From assembly GCA_030653935.1 (NCBI GenBank), contig JAURYL010000113.1, positions 1 to 64,000 on the forward strand: 64,000 bases of DNA, in the 5' to 3' direction. The notes beneath the pieces were generated by a model that saw only the letters and a list, made by a program, of their open reading frames with translations, was not told the origin of the DNA and ran no database searches. Each line of letters opens with the position of its first letter. The stretch's first letter is position 1. A program made the translations under genes and the position numbers. Below are positions 1-64,000 of the stretch, one piece after another. This stretch comes from Pseudomonadota bacterium (GTDB lineage: Bacteria; Pseudomonadota; Gammaproteobacteria; Burkholderiales; Thiobacillaceae).

Positions 1-1462
1 ACGCGACCGGGTTGTCAATCCATGCCGCCCCGTTCCCCGCGCTCGCGGGGATGAACCGGGTGTCCCGATCCTGATCAAAGAGCACCCCGACCGTTCCCCG
101 CGCTCGCGGGGATGAACCGCAGATGATGAGCGCCACATCTGCCCATTGCAGCCCGTTCCCCGCGCTCGCGGGGATGAACCGACCATCCATCCGCCTTCCA
201 CCTTTGTGACCTTCCGTTCCCCGCGCTCGCGGGGATGAACCGTCTACAGCAGCGACCCGCGCGACCTGAGCAACCCGTTCCCCGCGCTCGCGGGGATGAA
301 CCGTGCCAACGATTGCCACTGACGCCAGCGGCAATCCGTTCCCCGCGCTCGCGGGGATGAACCGCGCGGATGGATACGCTCAATACCTATATTGAGCCGT
401 TCCCCGCGCTCGCGGGGATGAACCGGCCGGCCGTTAGTTCGCGGATGCGGACGTTGGCCGTTCCCCGCGCTCGCGGGGATGAACCGATAGAGCGCGACAA
501 CACAAGGGCCGCGCGGGACCGTTCCCCGCGCTCGCGGGGATGAACCGACCTGGAACGGCTGGTTAAAAGCCCGGAAACCCCGTTCCCCGCGCTCGCGGGG
601 ATGAACCGGCTGAGTTTGAAGGTTGCGTTCATGATCTTCTCCGTTCCCCGCGCTCGCGGGGATGAACCGACGCCATCCTACGCGCCTATTGTGCAAGCAA
701 ACCGTTCCCCGCGCTCGCGGGGATGAACCGGCATTATTCATGGCACCCGCCCCCGCAAATAACCGTTCCCCGCGCTCGCGGGGATGAACCGTGGCCACCC
801 TGGAAGCGAAACAGTTGGAGGCCCCGTTCCCCGCGCTCGCGGGGATGAACCGTACGTCAGCGACATCAACCGTGTGCCGTTCACCCGTTCCCCGCGCTCG
901 CGGGGATGAACCGCCGCCGAAATCGGTTTCATGGTCGCTGTGTTACCGTTCCCCGCGCTCGCGGGGATGAACCTATTACAGCCATCGTGAAGATTTATTG
1001 CAGGTTCCGTTCCCCGCGCTCGCGGGGATGAACCGCCTGACGAACGCTTACATGGACCAAGTACGTCCCGTTCCCCGCGCTCGCGGGGATGAACCGCCTA
1101 CCGCGATTGGTGTCGAGTTCCCGACGTACCGTTCCCCGCGCTCGCGGGGATGAACCGCACGTTTCGACGCTGGTCATGCAAGCGAGGCCCCGTTCCCCGC
1201 GCTCGCGGGGATGAACCGTAATCCTTCGCGTCGATGGTCAGGCAGATGTCCCGTTCCCCGCGCTCGCGGGGATGAACCGACCATCACAATCCAGGAAACC
1301 CCTGGACGCCGCCGTTCCCCGCGCTCGCGGGGATGAACCGAAACTCGACAAGCTCCAAGCCAGCGGCGCGGACCGTTCCCCGCGCTCGCGGGGATGAACC
1401 GCATGAGCTCCATGACTTTGCCGACCGATCTCCCCGTTCCCCGCGCTCGCGGGGATGAACCG
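1..1462 (+). CRISPR. Type I-E-like CRISPR array: 24 intact 29-nt repeats CCGTTCCCCGCGCTCGCGGGGATGAACCG, 32-33 nt spacers; continues beyond the left window edge
   Basis: Repeat starts at 30, 91, 153, 214, 275, 336, 397, 458, 519, 580, 641, 702, 763, 824, 885, 946, 1007, 1068, 1129, 1190, 1251, 1312, 1373, 1434. Resembles the E. coli type I-E repeat GAGTTCCCCGCGCCAGCGGGGATAAACCG in the same orientation, giving a 5' handle ATGAACCG, so transcription is predicted left to right with the leader outside the window. No cas genes in the window. Confidence 0.98.
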
Positions 1463-1811
1463 GGCAGGCGAGACGCCTGCGCTACATACAGCCAACCATT
1501 CTCCGCGCTGGGGGCGATTCAAGCTGATGTGGAAACCCTGGTTGGCATGGCGGGGTGATCGTGAAATATCCGCCGTGGGAGCGGGCTTGCCCGCGATTGG
1601 CGACGCTTTGTATGCATCACCGTGGAATATCGCGGTGGGGGCGGGTTTGAAATCCGCCCCTACGGTGGGTCTCGTCATGCGGGGCAGCCGCCCTTGGCGT
1701 ACGGCTGCATTGGTTTGAATCGCATCCTGCGAACGCGGGGATGAACCGGGCAGGCGAGACGCCTGCTGCGCTACGTACAGCCAAGCGTTCTCCACGCGCG
1801 CGGGATGTCCT
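1463..1811 (+). CRISPR. Degenerate CRISPR trailer: decayed repeats at about 1496-1510, 1728-1748 and 1785-1810, split by an interspersed repeat
   Basis: ccattctccgcgct (1496), gcgaacgcggggatgaaccg (to 1748) and gcgttctccacgcgcgcgggatgtcc (1785) align to the array repeat; near-identical ggcaggcgagacgcctgc..gctac.tacagccaa units follow at 1463-1495 and 1749-1784. Confidence 0.7.
1510..1727. repeat. Interspersed repeat copy A with terminal inverted repeats (g.gcgattcaa ... ttgaatcgca.cc)
   Basis: Shares tggaaacc..ggttggcatggcg.ggt.atcgtgaaa..cc and ccgtgggagcgggcttgcccgcgattggc.acgctttgtatgcatc.ccgtggaatatcgcggt.ggggcgggtttgaaa.ccgcccctacg with 58069-58412. Confidence 0.85.
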
Positions 1812-1898
1812 TGGCGCCTGGCTGAATTCCGCTATTGATTGCCATTAGTTCAATCGGGATATGCAAAAAGTGCTGTTCTGGTTGAAACTGCGCGTCTG

Positions 1899-4800
1899 AT
1901 GGATATCCGAAGACAAGCCCGTTTGATGATTGGTCTGGCCGGACGCTCGATTTGCTCGGGTTCGCCGTGGTCGGCGGGCCGGGTGTTGTTCTTGTTGGTC
2001 GCGGCCTGGCTGGTGTCGGGAGGGGTGTGCGCGGCGCCGGTGCCGGTTTTGATTGTGCATTCCTATAACCTGGAATATCCCTGGACCAAGCGGCAGCATG
2101 AGGGTTTTGTTCAGGCTTTGCGCGCGAACACGGCGGTGGACCCCGCGATTTCGACCGAGTCGCTGGATACCAAGCGCTATCCTTATGACGCGCGGTATGC
2201 CCGCACTTTCGCCGATTTTCTGCGCTTCAAGTACGCGGGTTTTCGCCCGTCGCTGATCTACGTGACGGATGACGATGCGTTGTTGTTCGCACGCGAGCAT
2301 CTCGCTGGGTTGTTTCCCGATAGCCCGGTATTTTTTTCCGGGGTGAATGATTTTTCCGTGCGCGCGTGGCTGGATCCGGCGCGGATGACCGGGGTGTTCG
2401 AGAAGAAGGAGATCGCGCCCAATCTGGCGCTGCTGCGGCAGTTGGATGCGGAGGCGCGGCGCATCGTTCTGGTGGGCGATGGCGGCGGTACTTATCGGTC
2501 GATCGAGCGGGAGGCGCGGCGGGATTTGGCGCGCTATCCGGAGATCGCGGCGACTTTTGTGGCGGCGCCGACGATTGAAACGTTGTTGGAGACCTTGCGC
2601 CGGCGGCCCGAGAAGTATCTGGTGCTGACGACCTTGGGTGGTTTGACCGACGCGGCGGGGCGGTTGCTGCCGTTGAAGGAGTCGATCAGTCGGATCGTGG
2701 CGCTGAACCGGTTCGTCATCCTGAGCATGGAGGATGTCTATCAGTTCGATGGGGTGCTGGGTGGTTTTGTCACCAGCGGCGAGCGCCAGGGGGAAAGCGC
2801 GGCGGCGCTGGCTCTGGCTTTTTTGCGTGGCGCGCCGCTGCCAAGCATTGCGCCGCAATTGCTCAGCCCGAATCACTATCTGATCGACGCCCGCGAGTTG
2901 GCGCGTAATGGTTTGGTTTTGCCGGCGCGGTTGCCGGGGGCGGTGGTGGTGGTGAATCAGCCATCGGGATTCATCGACCGCCATCGTGAGTCGTTGTTGT
3001 TGGCGATCTATCTGCTTGCCGCCGCGCTGTTCGTGGTGGTGCTTGCCAGTCTCTGGGTGGCGACGCGGAATAATCGCGAGTTGCGGTCGCGCGCGCTTCG
3101 GATCGAGGCGCAGTCGGCGTCCTTGCGTGAGAGTGAGGCGACTTATCGGGCTTTGTTCGAGGCTTCGGTCGATGCGCTGTATCTGCTTGACCCGGAGTCC
3201 GGGTTATTTGTCGATTGCAACGAGGCGGTGTTGCGCTTGCATGGACTCGATAGCCGCGAGCAGCTCATCGGTCGCACGCCGGAGAGCCTTTCGCCGGAAT
3301 TCCAGGCCAATGGCGCGTGTTCAAAAGACTTGGCGAATGCATACATTCAGCAGGCCTTCACAACGGGTTCGGCCACTTTCGAGTGGGTGCATTGCGCGTC
3401 CGACGGCTCGTCGTTCCCCGTGTTGGTGTCGCTGTGCGCGTTCTGGTTGAAGGGCAAGAAGCTCATCCTCGCCATCGCCCGCGATATCAGCGCGCAGAAA
3501 TCCGCCGAGGCGGAGTTGCGGGTCGCTGCAATCGCGTTCGAGTCGCAGGAGGCGATCATCATCGCCGATGAGAACAAGCTGATTCAGCGGGTCAATCCGG
3601 CGTTCACCAAGGTCACCGGTTATGCCGCCGCCGAGGTGATCGGGCGCACGCCTGAGGTGTTGAAATCCGGTCGCCAGGATTCGGCCTATTACCAGGCGAT
3701 GTGGAGCGCGGTGCGGGAACATGGCGAGTGGCGGGGCGAGATATGGAACCGGCGCAAGAGTGGGGATGTTTACCCGGAATGGCTGACGATTACGGCGGTC
3801 AAGGATGCGGCCGGCAAGGTGGTCAATTATGTCGGCATGTTCCAGGACATCACCGAGCGCAAGCTGGCGGAGGAGAAGATCCGCAATCTGGCGTTCTATG
3901 ATGCTTTGACCCAGTTGCCGAACCGGCGCCTGTTGCTGGATCGCTTGCACCAGGCCATTGCCATCGGCAGTCGCGGCAGGCATCACGGCGCGTTGTTGTT
4001 CATCGATCTGGATAATTTCAAGCTGCTCAACGATACCCAGGGCCATGACATCGGCGATCTGCTCCTGATCCAGGTGGCGCAACGCTTGCAGGCTTGCGTG
4101 CGTGAGGGCGATACCGTTTCCCGCCTGGGCGGCGATGAGTTCGTGGTGATGTTGGAGAATCTGGACGAGTCGCCGGCCGAGGCCGCCAATCAGGCGGAAA
4201 CGGTGGCCGTGAAAGTCCTTGAGTTGCTGAATCTGCCTTATGAACTCGGCGTGATCGAGCACCACGGCACGCCCAGCATCGGCGTCGCCCTGTTCCGCGA
4301 CAAGTCCGACGCGGTGGCCGATCCGTTGAAGCGGGCGGATCTGGCCATGTATCAGGCCAAGGCCGGGGGTCGCAACACCATTCGGTTTTTTGATCCCGCC
4401 ATGCAGGCGGCGGTGGAGGCCCGTTCGCACCTGGAGGCGGAGTTGCGGCGCGCCATTCCGCGCGGTGAATTCATCCTGCGCTGGCAGCCGCAGGTGGCGC
4501 CCGACGGGCGGGTGACCGGGGTGGAAGCGCTGGTGCGCTGGCTACATCCGGAACGCGGTCTGATCGCGCCGCAATACTTTATCGCGCTTGCCGAAGAAAC
4601 CGGCCTGATCATCCCGATTGGCTTGCAGGTGCTGCAACAGGCCTGCGAGCAATTCAAGATCTGGGCCGGCAGGGTGGATAGCGCGCATCTGAGCATTTCG
4701 GTCAACGTCAGCGCCCGCCAGTTTCACCACCCGGATTTCATCGATATGGTGGAGGCGGCGTTGGACGCGGCCCAGGCCGATGGCCACGGTCTGGTGCTGG

Positions 4801-5210
4801 AGATCACGGAAAGTCTGTTGCTGGAAAATGTGGATGAGGTCGTGCTCAGGATGCATGCGCTGAAGGCGCGCGGATTGCGCTTTTCCATTGATGATTTCGG
4901 TACCGGCTATTCCTCCCTGTCTTATCTGAAGCGGCTGCCGCTGGACGAGCTAAAGATCGACCGCTCCTTCGTCGAGGATATCGAGCACGATGCCAACGCC
5001 GCCGCCATCTGCGCCGCTTTCATCAGCCTGACGCACATCCTCGGCTTGAAGGTGGTGGCGGAGGGCGTGGAGACCGAAGCACAACGTCACCTGCTGTCCA
5101 GCGTCCATCGTTGCGACACCTTGCAGGGCTATCTATTCGGAAAGCCGATGTCGGCGATAGAGATCGACAGGATGTTGCGCGATAGGGAAATCGAGATGGC
5201 TCGGGCATAA
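1899..5210 (+). CDS. ABC-substrate-binding-like sensor / PAS-PAS-GGDEF-EAL protein
   Basis: N-terminal secreted/TM region, PAS segments (ATYRALFEASVDALYLLD; VNPAFTKVTGYAAAEVIGRTPEVL), intact RLGGDEF and EAL (GVEALVRWLHPERG). ORF opens at a TTG at 1839; the first ATG at 1899 is preferred. Confidence 0.9.
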   Translation: MDIRRQARLMIGLAGRSICSGSPWSAGRVLFLLVAAWLVSGGVCAAPVPVLIVHSYNLEYPWTKRQHEGFVQALRANTAVDPAISTESLDTKRYPYDARYARTFADFLRFKYAGFRPSLIYVTDDDALLFAREHLAGLFPDSPVFFSGVNDFSVRAWLDPARMTGVFEKKEIAPNLALLRQLDAEARRIVLVGDGGGTYRSIEREARRDLARYPEIAATFVAAPTIETLLETLRRRPEKYLVLTTLGGLTDAAGRLLPLKESISRIVALNRFVILSMEDVYQFDGVLGGFVTSGERQGESAAALALAFLRGAPLPSIAPQLLSPNHYLIDARELARNGLVLPARLPGAVVVVNQPSGFIDRHRESLLLAIYLLAAALFVVVLASLWVATRNNRELRSRALRIEAQSASLRESEATYRALFEASVDALYLLDPESGLFVDCNEAVLRLHGLDSREQLIGRTPESLSPEFQANGACSKDLANAYIQQAFTTGSATFEWVHCASDGSSFPVLVSLCAFWLKGKKLILAIARDISAQKSAEAELRVAAIAFESQEAIIIADENKLIQRVNPAFTKVTGYAAAEVIGRTPEVLKSGRQDSAYYQAMWSAVREHGEWRGEIWNRRKSGDVYPEWLTITAVKDAAGKVVNYVGMFQDITERKLAEEKIRNLAFYDALTQLPNRRLLLDRLHQAIAIGSRGRHHGALLFIDLDNFKLLNDTQGHDIGDLLLIQVAQRLQACVREGDTVSRLGGDEFVVMLENLDESPAEAANQAETVAVKVLELLNLPYELGVIEHHGTPSIGVALFRDKSDAVADPLKRADLAMYQAKAGGRNTIRFFDPAMQAAVEARSHLEAELRRAIPRGEFILRWQPQVAPDGRVTGVEALVRWLHPERGLIAPQYFIALAEETGLIIPIGLQVLQQACEQFKIWAGRVDSAHLSISVNVSARQFHHPDFIDMVEAALDAAQADGHGLVLEITESLLLENVDEVVLRMHALKARGLRFSIDDFGTGYSSLSYLKRLPLDELKIDRSFVEDIEHDANAAAICAAFISLTHILGLKVVAEGVETEAQRHLLSSVHRCDTLQGYLFGKPMSAIEIDRMLRDREIEMARA

Positions 5211-5300
5211 GCCGTCAAAGCATGCTCGAACGGGTGGCGTGATACCATGCGGCCCGTCCAGCGCGAGAACGGGAAAACCAGATGAAGTCGAACAGGAATG

Positions 5301-5339
5301 AAAAAAGCCGGCGTTGTCGTGAAGACAAGCCGGCTTTTT
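5301..5339 (-). terminator. Hairpin terminator downstream of tRNA-Leu
   Basis: aaaaaagccggc(g)ttgtc...gacaagccggcttttt stem-loop with A/T runs on both sides. Confidence 0.8.
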
Positions 5340-5347
5340 GTTTGACT

Positions 5348-5434
5348 TGGTGCCCAGGAGAGGACTCGAACCTCCACGCCCTTGCGAGCGCTAGGACCTG
5401 AACCTAGTGCGTCTACCAATTCCGCCACCTGGGC
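5348..5434 (-). tRNA. tRNA-Leu (CAG), CCA encoded
   Basis: Reverse strand GCCCAGGTGGCGGAATTGGTAGACGCACTAGGTTCAGGTCCTAGCGCTCGCAAGGGCGTGGAGGTTCGAGTCCTCTCCTGGGCACCA; full cloverleaf with long variable arm. Confidence 0.97.
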
Positions 5435-5468
5435 CAAGAAGCCGCGCATTCTACTGACCATTAAATTT

Positions 5469-7943
5469 ATGTCAACGAAAAAAACATCCGCCAAAACCGA
5501 ACAAGTTACGCCCGCCACGCCCGCTAAATCTTCGCGGCCTCGTGCCGGCGCCAGGGCGAAACAGCCCGTCGCTCAACTCCTGGATACGCCGTCCATGCCG
5601 CCACCGACCGCGCCACCGATGACGACACCGATCGCGCCACCGGCGAAGTCGTCCGCGAAGCCGCCCCGGCGTGGCCAGAAGGCCTTGCGCTGGCAAGACC
5701 CGTTCCTGGAACGTGAGCGCGCCAAATATGGCCACGCCATGCCGAGTAGGGAGTTCATCCTGCAACTGGTGATCGAGGCGCCCGGCCCGGTCGAGGCCGA
5801 TGAATTCGCCGTGCGACTGGGCTTGGAGGCGGACGAGATGGATGCCTTCATGATCCGTCTGCGCGCCATGCAGCGAGACGGCCAGATCATGCTCAACCGC
5901 CGTGGCGCCCTGTGCCTGCCGGAGAAGATCGAGGTGAAGGCCGGTCGCGTCGACGGCCATGCCGATGGTTTCGGCTTCTTCATCCCGGACGACAAGTCGG
6001 GCGACATGTTCCTGCATGAGAAAGAGATGCGCGGCCTGCTCCACGGCGACCGCGTGATGGTGCGCGAACATGGCCTGGACCGGCGTGGGCGCAAGGAAGG
6101 CAAGGTGGTGGAGGTTCTGGAACGGGCCAATACCCATCTGGTGGGGCGCCTTTACCGGGAACGCGGCTACCAGTGGGTGGTGGCGGAGAACAAGCGCATC
6201 AGCCAGGACATCCTGGTGCCCGACCATCAGGATATGGGCGCTTCCAACGGCAATGTGGTGATGGTGGAGGTCGTTGATCAGCCGACCAAGCACGCGCCGC
6301 CGGTGGGCAAGGTCATCCAGATTCTGGGCAACTATGCCGATCCCGGCATGGAAATCGAGATTGCCCTGCGCAAACACGATCTGCCGAACGCGTTTTCCGA
6401 CGACGTCCTGGCGCAGGCCAAGAAGTTGCCCAAAGGCGTGCTGAAAAAAGACCTGGGCGCCGACCGCGAAGACGTTCGCAAATTGCCGCTGGTGACCATC
6501 GATGGCGAGGATGCCCGCGACTTCGACGATGCCGTGTATTGCCAGCCGGAAGGGCGCGGTTTCCGCCTCTGGGTGGCGATCGCCGATGTTTCCCACTATG
6601 TCCAGCCGGGTTCGCCACTGGATGTGTCGGCGCTGGAACGCGGCACCTCGGTGTATTTCCCGCGCCGGGTGATTCCCATGCTGCCGGAGGAACTCTCCAA
6701 CGGCCTGTGCTCGCTCAATCCCGAGGTTGACCGTCTGTGTATGGTCTGCGAGATGGAGATTTCCAGCTTCGGCAACATCAAGAAGCACCGCTTCTACCCG
6801 GCGGTGATGCACTCCAAGGCGCGCCTGACCTACAACCAGGTCTGGGACTGGCTTGAAGCCGGCGAGGCGCCCGAAGACAAGGCCTGGGCGCTGCCGCATC
6901 TGCAAAATCTCTACAAGTTGTTCAAGGTGTTGTTGAAGGCGCGTGGCAAGCGTGGTGCCATCGACTTCGAAACGGTGGAAACCAAGATGCTGTTCGATGA
7001 ACACGACAAGATCGAACGCATCGTCGCCACCACCCGCAACGACGCGCACCGCTTGATCGAGGAATGCATGCTGGCGGCCAACGTCTGTGCCTCCGAATTC
7101 CTGCAGAAGAAGAAGCATCCCGCCCTGTATCGGGTGCACGAAGGGCCGACGCCGGAGAAACTGAAGGCGTTGCAGGCATTCCTCGCCGAATTCGGCTTCT
7201 TCATCACCGGCGGCGACGATCCGCACGCCAAGGATTACGCGGAGTTGTTGCTCAAGTTGAAGGGGCGCCCCGACGAGCAGTTGCTGCAAACCGTGCTGCT
7301 GCGTTCACTGCGCCAGGCCGTCTACAGCCCGGAGAATGCCGGCCATTTCGGCCTGGCTTATGAGGCCTACACCCACTTCACCTCACCGATCCGCCGCTAT
7401 CCCGACCTGCTGGTACACCGCGCGATCAAGGCCTGTCTGAAGGGTGAGGTCTACAACCCCGGAAAATGGGAAGACATCGGCGGCCAATGCTCGAAGAACG
7501 AGCGTCGCGCTGACGATGCCACCCGCGACGTGGTGGCCTGGCTCAAGTGCTACTACATGCAGGACAAGGTCGGCGAGGAGTTCGACGGCGTCATTTCCGC
7601 CGCCGTCAGTTTCGGCATGTTCGTGGCCTTGAACGAAGTGTTCGTGGAAGGCCTGGTGCACGTCACCGAACTCGGCCAGGACTACTTCCACTTCGACGCC
7701 GCCCGCCACCAGATGCTGGGCGAGCGCACCGGCAAACGCTTCCGCTTGGGCGACAAGGTGCGCGTTAAAGTTGCGCGCGTCGATCTGGAAACCACCCGCA
7801 TCGACTTCTCTCTGGTGGACAATGCCGCCGTCCCCGCCTCCTCCCCGAAGGGGCGCACGAAGCCCCCCTCGCCCGCGGGCGGGAGAGGGGCTGGGGGTGA
7901 GGGGAATTCCACGCCATCGTCCAAGAAAGCCCGAAAGAAATGA
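5469..7943 (+). CDS. rnr: Ribonuclease R
   Basis: RNB signature (IDGEDARDFDDAVYC, TSPIRRYPDLLVHRAIK), C-terminal S1 domain. ORF-track start (5382) lies inside the antisense tRNA; ATG at 5469 chosen. Confidence 0.95.
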   Translation: MSTKKTSAKTEQVTPATPAKSSRPRAGARAKQPVAQLLDTPSMPPPTAPPMTTPIAPPAKSSAKPPRRGQKALRWQDPFLERERAKYGHAMPSREFILQLVIEAPGPVEADEFAVRLGLEADEMDAFMIRLRAMQRDGQIMLNRRGALCLPEKIEVKAGRVDGHADGFGFFIPDDKSGDMFLHEKEMRGLLHGDRVMVREHGLDRRGRKEGKVVEVLERANTHLVGRLYRERGYQWVVAENKRISQDILVPDHQDMGASNGNVVMVEVVDQPTKHAPPVGKVIQILGNYADPGMEIEIALRKHDLPNAFSDDVLAQAKKLPKGVLKKDLGADREDVRKLPLVTIDGEDARDFDDAVYCQPEGRGFRLWVAIADVSHYVQPGSPLDVSALERGTSVYFPRRVIPMLPEELSNGLCSLNPEVDRLCMVCEMEISSFGNIKKHRFYPAVMHSKARLTYNQVWDWLEAGEAPEDKAWALPHLQNLYKLFKVLLKARGKRGAIDFETVETKMLFDEHDKIERIVATTRNDAHRLIEECMLAANVCASEFLQKKKHPALYRVHEGPTPEKLKALQAFLAEFGFFITGGDDPHAKDYAELLLKLKGRPDEQLLQTVLLRSLRQAVYSPENAGHFGLAYEAYTHFTSPIRRYPDLLVHRAIKACLKGEVYNPGKWEDIGGQCSKNERRADDATRDVVAWLKCYYMQDKVGEEFDGVISAAVSFGMFVALNEVFVEGLVHVTELGQDYFHFDAARHQMLGERTGKRFRLGDKVRVKVARVDLETTRIDFSLVDNAAVPASSPKGRTKPPSPAGGRGAGGEGNSTPSSKKARKK
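7863..7904. repeat. REP-like repeat inside the 3' end of rnr
   Basis: cccccctcgcccgcgggcgggagaggggctgggggtgagggg, translated PPSPAGGRGAGGEG. Confidence 0.65.
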
Positions 7944-8686
7944 GCCAAAGAGTCCTGATCCACGGTTTCCATGCCGTCACCGCGCGTCTGCGCCACCACC
8001 CGGAAAGCATCCAGGTCATCTACATGGATGAAAGCCGGCGCGACCGCCGCGCCAAGGACCTGGTCAAGGTCGCCGAGGACAAGAACGTGCGCGTGGTCAT
8101 GGCCAACGGCGCCCGCGTCGACGAAATGGCGCGCGGCAAGTCGCAAGGCGTGGTCGCCCAGGCCAGCCAGATCGAACTCGCCCGCGACCTCGACGAGGTG
8201 CTGGACGACCTGAGCGAACCGGCGCTGTTGATGGTGCTAGATGGGGTAACCGATCCACACAATCTGGGTGCCTGTCTGCGTAGCGCCGATGCCTTCGGCG
8301 TGCATGCCGTGCTGGCGCCCAAGGATCGTTCCGCCGGCCTCTCGGCGGTGGCGATGAAGGCGGCCAGCGGCGCGGCGGACTCGATTCCTTACCTGACCGT
8401 CACCAACCTGGCGCGGATTCTGCGCGACCTGAAGGATCGCGGCATTCTCATCATCGGCACCGACGACGAAGCGCCCGCCAGCCTGATGGACGCCGACTTC
8501 ACCAGTGCCGCCGCCCTGGTGCTGGGCGCGGAAGGCGCCGGTATGCGCCGGTTGACGAAGGAGCATTGCGACGTCCTGGTCAGCATCCCGATGTTCGGCC
8601 AGGTAGAAAGCCTCAACGTCTCGGTTTCCGCCGGGGTGTGCCTGTATGAAGCGCGCCGGCAAAGGACGCTGGCTGGGAAAAGGTAG
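7940..8686 (+). CDS. rlmB: 23S rRNA (guanosine-2'-O-)-methyltransferase RlmB
   Basis: SpoU family motifs DGVTDPHNLGACLRSADAFG, LVLGAEGAGMRRL, IPMFGQVESLNVSVSAGVCLYEARRQR; ATGA overlap with rnr. Confidence 0.95.
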   Translation: MSQRVLIHGFHAVTARLRHHPESIQVIYMDESRRDRRAKDLVKVAEDKNVRVVMANGARVDEMARGKSQGVVAQASQIELARDLDEVLDDLSEPALLMVLDGVTDPHNLGACLRSADAFGVHAVLAPKDRSAGLSAVAMKAASGAADSIPYLTVTNLARILRDLKDRGILIIGTDDEAPASLMDADFTSAAALVLGAEGAGMRRLTKEHCDVLVSIPMFGQVESLNVSVSAGVCLYEARRQRTLAGKR

Positions 8687-8738
8687 CGCCGGCTTCCAGC
8701 CGGCAGATTTAAAGACGCCGGCTGGAAGCCGGCGCTAC
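8683..8738. repeat. REP inverted repeat gtagcgccggcttccagccggc...gccggctggaagccggcgctac
   Basis: Perfect 22-bp arms around a short loop. Confidence 0.9.
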
Positions 8739-8751
8739 GGGAATACCGCGC

Positions 8752-9297
8752 ATGAACCAGAAAGACGCCTGGAAACTGATCAACAACGCCGAACTGCTGC
8801 ACGGCGCCACTGAAATCGAATTGGCGCTCGACCATCTCGCCGCCCGCATCAGCGACGCCCTCGCCGATTCCTTTCCGGTCGCCCTCTGCGTCATGGGTGG
8901 CGGCGTGGTGTTCGCCGGCAAACTGCTGCCGCGCCTGGGATTTCCCCTGGAATTCGATTACCTGCATGCCACTCGTTACCGCAGCGGCACGCGCGGCGGC
9001 GAAATCGAATGGGCGGTGTTGCCGCGCATGGATTTGAGTGGTCGCACCGTGCTGGTCATGGATGACATCCTCGACGAAGGCCATACCCTCGCCGCCGCCA
9101 AACAACGCCTGCTGGAACTGGGCGTCGCCGACGTGAAAATCGCCGTGCTGGCGGACAAGGAACTCGGCCGCGAGAAGCCCATTACCGCCGATTTCATCGG
9201 CTTGTCACTCCCCGACCGCTACGTGTTCGGCATGGGCATGGACGCCTACGGACTCTGGCGCAATCTGCCGGGAATCTACGCAATGAAGGATGGTTGA
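8752..9297 (+). CDS. hpt: Hypoxanthine-guanine phosphoribosyltransferase
   Basis: PRPP-binding signature VLVMDDILDEGHTL; C-terminal YVFGMGMDAYGLWRNLPGIYA. Confidence 0.88.
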   Translation: MNQKDAWKLINNAELLHGATEIELALDHLAARISDALADSFPVALCVMGGGVVFAGKLLPRLGFPLEFDYLHATRYRSGTRGGEIEWAVLPRMDLSGRTVLVMDDILDEGHTLAAAKQRLLELGVADVKIAVLADKELGREKPITADFIGLSLPDRYVFGMGMDAYGLWRNLPGIYAMKDG

Positions 9298-9341
9298 GAC
9301 TGGGTGGGTGATAGTCTTGGTTACCGCACAGGAGGTGTGAC

Positions 9342-9563
9342 ATGTACGCTGAACGCATCATTCTTGAAACGGATTCCCTTGGCCACCTGAAGCAGCAACC
9401 CCGGTTACCACCCAACAAGGCGGTTGAGGCCATCTTTCTGGTTCTCGACGAATCGGAACACCAGCTTGTCCGCCGCCCGCACCCTGAAATCGTCGGCAAG
9501 GTGCGAATCCTTGGTGACATCCTGGACAGCGTGCCGGAAATTGACTGGGATTTGCCGCGATGA
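9342..9563 (+). CDS. Small hypothetical protein preceding the aspartic protease
   Basis: 73-aa ORF with upstream aggaggtgtgac RBS; stop overlaps the next ATG (ATGA). Confidence 0.6.
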   Translation: MYAERIILETDSLGHLKQQPRLPPNKAVEAIFLVLDESEHQLVRRPHPEIVGKVRILGDILDSVPEIDWDLPR

Positions 9564-10009
9564 TCGCAGCACATACTCGGACGGTTACACAAACCGATCA
9601 TCAACCTATCGTCCCACAGGAGTCCGTGATGGGTCTGGCCTATGCCACTTTGCAGTTGACCAATCTTTTCAATCGGAAGTCCGTCCAGGTCGAAGCCCTG
9701 GTCGATACAGGCGCGACATTCATGTGTGTCACCGAGGAGATCGCCACGCAACTGGGTTTCGATGTCACGGAAGTCAGCCAGCAAGTCGTCACCTTGGCGG
9801 ACGGCCATATGCGCAAGGTTCCGAAGATCGCGCCCATAGAAATCGCATTCGAAAACCGGTCTTACGTGACCGAGGCGATCGTGCTGGGCAACGAGCCTTT
9901 GCTCGGCGTCATACCGCTGGAGGCGATGGACTTGATCGTCGATCCCCGCCGGCAGAGGGTGGTGGTCAACCCCCAGCATCCCAATTATCCGGTCGCGCTG
10001 GCCAAATAG
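9560..10009 (+). CDS. Retropepsin-like (clan AA) aspartic protease
   Basis: LVDTGATFMCVTEEIATQLGFDV active-site motif plus VLGNEPLLGVIPLEAMDLIVDP flap/second motif. Confidence 0.85.
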   Translation: MIAAHTRTVTQTDHQPIVPQESVMGLAYATLQLTNLFNRKSVQVEALVDTGATFMCVTEEIATQLGFDVTEVSQQVVTLADGHMRKVPKIAPIEIAFENRSYVTEAIVLGNEPLLGVIPLEAMDLIVDPRRQRVVVNPQHPNYPVALAK

Positions 10010-10118
10010 TGACAGAACCGGTGCGTCTGGCCAGGCGGCCACACGAGTCCTGTCCAAGTCCCCAATCACGCCATTCCGGCGGGATTTTTCGTAACCCACC
10101 TTCCAATCAATCGACATC

Positions 10119-10904
10119 ATGCTGGCCATCATCGGCGGTACCGGGCTGACCAAGCTGCCCGGCTTATCCATCACCCATCGACAAGTCATCCGCACCCCTT
10201 ACGGCGAACCGTCCGGGCCACTCACTTTTGGCGACCTCGACGGCCACCCCGTGGTGTTCCTGGCGCGCCACGGCTACGGCCACACCATTCCACCGCATCT
10301 GGTGAACTACCGCGCCAACATCTGGGCACTGCATGACCAGAAGGTCAGCCATGTGGTCTCCGTTGCCACAGTCGGCGGTATTCATGGCGACCTCGCACCT
10401 GGCTGTCTGGCTGTGCCGGATCAGATCATCGACTACACCCACGGGCGCGAAAACACTTTCGCCGACTATGGTGACAAACCGGTCACCCATCTTGATTTCA
10501 CCTGGCCCTATTGTGATGACATGCGGCAACGATGCATCGCGGCGCTGGAGCGGGCCGGCGAGAGTTTCATCAACGGTGGCGTCTATGCCAGCGTGCAGGG
10601 GCCGCGCCTGGAAACCAAGGCGGAGATCGACCGACTGGCCAAGGACGGCGCCGACATGGTGGGCATGACCGGCATGCCGGAAGCCTACCTGGCGCGCGAA
10701 ATCGGCCTCTGTTACGCGGCGGTTGCGGTCTCCGTGAACTGGGCGGCCGGTCGCGGCGACAGCGCTACCGCGATCTCGGCCGAGATGATCGAAGCCACCC
10801 TCGACGACGTCATGGGGCGCTTGCGCACGGTGCTGAGGAATCTTGCCTGCATGAGCTACGGTAAAGACGCTCCGGCCGGCAATGGCGGTGTTTGTTCGGC
10901 CTGA
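10119..10904 (+). CDS. MTAP-family purine nucleoside phosphorylase (S-methyl-5'-thioinosine phosphorylase-like)
   Basis: IIGGTGL, FLARHGYGHTIPPHLVNYRANIWAL, VQGPRLETKAEI, MVGMTGMPEAYLAREI motifs. Confidence 0.9.
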   Translation: MLAIIGGTGLTKLPGLSITHRQVIRTPYGEPSGPLTFGDLDGHPVVFLARHGYGHTIPPHLVNYRANIWALHDQKVSHVVSVATVGGIHGDLAPGCLAVPDQIIDYTHGRENTFADYGDKPVTHLDFTWPYCDDMRQRCIAALERAGESFINGGVYASVQGPRLETKAEIDRLAKDGADMVGMTGMPEAYLAREIGLCYAAVAVSVNWAAGRGDSATAISAEMIEATLDDVMGRLRTVLRNLACMSYGKDAPAGNGGVCSA

Positions 10905-10928
10905 TGCGGGAGATGTCTATCCGCATTT

Positions 10929-10985
10929 GTAGCGCAGGCGTCTCGCCTGCGTCTTTTAACCCGGCAGGCGAGACGCCTGCGCTAC
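10929..10985. repeat. REP inverted repeat gtagcgcaggcgtctcgcctgc ... gcaggcgagacgcctgcgctac
   Basis: Perfect 22-bp arms. Confidence 0.9.
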
Positions 10986-10997
10986 AAGACCGCTGAC

Positions 10998-11522
10998 ATG
11001 CCTATCCGCGACATCCTGCGCATGGGCGATGCGCGCCTGCTGCAAGTAGCCGAGAAAGTGGACGTTTTCGATACCTCGGAACTGCATGCGCTGGTCACCG
11101 ACCTCATCGAGACCATGCATGCCAACGACGGCGCCGGCCTGGCCGCGCCGCAGATCGGGGTGAATCTGCAAGTGGTGGTATTCGGTGTGGAGAGCAACCC
11201 GCGTTATCCGGATGCCGAAGTGGTGCCGTTCACGGTGTTGGTCAATCCGGTCCTGACAGCCTTGTCGGAGGAAGTGGAGGAGGGCTGGGAAGGCTGCCTG
11301 TCCTTGCCCGGCCTGCGCGGCAAGGTGCCGCGCCACACTCGTCTGCGCTACAGCGGCTTCGATCAATTCGGGCAGGCCATAGCGCGTGAGGTGAGCGGCT
11401 TCCATGCACGGGTCGTGCAACATGAAACCGACCACCTCTGGGGCATCCTCTATCCCCGGCGGATACGCGACCTGCGCAATTTCGGCTTCAGCGACGTGCT
11501 GTCACCCGAGCGCACGGCCTGA
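10998..11522 (+). CDS. def: Peptide deformylase
   Basis: [33 protein letters not shown] (HExxD/H metal site). Confidence 0.95.
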
Positions 11523-11557
11523 ACCAGGCGCGGTTCAAAAAATATTTCAAAAAAACC

Positions 11558-11584
11558 TAAAGTTTTTTCAGCCATGACCGAAAA
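11558..11584 (+). promoter_or_regulatory. Sigma28 (FliA)-type promoter for flagellin
   Basis: TAAAGTTT-N11-ACCGAAAA, close to the TAAAGTTT-N11-GCCGATAA consensus, 80 bp upstream of the flagellin ATG. Confidence 0.82.
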
Positions 11585-11663
11585 CGGGGCAAGGCAAGGA
11601 AGTTCATCCAAGCCTCGGAGGCAGAAGCCCTCCCTCAATCGACCCTAGAAAAGGAGTTTTATC

Positions 11664-12584
11664 ATGGCAATCGGTGACATCAGCCTTACCTCTTCAATGC
11701 GTTCCAACTTGATGGGCCTGCAGAACACTTCAAGGCTGCTGGCAAGTACCGAGGAACGTCTTTCCAGTGGCAAGCGCGTCGGCACGGCAGTCGACAACCC
11801 CGCCAACTTTTTTGCGGCGCAAGGCCACAATACCCGCGCCAACCTGCTGACCGGCCTCAAGGACAACATCAGTGAAGCCATTCAGACGGTGAAGTCCGCG
11901 GATTCCGGCATCAAGGGCGTGCTTTCCACCATTGAAGCCCTGCGCGGTATCGTCACCCAGGCGCGTTCCGCCATCAACGACACGGTCAACAGCGGGACGA
12001 TCCTGGCCGGCTCGAACGCGGCGGATGCAACCGGCTTTACTGGTACTGCCGGCCTGACCGGGCAGTACAACCGCTTGGTCGAGCAGTTGAACAACCTGGT
12101 GACCGACTCCAGCTACAAGGGCACCAACTTCCTGACCAGCGGTAGCGTGACGCTGACGGTGAACCTGAACGAGAACGCCACGACCAAGATCGTGATGTCC
12201 GGCTTCAACTCCGGCGCCAGCGGCTTGGCCATTTCCGGTGGTGGTACTTCTCTGACCGTCGCGGGAACGACCGGTAGCATCACGGCAAAGGATCTCGACA
12301 GCGCGGCCGAACTGGATGCGATCGAGGCTACGCTGAATACCGCGATTGCGACCTTGCAAACCAAGGCCTCCGAGCTGTCGTCCAACCTCAATACGCTGAC
12401 GACCAGACAGACCTTCATTACCGACATGGTGAACACCTTGACCGTCGGTGCGACCAAGTTGACCGAGGCCGACACCAATGAGGAGGGGGCGAACCTGCTC
12501 TCGCTGCAAACCAAGCAGTCGTTGGGGACTACCGCACTGAGTATTTCCTCGCAGGCTGAACAGGGCATCTTGAGACTGTTCTAA
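11664..12584 (+). CDS. Flagellin
   Basis: N-terminal flagellin domain (SSMRSNLMGLQNTSRLLASTEERLSSGKRVGTAVDNPANFFAAQ) and C-terminal ...LLSLQTKQSLGTTALSISSQAEQGILRLF. Confidence 0.95.
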   Translation: MAIGDISLTSSMRSNLMGLQNTSRLLASTEERLSSGKRVGTAVDNPANFFAAQGHNTRANLLTGLKDNISEAIQTVKSADSGIKGVLSTIEALRGIVTQARSAINDTVNSGTILAGSNAADATGFTGTAGLTGQYNRLVEQLNNLVTDSSYKGTNFLTSGSVTLTVNLNENATTKIVMSGFNSGASGLAISGGGTSLTVAGTTGSITAKDLDSAAELDAIEATLNTAIATLQTKASELSSNLNTLTTRQTFITDMVNTLTVGATKLTEADTNEEGANLLSLQTKQSLGTTALSISSQAEQGILRLF

Positions 12585-12609
12585 TCGGGTGATGCTCGGT
12601 AACTTGACT

Positions 12610-12633
12610 CGTGTGAGCTCACGGGCTCACACG
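12610..12633 (+). terminator. Stem-loop between flagellin and the next ORF
   Basis: cgtgtgagc-tcacgg-gctcacacg, 9-bp perfect stem just upstream of ggaggagg RBS; no strong T-run, so attenuator/stabiliser is also possible. Confidence 0.55.
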
Positions 12634-12646
12634 GGAGGAGGGTGAA

Positions 12647-13423
12647 ATGGTCACTGAAATCTCAGGGACTGGTGTTAGTCACTCGGTAGCTAGTCAAACT
12701 GGTACAACGGCCGCGCAACGGCCTGTTGGGACGGTTCGTCCGGATGATGCAGGGTTGTCGCGGCCAGGTGCGTCGCGTGACAAGCAGGTGCTGGCTTCCA
12801 CTCAGGTGGCGGGTACCTATGCACAGTTGCGCGTCCGTCAAGATGCTTTGAATCAGGCTGCGTCGGTGGTTCGCGAAGTGAGCGATACGGTTGAGCAATC
12901 GGACAAATTGCTGGGCAAGGTCGAGAATAATCTGGGTGAGATCGTGAAAATGTACCCGCCTTATCCGATTGACAGCCCGCAACGAATCTCTTTGCTTAAC
13001 GATATTTCTGGTTTGCGCAAACAGATTGAGGCACTGACTTTCCCGCCTTCGGATACGGTTGACGCCGTTGGACGCCTGCTTGGAAAGCAGGCAGACGCCA
13101 CTGATACGGCAGGCGATACTGCCACGAAGCTGGACACGCTTGCAGCCATCAGGGATCAGATGTGGGATATCCCCGCGCTTGACCCCCTGGCGGCAAGCAA
13201 TGCGGAAGTAAGCGAGGCGTTTGACCAGGTCAAAGCCACAAAGTCATCTCTTGAAGATTTGAAAAATGGCATGTGGGACGACGTGGCCAGTTTTGTGAAA
13301 CAGGCGCAGTCGCCTGAAGCGCAAAACGAAGCGGCCGGTGTCCGTGGTCAGCTTGCCGATCTTGGCAATCTTGGGATCGGTAGCAACGCAAGCCAGTTGA
13401 ACCAGGCTGTCGAGTCGAAGTAA
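12647..13423 (+). CDS. Hypothetical protein in flagellin locus
   Basis: 258-aa ORF, RBS gggaggaggg, co-oriented between flagellin and flbT; no recognised family. Confidence 0.75.
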   Translation: MVTEISGTGVSHSVASQTGTTAAQRPVGTVRPDDAGLSRPGASRDKQVLASTQVAGTYAQLRVRQDALNQAASVVREVSDTVEQSDKLLGKVENNLGEIVKMYPPYPIDSPQRISLLNDISGLRKQIEALTFPPSDTVDAVGRLLGKQADATDTAGDTATKLDTLAAIRDQMWDIPALDPLAASNAEVSEAFDQVKATKSSLEDLKNGMWDDVASFVKQAQSPEAQNEAAGVRGQLADLGNLGIGSNASQLNQAVESK

Positions 13424-13439
13424 CGGAGAGGTAGGGCAA

Positions 13440-13838
13440 ATGCCTCTAAAACTTGATTTGCGGCCCCACGAGAAGTTGTTTCTCGGTGGGGCCGTTCTCG
13501 TTAACGGCGACAGTCGCTGTCAGTTGACTGTCCTGAACGATGTTCCGGTATTGCGCGAGAAAGACATCCTCAAGGAAGAGGATGCCGACACACCCTGTAA
13601 ACGGATCTATCTCGCGGTTCAGATGATGTACATGGATGCCCCCAGTCTGGCGCGCTACCACCAGTATTACTGGGAGCAGGTGAAGGCTGTGGTCGAGGTG
13701 GCACCCAGCACCACGGAACGAATCGGCAAGGTGAGCGATTTCGTGCTGGAAGGGCAGTATTACCAGGCGCTGAAAGCGGCGCGAGAATTGATTCGTTACG
13801 AACAGGAGTTGCTCAGCAATGCCCGCAAACCCGCTTGA
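13440..13838 (+). CDS. flbT: Flagellin translation regulator FlbT
   Basis: MPLKLDLRPHEKLFLGGAVLVNGDSRCQLTVLNDVPVLREKDIL, typical FlbT. Confidence 0.88.
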   Translation: MPLKLDLRPHEKLFLGGAVLVNGDSRCQLTVLNDVPVLREKDILKEEDADTPCKRIYLAVQMMYMDAPSLARYHQYYWEQVKAVVEVAPSTTERIGKVSDFVLEGQYYQALKAARELIRYEQELLSNARKPA

Positions 13839-14196
13839 TGCCTACCGTAGCGTGGAAAAAGCCACGTTGTCGCAACGCGATCTCGAAGCGACCGTGTTGA
13901 CCAAGGCGGCCCAGCAATTGCAGCAGCTCAAGGATAACTGGACGCGCGAGGATCACGACGCACAACTCGAAGATGCGCTCAGCTACAACCAGCGTGTCTG
14001 GACCTTCTTTCAGGCGGAGTTGTCGGTGGAGGACAACCCATTGCCCGAGGAAATCAGGCGCAATCTGCTGGCCCTCAGTTTTTTCGTGGATCGCCGCTCC
14101 TTCGAGGTTCTGGCCTATCCGGCTCCCGAGAAGCTCGATATTCTCATCAGCATCAACAACAACGTCGCGGCGGGATTGCGCGGTGATGCCGGCTGA
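13819..14196 (+). CDS. flaF: Flagellin assembly/regulatory protein FlaF
   Basis: NPLDAYRSVEKATLSQRDLEATVLTKAAQQLQ...LSYNQRVWTFFQAEL...LPEEIRRNLLALSFFVDRRSFEV; overlaps flbT. Confidence 0.88.
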   Translation: MPANPLDAYRSVEKATLSQRDLEATVLTKAAQQLQQLKDNWTREDHDAQLEDALSYNQRVWTFFQAELSVEDNPLPEEIRRNLLALSFFVDRRSFEVLAYPAPEKLDILISINNNVAAGLRGDAG

Positions 14197-14201
14197 GGTA
14201 A

Positions 14202-16389
<2,188 letters not shown>

Positions 16390-16393
<4 letters not shown>

Positions 16394-17091
16394 AACTCTG
16401 CGTGATTCCCGCGCGCGGCGGCAGCAAGCGGATCCCACGCAAGAACATCCGCCTGTTCGCCGGCCGCCCGATCGTCGCCTGGTCCATCCAGGCCGCGCTG
16501 GATTCCGGCTTGTTCGACCGCGTGATGGTGTCTACCGATGACCCGGAGATCGCCGAAGTGGCGCGTGCCCACGGCGCGGAAATCCCGTTCTTGCGCCCCC
16601 GCGAGTTGGCCGACGACCACACCGGCACCAACGCCGTGGCCAAACAGGCCATCCGCTGGCATGGTGAGCAAGGCATATCGGTGGAATACGCATGCTGTCT
16701 CTATGCCACCGCCCCGTTTGTGCGCGCCGCTGATCTGCGTGATGCGCATGAGCGTCTGGTGGATTCCGGCAAATCCTTCGTGTTCTCCGTCACCAGCTTT
16801 CCCTTTCCCATCCAGCGCGCGCTGCGGCTCAATTCCCAAGGTGAAGTGGAAGCGATGTACCCGGAATACCGCACCACCCGCTCGCAAGACCTGGAGCCGG
16901 CCTGGCACGATGCCGGCCAGTTTTACTGGGGCCGTGCGGAGGCATTCCTGAGCGACGAGATATTGTTCTCGCCCGCTTCCCTGCCGTTCATCCTGCCGCG
17001 GCATCGGGTACAGGATATCGACAGCGAGGAAGACTGGCTGCGCGCCGAGTTGATGCACCAAGCAATGTTGCTGTCGGAAAATGCGGCGTGA
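16390..17091 (+). CDS. pseF: Pseudaminic acid cytidylyltransferase
   Basis: CIPARGGSKRIPRKNIRLFAGRPIVAWSIQAAL; ATGA overlap with pseC. Confidence 0.94.
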
Positions 17092-17139
17092 TTTGTGGCC
17101 ACAAAGGCCCCTGCGGGGGAGTCAACAGACTGATTGTTA

Positions 17140-17172
17140 ATTACACTTACGATGTAATATGTGTACACAAAT
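17140..17172 (+). promoter_or_regulatory. Palindromic operator candidate upstream of the antitoxin
   Basis: ATTACActtacgaTGTAAT plus tGTGTACACa immediately upstream of ORF 17194. Confidence 0.5.
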
Positions 17173-17193
17173 AACGGATTTTGAGGATAAATC

Positions 17194-17463
17194 ATGTCAA
17201 CCCATCAAATTTCTGTGCGCGACCTGAGAGGGCGGCTTTCCGACTGCCTTCATGCAGTCGCAGCGGGTGAGACGCTGCTGATTACATCGCGCAATCGCCC
17301 GGTAGCCCGTTTGCTTGCTGTTCAGGCCAGCCCGGAAGGGCTGCCCGATATACCTGGAGTGGCTTGGTCAACCGCGTCGCCACAGGTGAGCAGGCCCGTT
17401 GCGGAATGCCCGCCCATCACCGGTGAAACGTTGGCGGATTGGGTGATCGCCAACCGTCGCTAA
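17194..17463 (+). CDS. Phd/YefM-type antitoxin
   Basis: MSTHQISVRDLRGRLSDCLHAVAAGETLLITSRNRPVARLLAV. Confidence 0.85.
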   Translation: MSTHQISVRDLRGRLSDCLHAVAAGETLLITSRNRPVARLLAVQASPEGLPDIPGVAWSTASPQVSRPVAECPPITGETLADWVIANRR

Positions 17464-17515
17464 CGATCATGGCGGCGAGGCCTGATGAAGCCCCCGATAA
17501 CGCTCCCAAGCTGCA

Positions 17516-17580
17516 GAACCAAACAGGTAGCCCGGATGGAGCGAAGGCGGAATCCGGGAAGGGGTGTGGCGCGTTCCCTG
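17516..17580. repeat. Truncated 'gtagcccggatg' repeat
   Basis: gaaccaaacaggtagcccggatggagcgaaggcggaatccgggaaggggtgtggcgcgttccc matches 29206-29272 almost exactly. Confidence 0.8.
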
Positions 17581-17587
17581 GATATCC

Positions 17588-17744
17588 CTGTAGCGCCGGC
17601 GCCCTCGCTGGCGTCCGGCCAGCGATGCAAAAGTGCGCCGCACCACCAGAACCGCCCATTGCGGGTGCAGATGGAGCGGCTTTGGGGACGCAGCGGTTGT
17701 CTCGTATTGCTGGCCGGACGCCGGCGAGGGCGCCGGCGCTACAG
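17588..17744. repeat. BIME/REP pair: ctgtagcgccggcgccctcgctggcgtccggccagc ... gctggccggacgccggcgagggcgccggcgctacag
   Basis: 36-bp inverted arms with one mismatch, about 85-bp interior. Confidence 0.9.
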
Positions 17745-17762
17745 CCCCTAAGGAATGAGTGA

Positions 17763-18212
17763 ATGTCTGCGCCGATCTGTTATTTCGACACCTCTGCTCT
17801 GGTCAAACTGTACGTTCTCGAAGCAGGTAGTAGCGAGATTGCCGCGTTGTTTGGCAGTTCAGAACGATGCGCATGCCATGAAATTGCCTACGTGGAAACA
17901 CGCGCGGCCCTGGCCAGTGCGTTGCGTGGCGGGCGTCTGGATAGCGTCGCCCACGCCGCTTGCGTCAGCCGTTTCGTTTCCGACTGGCAGACTTCCATTT
18001 CCTATGTGAGAACCGACCCAGACCTGTTGCTCCGGGCTGCGGAGTTGGCGGAAGGCTTTGCCTTGCGTGGCTACGATGCCATGCATCTGGCCAGTGCAGA
18101 TCGTTTGCTTACCGTTTTACCTGCCACCCTGTTCGTGAGTTTCGATCAGGTGTTGAACCGGGCTGCCAAGCTGCTCGGATTTACCTTGCCGCCCTTTGTG
18201 CCCATCGCCTGA
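17763..18212 (+). CDS. PIN-domain (VapC-like) toxin
   Basis: CYFDTSALVKLYVLEAGS...AYVETRAAL...LRGYDAMHLASADRL...FVSFDQVLNRAA: PIN acidic residues. Confidence 0.88.
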   Translation: MSAPICYFDTSALVKLYVLEAGSSEIAALFGSSERCACHEIAYVETRAALASALRGGRLDSVAHAACVSRFVSDWQTSISYVRTDPDLLLRAAELAEGFALRGYDAMHLASADRLLTVLPATLFVSFDQVLNRAAKLLGFTLPPFVPIA

Positions 18213-18222
18213 TGTCGGGAAC

Positions 18223-19257
18223 ATGAAAATCGCCTTCCGTGCCGATGCTTCCGTCCAGATTGGCGCCGGCCATGTCATGCGCTGTCTCGCCCTGGCTGGG
18301 GAATTGCGGCGACAGGGGGCAGAGGTATGTTTCTTGTGTCGTGACCTGCCTGGATATCTGCATGAGAGCATCGTTGCCCAGGGCTGCGGGTTGCGCCCGC
18401 TTGCAGAAAGCGGTGAATGGTCCTCTCGAACCGATGCGACGGCATCGCTGACCGTTTTGTCGGAGAAAATAGATTGGCTGGTAGTCGACCACTATGGGCT
18501 GGATACAGATTGGGAAACTGCATTGCGTGCGCGCGCGTCGCGTCTTATGGTTATCGACGATCTGGGACGTGCCCACGATAGCGATTTGTTGCTTGACCAG
18601 AATATTCTCGGCGGCGAAATGACCTACCAGTACCGGGTACCGCCAGCCTGCCGATGTCTGTTCGGACCGCGCTACGCGCTGCTGCGACCCGAGTTCGCGC
18701 AACAACGGGCACGGCTGAGGCGGCGCGACGGCCATATCCGTGAGGTACTGATCAGCTTCGGCGGCAGCGATCCTAGCGGCGAGACGACGACAGCCATGGA
18801 GGTGCTCGAAGCAATGCCAGACGCTGATATTGCTGCCGTGGTGGTACTTGGACCGGCGAATCCTCGCCGCCAGGAACTGTTGGCCCGATTCGGGCAGCAG
18901 CCTCGCTTGCGGCTGATCGAACAGACCACCGCTATGGCTGCGTTGATGGCGGCGGCCGATGTCGCGATCGGCGCAGGGGGCTCGACCACCTGGGAGCGCT
19001 GCTGCCTTGGCCTGCCGGCCATCGTGGTACCGGTCGCGGCGAATCAACTGGCGACAACTGCCGCCTTGGCGCGGCGGAGGGTTATCGAAATGGTTGCAGG
19101 ACCCGCCGCTCGGCGGATGGATATCATCGCGGTCCTGACTCGGCTCTTGGCAGAGCCCGGTCGATGTCGCGATCTGTCGGCTGCGGGAATGAAACTGGTG
19201 GACGGGCTTGGCATTCGTCGCGTCGCCGATGCCATGACGGCTCATGGAGGTGTGTGA
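18223..19257 (+). CDS. pseG: UDP-2,4-diacetamido-2,4,6-trideoxy-beta-L-altropyranose hydrolase
   Basis: MKIAFRADASVQIGAGHVMRCLALAGELRRQGAEVCFLCRDLPG; LVVDHYGLD; SFGGSDPSGET; GAGGSTTWERCCLGLPAIV. Confidence 0.93.
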   Translation: MKIAFRADASVQIGAGHVMRCLALAGELRRQGAEVCFLCRDLPGYLHESIVAQGCGLRPLAESGEWSSRTDATASLTVLSEKIDWLVVDHYGLDTDWETALRARASRLMVIDDLGRAHDSDLLLDQNILGGEMTYQYRVPPACRCLFGPRYALLRPEFAQQRARLRRRDGHIREVLISFGGSDPSGETTTAMEVLEAMPDADIAAVVVLGPANPRRQELLARFGQQPRLRLIEQTTAMAALMAAADVAIGAGGSTTWERCCLGLPAIVVPVAANQLATTAALARRRVIEMVAGPAARRMDIIAVLTRLLAEPGRCRDLSAAGMKLVDGLGIRRVADAMTAHGGV

Positions 19258-19808
19258 TGTTGAACCGAAGCGATTGCCGCTTGCGGCCAATGATTGAGGC
19301 GGATGCCGACAAGGTGTTTTCCTGGCGCAATCAGGAACGCATCCGCGCCAATATGTACACCGATCACGTGATCACTGGCGACGAGCATGCGATCTGGGTT
19401 CAGCGCGCTTTAGCCGACGCAACCGCCCGTTACCTGATCTTCGAATGGCAAGGGCAGCCGGCGGGTTTCGTTTCCATCACTGCCATTGATCCACGCCAGG
19501 GACGTGCTGTCTGGGCGTTCTACCTGGGCGAAACGACCTTGCCCCGCGGTGCCGGGCTGGCCATGGAATATTTGGCCCTGGAGTTCGCCTTTGAGGTCTT
19601 GGCGATCCGCAAGCTGATGTGCGAGGTCTTTGCATTCAACGCCCCGGTCATCAAGTTGCACGGGCGTTTCGGTTTCCAGCAGGAAGCCCTTTACAAGGCT
19701 CATGCGCGGAAGAACGACGACTTTGTGGACGTGGTCGGTCTGGCCTTATTTTGTGCTGACTGGATGGAGAACAAGGCCGGGTTATTCAAACTTGGATTCA
19801 CTTCATGA
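19257..19808 (+). CDS. pseH: UDP-4-amino-4,6-dideoxy-beta-L-AltNAc N-acetyltransferase (GNAT)
   Basis: GNAT protein, FSWRNQERIRANMYTDHVI, directly overlapping pseG and pseI. Confidence 0.9.
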   Translation: MLNRSDCRLRPMIEADADKVFSWRNQERIRANMYTDHVITGDEHAIWVQRALADATARYLIFEWQGQPAGFVSITAIDPRQGRAVWAFYLGETTLPRGAGLAMEYLALEFAFEVLAIRKLMCEVFAFNAPVIKLHGRFGFQQEALYKAHARKNDDFVDVVGLALFCADWMENKAGLFKLGFTS

Positions 19809-20866
19809 CGCACCCTGAAATCGCTAGTGTTGCAATCGCCGGGCGGCACATAGGTCGTGACGCGCCGCCCTTCCTCATCGCCGAAATGTCCGGCAACCAC
19901 AATCAGTCGCTGGCGAGGGCGCTGGAAATCGTCGCGGCGGCGGCGCGCGCGGGCGCGCATGCCCTGAAGATCCAGACCTATACCGCCGACACCATGACGC
20001 TCGATCTGGATGAAGGCGAATTCCACATCGAACATCCGCTCTGGGGCGGGCAATCGCTGCACCGGCTCTATCAGCAGGCCTACACCCCCTGGGAATGGCA
20101 CCGGCCGATCTTCGAGCGGGCTCGGGAACTGGGCATGTTGGCCTTCTCGACGCCGTTCGACGAAACCGCCGTCGATTTCCTGGAAGCACTGGAGGTTCCC
20201 GCCTACAAGATCGCCTCGTTCGAGAACACCGACCTGCCGCTGATCCGCAAGGTGGCCGCCACCGGCAAGCCGATGATTATTTCCACCGGCATGGCGACGG
20301 TCGCCGAACTGGATGAGTCGGTGCGCGCCGCGCGCAGCGCCGGTTGCCGCGACCTGGTGCTGTTGAAATGCACCAGCACCTACCCTGCCACGCCGGAGAA
20401 CTCCAACCTGCTCACCCTGCCGCATCTGCGCGACCTGTTCGCCTGCGCGGTCGGCCTGTCCGACCACACCATGGGCCTGGGCGCGGCGGTAGCCAGCGTG
20501 GCACTGGGCGCCACGGTGATCGAAAAACACTTCACCCTGCGCCGCGCCGATGGCGGCGTCGATGCCACGTTTTCCCTGGAGCCCGAGGAGTTCGCGCAAC
20601 TGCGGGTAGAAAGTGAACGCGCCTGGCAGGCATTGGGCCAGGTGCGCTACGGTCCCAGCGAAGCGGAGAAAAATTCCCTGGTGTTCCGCCGTTCGCTCTA
20701 CGTGGTGCGCGATATGCGCGCGGGCGAAGCCTTCAGCCCCGCCAACCTGCGCGCCATTCGTCCCGGTCTGGGTTTGGCGCCAGGCCAGATCGACATCTTG
20801 TTGGGCAAGAAAGTGGCGCGGGACGTGCCTGCGGGCACTCCGGCATCCTGGGATTTGCTGGGATAA
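19805..20866 (+). CDS. pseI: Pseudaminic acid synthase
   Basis: NeuB-type: FLIAEMSGNHNQSLARALEIV, KIASFENTDLPLIRKVAATGKPMIISTGMA, LLKCTSTYPATPENSNL, VGLSDHTMGLGAAVASVALGATVIEKHFTL, C-terminal SAF domain. Confidence 0.95.
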   Translation: MTHPEIASVAIAGRHIGRDAPPFLIAEMSGNHNQSLARALEIVAAAARAGAHALKIQTYTADTMTLDLDEGEFHIEHPLWGGQSLHRLYQQAYTPWEWHRPIFERARELGMLAFSTPFDETAVDFLEALEVPAYKIASFENTDLPLIRKVAATGKPMIISTGMATVAELDESVRAARSAGCRDLVLLKCTSTYPATPENSNLLTLPHLRDLFACAVGLSDHTMGLGAAVASVALGATVIEKHFTLRRADGGVDATFSLEPEEFAQLRVESERAWQALGQVRYGPSEAEKNSLVFRRSLYVVRDMRAGEAFSPANLRAIRPGLGLAPGQIDILLGKKVARDVPAGTPASWDLLG

Positions 20867-20964
20867 ACCGGAGCTCGCCGGCCACACGTTTCCGCAATCT
20901 CCAGTTCATGGAACAATGCGCCGCAAGCCAGCCCGCTGCCAGACCGATAACCGCCGAGGAATCC

Positions 20965-22023
20965 ATGCACTGCCCGAAGATCCTGGAATGCACCTTGCGC
21001 GATGGCAGCTATGTCATCGACTTTCAGTTCACGGTGGCCGATACCGAATCCCTAGTGCGCGCACTCGACCAAGCGGGCTTTCCCTATATCGAAGTCGGCC
21101 ACGGCATCGGCCTGGGCGCTTCCGAACAAGGCCGTAACGTCGCCGCCGCCAGCGATGTGGAATACATGCAGGCCGCCGCGCGTTCGATCAGTCGGGGCAA
21201 ATGGGGCATGTTCTGCATTCCCGGCATCGCCACGCTCGACCATGTGCGCCTGGCCGCCGATCACGGCATGGATTTCATCCGTATCGGCAGCAACGTCACC
21301 GAAGTGGACAGCTCCGCCCCGTTCATCGCCCTGGCGCGGGAACTCGGCATGGAGGTGTACGCCAACTTCATGAAGTCCTACGCACTCAGCCCGGAAGAAT
21401 TTGGCCGCCTGGCGGCGCGTTCCGCCGGCTTCGGTGCCGAGATGGTGTATCTGGTCGATTCCGCCGGCGGCATGCTGCCAAGCGAGGTGCGCGCCTATCT
21501 CCAGGCCACCCGTGCAGAGGCGCCGGGCGTCGCACGCGGCTTTCACGGCCACAACAACCTCGGCCTGGCCGTCGCCAATTCGCTGGCCTGTGCGGAGGAG
21601 GGGGTCGAGATGGTGGACACCTCGCTGCAAGGTTTCGGCCGCAGCGCCGGCAATACGCCCACCGAACAGTTCCTCAGCGCCCTCGTGCGTAGCGGCTGCG
21701 AACCCGAGATCGACCCGATCGAGGCCATGCATCTGGGCGAAACCCTGGTGCGGCCGTTGATTGAACGGCGTGGCCTCAGTTCGCTCGATATCGCCGCCGG
21801 CCAGGCGCAGTTTCACTCCAGTTACATGCCGGCAGTCCTGAGCGCGGCCAAGCGCCATCGCATCGACCCGCGCGCCCTGATCATCGAGTTGTGCCGGCAC
21901 GACAAGATCAATGCGCCGGACGCTCTGCTCGAACGTATCGCCGCCGACCTTGACGACCGCCATGTCGCTCAGCGTGCGTTGCCCTGGGGCGTTTACTACG
22001 GCGAGGAACAAAGCCGGGCATGA
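20965..22023 (+). CDS. DRE-TIM metallolyase / aldolase-family protein (4-hydroxy-2-oxovalerate aldolase/HMGL-like)
   Basis: ILECTLRDGSYVIDFQFT, FIRIGSNVTEVDS, YLVDSAGGMLPSEV, GFHGHNNLGLAVANSLACAEEGVEMVDTSLQGFGRSAGNTPTEQFLSAL. Confidence 0.87.
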   Translation: MHCPKILECTLRDGSYVIDFQFTVADTESLVRALDQAGFPYIEVGHGIGLGASEQGRNVAAASDVEYMQAAARSISRGKWGMFCIPGIATLDHVRLAADHGMDFIRIGSNVTEVDSSAPFIALARELGMEVYANFMKSYALSPEEFGRLAARSAGFGAEMVYLVDSAGGMLPSEVRAYLQATRAEAPGVARGFHGHNNLGLAVANSLACAEEGVEMVDTSLQGFGRSAGNTPTEQFLSALVRSGCEPEIDPIEAMHLGETLVRPLIERRGLSSLDIAAGQAQFHSSYMPAVLSAAKRHRIDPRALIIELCRHDKINAPDALLERIAADLDDRHVAQRALPWGVYYGEEQSRA

Positions 22024-23441
22024 ACGCCAGCGCACAACTCAACCGGATTTTCGCCGCGCGCTGGAACGCGCCGGCCCTAATCTGCGACGAGCGGGTTTTT
22101 TCCTACGGCGAACTTCATGCCCAGGCGGCCGGGATGGCCGCCTGGCTGGCAGCGCAGGGTTGCCGCAGCGGTGACAGCGTCGCCTTGCGGCTGCCCAACG
22201 GCTGGCCGTTCGCGGCGGCTTATCTGGCCTGTCTGCTGGGCCGGCATCGGATCATCCCGGTCAACCCGGAACTCAATCCAGACGACCAGACTTACATCCT
22301 CGAACGCACGCAACCGCGCATCGTTCTGGAAGATGCCGCCTTGCTGGCCGCCTTGCCCTCCCTGCCCAGTACGCAAGCGGCTTTCGACTACCCGCCGGGC
22401 AGCGTGGTTGCCATCTTCTTCACCTCCGGCACCACCGGGCGGCCGAAAGGCGTCTGCCATACCCTCGACGCGCTGGTCGGCAATGTCGTCGCCTTCAATC
22501 AGAGCCTGGGGCTGGATGCCGACACCCGCCTCTATCACCTGTTGCCGATGGCCTATATGGCCGGCTTCCTCAACACGTTGTTGAGCCCCTGGCTGGCCGG
22601 CGGCGTGGTGCTGCTGGGGCCACGCTTCCGGCCCGCCGACGCGTTGCAATTCTGGCAACGTCCGCTGGCCTGGAACGCCAATGCCCTCTGGCTGACGCCG
22701 ACGCTGGCCGCCATGCTGGCGCGGATGAGCCGCGACGCCGACATCGCGCGGCGGGCAGGTGCTGGCTTGCGCCAGGTGTTTTGCGGCACCGCGCCGTTGC
22801 CCGAAGCCACGCGCGCCGCCTTCCGCGCCACTTTCGGTTGTGACCTGCAAGAAAGCTACGGCATGAGCGAGGTGCTGCTGGTCGCCGCGCAAACCCGCGC
22901 CGAAGCCGCGCGGGGGACTGGCGTCGGCCGCCTGCTGCCGGGCGTGAGCGCCGCTTTCCGTGCCACGCCGGAACTGAATGCGCAAGAACTGGTGATCCAC
23001 ACGCCCTGGGCGCTGACCGGCTACCTGCTGGAACAGGGTGAAGGCTCGCCGCTACTGGATGATGGCGGCATGCCCAGCGGCGATCTGGGCGAAGTGGTCG
23101 AGGGGCGTCTCGCCATCACCGGCCGTCTGAAAGACCTGATCATTCGCGGCGGCCTCAATGTTTCGCCGGTCGCGGTGGAAGGCGCGCTGCTGCGCCAGCC
23201 GGGTGTGCTGGAAGCCGCCGTGGTCGGGTTGCCGCACGCGTTCTGGGGCGAATCCATTGTCGCCTGCCTGGTGGCCGAAGCGGGCCAGGATACGGCGACT
23301 TTACAAACGGCGTTGCAGGCGCGCTGTCAGGCCGAACTCGGCGAAGGTACGCGACCGGATCGATACGCCTGGCTGGACGCGTTGCCGCGCGCCAGTACCG
23401 GCAAGATTCAAAAATATCTGCTGCGGGAGCGTCTGGCTTGA
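22020..23441 (+). CDS. AMP-dependent acyl-CoA synthetase/ligase
   Basis: FFTSGTTGRPKGVCHT (P-loop), QESYGMSEVLL, GRLKDLIIRGGLNVSP, PRASTGKIQKYLLRE. Confidence 0.9.
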   Translation: MNASAQLNRIFAARWNAPALICDERVFSYGELHAQAAGMAAWLAAQGCRSGDSVALRLPNGWPFAAAYLACLLGRHRIIPVNPELNPDDQTYILERTQPRIVLEDAALLAALPSLPSTQAAFDYPPGSVVAIFFTSGTTGRPKGVCHTLDALVGNVVAFNQSLGLDADTRLYHLLPMAYMAGFLNTLLSPWLAGGVVLLGPRFRPADALQFWQRPLAWNANALWLTPTLAAMLARMSRDADIARRAGAGLRQVFCGTAPLPEATRAAFRATFGCDLQESYGMSEVLLVAAQTRAEAARGTGVGRLLPGVSAAFRATPELNAQELVIHTPWALTGYLLEQGEGSPLLDDGGMPSGDLGEVVEGRLAITGRLKDLIIRGGLNVSPVAVEGALLRQPGVLEAAVVGLPHAFWGESIVACLVAEAGQDTATLQTALQARCQAELGEGTRPDRYAWLDALPRASTGKIQKYLLRERLA

Positions 23442-24058
23442 TCCTCGGATTCGCCCATCTGGCCATCAATGTCGATGACCTAAGCGCAGCCGAAAGCGAA
23501 TGGCGGGCGCTCGGTTATGCGCGCGGCGCGCTGCATCGGGACGTTCCCAATCATCCCGCCAAGCGCGCCTTCACCCGCCACTACCAGCCGCTTCACGACC
23601 TGTTGTTATTGCACGCCGCCGGCCTGTGGCCGCTGGAGATCACCCGCCACGGCCCGACCCTGGGCGAAAACCGGCAACTGGCCTGGGCGCCCGACAGCCT
23701 CCATGCCGTGCTGCCCGAACCGGCGCCGCTGCGGACGTTGCTGCTGGAAGGGCTGGGTTTTCAGGGGGCGGGGAACGACCTCCGGCTGGATAGCCGCCTA
23801 CCCGGCTGGTCCTGCCGCCTCCACCTGGAAGCGGGCGATACCGAGCCGGTGCGGCTCGATGCCGCCGGCCCCACCTGTCTGGCCTTTTACTGCAACCGCA
23901 TCGAAGAAGATGCCCAACGCCTCCTTGGCCTGGGCGCCTCCGACTACAGCGGCGTTTTTGATCTCACCCTGGGCGAGCGCGCCATGAGCATTGCCATGCT
24001 GCGCGCGCCCGGTGGTCCCCTGTTGGAACTCGTCAGCCCGAGGACTCGAACCCCATGA
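23438..24058 (+). CDS. VOC/glyoxalase-fold protein
   Basis: ILGFAHLAINVDDLSAAESEWRALGY; C-terminal MLRAPGGPLLELVS; ATGA overlap both sides. Confidence 0.65.
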   Translation: MILGFAHLAINVDDLSAAESEWRALGYARGALHRDVPNHPAKRAFTRHYQPLHDLLLLHAAGLWPLEITRHGPTLGENRQLAWAPDSLHAVLPEPAPLRTLLLEGLGFQGAGNDLRLDSRLPGWSCRLHLEAGDTEPVRLDAAGPTCLAFYCNRIEEDAQRLLGLGASDYSGVFDLTLGERAMSIAMLRAPGGPLLELVSPRTRTP

Positions 24059-24729
24059 GCCACACTCCCCAGCGCATCGTCGATCTCACCATGTATCTCG
24101 AAGAGGGCATGCAGACCTTCCCTACCCACTGGCATCCCTTCGTCGAGATCACCCAGCTCGGCCGGCATGGCCTGGAGAACCGGGAAACCCGCAAGCTGGT
24201 GCTGGGCACCCACACCGGCACCCACATTGACGCGCCGCGCCATTTCATACCCGGCGGCATCACGGTCGATCAGATTCCCCTGGAACAACTGGTTGGCCCG
24301 GCCTCGGTGCTCGATCTCACCGCTTTCGGGCCGGGCATGGAAGTCTCTGCCGAAGACCTTGCGCGCGGCCTCGGCGAGCGGCCGGCGACACGCGTACTGA
24401 TGCGCTTCGACTGGGACCGCACCCTGGGCACGATGGGCTACTACAACGACTCCCCGTATCTCTCCGAGGAGGCCGCGCAATGGCTGGTCGACCACGGTTG
24501 CCGCCTGCTGGGTATGGATACCGCCATGCCGGACAACCCGAAGAACGGCCGCAATTGCGCCAAGGACTCGCCCAACCACAAGATCTTGCTGGGCAACGGC
24601 GTGATCCTGCTGGAATACATGGTCAACCTGGCCGCGCTCGATCAAGCCGTGGTGCAACTGGTGGTCGCCCCACTCAAGGTGCGCGGCGGCGACGGCGCCC
24701 CGGTGCGCGCCTTCGCCATCCTGGATTGA
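24055..24729 (+). CDS. Cyclase family protein (kynurenine formamidase-like)
   Basis: RIVDLTMYLEEGMQTFPTHWHP, LVLGTHTGTHIDAPRHFIPGG motif. Confidence 0.87.
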   Translation: MSHTPQRIVDLTMYLEEGMQTFPTHWHPFVEITQLGRHGLENRETRKLVLGTHTGTHIDAPRHFIPGGITVDQIPLEQLVGPASVLDLTAFGPGMEVSAEDLARGLGERPATRVLMRFDWDRTLGTMGYYNDSPYLSEEAAQWLVDHGCRLLGMDTAMPDNPKNGRNCAKDSPNHKILLGNGVILLEYMVNLAALDQAVVQLVVAPLKVRGGDGAPVRAFAILD

Positions 24730-24734
24730 GCGTC

Positions 24735-24974
24735 ATGGCCGATTACAGCGCCTGGTTGTTCGACTGGTTCCGGCAACGCGCGCCGCACATCGCACTGGCG
24801 CCCGACGACAACTATTTCAATGCCGGTGCGATCGATTCGTTTGGCGTGATCGAGTTGATCGAAGACCTGGAACAGGCCTTCAGCGTGCGTTTCAGCCAGG
24901 ACGATTTTCAGGATCGCCGCTTCTCCAGCGTGGCCGGGCTGTCGGCCCTGCTGGCCGAGAAAACAACGGGATGA
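24735..24974 (+). CDS. Acyl carrier protein
   Basis: DDNYFNAGAIDSFGVIELIEDLEQAFSVRFSQDDF: phosphopantetheine Ser in a (I)DSFG motif. Confidence 0.87.
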   Translation: MADYSAWLFDWFRQRAPHIALAPDDNYFNAGAIDSFGVIELIEDLEQAFSVRFSQDDFQDRRFSSVAGLSALLAEKTTG

Positions 24975-25792
24975 GCTCGCACTACAGCGCGGCCGACCTC
25001 GACGCGGCGCTGGCACGTCTGCCGCTGGCCCAAGGCGATGTGCTGTTCCTGCACAGCAACCTCGGCTTTTTCGGCCGTCCCGAAGGCATCGCGACCAGCC
25101 CGCAGCTTTGCCGCCTGTTCTTCGATGCCCTGATGCGGCGTTTGGGCGGCGACGGCACGCTCGTCGTGCCCGCTTTCACCTATTCGTTTCCACGCCGGCA
25201 GGTGTTCGACCCGGCCGAGCCGGTCTCCGAGATGGGCGCATTCGCCGAATGGCTGCGCCGGCATCCCGCCGCGCGGCGCTCTTGCGACCCCTGTTACTCG
25301 GTCGCGGCGGTGGGTGCCCAGGCCGAAGCGTTGACCGCACGGGCTCCGGAAAACAGCTTCGCGCCGGAGGGGTTCTTCGGCCGCTTCCTGGGCGCGAATG
25401 GCCTGGTGCTGAATCTCAACTTCGATGCCGGCTCCACCTTCCTGCATTACCTGGAGCGGCAACTCGGTGTGCCCTACCGTTTCGACAAGACCTTCGAAGG
25501 CCGCCTCCGCGAGCAGGGCGAAATCCGGCTGGCGAAAAGCACGATCTTCGTGCGCTATCTGAGCAGCGATGCCACCGCGCCGGTGTTCGAGCCGTTCCAT
25601 GCGCTGGCGCAAGAGGCCGGTCTTTTGGTCGAAGTGGCGTTGGGGCGCGGCCGGATGGGCTGCATCCGCGCGGCGGATTGCCGGCGCCTGCTGCGCGCAA
25701 CCCTGCCGCAACGGCCCTGGCTGCTTACGCGCGCCGAGGCGCTGGGCGTCATCCCCGAATTGATTCCGGAACCCACTTGTCAGCCCCTATGA
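24971..25792 (+). CDS. AAC(3)-family (aminoglycoside 3-N-acetyltransferase-like) protein
   Basis: LAQGDVLFLHSNLGFFGRPEG, GDGTLVVPAFTYSFPRRQVFDP, SEMGAFAEWLRRHPAARRSCDP, LGANGLVLNLNFDAGSTFLHYLE. Confidence 0.85.
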   Translation: MSSHYSAADLDAALARLPLAQGDVLFLHSNLGFFGRPEGIATSPQLCRLFFDALMRRLGGDGTLVVPAFTYSFPRRQVFDPAEPVSEMGAFAEWLRRHPAARRSCDPCYSVAAVGAQAEALTARAPENSFAPEGFFGRFLGANGLVLNLNFDAGSTFLHYLERQLGVPYRFDKTFEGRLREQGEIRLAKSTIFVRYLSSDATAPVFEPFHALAQEAGLLVEVALGRGRMGCIRAADCRRLLRATLPQRPWLLTRAEALGVIPELIPEPTCQPL

Positions 25793-26511
25793 GCACACCC
25801 GACTACCAGGCCGGAAACCAGTGGACCGGCCACTTCGCCGGCCACTTCGCCAACCATGCGCTCGCCTACCCGGCGGAATACGTGATCCGCATCTTTCGCG
25901 GCAGTTACCCGCATCTGGCCATGCCCAAGCCGCAGTCGGGGCAGTCGGTGCTGGATGTCGGCTGCGGCGATGGCCGCCATCTGCCGTTCTTCGCCAGCCT
26001 CGGCCTGGATGCCCACGGCGTCGAGATCGCCGCGCCCATCGTCGAACAACTGCGCGGGCGCCTGGCGCCGCTGGGCATCGCGGCGGACCGTTTGCGGGTC
26101 GGCAGTTGCGCGTCGCTGCCCTTTGCCGATGCCACTTTCGACTACGTCATGGCCTGGAATTCCGCCTACTACATGAGCCTCGATGGCGCCGACTTCACCG
26201 CCCACGCGGCGGAGCTCACCCGTGTGCTGCGCCCTGGGGGCTGGCTGGTGATCTCGGTGCCGAAGCCCAGCGCCTTCATCTTCGCCGGCAGCGAGCCGGC
26301 CCCGACACCCGGTTGCCGCATCGTGCGGCAAGACCCGTTCGGGGTGCGCAACGGTGAAATGATGCGGGTGTTCCAGGACGGCGCCGAACTGGCCGCCGCC
26401 TTCGCGACCGAGTACGACACCTTCTGTCACGCCGACATCCACGACGATTGCTTCGGTTTTGCCTACCACTGGTTCCTCCTGGTCGCGCGCAAGAAGGAGA
26501 CGGCCGCATGA
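25789..26511 (+). CDS. Class I SAM-dependent methyltransferase
   Basis: SVLDVGCGDGRHLPFFASLGLDAHGVEI; LTRVLRPGGWLVISVP. Confidence 0.87.
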   Translation: MSTPDYQAGNQWTGHFAGHFANHALAYPAEYVIRIFRGSYPHLAMPKPQSGQSVLDVGCGDGRHLPFFASLGLDAHGVEIAAPIVEQLRGRLAPLGIAADRLRVGSCASLPFADATFDYVMAWNSAYYMSLDGADFTAHAAELTRVLRPGGWLVISVPKPSAFIFAGSEPAPTPGCRIVRQDPFGVRNGEMMRVFQDGAELAAAFATEYDTFCHADIHDDCFGFAYHWFLLVARKKETAA

Positions 26512-27863
26512 CGCCAGGAGAGGCCATGCACGCCCTGGCGCGCCGGCTCTGGCCGCTCAACCGCAGCCTGAGCGGCGAGGGCGTGCGGCAGACCCTGGCG
26601 ATATTGAGCGAATACCTGCCCGGCTTGCAGGTGCATGAAATCCCCAGCGGCAGCGCCTGTTTCGACTGGACCGTGCCGCGCGAATGGCGGGTGCGCGAAG
26701 CCTGGGTGAAGAACGCGGCGGGCGAGAAGGTGATCGACTTCGCCGCCAACAACCTGCACCTGATGGGCTACTCGACGCCCGTCGCTGCGGAAATGCCGCT
26801 GGCGGAACTGCAAGCCCACCTGCATTCCCTGCCGGAGTCGGCGGATGCGATTCCCTACGTCACCTCCTACTACCAAGAACGCTGGGGTTTCTGCCTCAGC
26901 CAGTTCGAGCGCGACCGGCTGGCCCCCGGCCACTACCGGGTGCATATCGACAGTGAATTGTTCGCCGGCAGTCTGACCTACGGCGAGTGGCGCATCCCCG
27001 GCGAGACGGATCGGGAAATCCTGCTCTCCACCTACGTCTGCCATCCCTCGATGGCCAACAACGAACTGTCCGGGCCCTGCGTCGTTACCTGGCTGGCGCG
27101 CTGGCTGCTGGAACAATCCACGCGCCGCTACGGCTACCGCATCCTGTTTCTGCCCGAGACCATCGGCTCCATCTGCTACCTCTCGCGCCATCTGGAAGAA
27201 CTCAAGGCGCGTGTGGCGGCGGGCTTCGTGGTGACCTGCGTGGGCGACGAGCGCACCTATTCCTATCTGCCTTCGCGCCAGGGCGACAGCCTCGCCGACC
27301 GCGTGGCCCTGCATGTGCTGCGCCACACCGAGCCTGCTTTCCAGCGCTACACCTTCCTCGATCGCGGCAGCGACGAGCGGCAGTATTGCAGCCCCGGTGT
27401 CGACCTGCCGGTGTGCAGCCTGATGCGCTCCAAATACGCGACTTATCCCGAGTACCACACCTCGCTGGACGACTTGAACCTGGTCACCCCGGCCGGTCTG
27501 GAAGGCGGCTATACCGCGCTGCGTCGCGCCCTGGAATGCCTGGAACAGGATTGCATCCCGCGCGCGACCACGCCGTGCGAGCCGCAGTTGGGCAAGCGCG
27601 GCCTCTATCCCACGCTGAGCACGCGCGAGTCGGGGCTCCAGGTGCGCGATATGATGAATCTGCTCGCCTATGCCGATGGCCATCACAGCCTGTTGGAGAT
27701 CGCCGAGATCATCTCGGTGCCCATGTGGACGTTGGTTCCGCTTGCCAGAAAACTGGCCGAGCATGGCCTGCTGGAAATACGCCACTTTGAAGGCAAGGAA
27801 AAAGACAAGCAGCGTAGCCCGGATGCAGCGCAGCGGAATCCGGGGAGGAAGGCGGTCACGTAA
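26508..27863 (+). CDS. DUF4910/DUF2172-type aminopeptidase-like protein with C-terminal winged-helix-like region
   Basis: LWPLNRSLSGEGVRQTLAIL, ILLSTYVCHPSMANNELSGPCVVTWLARWL, GSDERQYCSPGVDLPVCSLMRSKYATYPEYHTSLDDL; last ~16 aa encoded by a repeat. Confidence 0.83.
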   Translation: MTPGEAMHALARRLWPLNRSLSGEGVRQTLAILSEYLPGLQVHEIPSGSACFDWTVPREWRVREAWVKNAAGEKVIDFAANNLHLMGYSTPVAAEMPLAELQAHLHSLPESADAIPYVTSYYQERWGFCLSQFERDRLAPGHYRVHIDSELFAGSLTYGEWRIPGETDREILLSTYVCHPSMANNELSGPCVVTWLARWLLEQSTRRYGYRILFLPETIGSICYLSRHLEELKARVAAGFVVTCVGDERTYSYLPSRQGDSLADRVALHVLRHTEPAFQRYTFLDRGSDERQYCSPGVDLPVCSLMRSKYATYPEYHTSLDDLNLVTPAGLEGGYTALRRALECLEQDCIPRATTPCEPQLGKRGLYPTLSTRESGLQVRDMMNLLAYADGHHSLLEIAEIISVPMWTLVPLARKLAEHGLLEIRHFEGKEKDKQRSPDAAQRNPGRKAVT

Positions 27864-27897
27864 GCTCCCGGATTCCGCTACGCTGCATCCGGGCTAC
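27814..27897. repeat. 'gtagcccggatgcagcg' inverted repeat element
   Basis: gtagcccggatgcagcgcagcggaatccggg ... cccggattccgctacgctgcatccgggctac. Confidence 0.92.
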
Positions 27898-27948
27898 ATG
27901 GCTTGAATTGCGCCGCTTCGAAGGCAAGGAAAAAGACAAGGAAAACTC

Positions 27949-29175
27949 ATGGAAAAAGACCTGATCGATTGGAAGACCAATGCCTGGCAGGACCCGAGGA
28001 TGGCCGGCTGGTATCAGCAGCGCATGCTGGAAAACCGGGGCACCAACCGGCTGAAAAATCAGGTCGAGGTGGCGTTGTGCGCCCGCCACGTCGCCGGCAA
28101 CAAGTTGCTCGATGTCGGTGTCGGCAGTGGCCGCGCCTCTCTGCCGCTGGCGCGCGCGGGGTTTGACGTGACCGGCGTCGACAGTTCCCAGGCCATGCTC
28201 GATCAGACCCGTGCGCAGGCCGGGGAAACGCCGATCCGCTTGTTGCAACGCGACTTGGCCGACCTGAAATTCGCCGACGATGAGTTCGACACCGTGATGT
28301 CGCTCAACGTGCTGGTGCATTTTCCGCACTGGCAAGCAATCCTGGCCGAGTGGCAACGCGTGTTGCGGCCGAATGGGCGCATCGTCTTCGACATCCATTC
28401 CCAGGACCACGAGGACGCAGCGTGTGCCGCCAGGGGGTTACCGGCCAGGCCGCAGGATGGCGACAATTTCGTCGATTACTGTTCTCGCATCCGCGTCGCC
28501 GATCTGGTGGAAACCGCCACCCGGCTTGGTCTCACCCTGGTCGCGGTGATTCCCTATATCGGTGGCAACAGCAACACCTGGTTGGCCGGCACGCTGGCCG
28601 ATGGGCCGCGTTTCAATCGGCTGCTCTCCTGGCTGGTCAGCGATACTCGTTTGTATGACTTTGCCCTGTTCATCGAGCAGGAAATCTACGCTCACCTGAG
28701 CAGCCGGGTGACCGGCCGTTTCATGGTGGTGCTGGACAAGCGCCCCGATCCGGAGGGCAACCAGGCCTGGCTGGAACACGATAGGGCGCTGAATCGGGCA
28801 CTCGAAGGACCGCTTGATTTCGCCGCGCTTGCCGCGCTGGCGCCGAGCTTCGACGCGGACTGGCGCGAACGCCTGAATGCCCATCTCGATTGGCCGCGCA
28901 ACCGGGTGTTGCTCTACAACCTGCTTTCCGCTTGGGAGGCTTTCCCCGCGCATCTCGATCTGGCCTCCTTTCTGGAGCCGCGCCATGCCGAGGCCTTGCA
29001 GAACTGGCGTAAACAGGCGGCGACCGATGCGGCCACCACCCGCACGCTGCGTGATCTGGCAGCGCTGCCCGGCTTGAACGGCTGGCTGCGGCATCAAGAG
29101 GTGCCCTTGGCCGGTGGCCTGGAATATGACCTGACCCGCGCCATGCTGACCCGCTACTTTCACGCCTTCGATTGA
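27949..29175 (+). CDS. Class I SAM-dependent methyltransferase with C-terminal extension
   Basis: KLLDVGVGSGRASLPLARAGFDVTGVDSS; WQRVLRPNGRIVFDIHSQD. Confidence 0.87.
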   Translation: MEKDLIDWKTNAWQDPRMAGWYQQRMLENRGTNRLKNQVEVALCARHVAGNKLLDVGVGSGRASLPLARAGFDVTGVDSSQAMLDQTRAQAGETPIRLLQRDLADLKFADDEFDTVMSLNVLVHFPHWQAILAEWQRVLRPNGRIVFDIHSQDHEDAACAARGLPARPQDGDNFVDYCSRIRVADLVETATRLGLTLVAVIPYIGGNSNTWLAGTLADGPRFNRLLSWLVSDTRLYDFALFIEQEIYAHLSSRVTGRFMVVLDKRPDPEGNQAWLEHDRALNRALEGPLDFAALAALAPSFDADWRERLNAHLDWPRNRVLLYNLLSAWEAFPAHLDLASFLEPRHAEALQNWRKQAATDAATTRTLRDLAALPGLNGWLRHQEVPLAGGLEYDLTRAMLTRYFHAFD

Positions 29176-29195
29176 GCAAAGCAATGAACCCAAGC

Positions 29196-29298
29196 CGGAC
29201 GAGCCGGAACCAAACAGGTAGCCCGGATGCAGCGAAGGCGGAATCCGGGAAGGGGTGTGGCGCGTTCCCGGATTCCGCCTTCGCTGCATCCGGGCTAC
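29196..29298. repeat. 'gtagcccggatgcagcg' element with extended ccggacgagccggaaccaaacag arm
   Basis: Inverted arms gtagcccggatgcagcgaaggcggaatccggg/cccggattccgccttcgctgcatccgggctac; extended arm is the reverse complement of gtgtttggttccggctcttccgg at 43077-43099. Confidence 0.88.
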
Positions 29299-29364
29299 CC
29301 ATCTGCTCATGAAATGTGAAGACTTGAGCCATCATGAATTTCTCCGCCAACTGAGGTTTCCAGG

Positions 29365-32300
29365 ATGAAACAGACCGCCATTCTTTACTTCCTCTGGGGC
29401 CGTAATAACCACCTTCTGCGCTATTACCTGGAGGGGCGGCCGCGCGTGGTCCTGGCCGTCGGGGGCGCTTGCACCGAGGAACTGAGGCAGATGGTCGAAG
29501 CTGCCGGCAGCCAGCTCGTACCCTTGGAAACCCTGGTAGCGGAATCTCGCCTGGAATCCTTCCTGCAATCGGCGGCGGCCCTGGTGGCGACGTTCTCTGC
29601 CCGGAAGGGCGAGAAGGAATGGTGCGATTTTCTCGCCCGCCACGAACTGGAGGCCGACCGCTTTGATCCGCTGGTGGAGGAAGACCTGGAGCATCGTCTG
29701 TTCGATGCGATCAATCTGGTGGAAACCCTGGATGCGGCCCGCGAGCAGTTCCAGATCGAGTTGGTGGTGCTCAACGAAGACCTCAGGCTGCACAGTCGCA
29801 GCACCGCCGAATGGGCGCGCGCCCGTGGCATCCCCAGCCTGCATCTGGTGCATGGCCTGGCGCTGGGCGTGTCCTATACGGTGCACAGCGCCCTGCATTG
29901 CGATGCGATGGCGGTGTTCGGCGAGCGCGACGCAGAGGGCTATCGCAGCGTCGGCATTCCCGCCGAACGCATACACATCACCGGCAACCCGGCCTGGGAC
30001 AATTACGCCGACCTCAAGCAGGAAAAACCGCGCGTGCGCGAGGCCGTGTACAGCAAGTACAGCCTGAATCCCGAAGCGCCCCTGCTGTTGTTCGGCACCA
30101 CCTGGGCGGCGTCCCTGACGGCGTCATCCAACAGGGAGGTCCACGACGAAACCCTGGCGACCTTTTTCCAGGGCTGCCGGGAATGGATGGAGGCGGGGCA
30201 CGCCGCCAATATCGTGGTCAAGGATCGCCTCTCCAATAAGGAACATGGGCGCGAGGCGGTGGAGCGTATCGCCCTGGCGGCTGGCCTGTCTCCGTCGCAA
30301 TACGTTTACACCACGGAAGATACCAGCCTGCTGGTGACGGCGGCCGATGTGCTGGTGTCGGTGGACTCCACTCTATCGGTCGAAGCCATGCTGGCGGGCA
30401 CCCCGGCGATCAACCTGATGACCGAACTCGGACTGCGCATGGGCCCGAGTTTCGATGCCGAGTGCGGCATGCTGGAAGCCGGCCCGGGTGAGCTGCCCTT
30501 GCTGCTGGATTTCGTGCTGGGCGATGCGGATCTGCGTGGCGGTTTGGTCGAACTGATGTCGCTCAAGGCATCCGGCTACAACTTTGCCGTGGATGGCTCC
30601 GCCGCTGAGCGGGTGGCGAACTTGATGCGAGAGATGGCACGTGGTACGGCCGAGCCCCGGGTTTCACAACGCCCGCCAGGCGGCTACGTCTGGGAGCAAC
30701 TCTCCAACCTGGAAGACGCCGATTTGAAGGGCGCCTACCACGATCACCCGCGCAAGGAACTGCTGCTGCTCATGGCGCATGTGCCGCGCCGGGTGCTGGA
30801 CGTCGGCTGCGCGACCGGCGCCACCGGCGAACTGATCAAGACCGCCTGGCCGGACTCGCATGTGACCGGCATCGAACTCAACCGTGCGGCGGCGGCGCGC
30901 GCCGTGGAGCGGATCGACAAGGTGCTGGGCGAGAAGCTGGAGGACATCGACTTCGCCGCCGAGGGCATTGCGCCAGGTTCGATCGACACCGTGCTGCTGG
31001 CCGACGTGCTGGAACATCTCTACGACCCGTGGGACGCTCTGCTGCGCATCCGCCCGCTGCTCAGCGAAGATGCCCAGGTGCTGGTCAGCCTGCCCAACGC
31101 GCGCAACCTGTGGTTGCTCAACGAACTCGCCAGCGGGCGTTTCCCCTACGTGGCGGAAGGCCTGCTCGACATCACCCACATCCGCTGGTTTACCCGCGCG
31201 GAGATGGAAAAAATGCTGCGCGAAACCGGCTATCGCGTGGTGAAGAGCGCTCGCACGCCGACGGCCGGCTTGCAGGACCTGACCCGGCCGGCCGGCTGCA
31301 CCACGGTGGAAACCGAAAAGATCGTCCTCAAGGATGTGGACGACGAGGAATTCGAAGACCTCAAGGCGCTGCAGATCATGTTCCTGGCGCAGCCGCTCAA
31401 GGAGGGCGAGGCGGCGCAGACGCCCCCCCAGGATTTCTACCGTCTCTGGCAGATCGGCCACTCCTACCTCAAGCGCGATGCGCTCTGGGTCGCGGAGCGC
31501 ATGGAGGCCTTGTCGCACCGCCCGGTCTACCACCTCGCGGTGATCGTCCCGGAAGGGGGCGAGGCGCGCCTGGCCAACAACCTCAAGGCGCTCGGCCACC
31601 AGTTCTATCCGCACTGGAAGCTCACCATCGTGGCCAGCGAGCCGGCACCTTCCGCCCTGGCCAACATGGCTAACGGGCATGGTGGCGAGGCCACCCCAGA
31701 GAATGAAGCCGGGGGTTCCTGTAGCGCCGGCGCCCTCGCCGGCGAGGCGCCGGCGCTACAGGGTGCGAGCTTGTTTCCCGTTAACAGCGTGGCCAACATC
31801 GCCTGGATTCAGGCGCCCGCCGAGCAGCATCCGGCGGTGGCCAATCGTGCCCTGCTGGAGAGCGAAGCCGATTGGGTGGGCATGTGGGAGGCCGGCGACA
31901 AGCTGGCGCCGCACGCCTTGTTCGCCTTTGCCGACAAGGCCACGCGCCATCCGGAGTTTCAGGTGCTGTACAGCGACGAAGACCGGGTGGATGGCGAAGA
32001 CGCGCATTCCACGCCCTTCTTCAAGACCGATTTCAACCTGGAAATGCTGCGCGCGGCGCCCTTCGTGGTGGGTGGCCTGCTGTTGCTGCGACGCGATCTG
32101 TTCACCGAGTTGAACGGCTTCGATTTGGACATGGAAGGCGTCGAAGCCTTCGATCTCACCTTGCGCGCCTGGGAAAAGGTGGGCCACGGCGGCATCGGCC
32201 ACCTTGCCGATGTGCTCTACCACCGCCATGCCGAGGGCGGCCATAGCAGGCTCAGTGGCGAAGCAGTCGGCGCCGTACATCGGCGCGCGCTGGAACAACA

Positions 32301-34248
32301 TCTGGCGCGTTGCGGTCTCGCCGCGCGGCTGGAGGAGGGGCTGCTGCCCGGCACGCTGCATGTGCGTTACCCGGTGAACGGCGAACCGCTGGTATCCATC
32401 CTGGTGCCGACGAAGAATCAGGTCGATTTCCTGAAACGCTGCCTCACCTCGCTGATCGAGGGCACCGGCTATGGCCACTGTGAAATCCTGGTGCTCGACA
32501 ACGGCAGCGATGAGCCCGAGGCGGTGGCCTATCTGGAGGAACTGAAGGCGTTGAACTCGCCGCGCCTGAGGGTGCTGGACTGCGCCGGCCCGTTCAATTT
32601 CTCCGCCATCAACAACCGGGGCGCGCGCGAGGCGACGGGCGAATATCTGGTGCTGCTCAACAACGATACCGCCGTGCTGCATGAAGAATGGCTGGAGGAA
32701 ATGCTGGGCATCGCACAGCAGGCTGATGTCGGCGCGGTGGGCGCCAAGCTGCTCTATCCGGACGGCCGAATTCAGCATGCCGGGGTGATTCTGGGCATGA
32801 ACGATTCGCCGGCCGACCATCCTTTCATCGACCACAGCGCCGAGGATGACGGCTACTTCGGCCGTCTCAATCTTCCCCAGGAATATTCCGCCGTTACCGC
32901 CGCCTGCCTGCTGGTCAAGCGCGAGCGCTACCTGGAACTGGGCGGCCTCGACGAGCAGCGTTATCAGGTTTCCTACAATGACGTGGATTTCTGCCTGCGC
33001 CTGCGCCACAAGGGTTATCGCAACGTCTACACGCCGCATGCGCGCCTGCTACACGAGGGTTCGGTGAGCCAGACCGCCGGGGTCGAGACGAGCGCGAAAA
33101 CGGCCAAGCAGGCGCGTTTCGCGGCGGAACAGAAGCATTTTTACGACGCCTGGCGCCACGACATCGCCTTCGATCCGGCTTTCAACCGCAACCTGTCGAC
33201 GCATGGACGCGATTTCCTCATCGAAATCGCCCCGGCCCTGTCCTGGGACCCGGAGTGGCGGCCTCGGCCGCGCATCCTGGCGCACCCGGCCGACCGTTAT
33301 GGTTGCGGCGAATACCGCATCATCGCGCCGATGCGCGCCCTCAACGACGCCGGCCACATCATGGGCTGGGAAACCGGCAACTACCTGTCGCAGCCGGAAC
33401 TGTTCCGCATGGAGCCCGACACCATCGTGCTGCAACGCCAGGTGGACCCGCACCAGATCGAGTTCATCGAGCGCTACATCCGCCACAGCAAGGCGTTCCG
33501 CGTCTACGAAATCGACGACCTGATCACCAACATCCCGATCAAGAGCATCCGCAAGCAGGCTTTCGTCGAACAGAAAGACCTGCACAAGCGCTTCCGCAAG
33601 GGCATTTCGATGTGCCACCGCTTCATCGTCTCCACCGACTACCTGGCCGAGCAATACAAGGGTTACATCGACGATATCGTGGTGCTGCCCAACTACATCG
33701 AACGCGCTCGCTGGGGCGACCTGAAGCCGGCGCGCCGACACGGCGCCAGGCCGCGCGTGGGCTGGGCCGGTAGCGCCACCCACGACGGCGATCTGGCGGT
33801 GATCTTCGATGTGGTGAAAGCCACCGCCAAGGAAGTCGACTGGGTCTTCTTCGGCATGTGCCCGGAGGAAATCCGGCCCTATGTCGCGGAGTTCCACCAG
33901 GGCGTCAGCCTGGACGACTACGCGGCCACACTGGCCGGCCTGGACCTCGACCTGGCGGTCGCGCCCCTGGAGGACGTGCCGTTCAATCACGGCAAAAGCC
34001 ATCTCCGTTTGCTCGAATACGGCATCCTCGGCTACCCGGTGGTGTGTAGCGACCTCACCCCGTACCGTGGCGACTACCCGGTCACCCGCGTGCCTAACCG
34101 CTACAAGAATTGGGTGGAAGCGATCCGTAGCCATGTCGCCGACCGTGACGAACTGGTGCGACGCGGCGATGCCCTGCGCGAGTACATCCATGCCCACTGG
34201 ATACTCGAAGACCACCTGGATGAGTGGCTGAAAGCGTGGCGGCCATGA
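29365..34248 (+). CDS. Multidomain glycan-biosynthesis protein (N-terminal glycosyl/glycerophosphotransferase-like, SAM methyltransferase, GT2, C-terminal GT)
   Basis: 1627 aa; RVLDVGCATGATGELIKTAWP (MTase), PLVSILVPTKNQVDFLKRCLTSLIE...ILVLDNGSDEP...NNRGAREATGEYLVLLNNDTAVL (GT2), C-terminal RVGWAGSATHDGDLAVI...LLEYGILGYPVVCSDLTPY. Confidence 0.9.
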   Translation: MKQTAILYFLWGRNNHLLRYYLEGRPRVVLAVGGACTEELRQMVEAAGSQLVPLETLVAESRLESFLQSAAALVATFSARKGEKEWCDFLARHELEADRFDPLVEEDLEHRLFDAINLVETLDAAREQFQIELVVLNEDLRLHSRSTAEWARARGIPSLHLVHGLALGVSYTVHSALHCDAMAVFGERDAEGYRSVGIPAERIHITGNPAWDNYADLKQEKPRVREAVYSKYSLNPEAPLLLFGTTWAASLTASSNREVHDETLATFFQGCREWMEAGHAANIVVKDRLSNKEHGREAVERIALAAGLSPSQYVYTTEDTSLLVTAADVLVSVDSTLSVEAMLAGTPAINLMTELGLRMGPSFDAECGMLEAGPGELPLLLDFVLGDADLRGGLVELMSLKASGYNFAVDGSAAERVANLMREMARGTAEPRVSQRPPGGYVWEQLSNLEDADLKGAYHDHPRKELLLLMAHVPRRVLDVGCATGATGELIKTAWPDSHVTGIELNRAAAARAVERIDKVLGEKLEDIDFAAEGIAPGSIDTVLLADVLEHLYDPWDALLRIRPLLSEDAQVLVSLPNARNLWLLNELASGRFPYVAEGLLDITHIRWFTRAEMEKMLRETGYRVVKSARTPTAGLQDLTRPAGCTTVETEKIVLKDVDDEEFEDLKALQIMFLAQPLKEGEAAQTPPQDFYRLWQIGHSYLKRDALWVAERMEALSHRPVYHLAVIVPEGGEARLANNLKALGHQFYPHWKLTIVASEPAPSALANMANGHGGEATPENEAGGSCSAGALAGEAPALQGASLFPVNSVANIAWIQAPAEQHPAVANRALLESEADWVGMWEAGDKLAPHALFAFADKATRHPEFQVLYSDEDRVDGEDAHSTPFFKTDFNLEMLRAAPFVVGGLLLLRRDLFTELNGFDLDMEGVEAFDLTLRAWEKVGHGGIGHLADVLYHRHAEGGHSRLSGEAVGAVHRRALEQHLARCGLAARLEEGLLPGTLHVRYPVNGEPLVSILVPTKNQVDFLKRCLTSLIEGTGYGHCEILVLDNGSDEPEAVAYLEELKALNSPRLRVLDCAGPFNFSAINNRGAREATGEYLVLLNNDTAVLHEEWLEEMLGIAQQADVGAVGAKLLYPDGRIQHAGVILGMNDSPADHPFIDHSAEDDGYFGRLNLPQEYSAVTAACLLVKRERYLELGGLDEQRYQVSYNDVDFCLRLRHKGYRNVYTPHARLLHEGSVSQTAGVETSAKTAKQARFAAEQKHFYDAWRHDIAFDPAFNRNLSTHGRDFLIEIAPALSWDPEWRPRPRILAHPADRYGCGEYRIIAPMRALNDAGHIMGWETGNYLSQPELFRMEPDTIVLQRQVDPHQIEFIERYIRHSKAFRVYEIDDLITNIPIKSIRKQAFVEQKDLHKRFRKGISMCHRFIVSTDYLAEQYKGYIDDIVVLPNYIERARWGDLKPARRHGARPRVGWAGSATHDGDLAVIFDVVKATAKEVDWVFFGMCPEEIRPYVAEFHQGVSLDDYAATLAGLDLDLAVAPLEDVPFNHGKSHLRLLEYGILGYPVVCSDLTPYRGDYPVTRVPNRYKNWVEAIRSHVADRDELVRRGDALREYIHAHWILEDHLDEWLKAWRP
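31719..31761. repeat. REP inverted repeat inserted in-frame within the multidomain glycosyltransferase CDS
   Basis: ctgtagcgccggcgcc-ctcgccggcga-ggcgccggcgctacag; perfect 16-bp arms; same family as 17588-17744. Confidence 0.88.
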
Positions 34249-34249
34249 A

Positions 34250-34413
34250 CCGAGATTGTCCATTAGCCCTTTATCCACGAAACGTAGGGTGCGCTCGCAA
34301 GGAGCACGCCGGATTCGTAAGCGCTGAAGCGCAACGACTCCGCTGCGCCGTGCGCACCATTAAGCGTAAATCGGTGCGCACGGCGCACCCTACGTTCCAA
34401 TGAACAATCTCGG
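34250..34413. mobile_element. 164-bp MITE-like inverted-repeat element between two glycosylation genes
   Basis: Outer inverted ends ccgagattgt.catt ... aatg.acaatctcgg, inner aacgtagggtgcg ... cgcaccctacgtt; flanked by direct ATGAA (34245-34249 and 34414-34418). Confidence 0.75.
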
Positions 34414-35550
34414 ATGAACGCCATGCGCCCCTTCGACCCCGCCCCCGACCTGCTTGCGGATGCCCAGGCGGTCAACGACTTCATGAGCCAGGGCATGGCG
34501 TGCTTCGAGGCCTTGGCGACAACATTCGGCCTGGCGGATGACCCTGAGGGCGCCCTGCAACTGGGCATCGCCCTGCAAGCCTATACCAAGGACGATGCTG
34601 ATCTGGGCGCGCTCACCCTCAAGGCCTTTGCCGCGAGCGCAAGCCGGTTGCCCGCGTTGAGCCGGGTGTTCGAAGTGCTCTACAAGGCGATCAACAGCGA
34701 TTCGTTGGTGGACGCCACGCACTGGGCGCAACTCGCGGTTGAACTCTATGGCGAGCAGCCACAGGCAGCGGAAGCGCAACGACTGATCCTGGAGTTCTTC
34801 ACCTATTTCGGCCTCTGGAACAACGCGCTCAGCGTGCATGCGCTGCTGCCGGCTGATCTTTTCGAACCCTGGCGTCGCCACCTCATGCTCAGTCGCGCGC
34901 GCGCCGAGGGCTATCAGCCGAAGCGCCGCTTCAGTTTCGTGTTGCTCACCTGGAATCGCGCCGATCTGCTTGATCGCTGCCTCGCGGAAATCCGCGCCAA
35001 AGCGGGTAGCGAGGACTACGAAATCCTCGTCGGCGTCAACGCCAGCAGCGATCACACCGCTCAGGTGCTGGAAAAGCACGGCATCGAGCGGGTGTACTGG
35101 AATGCCCGCAACGACTCCATCGACTACTACCGCGTTCTGTTCGACGCGGCCCACGGCAACACGATCATCGAAATCGACGACAACATCGTCGAACTGCCGC
35201 GCGACTTCGATCTGGTCCTGGAACGCCATCTCGCGGTTTTCCCCGACTACGGCTACATCGGTTTTCAACCCACCCGCCTGGACAGCGAAAGCGGGGCGCG
35301 CAGCCTCATGACAGGCGCGCCGGACGAGGAATACCAGTTGCTGGAGCGCGACGGCCTGACCCTGCATGTCGGCCCCACCTGGGGTTGCTGTGCAGCCATC
35401 ACGAAACGCGACTGGCTGGATATCGGCGGTTTCTATGGCCTGCGCCTGAGCAAGGCTCTCGGCGAGGAACCCCAGATCACGCGAAAACTGCGTTTGCACG
35501 GCAGAGGTGCGGCTTTGCTACGTGGCGAAACATTACTGAAGTCGTATTGA
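34414..35550 (+). CDS. Glycosyltransferase family 2-like protein
   Basis: RRFSFVLLTWNRADLLDRCLAEIRAKAGSEDYEILVGVNASSD...NTIIEIDDNIVELP. Confidence 0.82.
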   Translation: MNAMRPFDPAPDLLADAQAVNDFMSQGMACFEALATTFGLADDPEGALQLGIALQAYTKDDADLGALTLKAFAASASRLPALSRVFEVLYKAINSDSLVDATHWAQLAVELYGEQPQAAEAQRLILEFFTYFGLWNNALSVHALLPADLFEPWRRHLMLSRARAEGYQPKRRFSFVLLTWNRADLLDRCLAEIRAKAGSEDYEILVGVNASSDHTAQVLEKHGIERVYWNARNDSIDYYRVLFDAAHGNTIIEIDDNIVELPRDFDLVLERHLAVFPDYGYIGFQPTRLDSESGARSLMTGAPDEEYQLLERDGLTLHVGPTWGCCAAITKRDWLDIGGFYGLRLSKALGEEPQITRKLRLHGRGAALLRGETLLKSY

Positions 35551-35636
35551 CCGGTAGGCTGCCAGGTTGTTGACCTGATGGTCGTCCGAGCGAACTATTC
35601 GGGGCATGGTAACAAACGATTTTTGGAAATCTGACC

Positions 35637-35906
35637 ATGAAGCCTCGCACCTCTGCTGGACAGCGTAGTTCAACCCAGACGCCGCGCCGCGAATGCGCCC
35701 GCGATTCCGTCGCCGATGTGGACCCGATGAGCATCGATGTCCGCATCGGCGACCACTCGGAAGCGCCGCTGGAGCACTGGCAAGACCAACTCAAGGAAAA
35801 GCAACGCAAGCGCGGCCCGCGCTCGAAAAAACCGGAATCCCCAAACCGGCCGCCACCGGCGCCAGACGCGCTGATCGACGATTACGCCGGGCCACGCGCA
35901 GCGTAG
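35637..35906 (+). CDS. Hypothetical protein
   Basis: 89-aa ORF, low complexity, stop codon within the following repeat; weak support. Confidence 0.35.
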   Translation: MKPRTSAGQRSSTQTPRRECARDSVADVDPMSIDVRIGDHSEAPLEHWQDQLKEKQRKRGPRSKKPESPNRPPPAPDALIDDYAGPRAA

Positions 35907-35917
35907 CCCGGTAGCCG

Positions 35918-35995
35918 GATGGGTTGAGCGATAGCGAAACCCATCATGCGACGGTGCGGATGGGGTTGATGGGTTTCGCTATCGCTCAACCCATC
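35918..35995. repeat. Inverted repeat gatgggttgagcgatagcgaaacccatc ... gatgggtttcgctatcgctcaacccatc
   Basis: Perfect 28-bp arms. Confidence 0.9.
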
Positions 35996-36163
35996 CTACG
36001 ACTACTTTATCGGCAGTGCCTCATTGGCAGGGGGCCGGCCCGTGGCGTCGTTGCTTCGCGGCAGTCATGCGCATTCAACGGCCGTTTCCTGGATTAAAGA
36101 ATTCCCCCCATAGGCCGTTATGGCCTTGTCTCCCGCCCCTTTTTTATCGGACAACGCGTTTTT

Positions 36164-36532
36164 ATGTTGGATCAACTCACCCTTTCCGGTCGTGAACTGC
36201 TCGTTTTCGTGATCCTCGCCGGGGTCTTCGCCACGGTGTTGTATCTCCTGGAAACGTTGCTGTTCTCGCGCCGCCGCAAGTCCGCCGCGCGGATGGAACA
36301 GGACGCGCGTTTTTTGGCCCTGCAAGTCGAACTCGCCGAGGTCAGGACGCGGCTGGAGTTGCTGGAGGCGAAGCCACCGGTGGAATCCTCGTTCGACACC
36401 CAGGCCGTCACTTATGCCGAGGCCATGCGTCTGGCGCGGGAAGGCGTCTCGGCGTCCGATCTGGCCGGGCGGCTCGGCATCTCCCGCAGTGAAGCCGAAC
36501 TCATCATCGCCTTGCGGCACGCCGATTCATGA
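36164..36532 (+). CDS. DUF2802-like membrane-anchored protein
   Basis: N-terminal TM, coiled region and C-terminal helix-turn-helix-like YAEAMRLAREGVSASDLAGRLGISRSEAELIIALRH. Confidence 0.75.
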   Translation: MLDQLTLSGRELLVFVILAGVFATVLYLLETLLFSRRRKSAARMEQDARFLALQVELAEVRTRLELLEAKPPVESSFDTQAVTYAEAMRLAREGVSASDLAGRLGISRSEAELIIALRHADS

Positions 36533-37734
36533 ATCTCTCCGCCCTGCCGCAGTTGCTCACCGCCTGGCTGAAAACTCAGGGCGCCGAGTTGCTGGAGGCG
36601 GGCAAGAACGCGCCGGCGGCGAACAAGGAAGCCTTTCAGCCGGGTGCGAGTTATCAGGGCAAGGTGCTGGAAAACCTGGCGAACGGCCGCAACCTGGTCC
36701 AGGTCGGTGGCCAGAACGTCAGCATGGCCTTGCCGCGCGGCACCCAGGCCGGCGACACGGTGCGCCTGACCTTTCTCCATAACACGCCGCGTCCCACCTT
36801 CATCATGGAACGGCCGGCGGTCAGCGCCGTGCAGCCGGTGCGGCTGTCGCAGAGCGCGCAGCAACTCACCGCCCTGGCGCAACTGGCGCGACCGAGCGCC
36901 ACCGCTTCGGCGGCGCCACCGCCCACCTCGCCCAGCGCCGCGCAACTCGCGCAGGCCGGCGTTGCCGCGCAACGGCCCATCCTCGGCAATACCGCACCCT
37001 TGGCGAATCCGCCTTCGCTCAGCGGCGGCGGCACCTTGCCGATGAACGCATTGACCGGCGCTTTCGCCTCCGCCACCGCCCTGACCGGCGGCACACCGGT
37101 CGCCGGCACCCGCGCCGGCCTTGCCGCCGGCAGCACCACTTCCAACCTCGCCGCGCTGCAACCTGGCGTCTCCGACAGCCAGGCGGCCCTGCCGCAACGC
37201 CTGCACCAGACCTTGCGCGAAAGCGGTTTGTTCTACGAGGCGCACCTGGCGCGCTGGTCGCGCGGCACCTTCGAGCTGGCCGATCTGCGCAATGAACCCC
37301 AGTCCCGCTTCGTCGCCGGCGGCCATGCCATGGCCACGGCCGCCGGTCTCACCGGCATGCCGGAGGAAGCCGCGCGCCTGGCTGGTCGCCAGTTGCTGAT
37401 GCTGGAAGGCGCGCCGTTCTTCTGGCAGGGCTTTGCCTGGCCCGGACAGTGGTTGGAGTGGCAGGTGCGGGAACAGTCGGGTGGCGCGGGCGACGGCGAG
37501 GACGACGTCAATACCTGGGCCACCGAATTGCGCCTGACCCTGCCGCGCATGGGTGGCATCACCGCCCGACTGTCGCTGGCGGGCGAGCGGCTCACCGTCG
37601 GCTTGAGCGCGACCGAGACCAGTACCCAGGAAGCGCTGCGCGCGGCCTTGCCGGCGCTGGAGCAGGCGTTGACGGCGGCGGGCCTGAAACCGGCCGGACT
37701 CGGGGTCGGTCAGGCGGATGCGCTCGCGGCCTGA
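36529..37734 (+). CDS. Flagellar hook-length control FliK-like protein
   Basis: Ala/Pro-rich centre, C-terminal TELRLTLPRMGGITARLSLAGERLTVGLSATETSTQEALRAALPALEQALTAAGL. Confidence 0.78.
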   Translation: MNLSALPQLLTAWLKTQGAELLEAGKNAPAANKEAFQPGASYQGKVLENLANGRNLVQVGGQNVSMALPRGTQAGDTVRLTFLHNTPRPTFIMERPAVSAVQPVRLSQSAQQLTALAQLARPSATASAAPPPTSPSAAQLAQAGVAAQRPILGNTAPLANPPSLSGGGTLPMNALTGAFASATALTGGTPVAGTRAGLAAGSTTSNLAALQPGVSDSQAALPQRLHQTLRESGLFYEAHLARWSRGTFELADLRNEPQSRFVAGGHAMATAAGLTGMPEEAARLAGRQLLMLEGAPFFWQGFAWPGQWLEWQVREQSGGAGDGEDDVNTWATELRLTLPRMGGITARLSLAGERLTVGLSATETSTQEALRAALPALEQALTAAGLKPAGLGVGQADALAA

Positions 37735-38005
37735 GCCTGTTTCCCAGGCCGTCGCCCTGGTCTATGACCCGGACGACGGCGCGCCCCGCGTCCTCGCCAA
37801 GGGACGCGGCCTTCTGGCCGAGGAGATCATCGCCCGTGCCCAGTCCGCCGGCGTCTTCGTGCATGAATCGCCGGAACTGGTCTCGCTGTTGATGCAGGTG
37901 GACATGGACGCGCGTATTCCCCCGGAGTTGTACATCGCCGTGGCGGAGTTGCTGGCCTGGCTGTATCAACTGGAGCAGCAGGTTGAACCTGGAAACGGCG
38001 GTTGA
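37718..38005 (+). CDS. EscU/FlhB C-terminal-like export-switch protein
   Basis: AVALVYDPDDGAPRVLAKGRGLLAEEIIARAQSAGVFVHESPELVSLLMQVDMDARIPPELYIAVAELLAWLYQL. Confidence 0.87.
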   Translation: MRSRPEPVSQAVALVYDPDDGAPRVLAKGRGLLAEEIIARAQSAGVFVHESPELVSLLMQVDMDARIPPELYIAVAELLAWLYQLEQQVEPGNGG

Positions 38006-38056
38006 ACGGTACGAGCGGGATGAGTTGGAAATGGCCGCTTTGGGAAGCGCTGTTTT

Positions 38057-38177
38057 ATTCCGTCATGCCCGCGAAGGCGGGCATCCAGATTGTTGATTTA
38101 ACTGGGTTCCCGCCGCAGCCTGCCCTCGAATGGGGTAATCGGGGGCGGGAACGACGGATGAGGAATAAATCAGCGTT
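38057..38177. repeat. Imperfect inverted repeat element (ttattccgtcatgcccgcgaaggcgggcatccag ... gacggatgaggaataaa)
   Basis: Nested inverted segments; widespread 'tcatgcccgcgaaggcgggcatccag' type. Confidence 0.6.
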
Positions 38178-38180
38178 TCC

Positions 38181-38543
38181 TTAGTAGTTGAGCGTGTCGT
38201 AACCCGCCGCCGCGTTTTCGACGCTGACCCGATTGGGCAGGCAGACGGCGGCGCCGCCCGGGGGGATCCAGCCTTGTCGCACGCAGAGTTGACGCGGACT
38301 GGGGTCGTCGGCGACGCGGACACGGCCGCCGTGAATCTCGATGCGGCTGGTGCCCAGCGGGCCCTTGATTTCCAGTTGGCGATTCAGACGCAGGCTGGCT
38401 TCTTCCACCACCTTGCCGTCCAGCCGCACAACCACGCGGCCTTCCAGGCTGTCAGCCTGGCGCAGCCAGAGACCAGCGACCAGAGCGAGCCCGGCGAGCA
38501 GAATCAGCCAGTCGCCCGGACGCGGCGGCGCGAGTCGTAACAT
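38181..38543 (-). CDS. NusG domain II-like hypothetical protein
   Basis: Single TM then DGKVVEEASLRLNRQLEIKGPLGTSRIEIHGGRVRVADDPSPRQLCVRQGWIPPGGAAVCLPNRV. Confidence 0.75.
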   Translation of the reverse strand: MLRLAPPRPGDWLILLAGLALVAGLWLRQADSLEGRVVVRLDGKVVEEASLRLNRQLEIKGPLGTSRIEIHGGRVRVADDPSPRQLCVRQGWIPPGGAAVCLPNRVSVENAAAGYDTLNY

Positions 38544-38547
38544 GGGT

Positions 38548-39381
38548 TCAAGACAGCTCCCGATGCCGGATCAGGACCTGCTGGACTTCATGGAAGTGGT
38601 CGGCCAGGACTTCCGCGATATACACGGAACGGTGCTGGCCGCCGGTACAGCCGATTCCGACGGTGAAGTAGCTGCGGTTGTCCTTGATGTAGGCGGGCAG
38701 CCACTTGGCGACGAAGGCGCGAATGTCCTCCAGCATGGCTGTCACTTCCTTCTGGCCTTGCAGGTAGGCGATGACCGGGGCATCGCGGCCGGTCAGCGGT
38801 TTGAGATAGGGGTCGTAATGCGGATTCGGCAGGCAACGCACGTCGAATACCAGGTCGGCATCCATCGGGATGCCGTGTTTGAAGCCGAACGATTCAAACA
38901 CCAGGGTAAAACTGGCGCTGTGCAGATCGAGGAAGTCCTTGATCCAGGTGCGCAGGTTGTTGGCGGAGAGGTCACTGGTGTCCATCAGGTGCGCGTTTCC
39001 GGAGATTCGCGAGAGCATTTCCCGCTCCTGGCGGATGCATTCCTCCAGCGAGCGTTCGCCGGTGTTGAGTGGGTGGCGCCGCCGGGTTTCCGAGAATCGC
39101 GTGACCAGGGTTTCATCCTTGGCGGTCAGGAAGATGATCCGCAGGTCGACCTTGCTGCGCAGACGCTCCAGTTCATCCGGTAACCCGACCAGGGTGGCGC
39201 CGCTGCGCGAGTCGATGCTCAGGGCCGCGTCCTGGATGCCGAGCAGGCGCAGATACTCCACCGCTTCCGGGAGCAGGGCCGCGGGCAGGTTGTCGACGCA
39301 ATAGAAGTTTGCGTCTTCCATCGCCTTGAGGGCGACACTCTTGCCGGACCCGGATAGTCCACTGACGACGACGACACGCAT
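38548..39381 (-). CDS. rapZ: RNase adapter protein RapZ
   Basis: VVVSGLSGSGKSVALKAMEDANFYCVDNLPAALL; YFTVGIGCTGGQHRSVYIAE. Confidence 0.95.
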   Translation of the reverse strand: MRVVVVSGLSGSGKSVALKAMEDANFYCVDNLPAALLPEAVEYLRLLGIQDAALSIDSRSGATLVGLPDELERLRSKVDLRIIFLTAKDETLVTRFSETRRRHPLNTGERSLEECIRQEREMLSRISGNAHLMDTSDLSANNLRTWIKDFLDLHSASFTLVFESFGFKHGIPMDADLVFDVRCLPNPHYDPYLKPLTGRDAPVIAYLQGQKEVTAMLEDIRAFVAKWLPAYIKDNRSYFTVGIGCTGGQHRSVYIAEVLADHFHEVQQVLIRHRELS

Positions 39382-39494
39382 GACTTCAAAACACCGCTGT
39401 TGTGGGATACGGAATTATCCGGATATTGCCTGTTGCATGTGGCAATACGCTTTCCCTGGTTGTGATCTGATCGCGCCGGGTTGCGTGGCCGCGC

Positions 39495-40499
39495 CTATTC
39501 ATCGGCGGTTTTTTGGTAGCGTGCGAGGGTGGCAGCGGCCTGTTCCCGTACCCGGGTTCGCAGTTCTTCGGGCGCCAGCACCTCGCAATCCGGACCGTAT
39601 TTCAGGATGTCCATGATCAGTTCCCGGTCGTCCGCATAGGGCAATTCCAGCAGATAGGCGCCATCGTCTTGCAGGTGGCCTTTCTGTTTTGGGTGCCACT
39701 GCTCGCTGGTCAGCCAACGCGCGCGTTCGGGTGTGAAGCGCAGTCGCGCCCAGCGTACCCGACCACCGGAAAAGATGCCGTAACCGGCGCCAAGCACCTG
39801 GTTCAGCGATTTTTCCGCGATGTCGCGCGCGGGTTTTTCCAGAATCTCCGCGCGTTCGATGGCGTCCACGGAAAAATTGCGCAGCCCTCGGCGCAGATGG
39901 CACCAGGCATCGAGGTACCAGTTCTCGCGGTAATGCACCAGGCGCAGCGGCGAGACCTCGCGCTCGCTGACCGCATTGCTGCCGCGGGCGTGATAGGTGA
40001 TGAGCAGCCGCTTGCGTCGCAACAGCGCGGAGCCAACACGCTCGAACGCGTCGAGGTCCATTTTTCGCGCCGCCAAGCCGAGGATGCGGACGCGTTTTCG
40101 CACTTCCTCGGCGGTGTCGTCGGCCGTGCCCATGAGGCCGTTGAGACGCGCCATCAAGGGCTGCACATGCGGCCCGAGCAAGCCGCCCTGGTCCAGGCTG
40201 GCGAGCAGATGGCGCATCGTCAGCAGGGCATGGATTTCCCGGGCATTGAACCAGAGGCCGGGCAGTTTGAACTGCCCACCGCCGCGCGCCGCGCCCTCGC
40301 CACCCCGCCCGGAATAGCGATAGCCGCGCGCGTCGCGATCCCAGACGATGGGCGCGTTGAGGCGCGCGCGCAGGTAGAGCAGGTCACGTTTGAGGGTGGC
40401 GCGCGAAACCTCCAACGCCGCCAGCAAGTCCTCGAAAGGCACCACAAGGCGTTCGGCGAGCAGTTGGTCGATCTTGTAGAAACGTTCGGTGCGATCCAT
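39495..40499 (-). CDS. WYL-domain transcriptional regulator
   Basis: N-terminal HTH (RFYKIDQLLAERLVVPFEDLLAALEVSRATLKRDLLYLRA), WYL core LRLVHYRENWYLDAWCHLRRGLRNFSVDAIERAEIL. Confidence 0.88.
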   Translation of the reverse strand: MDRTERFYKIDQLLAERLVVPFEDLLAALEVSRATLKRDLLYLRARLNAPIVWDRDARGYRYSGRGGEGAARGGGQFKLPGLWFNAREIHALLTMRHLLASLDQGGLLGPHVQPLMARLNGLMGTADDTAEEVRKRVRILGLAARKMDLDAFERVGSALLRRKRLLITYHARGSNAVSEREVSPLRLVHYRENWYLDAWCHLRRGLRNFSVDAIERAEILEKPARDIAEKSLNQVLGAGYGIFSGGRVRWARLRFTPERARWLTSEQWHPKQKGHLQDDGAYLLELPYADDRELIMDILKYGPDCEVLAPEELRTRVREQAAATLARYQKTADE

Positions 40500-40648
40500 T
40501 CGGGAATCCTAGTGGCCTGCCGGTTGGCGTATCTCGCCAACCCGGGAAATCGTGCTCAGGCCGCGCCGTGAGCGGCTTCCCGTGTGGCTCATCTGGTGAG
40601 CCCTTGGGCGCGCATCATATCTCCACCCTGAACGTATTGGAGACCGAA

Positions 40649-40801
40649 ATGAATACCACCGATCTGACCGCTCGCCTTTCCCGTGTGATCTACCCCCTGA
40701 TGATCGCGGCCGGCGTGGTCTGGGGCGCGACAGGTGAGGCGGGAACGGCGCTGGCGGCGCTGACCCTGGGGCTTGCCGGCGCGATCAGGCTGACGCGTTA
40801 G
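40649..40801 (+). CDS. Small DUF2892-like membrane protein
   Basis: MNTTDLTARLSRVIYPLMIAAGVVWGATGEAGTALAALTLGLAGAIRLTR. Confidence 0.5.
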   Translation: MNTTDLTARLSRVIYPLMIAAGVVWGATGEAGTALAALTLGLAGAIRLTR

Positions 40802-41222
40802 CGGCATCTTCCTCGATGATCTCGAAGTCATGGGTCATCTCGGCGGTCTTGCCCAGGATGATGCTGGCGGAACAGTATTTTTCCGCCGACAGTTTGATGG
40901 CGCGATCAACCAGTTCCGGTTTCACGCCGCGTCCGCGCAGCGTGAAGTGCATGTGGATCTTCGTGAACACCTTGGGATGATCACCGGCCCGTTCGGCGCT
41001 CACTTCCACCTCGCAGGCGGTCACGTCCTGGCGGCTTTTTTTCAGGATCATCACCACATCCACCGAGGTGCAGCCACCGGCGCCCATCAACAGCATTTCC
41101 ATCGGCCGCGGCCCCATGTTGCGGCCGCCGATTTCCGGCGAACCGTCCATGATCATGGCGTGGCCGCTCTCCGACTCGGCCATGAAACAGACGTTCTCGA
41201 CCCATTTGACGCGGGATTTCAT
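40785..41222 (-). CDS. OsmC family protein
   Basis: MEMLLMGAGGCTSVDVVMILKKSRQDVTACEVEV; KYCSASIILGKTAEM. Confidence 0.92.
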   Translation of the reverse strand: MKSRVKWVENVCFMAESESGHAMIMDGSPEIGGRNMGPRPMEMLLMGAGGCTSVDVVMILKKSRQDVTACEVEVSAERAGDHPKVFTKIHMHFTLRGRGVKPELVDRAIKLSAEKYCSASIILGKTAEMTHDFEIIEEDAANASA

Positions 41223-41236
41223 TGCGATTCTCCTGA

Positions 41237-41983
41237 TTAAAAACGAAAGCGATACCAGACCAGGCCGATGCCTTCATGCATGGCCAGGTAACTGTCGTAA
41301 AGGCCCTTGGCGCTGGGCACGAAATCCATCAGTGTCGGGCCGTGGTCTAGCGAATAGCCGGTCCCGGCCGCGACCACAAGCAAGCCTTCCCGCTCGAATT
41401 CCGGCAACGCGCGCGGTAAATGCCAGGCGTGGCTGACCAGATAAATGCGCCGGATGCCCGCCATTTTCAGCAACTTGGCGGAGAACATCGCATTTTCGCG
41501 TGTGGTGTTGGAACGTTCTTCCACCCAGCGCACCTTCACGCCGAATTCACGTTCCAGTACCTCTCGCATCAGCTGTCCCTCGGGTCGACCGCCCTCGGGG
41601 CTGCCGCCGGTCACCAGCAGCGGCTTCCCCAGCTTGCGCGCCAGCCAGGCGCCATAGCGAACCCGCTCCAGGGTGAGCCTGCCCACCGTGTCGCCGCCGT
41701 ATTCCAGCGTATCGGAATACCTGCCGCCGCCCAGAATCACGATGGCATCGGCCTCCGAACCGGTGAGTGGGGTGGCGGGCGGCTTCAAGGCATCGAGCAT
41801 TTTCTCCGCCACGAAGGGCGTCGCCAGCAGGCACAATGCGGCCAGGCTGAAACCGATCAAGGCCTTGCCCAGCCGTCGCCGGCGCTTGAGCAGCAGCAGC
41901 CCGAAACCGCCGACAAGCAGCAGATTCAGCGGCGGCAGCAGGAACGCCGCGATGAAATTGGTGACCAACCAAGTGAGTGACAT
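41237..41983 (-). CDS. YdcF/ElyC-family (DUF218) protein
   Basis: [66 protein letters not shown]. Confidence 0.9.
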
Positions 41984-42027
41984 GGGCCGCGATTATCCGG
42001 ATGCCTTCCTTTTCGGCAAATACCGGT

Positions 42028-42057
42028 TTGACATGAAAATAGAAAACCCAATAGAAT
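42028..42057 (+). promoter_or_regulatory. Sigma70 promoter for rplM-rpsI
   Basis: TTGACA-N18-TAGAAT about 40 bp upstream of the rplM ATG. Confidence 0.7.
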
Positions 42058-42095
42058 CCGCCGCTTTCCGAAGTCCCCAATTCTGGTACATAGAT

Positions 42096-42524
42096 ATGAA
42101 AACCTTCTCCGCTAAGCCCCACGAAGTCCAGCATGACTGGTACTTGGTGGACGGCACCGACAAGGTGCTGGGACGTCTGGCGTCCGAGATCGCTCACCGT
42201 CTGCGCGGCAAGCACAAGGCCATCTTCACGCCGCACGTTGATACCGGTGACTACATTGTCGTGGTCAACGTCGAGAAACTGCGCGTGACCGGTAACAAGT
42301 CCGAAGGCAAGAAATACTACAGCCACACCGGTTACCCCGGCGGCATCAACGAGACCACTTTCGGCAAGATGCAGGACCGTTTCCCCGGCCGCGCGCTGGA
42401 GAAGGCCGTTAAAGGTATGCTGCCCAAGGGTCCCCTGGGCTATGCAATGATCAAGAAACTCAAGGTCTATGCCGGCGGCGCTCACCCGCACACCGCGCAG
42501 CAGCCCAAAACTCTGGAAATCTGA
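42096..42524 (+). CDS. rplM: 50S ribosomal protein L13
   Basis: [58 protein letters not shown]. Confidence 0.97.
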
Positions 42525-42532
42525 GGTCCTGA

Positions 42533-42925
42533 ATGATCGGTAACTACTACTACGGCACCGGCCGCCGCAAGAGCTCCGTCGCTCGCGTGTTCATGAAGGC
42601 GGGTTCCGGCAACATCGTCGTCAACGGCAAGCCCGTCGACCTCTACTTTGCCCGCGAAACCGGCCGCATGATCGTGCGCCAGCCCCTGGTGCTGACCGAG
42701 CGTACCGCCACCTTCGACATCATGGTGAACGTCAACGGCGGCGGTGAAACCGGCCAAGCCGGCGCGGTTCGCCACGGCATCACCCGCGCCCTGATCGAAT
42801 ACGACGCGGAGCTGAAGAGCTCGCTGAAAAAAGCCGGTCTGGTGACCCGCGATGCCCGCGAAGTGGAACGCAAGAAAGTCGGCTTCCACAAGGCGCGCCG
42901 TCGCAAGCAGTTCTCCAAGCGTTAA
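42533..42925 (+). CDS. rpsI: 30S ribosomal protein S9
   Basis: [29 protein letters not shown] ... [14 protein letters not shown]. Confidence 0.97.
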
Positions 42926-42947
42926 TTCGCTTTGGATATTCGAGAAG

Positions 42948-42968
42948 GCCGCCCGAGGGCGGCTTTTT
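42948..42968 (+). terminator. Rho-independent terminator after rpsI
   Basis: GCCGCCCgaGGGCGGCttttt. Confidence 0.85.
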
Positions 42969-42996
42969 CGTTTCTGTTTCTAGGAGATTTAGAGCC

Positions 42997-43099
42997 GTAG
43001 CCCGGATGCAGCGCAGCGGAATCCGGGGGTTGCACGCTCCGAATCTCCGGATTCCGCTACGCTGCATCCGGGCTACGTGTTTGGTTCCGGCTCTTCCGG
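42997..43099. repeat. 'gtagcccggatgcagcg' element, reverse orientation with ggttccggctcttccgg arm
   Basis: Inverted arms as at 27814 and 29218; flanked by direct taggagatttag (42981-42992 and 43102-43113). Confidence 0.88.
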
Positions 43100-43114
43100 T
43101 TTAGGAGATTTAGC

Positions 43115-44143
43115 ATGATCAAGGTAGGCATCGTCGGCGGCACCGGCTACACCGGGGTCGAACTACTCAGGCTGCTCGCGCAGCACCCCGAGGTCGAACT
43201 GACCGCCATTACTTCGCGCAAGGAATCCGGCATGCCGGTGGCGGACATGTTTCCGTCGCTGCGCGGCCGCGTTTCCCTGGCCTTCACCACACCGGACGAA
43301 GCGCCGCTGAAATCCTGTGACGTGGTGTTCTTCGCCACCCCCAACGGCATCGCCATGCAACAGACGCGTGAACTGCTCGATGCCGGGGTCAAGGTCATTG
43401 ACCTGGCCGCCGACTTCCGCATCCAGGACATCGCCGAGTGGTCGAAGTGGTATGGCATGGAACACGCCTGCCCGGATCTGGTGGCGGAAGCGGTCTATGG
43501 CCTGCCCGAGATCAACCGGGAAAAAATCAAGGGCGCGCGTCTGATCGCCAACCCCGGTTGCTATCCCACCGCCGTGCAACTGGGCTTCTTGCCGCTGGTC
43601 GAGGCCGGCGTGGTCGAGACCGGCTGGATGGTGGCCGACTGCAAATCCGGCGTCTCCGGCGCCGGCCGCAAGGCGGAAATCGGCGCGCTGTTCGCCGAGT
43701 CCTCCGATACCTTCAAGGCTTATGCCGTGCCGGGGCACCGCCACTGGCCGGAAATTCGCCAGGGCCTCAATCGAATGGCTGGAAACGATGTCGGGCTGAC
43801 CTTCGTGCCCCACCTCACCCCCCTGATCCGCGGCATCCACGCCACCCTGTACTGCAAGCTGAGCCGCGACGTGGATTTGCAGGCGCTGTTCGAGGCGCGC
43901 TATGCCAACGAGTACTTCGTCGACGTGTTGCCCGCGAAGTCGCATCCCGAGACCCGTTCCGTGCGCGCGTCCAACCTGTGCCGCATCGCCGTGCACCGGC
44001 CACAGGGAGGAGACACCGTGGTGGTGTTGTCGGTGATCGACAACCTGGTGAAAGGCGCGGCCGGCCAGGCGGTGCAGAACATGAACCTCATGTTTGACCT
44101 GCCGGAAAACATGGCGCTCACGCAAATTCCGGTAATGCCTTGA
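43115..44143 (+). CDS. argC: N-acetyl-gamma-glutamyl-phosphate reductase
   Basis: [53 protein letters not shown]. Confidence 0.96.
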
Positions 44144-44240
44144 TTTTTGTGCACGTATCCCCACTTAGCCCGTGGTTGACGGGCGCCGCCCCGGCGCCAA
44201 TAATGCCCCGCACTTAGACCTGACATAGGAGTATCGCGAT

Positions 44241-44588
44241 ATGAATGCCGCGACCGAAATGAGTCCCTTCACTTTTACCGACAGCGCCGCCAGCAAGGTG
44301 AAGTCCCTGATCGAGGAAGAAGGTAACCCTGACCTGAAACTGCGCGTTTTCGTTACCGGCGGCGGTTGTTCCGGCTTCCAGTACGGCTTCACCTTCGATG
44401 AAGTGACCAACGAAGACGACATGATCATGGAAAAGAACGGCGTCACCCTGCTGGTCGATCCGATGAGCATGCAGTACATGATGGGCGCCGAAGTCGACTA
44501 CACCGAGGGCCTCGAAGGCGCTCAGTTCGTCATCAAGAACCCGACCGCCACCTCCACTTGTGGCTGCGGCTCTTCTTTCTCGACCTGA
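44241..44588 (+). CDS. erpA: Iron-sulfur cluster insertion protein ErpA
   Basis: [21 protein letters not shown] ... [11 protein letters not shown]. Confidence 0.95.
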
Positions 44589-44605
44589 TCCCGGTTCGAC
44601 CCATC

Positions 44606-44630
44606 AAGGCGGCGCAAGCCGCCTTTTTCG
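44606..44630 (+). terminator. Rho-independent terminator after erpA
   Basis: aaggcggc-gcaa-gccgcctttttcg. Confidence 0.85.
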
Positions 44631-44643
44631 TTTGGAGACGCCG

Positions 44644-44832
44644 ATGGCGGAGAAATACAAGAAGGTGGCCTGCCCCACCTGCAACAAGGCTGTGGAATGG
44701 CGCCCGGAAAACGCCTGGCGGCCATTCTGTAGCGAACGCTGCAAGATGATCGATCTGGGTCAGTGGGCCGACGAGAAGTTCAAGTTGCCCGTACAGGAAA
44801 TGGATGCGCTCGATGAATATCTGGGCGAATAG
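44644..44832 (+). CDS. yacG: DNA gyrase inhibitor YacG-like zinc protein
   Basis: [39 protein letters not shown]. Confidence 0.92.
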
Positions 44833-45652
44833 CCTGCTGCTTGCCTGTTTGTTGCTGGCGCCGTTGCCAGCGTTGGCGGAATTGCCCACTCTGGCGCACG
44901 CCGAGACCTATCGCGCCGGCATCGATCCCACCGGGTATTGGGTCAGTGAAAAACTCGATGGCGTGCGCGCCGTCTGGGATGGTGAGCAATTGCACTTTCG
45001 CAGCGGTCGCCTGATTGCCGCGCCGAGTTGGTTTACCCAGCGTTTTCCCGCGAGAGCACTCGACGGCGAACTGTGGATGGGACGCGGCCAGTTCGAGCGG
45101 CTTTCCGGTGTCGTGCGCTGTGAAACACCGGATGACGCTGAATGGCGCCAGGTGCGTTACATGCTGTTTGAATTGCCGGGGGCCGAGGGCGATTTCAGCG
45201 AACGGGTCACAGCGATGCGCGAGATCGCCGCCCAGGCCGGCTTGCCGTGGTTGCAGGCGGTCGATCAGGTGCGCTTTGCCGATCAAGCGGCGCTGCAACG
45301 CCGCTTTGACGAAGTGGTGAAGGGCGGTGGCGAGGGCTTGATGCTGCATCGCGCAGATGCACCCTACCGCGCCGGCCGGAGTGACGACCTGCTCAAGCTG
45401 AAGCCCTGGGACGATGCCGAAGCGGTGGTGGTCGCGCACTTGCCGGGCAAGGGTAAATACGCCGGCAAGCTGGGCGCGCTGCTGGTCGAACTGCCGGATG
45501 GCCGGCGGCTGCGTATCGGCAGCGGTTTCAGCGATGTTCAGCGCACCGATCCGCCTGCTGTCGGCGCCACCATCACTTATCGCTATCGCGGCTTGACGGC
45601 AACAGGCCTGCCGCGCTTCGCCACCTTCCTGCGCGCGCGCGAGGCATTTTGA
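44804..45652 (+). CDS. Signal-peptide-bearing ATP-dependent DNA ligase (Lig E-like)
   Basis: Signal peptide [17 protein letters not shown]; ligase motif [51 protein letters not shown]. Confidence 0.9.
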
Positions 45653-47544
45653 ACACGCTCAACTCCATGCGCATCCTCTCCGTCATCCCACCGATGACGC
45701 AGCTCAATACCCCTTATCCGTCGACGGCTTACCTGACCGGCTTTCTGCGTTCGCGTGGCGTCGACGCTGTGCAGGAGGATCTCGCCCTGGCCCTGGTGCT
45801 GCGGTTGTTCTCGCCCGAGGGGTTGCGGGCGATCCGTGCCTGCCTCATGGCGTTGCCGAAGCGCACGCCGCTGCTCAAGGCCTTTGACGCGCAATTTGAC
45901 CGTTATCTCGCCACCATCACTCCCGCCGTGGCCTTCCTTCAAGGTCGCGATCCGAGCATCGGTCACCGTATCGCCGGACGGAATTTCCTGCCGGAAGGGC
46001 CGCGCTTCGCTTCCCTCGATGCCTACATGGATGAGGAGGGCGGTGATCCGCTGGCCTGGGCTTTCGGCGTGCTCGGGGTACAGGATCGCGCCCGCCATTT
46101 CGCCACCCTTTATTTGAATGACGTCGCCGATGTGTTGCGCGAGGCCGTCGATCCGCGCTTCGAGTTCGTGCGTTATGCCGAGTCCATCGCGCAAAGCCAG
46201 CCCACTTTTGAACCGTTGGCCGAGGCGCTCGCGGCGCCACTCAACCTGGTCGACAGCACCCTGCGCGATCTGACCCTGGAAGCGGTGGCGCGGCATGCGC
46301 CGAACCTGGTGCTGCTGTCGGTGCCGTTCCCCGGCAATGTCTATGCGGCGTTTCGTATCGCTCAGGCGATCAAGGCGCGGCACCCGGAAATCGTCATTGC
46401 GCTGGGTGGCGGTTTCGTCAACACGGAACTGCGCGAGTTGAGCGAACCCCGCGTTTTCGATTACTTCGACTACGTCACCCTGGATGATGGCGAGCGCCCG
46501 CTCCTGGCCTTGCTGGAACACCTGCGCGGTGAACGGCAGGAAGATCGGCTGGTGCGGACGTTCTTGAGGACCGAGGGAACGGTCCGCTACATCGACGCCG
46601 GCGAACCCGACATTCCCTTCGCCGAAGTGGGCACCCCAACCTGGGACGGCCTGCCGCTGGACCGCTATCTGTCGATCCTGGACATGCTCAACCCCATGCA
46701 CCGGCTCTGGTCGGATGGGCGCTGGAACAAGCTGACCGTGGCGCATGGTTGTTACTGGAAAAAGTGCACCTTCTGCGATGTCTCGCTGGATTACATCTCG
46801 CGCTACGACGGTATTGCCGCAGCCATGCTGGTGGACCGTATCGAAACCATCATCGAGGAAACTGGGCAGAGCGGTTTTCATTTCGTTGACGAGGCCGCGC
46901 CACCCAAGGCCTTGAAAGCGTTGGCGGATGAACTGCGGCGGCGCAATCGCGCGATTTCCTGGTGGGGCAACATTCGCTTCGAGAAGTCGTTCACCCCGGA
47001 GCTGTGCCGGCAGCTGGCGGACAGCGGTTGCATCGCCGTCTCCGGTGGCCTGGAAGTCGCCTCGGACCGTCTGCTCAACCTCATGCAGAAAGGGGTTTCA
47101 GTCGACCAGGTGGCGCGAGTGACGCGCGCCTTCACCGATGCCGGCATCCTGGTGCACGCCTATCTGATGTACGGTTTCCCGACACAAACGGTGCAGGACA
47201 CGGTGGATGCGCTCGAATATGTACGGCAACTGTTTGCAGCGGGGTGCATCCAGTCCGGCTTTTTCCACCGCTTCGCCTGCACGGTGCATTCGCCCGTGGG
47301 GCAGCATCCGGAACAGTTCGGCGTCACCCTGCAACCCCTGCCCGCCATCACTTTCGCCAAGAACGATGTCGCTTTCATTGACCCGACCGGGGTGGACCAC
47401 GATGCCCTCGGCGTTGCGCTGAACAAGGCGCTGTACAACTACATGCACGGCATCGGACTGGATGAGGATGTCCGTTCCTGGTTCTTGGAACGTGTTCCCC
47501 GTACTCGCGTGCCGCGCCACTTCATCGAGCGGGCGCTCGGCTGA
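45649..47544 (+). CDS. B12-binding-type radical SAM protein
   Basis: Rossmann-like N-terminal half, AHGCYWKKCTFCDVSLDYISRYDG (Cys cluster), ISWWGNIRFEKSFTPELCRQLADSGCIAVSGGLEVASDRLLNLMQKG. Confidence 0.87.
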   Translation: MNTLNSMRILSVIPPMTQLNTPYPSTAYLTGFLRSRGVDAVQEDLALALVLRLFSPEGLRAIRACLMALPKRTPLLKAFDAQFDRYLATITPAVAFLQGRDPSIGHRIAGRNFLPEGPRFASLDAYMDEEGGDPLAWAFGVLGVQDRARHFATLYLNDVADVLREAVDPRFEFVRYAESIAQSQPTFEPLAEALAAPLNLVDSTLRDLTLEAVARHAPNLVLLSVPFPGNVYAAFRIAQAIKARHPEIVIALGGGFVNTELRELSEPRVFDYFDYVTLDDGERPLLALLEHLRGERQEDRLVRTFLRTEGTVRYIDAGEPDIPFAEVGTPTWDGLPLDRYLSILDMLNPMHRLWSDGRWNKLTVAHGCYWKKCTFCDVSLDYISRYDGIAAAMLVDRIETIIEETGQSGFHFVDEAAPPKALKALADELRRRNRAISWWGNIRFEKSFTPELCRQLADSGCIAVSGGLEVASDRLLNLMQKGVSVDQVARVTRAFTDAGILVHAYLMYGFPTQTVQDTVDALEYVRQLFAAGCIQSGFFHRFACTVHSPVGQHPEQFGVTLQPLPAITFAKNDVAFIDPTGVDHDALGVALNKALYNYMHGIGLDEDVRSWFLERVPRTRVPRHFIERALG

Positions 47545-47600
47545 ACAGCGCCTGGCTTGGTATATCCTCGCCACTGACGAGATTCCAGGAGGGTTTGTAG

Positions 47601-49247
47601 ATGGCGAACATCCTTCCCGACGGCTGGCGGGCGCTGCAAGTCACCGGCGCGGCGGCGCGCGAGATCGAAACCCTGGCCGAGCTCGCCGAGGCACTACCGG
47701 ATGCCTATACCGTCTACCACGCGGTGCACTGGACGCAGCTGGAGCACGGCTTCTCGGTATATGGCGAAATCGACTTCGTGGTGGTCAACCCGGCCGGTGA
47801 CCTGCTGCTGATCGAGCAGAAGAGTGGCTTCCTCGTCGAGACAGCGGACGGTCTGGTCAAACGCTACGCGGAAAAGGAGAAGCGCGTGCCGATACAGTTG
47901 GCGCGTACCGTCGCCGCTCTGCGTGGCAAGCTGCATGCGCGCCCCGGCTGCCAGGCCGCGCATGTGGATTACCTGCTGTATTGCCCGGATTACACGGTGC
48001 GCCAGGTGGAGACGGCCGGCATCGCGCCGCAACGCATCGTCGATGCGCGGCGCAAGACGCAACTGGGCGCGATCATCCAGGGCATTCTTCCCGCCGCTGA
48101 ACGCGCCAGCCAGGCCACGGAGGTGCATCGCTTTCTGCGCGGGGTGCTGCAACTGGAAACCGATGTCAGCGCCCTGGTCGGCCATGCCCGCGCCCTGGTC
48201 ACCCGCGTGTCCGGCGGCCTCGCGCACTGGGCGCGGCAACTCGAGTTCACGCCGCACCGGCTGCGGGTGATCGGCACCGCCGGTTCCGGCAAGACGCAGT
48301 TGGCGCTGGCCGAATTCGCCGCCGCGCTGGCGGTCGGGCGGCGGCCCCTCTACGTCTGTTACAACCGGCCGTTGGCGGATCATTTTTCCCATATCGCGCC
48401 GGCCGGGGGCTGGGTCGGCACCTTCCACATGCTGTGTGACCAGCGTCTGCGCGAACAGGGGGTGCCGCCTGATTTCACCCAGCCCGACGCCTTCGAGCGG
48501 CTGATCGACGAGGCCGCCGCCTTGCCGCCCACCGAGGCGTGGCGGTTTGATTGCGTGATCGTCGACGAGGGCCAGGACTTTACGGAGGCCTGGCGCGATC
48601 TGGTGCTGCGCCATGCGCGGCCACAGGCGCGCCTGCTCTGGCTGGAAGACCCGATGCAGAACCTCTACGCGCGGCCGCCGGTGGCCTTGCCGGGTTGGGT
48701 CTCCCTGCATGCGCGCGGCAATTACCGCAGTCCGCGCCCGGTGGTGCGGTTTCTGCAATCGCTGCTGCCCGAAGGTGCCGGGCTGGAGGCGGCGGGGCCG
48801 CTCGGCGCGGGCGGGCTGGAACTGCTGGTGTACCGTGACGCGGTGGAATTGAAGGAGCGGGTCAAGGAGGCGATTCGCCTGTGTTATGCCGCCGGCTACC
48901 GCCGCGATGATCTGGCGTTGCTGAGTTTTCGCGGCCGCGAGCAATCCTTGCTGTTTCCCTACAGCCAACTGGGGCCGCATACCCTGAGAACCTTCACCGG
49001 CCGCTACGACCTGCTCGGCCACCCGCTGTTTTCCGAGGGCGATGTGCTGCTGGAGACGGTCTATCGCTTCAAGGGCCAGTCGGCCGCCGCCGTGGTGTTC
49101 GCGGAAATCGACTTCGAGGAATTGGACGAGAAGGCGCTGCGCAAGCTGTTCGTCGGCGCCACCCGCGCCATGATGATGCTGGTGCTGGTGGTATCGGAGC
49201 GGGCTGCGGGGCAATTGCGGATTTCGGATTTCGGATTTCGGATGTGA
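47601..49247 (+). CDS. NERD-nuclease domain fused to a UvrD-like SF1 ATPase/helicase
   Basis: GEIDFVVVNPAGDLLLIEQKSG (NERD), RVIGTAGSGKTQLALAEFAAAL (Walker A), DCVIVDEGQDFTEAW (motif II), FKGQSAAAVVFAEID. Confidence 0.85.
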   Translation: MANILPDGWRALQVTGAAAREIETLAELAEALPDAYTVYHAVHWTQLEHGFSVYGEIDFVVVNPAGDLLLIEQKSGFLVETADGLVKRYAEKEKRVPIQLARTVAALRGKLHARPGCQAAHVDYLLYCPDYTVRQVETAGIAPQRIVDARRKTQLGAIIQGILPAAERASQATEVHRFLRGVLQLETDVSALVGHARALVTRVSGGLAHWARQLEFTPHRLRVIGTAGSGKTQLALAEFAAALAVGRRPLYVCYNRPLADHFSHIAPAGGWVGTFHMLCDQRLREQGVPPDFTQPDAFERLIDEAAALPPTEAWRFDCVIVDEGQDFTEAWRDLVLRHARPQARLLWLEDPMQNLYARPPVALPGWVSLHARGNYRSPRPVVRFLQSLLPEGAGLEAAGPLGAGGLELLVYRDAVELKERVKEAIRLCYAAGYRRDDLALLSFRGREQSLLFPYSQLGPHTLRTFTGRYDLLGHPLFSEGDVLLETVYRFKGQSAAAVVFAEIDFEELDEKALRKLFVGATRAMMMLVLVVSERAAGQLRISDFGFRM

Positions 49248-49306
49248 TTTATGCGCGCTTGCGCGCGTCCGAAATCCGAAATCCGAAATCCGAAATCCGA
49301 AATCGA
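49217..49306. repeat. Inverted heptamer tandem repeats (cggattt)n / (aaatccg)n
   Basis: cggatttcggatttcggatttcgg ... ccgaaatccgaaatccgaaatccgaaatccgaaatcg, forming one large hairpin between convergent genes. Confidence 0.9.
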
Positions 49307-49307
49307 A

Positions 49308-50285
49308 CTACTCTTCCGATTCCGCGATGGCGATACGCTGGCGCTCGGCGAATTCTTCGGCGGAATGGAAGCCGCGCATTTTCAGGGTGTGGTTGCGCAC
49401 CGCGACCTCGACCAAAACGGCCAGGTTGCGGCCGACGGCGACCGGGATGCGTACTTCCGCGATTTCGATGCCGAGGATGACGCGGCTGCTGGCGGCCATG
49501 TTCAGGCGGTCAAGTTCTTGCCAGGGTTTGTCGCCATTTTCCACCGGGCTGAGATGGATGATCAGCTTGAGGTTCTTTCTGTGTTTGACGGCGGTTTCAC
49601 CGAACAGGCGGCGGATGTTGAGCACGCCGAGGCCGCGCACTTCCATGAAATCCAGCAACAGTGACGGGCAGCGGCCTTCCAGGGTGTCGGGGGAGACGGC
49701 GAAGACTTCGAGCGCGTCGTCCGCCACCAGACGATGGCCGCGCGTGATCAGTTCCAGCGCCAGTTCACTCTTGCCCACCGCCGGGTCGCCGGTGATCAGC
49801 ACCCCCAGCCCGGAAACCTCGAGAAACACGCCGTGCAGCACGGTGGAAGGGGCCAGCGCCTGGGCCATGATGTGCGACAGCAGACTCATCAAGGCGGGGC
49901 CCGGCTCGGGGGAGGTGAACAACGGTGTGCTGCCGCGCTCCGCCGCCTCGATCATGGCCTCCGGGACCTGTTCGCCATTGGCCACCACCACGGCCGCCAG
50001 TTCGGTGGAGAACAGGTTGGCGATGGAGAGTGCCTGGTCGGCGGGCGAAAGCCGGCGCAGATAGTCCATTTCGGCGCAGGCCAGGACCTGTACCCGATTG
50101 GGGTGGATGAAATTCAGGTGTCCGACCAGTGCCAGCGTCGGTTTTTGTACCGTGTCCGAGTTCAGAACCTTGTCGCCGCCGCCGCGGCCGGCAACCCAGG
50201 ACAGGCGCAGTCGCTCGCCGGCCCGGCGAAACAGTTCCGAGACTGTGATGTCGTGTGTGGTTACATGCTCGGTCACTGTGTCCAA
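49308..50285 (-). CDS. hprK: HPr kinase/phosphorylase
   Basis: LGVLITGDPAVGKSELALELITRGHRLVADDA; GLGVLNIRRLFGETAV. Confidence 0.96.
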   Translation of the reverse strand: MDTVTEHVTTHDITVSELFRRAGERLRLSWVAGRGGGDKVLNSDTVQKPTLALVGHLNFIHPNRVQVLACAEMDYLRRLSPADQALSIANLFSTELAAVVVANGEQVPEAMIEAAERGSTPLFTSPEPGPALMSLLSHIMAQALAPSTVLHGVFLEVSGLGVLITGDPAVGKSELALELITRGHRLVADDALEVFAVSPDTLEGRCPSLLLDFMEVRGLGVLNIRRLFGETAVKHRKNLKLIIHLSPVENGDKPWQELDRLNMAASSRVILGIEIAEVRIPVAVGRNLAVLVEVAVRNHTLKMRGFHSAEEFAERQRIAIAESEE

Positions 50286-50728
50286 TCACTGATCAGGCGC
50301 CGCAACGCCTCGGCGTCGGGCGCGGCGCGCAGGCTGGCACGGAAATCTTCATCCGAAAACATGGCGGCCAGTTCGCCGAGGATCTGCAAATGCACATCGG
50401 TAGCGGCGGCGGGGGCGAGGAGGACGAAGACCAGGTCGACCGGCAGGCCATCCGGCGCGTCGAAGTCGATGGGTGTTTTCAGACGCAGGAAAGCACAGGC
50501 GGTGTCCTGGAGGTGCTTGATCCGGCCATGTGGGATGGCGATGCCATAACCGAGGGCGGTAGAGCCGAGCTTCTCACGGGAAAACAGGCTTTCGAACACT
50601 TCGCTCGAGGCAACATCGTGGCTGTTCTGGACCAGTTGGGCGGCTTGCTCGAACAAGCGTTTCTTGCTGGTTGTCTCGCACTCGGCCTCAACATTGGCGA
50701 GCGTGAGCAGGGGGGATATCAGATTCAT
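50273..50728 (-). CDS. ptsN: PTS IIA-like nitrogen-regulatory protein PtsN
   Basis: EIIA-type: KLGSTALGYGIAIPHGRIKHL; DLVFVLLAPAAATDVHLQILGELA. Confidence 0.93.
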   Translation of the reverse strand: MNLISPLLTLANVEAECETTSKKRLFEQAAQLVQNSHDVASSEVFESLFSREKLGSTALGYGIAIPHGRIKHLQDTACAFLRLKTPIDFDAPDGLPVDLVFVLLAPAAATDVHLQILGELAAMFSDEDFRASLRAAPDAEALRRLISDWTQ

Positions 50729-50854
50729 ATTTCAGGGCCTTGAATAGGCGCTGGCACGAAAACGGCGACGGGCTTCACTTTCCTTCGTGGCGTCCGCATC
50801 CGTGGCGGACTTGCCATCAAGGGAAGTGGTATCCCCTTTTCCGTGCCAGGAGGT

Positions 50855-51187
50855 TCATTCGACTTCGATGCTCTGGCCTTTGACGCCGCCGGACTCACGA
50901 TGCACGTTGCCGGTTTTTTCCTTGTGCTTGAGGATCTGGCGGTCGAGCTTGTCGGCCAAGGAGTCGAGCGCGGCGTACATGTCGGCATCGATCGATTCAA
51001 CGTAGATGTCCTTGCCGGGTACATGAACGTTGACTTCCGCCTTGTGCGCCAGCTTTTCCACCGAAAGAATGACGGAGACGTCGATCACCTGATCGAAATG
51101 CCGGGTGACCCGATCCATCTTCTCCTCCACATAGCCCCGGATGGCGGGGGTTATATCCAGATGATGGCCGGTAATGGTGAGATTCAT
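50855..51187 (-). CDS. hpf: Ribosome hibernation promoting factor
   Basis: MNLTITGHHLDITPAIRGYVEEKMDRVTRHFD; YAALDSLADKLDRQILKHKEK. Confidence 0.94.
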   Translation of the reverse strand: MNLTITGHHLDITPAIRGYVEEKMDRVTRHFDQVIDVSVILSVEKLAHKAEVNVHVPGKDIYVESIDADMYAALDSLADKLDRQILKHKEKTGNVHRESGGVKGQSIEVE

Positions 51188-51226
51188 GAATTGCTCCTTT
51201 TAAGTTTGCGGGTGATTACGCGCGGG

Positions 51227-52621
51227 TCACATTGACTTGCGTTGGTTGGCGGGAGGAATGCTCAGCAAATCCCGATATTTTGCGATGGTACGCCGGGCGA
51301 CGACGAAGCCCTGTTTGCCCAGCAACTCGGAGATGGCGCTGTCCGAGAGCGGTTTGGCATGGTTCTCCGCGTCGATGAACTGTTTGATCAGCGCGCGCAT
51401 GGCGGTGCTGGAGGCGGCGCCGCCTTCCTCCGTGGCCAGCGCGCTGCCGAAAAAGTACTTGAATTCGAAGAGACCGCGCGGGGTCATCATGAACTTCTGG
51501 GTGGTCACGCGGGAAATGGTGGATTCGTGCAGTTCCACCGTTTCGGCGATTTCCTTGAGCGTGAGCGGCCGCATCGCCACTTCGCCGTGTTCGAAGAACA
51601 TGCGTTGGCGGTCGACGATGGCCTGTGAGACTTTCAGGATGGTCTCGAAACGCTGCTGCACGTTTTTGATCAGCCAGCGCGCCTCCTGCAACTGGGTGGA
51701 CAGCGAGGCGCCGCCCTCGCGGTTGTTGCGCAGGATGCCGGCATACATCTCGTTGATGCGCAGCTTCGGCACGGCGTTCGCGTTGAGGCTGACCATCCAC
51801 AGCCCTTTCACCTTTTTCACGAAGACGTCCGGCACCACATAGCGCGTGTCCACCGGCGCATAGGCGGCGCCAGGGCGGGGTTCGAGCGAGGTGACCAACT
51901 GGCGCAACTGCATGAATTGCGAGTCGTCCAGGTTGAGCAGTTTTTTCAGCTTGCCGTATTCGCGGTCGGCCAGCAGGACGAGGTGCTCGCGCACCAGGGT
52001 CTTCGCGGCCTGGAGATGGGGGGTATCCCCGGGCAAGGCGTTTAGTTGTAGCCAGAGACATTCGCCGAGGTCGCGGGCGCCGATCCCGGTCGGTTCGAAG
52101 CTTTGCAGCATGCCGAGCGCGGCATGCAGTTCGACCGGGTCGATCTCCAGTTCCTCGGGCAGGAGTTCGGCCAGTTCTTCCAGCGAGGCGGTGAGATAAC
52201 CATCGTCGTCGAGGGCTTCGATCAGGAAGGCGATCAACTGGCGGTCACGCGTGGTCAGCGGCGTCAGGCCGAGCTGTTCGGCCAGATGCTGGCGCAGGTT
52301 GCCGGATTCGGCCTGCTGGAAGCCATGCTCGTCGTCATCGTCGTCCGGGGCCGGGCCCACCGCGCGGTCGCCCCAGGCCATTTCCTCGTAGACCTCGTCG
52401 CGCTGCTCCTGGCGCACGGCTTCATCCGCCGGCGCCTCGCCGGCGGGGCCATCGAAACTGTCCTCGCCGTCCAGGCGCTCCAGCAACGGGTTGTCCTGCA
52501 ACATCTGCGAGATTTCCTGACCCAGTTCCAGGGTGGAAAGCTGCAACAGCCGGATCGACTGTTGCAGTTGCGGGGTCAGGGTCAGCTGCTGGTGCAGCCT
52601 GAGCTGGAGGCTCTGTTTCAT
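51227..52621 (-). CDS. rpoN: RNA polymerase sigma-54 factor
   Basis: LQLRLHQQLTLTPQLQQSIRLLQLSTLELGQEI; RPN box ARRTIAKYRDLLSIPPANQRK. Confidence 0.97.
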   Translation of the reverse strand: MKQSLQLRLHQQLTLTPQLQQSIRLLQLSTLELGQEISQMLQDNPLLERLDGEDSFDGPAGEAPADEAVRQEQRDEVYEEMAWGDRAVGPAPDDDDDEHGFQQAESGNLRQHLAEQLGLTPLTTRDRQLIAFLIEALDDDGYLTASLEELAELLPEELEIDPVELHAALGMLQSFEPTGIGARDLGECLWLQLNALPGDTPHLQAAKTLVREHLVLLADREYGKLKKLLNLDDSQFMQLRQLVTSLEPRPGAAYAPVDTRYVVPDVFVKKVKGLWMVSLNANAVPKLRINEMYAGILRNNREGGASLSTQLQEARWLIKNVQQRFETILKVSQAIVDRQRMFFEHGEVAMRPLTLKEIAETVELHESTISRVTTQKFMMTPRGLFEFKYFFGSALATEEGGAASSTAMRALIKQFIDAENHAKPLSDSAISELLGKQGFVVARRTIAKYRDLLSIPPANQRKSM

Positions 52622-52723
52622 GCGCGCGGCGGGCTGCCTGTTGCGTTCATTGGAATGCCATCATGGGGCGGGCGCTGGCCGAAAACGGGGCTTGCGGGGG
52701 AGGGGGTACGCGGCGAATTCATG

Positions 52724-53448
<725 letters not shown>

Positions 53449-53452
<4 letters not shown>

Positions 53453-53976
53453 GGCCGCTCGGCCGGCGCGGCCTGACCGCTCTTCGGCAGAATTACCGCG
53501 CGTACCCGGCCCGGGCTGCCGCTGATGCTGCCTTGCGCCTGGAAGGATTCGGTCTTGGCGTCGTAGCTGATGAGATTGCCGCGGAGATCGTCGTCGCCCC
53601 GCTTCAGGCGCGCCTGGCCGGTCAGCTTCAGTTTCTCGGCGCGGCCGTCATACTCCAGACGGTTGGCCCAGCCTTCGGCGAATTCGCTCTTGCCTTCCAG
53701 TTTCTGGCGGAAATACACCGGCTTGCCCGAGGCTTCGCCGCTGGCGAAGCCTTGATCGTCCTGGCGCACGTCGATGCGCTCGGCGGTGATCAGCAGCGAG
53801 CCCTGGCTGAGCACGACATGGCCTTCATAGATGGCGACCTTCTTGGCGTCGTCGACCCGCGCCGTATCCGATTCGATGTTTACCGGCTTGCCCTTGTCCG
53901 CCTTCTCCGCCCAGGTGGGCGCGGCAACGGCGAGCAGCAGGGAAAGCAGGATAAAAGTCTTAGCGTGATTTTTCAT
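53449..53976 (-). CDS. lptA: LPS transport periplasmic protein LptA
   Basis: Signal peptide; [40 protein letters not shown]. Confidence 0.93.
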
Positions 53977-54535
53977 AAAGGCCTCGAACGCCGCCGGTGA
54001 GTTCCAGCCGCTGATTGCGCTCATCCGCGTACAGGCCACCCGCGTGGATGACCGATTTGCCCTGGCGCAGGGTGACGGGTTTGTTGCTGTTGAGTATGCC
54101 CGCATCCGGGACCACGCGCAGATGTTCCCCGCTCAGGATGAAGGCGGATTGCTCCGGCGTGGCGCCGCGAACGGCCCGCGCCTCGCCGAGGAAATGGATG
54201 CTGTCGCGATCACCGAAAATCAGGCCACGTTTGGCGCTGATCTCGATCGGCGCCCGTTTGGCGCTGGTCAGCCGAATTTCCGGGCTATCCAGTTCGCTGG
54301 TGTCGTCGTCCATGTAATGCACCATGCGTTGGGCGGTGAGGGTGTGCCGCAATGTGCCCTCGATATCGTAGGTTCGTACCTTGAATTGCTCGACGATGTA
54401 GTCAGGATCATGCGTGAAGCCGACATCGTCCAGGACCCGCGAAGGTTTGGCCAACTGGTTCAGCCAGGCGCTCATCAGCGCGATCATGGCCGCCAGCGCG
54501 AGCGGCAGCCAGTGCACATGATGACCGCCTGTCAT
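53960..54535 (-). CDS. lptC: LPS export protein LptC
   Basis: Single TM + LptC-type beta-jellyroll sequence, between lptA and kdsC. Confidence 0.9.
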   Translation of the reverse strand: MTGGHHVHWLPLALAAMIALMSAWLNQLAKPSRVLDDVGFTHDPDYIVEQFKVRTYDIEGTLRHTLTAQRMVHYMDDDTSELDSPEIRLTSAKRAPIEISAKRGLIFGDRDSIHFLGEARAVRGATPEQSAFILSGEHLRVVPDAGILNSNKPVTLRQGKSVIHAGGLYADERNQRLELTGGVRGLYEKSR

Positions 54536-55062
54536 CGATCGTAGCGCGCCATTTGCGCGGCCCAGGTGCCCTGGGCGCGCATGATCAGCTCACAGACTTC
54601 ACGCGCGGCGCCGCGCCCGGCGTTGGCGCGGGTGACGTAATGGCAACGCGCCTTCACCTCATCCGCCGCGTCCGGCACACAGACCGCCAGGCCGCAGCGG
54701 CGCAGCACCGGCAGATCCACCACGTCATCGCCCATGTAAGCGATTTGCTCGGGGGCGAGATTGACGCTGGCGAGCAGTTGCTCGAACGCCTCCAGTTTGT
54801 CGTCGGCGCCCTGAAACAGGTGGACGATGCCCAGATTGCGCGCCCGGTACAGCACCACTTGCGAGGTGCGCCCGGTGATGATGCCGGTTTCCACACCGGC
54901 GTCGCGCAGCATCTTGATGCCATGGCCGTCGCGCGAGTTGAATGCCTTGTATTCCTGGCCGTCGTCACCGAAAAACAGGCTGCCGTCGGTGAGCACCCCA
55001 TCGACATCGAACACGATCATGCGCACCGCGCGCGCTCTTTCCTGAATCGCTTCCTGGCTCAT
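54532..55062 (-). CDS. kdsC: KDO-8-phosphate phosphatase
   Basis: MIVFDVDGVLTDGSLFFGDDGQEYKAFNSRDGHGIKML. Confidence 0.95.
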   Translation of the reverse strand: MSQEAIQERARAVRMIVFDVDGVLTDGSLFFGDDGQEYKAFNSRDGHGIKMLRDAGVETGIITGRTSQVVLYRARNLGIVHLFQGADDKLEAFEQLLASVNLAPEQIAYMGDDVVDLPVLRRCGLAVCVPDAADEVKARCHYVTRANAGRGAAREVCELIMRAQGTWAAQMARYDR

Positions 55063-56045
55063 ACCACTCCCGCTCGAAGAAGGTCGTGCATGTTGAGTGC
55101 TCCGCTAAGCTGTCCTGACGCATTGACGGCAAGCAGACCGTTGACCTTGAATTGTTCCATCATTCGCGCCGCTTCCACCGCCAGCACGTCTTCGAGGATG
55201 GTGCGCGGGTCGGGTTTCATCACCTCCGCGATCATCGCCCGCCGCACATCGACATCGTTGTCCAGCAGGCGCCGCAGGTCGCCGTCGGTGAAGACGCCGA
55301 GCAGGTGGCGATCGTCATCGATGATCGCGGTCATGCCCAGGCCCTTGCGGGTCATTTCCAGCAACGCCTCCTTGAGGCTGGCGCCCACGCCCACCATCGG
55401 CAGTGCCGCGTCCTTGTGCATGAGGTCGCGCACATGTACCAGCAGGCGCCGGCCGAGCGCGCCCCCCGGATGGGTGCGGGCGAAGTCCTCGGCGGTGAAG
55501 CCGCGCGCGTAAAGCACCGCCACCGCCAACGCGTCGCCCAGGGCGAGGGCCGCCGTGGTGCTGGCGGTGGGCGCGAGATTGAGCGGGCAGGCTTCCTGCG
55601 CGACGCTGGCGTCGAGATGGATGTCCGCCTCGCGCGCCAGGGTGGAGGCGGGATTGCCGGTCATGCTGATGAGGTGGGCGCCGCGCCGCTTGAGTAACGG
55701 CACGATGGCGGCGATTTCCGCGCTCTCGCCGGAGTTGGACAGGGCGATGACCACATCCTGGCCGGTGATCATGCCGAGATCGCCGTGGCTGGCCTCGGCC
55801 GGATGCATGAAGAAGGCGGGGGTGCCGGTGCTGGCCAGGGTAGCGGCGATCTTGCCGCCGATATGCCCGGATTTGCCCATGCCGGAAACCACCACGCGGC
55901 CCTGGCAGCGCAGGATCAACGCGACCGCCTCCGGGAAGGATTGATCGAGTCGATCCCGCAAGCCGTTGACGGCGTCGGCCTCGATTTCCAGCGTGCGGCG
56001 CGCAAGCTGGAGGATGTCGGCGGGGGAGGTGGTTGTGGATGTCAT
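55059..56045 (-). CDS. kdsD: Arabinose-5-phosphate isomerase
   Basis: SIS domain VVSGMGKSGHIGGKIAATLASTGTPAFFMHPAEASHGDLGMI; two CBS domains. ATG at 56045 preferred to the upstream ORF-track start. Confidence 0.95.
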   Translation of the reverse strand: MTSTTTSPADILQLARRTLEIEADAVNGLRDRLDQSFPEAVALILRCQGRVVVSGMGKSGHIGGKIAATLASTGTPAFFMHPAEASHGDLGMITGQDVVIALSNSGESAEIAAIVPLLKRRGAHLISMTGNPASTLAREADIHLDASVAQEACPLNLAPTASTTAALALGDALAVAVLYARGFTAEDFARTHPGGALGRRLLVHVRDLMHKDAALPMVGVGASLKEALLEMTRKGLGMTAIIDDDRHLLGVFTDGDLRRLLDNDVDVRRAMIAEVMKPDPRTILEDVLAVEAARMMEQFKVNGLLAVNASGQLSGALNMHDLLRAGVV

Positions 56046-56085
56046 AATGGGCCGAGAGTATAGCCTCCCAGCCCAAGCACACTCC

Positions 56086-58044
56086 ATGCCCAGTACCCTC
56101 GAACTCACCCTGATTCTGCTTGCCAGCGGCGTTTTCGCCGTCGCCTGGCTGAAAGCGCTCGGCTTGCCGGCGCTGGTCGGGTATGTGCTGATCGGCGCCG
56201 CCATGGCGCCTTTCCTGCCACGCTTTAGCCACGATTCCCCGGCCAGCCACCTGGCGGAGTTCGGCGTGGTGTTCCTGATGTTCTCGATCGGCCTGGAGTT
56301 CTCGCTCTCACGTTTGAAGACCATGCGCCAGGCTGTTTTCGGCCTTGGCGGCATGCAGGTCGCCCTCACCATGTTCATCATCATGGCCCTGGGCTTGTTA
56401 TTTGGTCTGCCCTGGGAGCAGGGGCTGGCCATCGGCGGCGTGCTCGCCATGTCGTCCACCGCCATCGTCAGCAAATTGCTGTCAGAGCGGGACGAACTGG
56501 ATAGCGAACACGGTCGCCTCATCCTCGGCGTGCTGCTGTTCCAGGATATCGCGGTGGCGCCGCTGATCATTTTCGTGCCGGCGCTGGCGCAGAGCGCCGG
56601 CCTCGGTGAGGCCTTGCTCTACGCCAGCCTGAAGGCGGCCCTGGTGCTGGTCGTGATCCTGGTGATCGGGCAACGCGTGATGCGGCCTTGGTTCCAGTGG
56701 ATTTCCCAGGCCAAGTCCGCCGAGCTGTTCATGCTCAACGTGCTGCTGATCACCCTGGGCCTGGCCTATGTCACCGACCAGGCGGGGCTGTCCCTGGCGC
56801 TGGGCGCCTTCCTCGCCGGCGTCCTGATCGCCGAAACCGAATACCGCTACCAGGTGGAAGCCGACATCCGGCCCTTCCGTGATGTGCTCATGGGGCTGTT
56901 CTTCGTGTCCATCGGGCTGATGCTCGATCTCGGCGTGGTGGCCGGGCACTGGGGTGAGGTGCTCGGCATCATGTTGGCCCTGGTCCTGGGGAAATTTCTG
57001 GTGGTGGCGCTGTTGACCGGCCTCTTCACACGTTCCTGGCCGGTCGTGCTGCGGGTCGGACTCGGCCTCGCGCAGGCCGGTGAATTCGGTTTCGTGCTGC
57101 TGGCGCTGACCCTCGGCAGTGGCCTCATCGACGCCGAATCGCATCAGACCCTGTTGGCCGCGATGGTGCTCTCCATGTTGACCGCGCCGCTGATCGTGAT
57201 GCTCGGCAATATCCTGGCGAAGCGGCTGGAGGGAGGCGCCTGGGTGGAACAGGCGCGCGATGTGCATGAAATCGCCACCCGCGCCTTCGGTATCCAGAAA
57301 CACGTCATCGTCTGCGGCTATGGGCGCAGTGGGCAGAGCCTGGCGCGCCTGCTCGAATCGGAAAAAGTCCCCTTCATCGCCCTCGACGACGATCCGCGCC
57401 GGGTGCACGCGGCGGCCCAGGCTGGCGACCGCGTTGTTTTTGGCGACGCCTGCCGCGCCGAAGTGCTGATGGCCGCCGGTGTGCACCGCGCTCGCGCCGT
57501 GGTGATCAGCTTTGCCCACTTGCCCTCCGCCCTCAAGCTGATTGCCGCCGTCCAGCAATTGAAACCCGACGCTCCGGTGATCGTGCGCACCGTCGACGAT
57601 AGCGACCTCGACGCCCTGCGCGCGGCGGGCGCCGCCGAAGTGGTGCCGGAAGTCATCGAAGGCGCGCTGATGCTGGGTTCGCAAACCCTGCTCATGGCCG
57701 GTGTGCCGCTGGCGCGCGTACTCAAACGCATCCGCCAGGTCCGTGAAGCGCGCTATGGCGCCATGCGAGGCTATTTCCGCGGCCTCACCGACGATCTCGA
57801 CGATGAAGCCGGTGGCGAACGCCTGGCTTCCATCCTGGTCGACAGCCGCCTCGGCCAGTTGGGAAAATCGCCGCTGGACCTCGATCTGGCCAGCCTTGGC
57901 GCAACCTTCGTCAACCTCCGTCGGCGCGGCGCCCAGGGTACCGAATATGGTCCGGAAACCAGTCTGGAAGCTGGTGACATCCTCATCCTGCGGGGCGTGC
58001 CGGAAGCACTGGCGGCGGCGGAAATGCGTCTGGCGGAAGCGTAG
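56086..58044 (+). CDS. Monovalent cation:proton antiporter-2 (Kef/YbaL-type) with TrkA-N domain
   Basis: Na+/H+ exchanger helices (GYVLIGAAMAPFLPRF, FLMFSIGLEFSLSRLK) and TrkA-N (HVIVCGYGRSGQSLARLLESEKVPFIALDDDP). Confidence 0.93.
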   Translation: MPSTLELTLILLASGVFAVAWLKALGLPALVGYVLIGAAMAPFLPRFSHDSPASHLAEFGVVFLMFSIGLEFSLSRLKTMRQAVFGLGGMQVALTMFIIMALGLLFGLPWEQGLAIGGVLAMSSTAIVSKLLSERDELDSEHGRLILGVLLFQDIAVAPLIIFVPALAQSAGLGEALLYASLKAALVLVVILVIGQRVMRPWFQWISQAKSAELFMLNVLLITLGLAYVTDQAGLSLALGAFLAGVLIAETEYRYQVEADIRPFRDVLMGLFFVSIGLMLDLGVVAGHWGEVLGIMLALVLGKFLVVALLTGLFTRSWPVVLRVGLGLAQAGEFGFVLLALTLGSGLIDAESHQTLLAAMVLSMLTAPLIVMLGNILAKRLEGGAWVEQARDVHEIATRAFGIQKHVIVCGYGRSGQSLARLLESEKVPFIALDDDPRRVHAAAQAGDRVVFGDACRAEVLMAAGVHRARAVVISFAHLPSALKLIAAVQQLKPDAPVIVRTVDDSDLDALRAAGAAEVVPEVIEGALMLGSQTLLMAGVPLARVLKRIRQVREARYGAMRGYFRGLTDDLDDEAGGERLASILVDSRLGQLGKSPLDLDLASLGATFVNLRRRGAQGTEYGPETSLEAGDILILRGVPEALAAAEMRLAEA

Positions 58045-58068
58045 CAGTCAAGTCCCGCCTCTTTATGG

Positions 58069-58412
58069 GGTGCGATTCAAACTGCTGTGGAAACCAGGGT
58101 TGGCATGGCGAGGTAAGGAACGGGTACGAAATAACTTGCACATTCTGGCTGCACTGGCGGGCGCGCGTGCAGCGTTGCCGGTCGCTTGCAGGGAATGGCC
58201 ATGCGGCGCGACCGGCGCCTTGCATCGCATCCCGCCGGCACACCCATAATTGCACAAGTTATTTCGCACCCGTTCCTAATCGTGAAACACCCGCCGTGGG
58301 AGCGGGCTTGCCCGCGATTGGCAACGCTTTGTATGCATCGCCGTGGAATATCGCGGTAGGGGCGGGTTTGAAACCCGCCCCTACGCCGGGTCACCTCAAT
58401 TTGAATCGCACC
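58069..58412. repeat. Interspersed repeat copy B (ggtgcgattcaaa ... tttgaatcgcacc), interrupted by the 58117-58276 element
   Basis: Terminal inverted repeats and long identity with 1510-1727. Confidence 0.87.
58117..58276. mobile_element. 160-bp foldback MITE-like element with TAA target-site duplication
   Basis: Ends ggaacgggtacgaaataacttg / caagttatttcgcacccgttcc; both halves pair along most of their length; flanking TAA at 58114-58116 and 58277-58279. Confidence 0.85.
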
Positions 58413-58450
58413 CGGTACATGGTCGGCCACGGGATGCCTGGGGAAAAAGG

Positions 58451-58619
58451 CTAGCCCGGATATTTCATGAATTCGCGTGATGGTCGCGCAGTCCATTGTT
58501 TGTACGGGGGATTTTGCGAAGGAGCGGCGTAGTGATTCATACGCCCGACTGAGCAAGGTTTCCTGTGCGGACAAGGGGCCAGCGAGGGCGCGCGAGGATT
58601 CATGAAATATCCGGGCTAG
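58451..58619. mobile_element. 169-bp MITE-like element with ctagcccggatatttcatgaat terminal inverted repeats
   Basis: ctagcccggatatttcatgaat ... attcatgaaatatccgggctag: perfect 21-22 bp ends; no transposase inside. Confidence 0.85.
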
Positions 58620-58678
58620 AATGGCGCGGTTTTTTCGCTCCCGTGGTATCCGGCTCGACGCGAGCCCGCCCCCCCTCC

Positions 58679-60061
58679 ATGCCCCGCTCCGACTCCAATC
58701 CGATGACTTCCACCGAACGCCGCGCCGCCGCGTCACTGGCCGGTATTTTCGGGCTGCGCATGTTGGGTATGTTCCTGATCCTGCCGGTGTTCGCGCTCTA
58801 CGCCAAGACCCTGCCGGGCGGCGATAACCACACCATGATCGGTCTCACCTTGGGCATGTACGGCCTGACCCAGGCGCTCTTGATGATTCCCTTCGGCATG
58901 GCCTCGGATCGTTTTGGGCGCAAGCCGGTGATCATCGTCGGCCTGTTGATCTTCGCCCTGGGTAGTTTTTACGCGGCCAACGCCGACGATCTCATGGGGG
59001 TGCTGATCGGCCGCGCGCTGCAAGGCGCCGGCGCCATTTCGGCGGCGCTGACGGCCTTGCTGGCGGATCTGACGCGCGAGGAAAAACGCACCCAGGCGAT
59101 GGCCATGATCGGCAGCACCATCGGCCTGGCCTTCGCCGTTTCCATGGCGGCCGGGCCGGCGTTCTACAGTTGGATCGGCGTGCCCGGCATGTTCGCCATG
59201 ACCGGCGTGCTGGCGCTGCTGGCGATTCTGGTGGTCAAGTACGTCACCCCCAACCCCGGCAAGACCGCCTTCCACTCGGACGCCGAGGCCAACCCGGCGC
59301 GGCTCGGTGATGTCTTGCGCCAGGTCGAGTTGTTGCGTCTGAACTGGGGTATCTTTTCGCTGCACGCGGCGCAGATGGCGATGTTCATCGTCGTGCCCTT
59401 CGCGCTGGTCGATGGCGGGCTGGATGCGATCCACCACTGGCAGGTTTACCTGCCGGTGCTGCTGGCGTCGCTGGTGTTGCTGGTGCCGGTCATCATCTAT
59501 AGCGAAAAACGTGGCGAACTGAAGAAGGTATTCGTGGCCGCCATTGCCCTCATGTTCGTTGCCCAGATCGGCCTGGCCTTCTCCATGCACTTGTTCTGGG
59601 GCGTGGTGGCGTCGTTGTTCATCTATTTCGTGGCATTCAATATCCTGGAAGCCAGCCTGCCTTCGCTGGTCTCCAAGATTGCCCCGCCCGAGGCCAAAGG
59701 CACGGCAATGGGCGTCTACAACACCTCGCAGGCCCTCGGCATGTTTTTCGGCGGTCTCGCCGGCGGCTGGCTGGCGCACTACCAGGGCTTCGCCGCCGTG
59801 TTCGTATTTTGCGCGGCGTTGATGGCGATCTGGTTGTTGCTGGCCGCGCGCATGGTGCCGCCGCCGCGAGTGAAGACCCAGATGTTCCATGTCGGCGCCC
59901 TGAGCGCCGTGGAAGCACAACGTCTGGCGACCAATCTCACGGTTTTCGCCGGCGTCGAGGCGGTGACCGTGTTGCCGGATGAAGGCGCCGTGCTGCTCAA
60001 GGTGAGCCAGAACGGTTGGGACGAGGAAGGCGTGAAACATTTACTGCAAGGAGGACATTGA
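58679..60061 (+). CDS. MFS transporter
   Basis: LGMFLILPVFALYAKTLPGGDNHTMIGLTLGMYGLTQALLMIPFGMASDRFGRKPVIIVGL; 12-TM pattern plus C-terminal soluble domain. Confidence 0.93.
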   Translation: MPRSDSNPMTSTERRAAASLAGIFGLRMLGMFLILPVFALYAKTLPGGDNHTMIGLTLGMYGLTQALLMIPFGMASDRFGRKPVIIVGLLIFALGSFYAANADDLMGVLIGRALQGAGAISAALTALLADLTREEKRTQAMAMIGSTIGLAFAVSMAAGPAFYSWIGVPGMFAMTGVLALLAILVVKYVTPNPGKTAFHSDAEANPARLGDVLRQVELLRLNWGIFSLHAAQMAMFIVVPFALVDGGLDAIHHWQVYLPVLLASLVLLVPVIIYSEKRGELKKVFVAAIALMFVAQIGLAFSMHLFWGVVASLFIYFVAFNILEASLPSLVSKIAPPEAKGTAMGVYNTSQALGMFFGGLAGGWLAHYQGFAAVFVFCAALMAIWLLLAARMVPPPRVKTQMFHVGALSAVEAQRLATNLTVFAGVEAVTVLPDEGAVLLKVSQNGWDEEGVKHLLQGGH

Positions 60062-60535
60062 ATGGCTTCGGTGAACAAAGTGATTTTGATCGGCAACCTG
60101 GGGAAAGACCCGGAAACCCGTTATATGCCCAGTGGCGAGGCGGTGACCAACATCACGTTGGCGACCACGGATACCTGGAAGGACAAGAACAGCGGTGACA
60201 AACGCGAGGCCACCGAGTGGCATCGGGTGGTCTTTTTCCGCAAGTTGGCTGAAATTGCCAGCCAATACCTGCGCAAGGGCTCCCAGGTTTATATCGAGGG
60301 CTCACTGAAGACGCGCAAATGGCAGGATCAGTCCGGCCAGGATCGATACACCACCGAGATCGTCGCCGATGAAATGAGAATGCTCGGTTCGCGCCAGGGC
60401 GGCGCCAACAGCGGCACCGCCGACTATGACGCGCCGCCGATGGAAAGCGCACCGCGCGGCAAGCCTGCCGGTGGAGCCGCCGCAAGCGCCCCGGGTGGCG
60501 GCTTCGGTGAGATGGACGACGATATTCCCTTCTAG
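60062..60535 (+). CDS. ssb: Single-stranded DNA-binding protein
   Basis: [42 protein letters not shown] ... GEMDDDIPF. Confidence 0.97.
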
Positions 60536-60593
60536 AACGTTTGAGCCGGCATGGAACCTGCTTATCTGCCAGGCGAATGAACTGGAGATAATC

Positions 60594-61670
60594 ATGGCTG
60601 ATTTCATGACCGTGTTGGCGGCTTCCCAGAAACAAGCGCCCACGGCGGCCCATGGCAAGGCTTTGGCGGGGCTGCTGCCGGAAGGCCTGTTCGAGAACGT
60701 GCTTTCCGCGCAGATGGGCGCGGCGGAAACGCCGGCGCTCTTGCCGCCGTTGCTGTTGTCCGAACAGGTCACGCTGGCAGACCAGCCACCGGCCAGGAAG
60801 CCGCCGCCGCAGCAGATTGTCGAGGCGGAAAAAGCGGCGGACGTCGCACTGTTGCCAATTGCCGTGGCCAATGTGGCGGTCAAGGCCGCGTCCGCTACGT
60901 CCGCTACGGATGCCGACGAGCCCGCGGCCGAGTTGGCGCCGCGTGTGCTTCGAACCATGCAGTCGAAAATGGCGCCGGAGATGGCGGCAACTTCTGCCGC
61001 TTCCGGGGTTGGGCAAAGGCAAGAATTGCCGTTGACGCCGGCGCAACAAGTGCTTGCGCTGGGCGGTGCCCAGGCCAGCACCCAGGCCGCCGCTTTGCTG
61101 GAAGGGGGCGGCGAGGTGTTGCCGCCGTTGACGGCTGTGACCACGCCGGTGGAGGCGGGCAGACCGCTGGACCCGTCCGTGCTCGCCGCCACGCGCCAAC
61201 TCGGCCCGTTGGAGCAATTTGCGCGAACCGCTGAAGCGCCCATCCGCGCCACGCTCGATGCGCCCTTGCGTAGCCAGGGCTTCCCCGCCGAGTTTTCCGA
61301 AAAGATCGTCTGGTTGGTTGGGCGCCAGGCGCAATCGGCTGATCTTTCCTTGAATCCACCGCAATTAGGCGCATTGGAAGTGCGCCTGTCGCTCTCCGGG
61401 AGTGAGGCGGGCGCGCAGTTCTACTCGCCGAACCCGCTGGTCAGGGAGGCCATCGAGTCCGCGTTGCCCAGGCTGCGCGAGTTGATGGCGCAGGCCGGCA
61501 TCATGCTCGGTGATGCGCAAGTGCGCGACGAGGCATTTTCCCGAGACGAGGCGGGCGGTTCCGCGCGCGCCGGAGCCAAGCTGACCGCCGACGAGGCGAA
61601 TGCCGCGCTCGCGCCCTTGGCTGGTGGCGTGGTTCGCGCCGGCCTGGGCCTGATCGATCTCTACGCGTAG
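60594..61670 (+). CDS. fliK: Flagellar hook-length control protein FliK
   Basis: FliK C-terminal core AQSADLSLNPPQLGALEVRLSLSGSEAGAQFYSPNPLVREAIESALPRLRELMAQAGIMLGDAQV; next to fliLMN. Confidence 0.88.
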   Translation: MADFMTVLAASQKQAPTAAHGKALAGLLPEGLFENVLSAQMGAAETPALLPPLLLSEQVTLADQPPARKPPPQQIVEAEKAADVALLPIAVANVAVKAASATSATDADEPAAELAPRVLRTMQSKMAPEMAATSAASGVGQRQELPLTPAQQVLALGGAQASTQAAALLEGGGEVLPPLTAVTTPVEAGRPLDPSVLAATRQLGPLEQFARTAEAPIRATLDAPLRSQGFPAEFSEKIVWLVGRQAQSADLSLNPPQLGALEVRLSLSGSEAGAQFYSPNPLVREAIESALPRLRELMAQAGIMLGDAQVRDEAFSRDEAGGSARAGAKLTADEANAALAPLAGGVVRAGLGLIDLYA

Positions 61671-61925
61671 CGAGCTTGTTGGTGTTTCATGGTCGACCCA
61701 TGAGCTGTTGGCCCCAGTGAAAATGGGCCATATCCGCCGTCTCCGAGTAAATCCCGACAGGTTTTCGGGGGGATAGCCTCAAGAATTTCCGCGTGGTTCC
61801 GATGAAGGCTCGGAAGGTGCTTGCCTTCCCGTCTTGCGTGTCGTAATAAAGAACTTAAGCTTTTTTCACGAACACGCTGTTTTTGTGTGATATTTTGCTT
61901 GTAATGCTATTCGGAGAGAGACGAC

Positions 61926-62456
61926 ATGTCCAAAGAAGCCGCACCGGCTGAGGCTGAAGCCCCCAAGAAAAAAGGAAAACTGCTCATCATCATCATTGCC
62001 GTGCTCGCGGTGGTGCTGATCGGAGGCGGCGCGGGCGCCTATTTGTTGCTATCCAAGCCGGCCAGCGAGAAGAAAGCCAAGGCGGATCACGGCGACGAGG
62101 AAGCCGCCGCCGACGAAGGGGATGAAGAGGAAGAGGAGGATGGCAAACCCCCGGTTTACGAGAAACTGGAAACCTTTACCGTCAATCTGGCCGACCAGGA
62201 ATCCTACCTCCAGACCGAAATTCAATTGATGGTCGCGGATTCCAAGGTGCAGGGAAAGATCAAGGCGCACATGCCCGAGGTACGCGATTCCCTGATTCGT
62301 CTGCTCTCCAGCAAGACCGCCGAGGAACTGGCTCAACCCGAGGGCAAGGCCAAACTGGCCGAGGAAGTCGGGAAAGCGGTCAACGAAGTGCTGGGCGTGA
62401 AGAAGAAATCCAAAGGGGTGAAGAAAGTGTTGTTCGCGGCATTCATCATCCAGTAA
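61926..62456 (+). CDS. fliL: Flagellar basal body-associated protein FliL
   Basis: KKKGKLLIIIIAVLAVVLIGGGAGAYLLL TM; YEKLETFTVNLADQESYLQTEIQLMV. Confidence 0.95.
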   Translation: MSKEAAPAEAEAPKKKGKLLIIIIAVLAVVLIGGGAGAYLLLSKPASEKKAKADHGDEEAAADEGDEEEEEDGKPPVYEKLETFTVNLADQESYLQTEIQLMVADSKVQGKIKAHMPEVRDSLIRLLSSKTAEELAQPEGKAKLAEEVGKAVNEVLGVKKKSKGVKKVLFAAFIIQ

Positions 62457-62481
62457 GGACAGGGCGGACGGTAGAGGCGCC

Positions 62482-63480
62482 ATGGCTGACGACATCCTTT
62501 CCCAGGAGGAGGTTGACGCCCTGCTGCGCGGGGTGACCGGCGAGCCTGACGACGCGGCCGCGGAGGAGGGCAGCGGCGGGGTGCGCGCCTATGACATCGG
62601 TCGTCAGGAACGGATCGTGCGTGGGCGCATGCCGACGCTGGAGATCATCAATGAACGATTCGCGCGCAATTTCCGCGTTGGCCTGTTCAACCTGATCCGC
62701 CGCAACGCGGAGATTTCCGTCGGACCGGTGACCGTCATCAAGTACAGCGAGTTCGTGCGCAACCTGGTGGTTCCGACCAACCTGAACATGGTGCACATGA
62801 ACCCGCTGCGCGGCACCGCCCTGTTCGTGTTCGATCCGAATCTGGTGTTCCTGGTGGTGGATAACCTGTTCGGCGGTGACGGCCGCTATCACATGCGTGT
62901 GGAAGGGCGCGATTTCACACCCACCGAGCAGCGCATCATCCGGAAAATGCTGGACGTGGTCTTCGAGGAAATGAAGAAAGCCTGGGAATCCATCTATCCA
63001 GTTGAATTTGAATTCGTGCGTTCGGAGATGAATACCCAGTTCGCCAATATCGCCACGCCGACCGAGGTCGTGGTGGTGAATACCTTCAATATCGAGCTGG
63101 GTTCCGGCGGCGGCGATTTTCACGTCTGCATGCCCTACAGTATGATCGAGCCGATCAGAGACCAGCTCACCAGCACCATGCAGGCCGACCGCGCCGAGCT
63201 GGACGAGCGTTGGGTCTCGCAGATGTCGTTGCAGGTGCAGGACGCGGAAGTGGAACTGGTCGCGAATCTCGGCCAGGCGCCCGTGACCCTGCGTCAGATT
63301 ATCGATCTCAAGGTGGGTGATGTGATCTCCCTGGAAGTACCCGAAGCCGTGGTGGCGGAAGTCGATGGTGTGCCGCTGTTCCAGTGCCACTATGGTCAGA
63401 AGAACGGACAGTTGGCGCTCAAGGTTGATCGTGTGCTCAATGGCCCGGATCGCATGGCCTGTGTCGGGAGCAAGCGATGA
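62482..63480 (+). CDS. fliM: Flagellar motor switch protein FliM
   Basis: MADDILSQEEVDALLRGVTGE; MPTLEIINERFARNFRVGLFNLIRR. Confidence 0.97.
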   Translation: MADDILSQEEVDALLRGVTGEPDDAAAEEGSGGVRAYDIGRQERIVRGRMPTLEIINERFARNFRVGLFNLIRRNAEISVGPVTVIKYSEFVRNLVVPTNLNMVHMNPLRGTALFVFDPNLVFLVVDNLFGGDGRYHMRVEGRDFTPTEQRIIRKMLDVVFEEMKKAWESIYPVEFEFVRSEMNTQFANIATPTEVVVVNTFNIELGSGGGDFHVCMPYSMIEPIRDQLTSTMQADRAELDERWVSQMSLQVQDAEVELVANLGQAPVTLRQIIDLKVGDVISLEVPEAVVAEVDGVPLFQCHYGQKNGQLALKVDRVLNGPDRMACVGSKR

Positions 63481-63998
63481 GCGAAGAAGCGGAAAAGAAG
63501 GAAGACATCTCCGCCGACGACTGGGCCTCCGCGCTGGCCGAGCAGGAGTCGACCGGGACGGATTCGACGGATGCCGCCGCCGACGACAGCATGGACGACT
63601 GGGCCGCCGCCTTGGCGGAGCAGGATGTCGCGGACAAGGCGACCGCCGCCACCGCCCCGGCCACACCCGAGGCCGCGCCAACCGCGAAGGCGCAGATTTT
63701 CCAGAATTTTGATACCGGCGCCGTCGCGCCGGCGGCCAACAATCTCGACCTGATCCTCGATATTCCCGTCCATCTCACGGTGGAGCTAGGTCGCACCAAG
63801 ATCGCCATACGCAACCTGCTGCAACTGGCGCAAGGTTCGGTGGTTGAACTGGACGGCCTCGCCGGCGAGCCGATGGATGTGTTGGTCAACGGTTGCCTGA
63901 TCGCCCAGGGTGAGGTGGTGGTGGTCAATGACAAGTTCGGCATTCGCCTCACCGACATCATCAGCCCGGCCGAACGCCTGCGTCGGATCAACAAATGA
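63477..63998 (+). CDS. fliN: Flagellar motor switch protein FliN
   Basis: LDLILDIPVHLTVELGRTKIAIRNLLQLAQGSVVELDGLAGEPMDVLVNGCLIAQGEVVVVNDKFGIRLTDIIS. Confidence 0.97.
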   Translation: MSEEAEKKEDISADDWASALAEQESTGTDSTDAAADDSMDDWAAALAEQDVADKATAATAPATPEAAPTAKAQIFQNFDTGAVAPAANNLDLILDIPVHLTVELGRTKIAIRNLLQLAQGSVVELDGLAGEPMDVLVNGCLIAQGEVVVVNDKFGIRLTDIISPAERLRRINK

Positions 63999-64000
63999 GC

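Follow-up and report, generated by a model that had tools for sequence, protein, structure and literature searches.

A foldback MITE with one core and several types of end, probably moved by an ISAzo13-family transposase

The 64-kb stretch of DNA analysed here (the window) carries a 160-bp foldback element without coding capacity, a MITE that was probably mobilised in trans by an ISAzo13-family transposase; we put the probability of this reading at roughly 80%. The element has precise boundaries and a 3-bp target duplication, occurs in multiple copies, is spread across its genus, and matches ISAzo13 elements in its ends and in its target. It is from these sequence comparisons that we infer the action of an ISAzo13 transposase on the MITE. 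The window lies on contig C131 of a 3.8-Mb draft genome of 135 contigs (G000).

The element sits in a repeat of about 220 bp, present in the window as two copies, A and B (Table 1). In copy B, ggcatggcgaggTAA is followed by the element (GGAACGGGTACGAAATAACTTG...CAAGTTATTTCGCACCCGTTCC) and then by TAAtcgtgaaac, and at the same point copy A reads ggcatggcggggTGAtcgtgaaat. Once the element is removed together with one TAA, 156 of 178 positions (88%) agree between the copies in an alignment that runs straight across the junction, the sole internal gap being of 3 bases near the right end. An earlier note on this DNA had placed the foldback exactly where copy A is uninterrupted, and the sequence is as it stated. 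The TAA duplication proposed there stands in so far as TAA flanks the element on both sides; the corresponding triplet of copy A is TGA, so the reference site is one base off the duplicated triplet. The outer 22 bp of the element are inverted at 21 positions; all other 160-mers in the window stay below 18 of 22. The end motif, with up to three mismatches allowed, occurs in the window only at the two ends of the element and was absent from all of 100 shuffles. Copy B is flanked by an Na+/H+ exchanger-TrkA gene, which ends at 58044, and an MFS transporter gene, whose ORF starts at 58565, and the insertion disrupts the host repeat only.

Table 1. Positions in the window of the element, its parts and the two copies of its host repeat
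Feature	Position	Strand	Remarks
160-bp foldback MITE (insert of copy B)	58117..58276	+	inverted ends 21/22; nine other same-end places in genome
Left terminal inverted repeat GGAACGGGTACGAAATAACTTG	58117..58138	+	outer variable part plus AATAACTTG box
Right terminal inverted repeat GGAACGGGTGCGAAATAACTTG	58255..58276	-	as read on the minus strand
Core hairpin	58139..58254	+	common to copies with other end types
Left TAA of the 3-bp target duplication	58114..58116	+	
Right TAA of the 3-bp target duplication	58277..58279	+	
Host repeat, copy B	58069..58412	+	split by the MITE
Host repeat, copy A	1510..1727	+	unsplit; paralogous empty site
TGA at the target-triplet position	1556..1558	+	in empty copy A

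The host repeat may itself be a second small mobile element. Taken as 1506-1731 and 58055-58426, it has imperfect inverted ends of 24-35 nt (GGGTGCGATTCAAACTG...), and only the two copies were seen. A CRISPR-like array (repeat GTTCCCCGCGCTCGCGGGGATGAACCG; window positions 1350-1500) precedes copy A. About 45 bp before copy A, comprising the end of a repeat unit and gcaggcgagacgcctgcgctac..acagccaa, recur just after it (1734-1790), which places copy A between long direct repeats.

A search of the whole genome with the element found ten places with its outer ends, this one included; two of them have an extra internal insert and one lacks the right end. The boundaries given in the earlier note (ggaacgggt.../...acccgttcc) are kept in the other genomic copies with these ends, and a check of the other copies turned up neither inconsistent boundaries nor a lack of target duplication. 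More than 20 further places match the core only (element positions 14-147). Their outer 13 bp or so are unlike the query, yet the left and right ends are mostly still inverted repeats of each other. Of 23 genomes of the genus, 14 have members of the family, and two more carriers appear to belong to a different family within the order. Where both ends could be parsed (96 copies), the two match each other at 11-16 of their 16 outer bases. Other families of the order also have elements with the same outer ends (e.g. GGGCTCGTTAATGAATAA); these are either bare palindromes, 43-53 bp long, or elements of 80, 160 and 266 bp. No match to the element was found on plasmids, where the ends gave short chance matches only; among viral contigs, GGGSCTGTYCATGAATAAC was absent and GGGCTCGTTAATGAATAA was present in two.

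The copies vary in their internal structure. Six bare palindromes of 43-53 bp, from several families of the order and nearly all with TWA flanks, consist of two end repeats back to back. Twelve 266-bp relatives hold two different hairpins within the same end repeats, and both orders of the hairpins occur. In nine copies one site of the core holds an additional insert, about 54 or 78 bp long. In the window's own genome, seven copies, often near contig ends, switch at AACTT to CAGACTTCCTGATCCC followed by unrelated repeat-rich DNA; the 21-bp AACTTCAGACTTCCTGATCCC is also found away from the MITE (L296, position 137), and the sequence at the switch is perhaps another site-specific element.

The flanks of the 96 parsed copies define the target. 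The triplet pairs are TAA/TAA in 18 copies and TTA/TTA in 18; other identical pairs are AAA (4), TTG (2), and TAT, ATA and TGA (1 each). Once duplicates are removed 88 copies remain, of which 45 show an exact duplication of 3 bp, usually TAA or TTA (17.7 copies on average and 31 at most in shuffles); repeats of 2 bp and 4 bp are not in excess in this set. Together with the shared boundaries, these duplications support the view of the earlier note that the insertion arose by transposition of a small non-autonomous element. The bases outside the duplication suggest a palindromic target preference, GC-TWA-GC. The middle base differs in 16 of the 53 copies with T.A on both sides, indicating that many insertions are old or reshuffled.

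The GGGCTCGTTAATGAATAA-type elements of other families have TWA flanks nearly throughout and none is long enough for a transposase gene; ISAzo13 elements (PF07592) were therefore examined as a source of the enzyme. This family makes 3-bp duplications and has the eukaryotic Zator as a relative (PMC10045372). One such element, L265, is 1325 bp long with ends TAA|GGGCCTGTTGATCAATAAC.../TAA. Another, L284, comes from a genome of the same genus (G014), is 1308 bp long with ends TAA|GGATCCGTTAATCAATA.../TAA, and has an intact transposase gene of 407 aa. The gene lies on contig C23 of G014, on the minus strand at 1634-2857 of L297. A weight matrix built from 158 distinct MITE ends, without the target columns, was slid along ISAzo13 loci. 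It ranked both true ends first and second at five loci, including that of the same genus (L284, L285, L288, L294, L295), and first and third at two (L265, L293), and all the loci so ranked are flanked by TAA or TTA. At L289 the ends also ranked first and second, with low scores, and the fit was poor at five other loci (L286, L290, L266, L291, L292). Control IS loci gave no paired end matches. L295 is a natural 550-bp internal-deletion derivative of an ISAzo13 element that fuses N- and C-terminal parts of the transposase; its ends, GGAACCGCGCAAAAATAACCTGGACAA and GGAGACGCGCAGAAATAACTTGGACAA, terminate in AATAACCTGGACAA / AATAACTTGGACAA, and its inner AATAACTTGGACAA is identical in many MITE right ends.

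A transposase bounded by exactly GGAACGGGTRCGAAATAACTTG, of the kind that the earlier note suggested looking for, was not found in the window's genome. The PF07592 gene was likewise undetected in this genome, a draft assembly in which copies may be collapsed, and within the genus it was found in G014 only. No ISAzo13 element was found with exactly any of six MITE end types; some 13 of 17 bases are shared between the G014 element and the T4 type GGGCTCGTTAATGAATAA. Under a strict end pattern, the genomes of the genus showed no paired ends 0.6-3 kb apart that might mark an autonomous copy. Taking the ends and the targets together, the ISAzo13 family is the likely partner of the MITE. A literature search found no report of a MITE for this family.

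The hairpin of the element is strong. Compared with shuffles, the 160-bp element folds with z = -6.6 as DNA and -8.5 as RNA, and a 266-bp relative with z = -15.5 as RNA. Alifold on the full alignment gave a partial structure only, so base pairs were counted on the consensus fold. Across 83 aligned copies, changes on both sides occur at 21 of 39 core pairs, in 102 cells (16-20 in slid controls and at most 37 in shuffles that take no account of relatedness among the copies). This points either to a role of the hairpin in movement or stability or to correction of its arms against each other. A search of the elements against Rfam, with E values up to 1 allowed, found no match. Outside the element, positions 176-265 of L008 match RF02837 (anti-hemB) on the minus strand, above the gathering score.

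The fold bears on one of the other explanations, namely that the element is a structured regulatory or REP-like sequence, maintained because selection acts on its fold, as RNA or DNA, and spread by recombination rather than by a cut-and-insert transposase. The very strong folding and the paired core changes would be expected of such a sequence, but its boundaries are precise, the paralogous site is unoccupied, and 3-bp duplications stand at unrelated sites. These features call for an integration mechanism and, with the lack of an Rfam match, make this explanation very improbable; the fold may possibly have an additional role alongside transposition. It is hardly credible that a precise deletion from copy A, and not an insertion into copy B, accounts for the difference between them. 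A single unoccupied copy was observed, and its junction reads TGA instead of TAA; however, the 160-bp sequence recurs, identically bounded, at about nine unrelated genome sites with 3-bp duplications.

A MITE may instead have been moved by another insertion-sequence family that duplicates 3 bp, such as a subgroup of the IS5 type. Some IS5 subgroups make 3-bp TNA duplications, and an exact ISAzo13 partner was not found among the elements searched. But PF13340 is present in none of 23 genomes of the genus, and the PF01609 elements of the window's genome (G000) carry other ends and, unlike the ISAzo13 ends, give no paired matches with the MITE-end matrix. An IS5-type partner, for which these two models were searched, was accordingly rejected, and we regard a partner from another such family as rather unlikely. 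An integron attC site was also considered and rejected by eye, the MITE ends not fitting the attC core-site consensus.

Under the preferred reading, movement by an ISAzo13 transposase, the enzyme would recognise the terminal inverted repeats, each made up of a conserved AATAACTTG box and, outside it, a variable stretch of GG plus about 11 bp, and would cut at the GG. The element would insert into TWA, preferably as GC-TWA-GC, duplicating 3 bp; at 58117 it would have entered a TAA within the pre-existing repeat. The ISAzo13 enzyme has presumably been lost from the window's genome or is unassembled there.

The same target may account for the turnover of ends. At least six outer end types occur on one core, and each copy's own two ends match despite the differing types. 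The cores of the present element (L001) and of L121 and L122 are 93.7% identical, and only 4 of 12 outer bases are shared, against 3 of 12 by chance. On a core tree built from few columns and poorly resolved, the end types are clustered without being single (13 changes; minimum 5, shuffled mean 43). Two chimeras are instructive. L300 has a T4 right end set inside the TTA of a right end of type T3; L301 has a T2 left end set inside the TAA of a left end of type T5. Nearly every end repeat contains AATAA, the element's own target, so insertion into the end of a sister element and recombination between cores would account for both chimeras, and their sequences suggest self-insertion followed by core recombination. 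By this route, elements would insert in the TAA or TTA of one another's end repeats and the nested elements would then recombine via their shared cores, two such insertion-recombination events giving a core new ends. Tentatively, and at somewhat less than even odds, we extend this to an ISAzo13/Zator-type MITE superfamily in which the structured core persists and the transposase-binding ends are swapped as modules, nested self-insertion and core recombination re-equipping old elements for a new transposase. Modular exchange would be open to these elements because each end repeat holds their own TAA target.

Among known systems, ISAzo13 (PF07592) elements share with the MITE the outer GG and the AATAA box in the end repeats, the TWA target and the 3-bp duplication (PMC10045372). 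They differ in being about 1.3 kb long and coding for a transposase, and no ISAzo13 element found matches the outer 12 bp of the MITE exactly. The sizes form a graded series, from the 1.3-kb insertion sequence through its 550-bp derivative and the 266- and 160-bp MITEs to the bare palindromes of 43-53 bp. RUP of Streptococcus pneumoniae, a 107-bp MITE of IS630-Spn1, is similarly short, with ends matching those of its insertion sequence and a target duplication (PMC2229807), but it targets TA, whereas the present MITE duplicates 3 bp and combines one core with several types of end. Correia/NEMIS and ERIC are dispersed elements of 100-200 bp that have end repeats and whose transcripts are strongly paired (PMC2229807); their termini are 5'-TA-3', and those of the MITE are GG, with TWA targets. 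REP/BIME elements (RAYT-associated) are likewise dispersed palindromes of bacterial genomes. REPs measure 20-40 bp and bear GTAG or CGTC tags (PMC3733652); the MITE lacks tags of this kind and has a 3-bp duplication. A MITE moved by the transposase of an insertion sequence is thus already known, and what is new is the probable link to ISAzo13 and a constant core with changing ends. The latter is the reverse of the usual case and, if true, would offer non-autonomous elements a concrete way to persist once their transposase has been lost.
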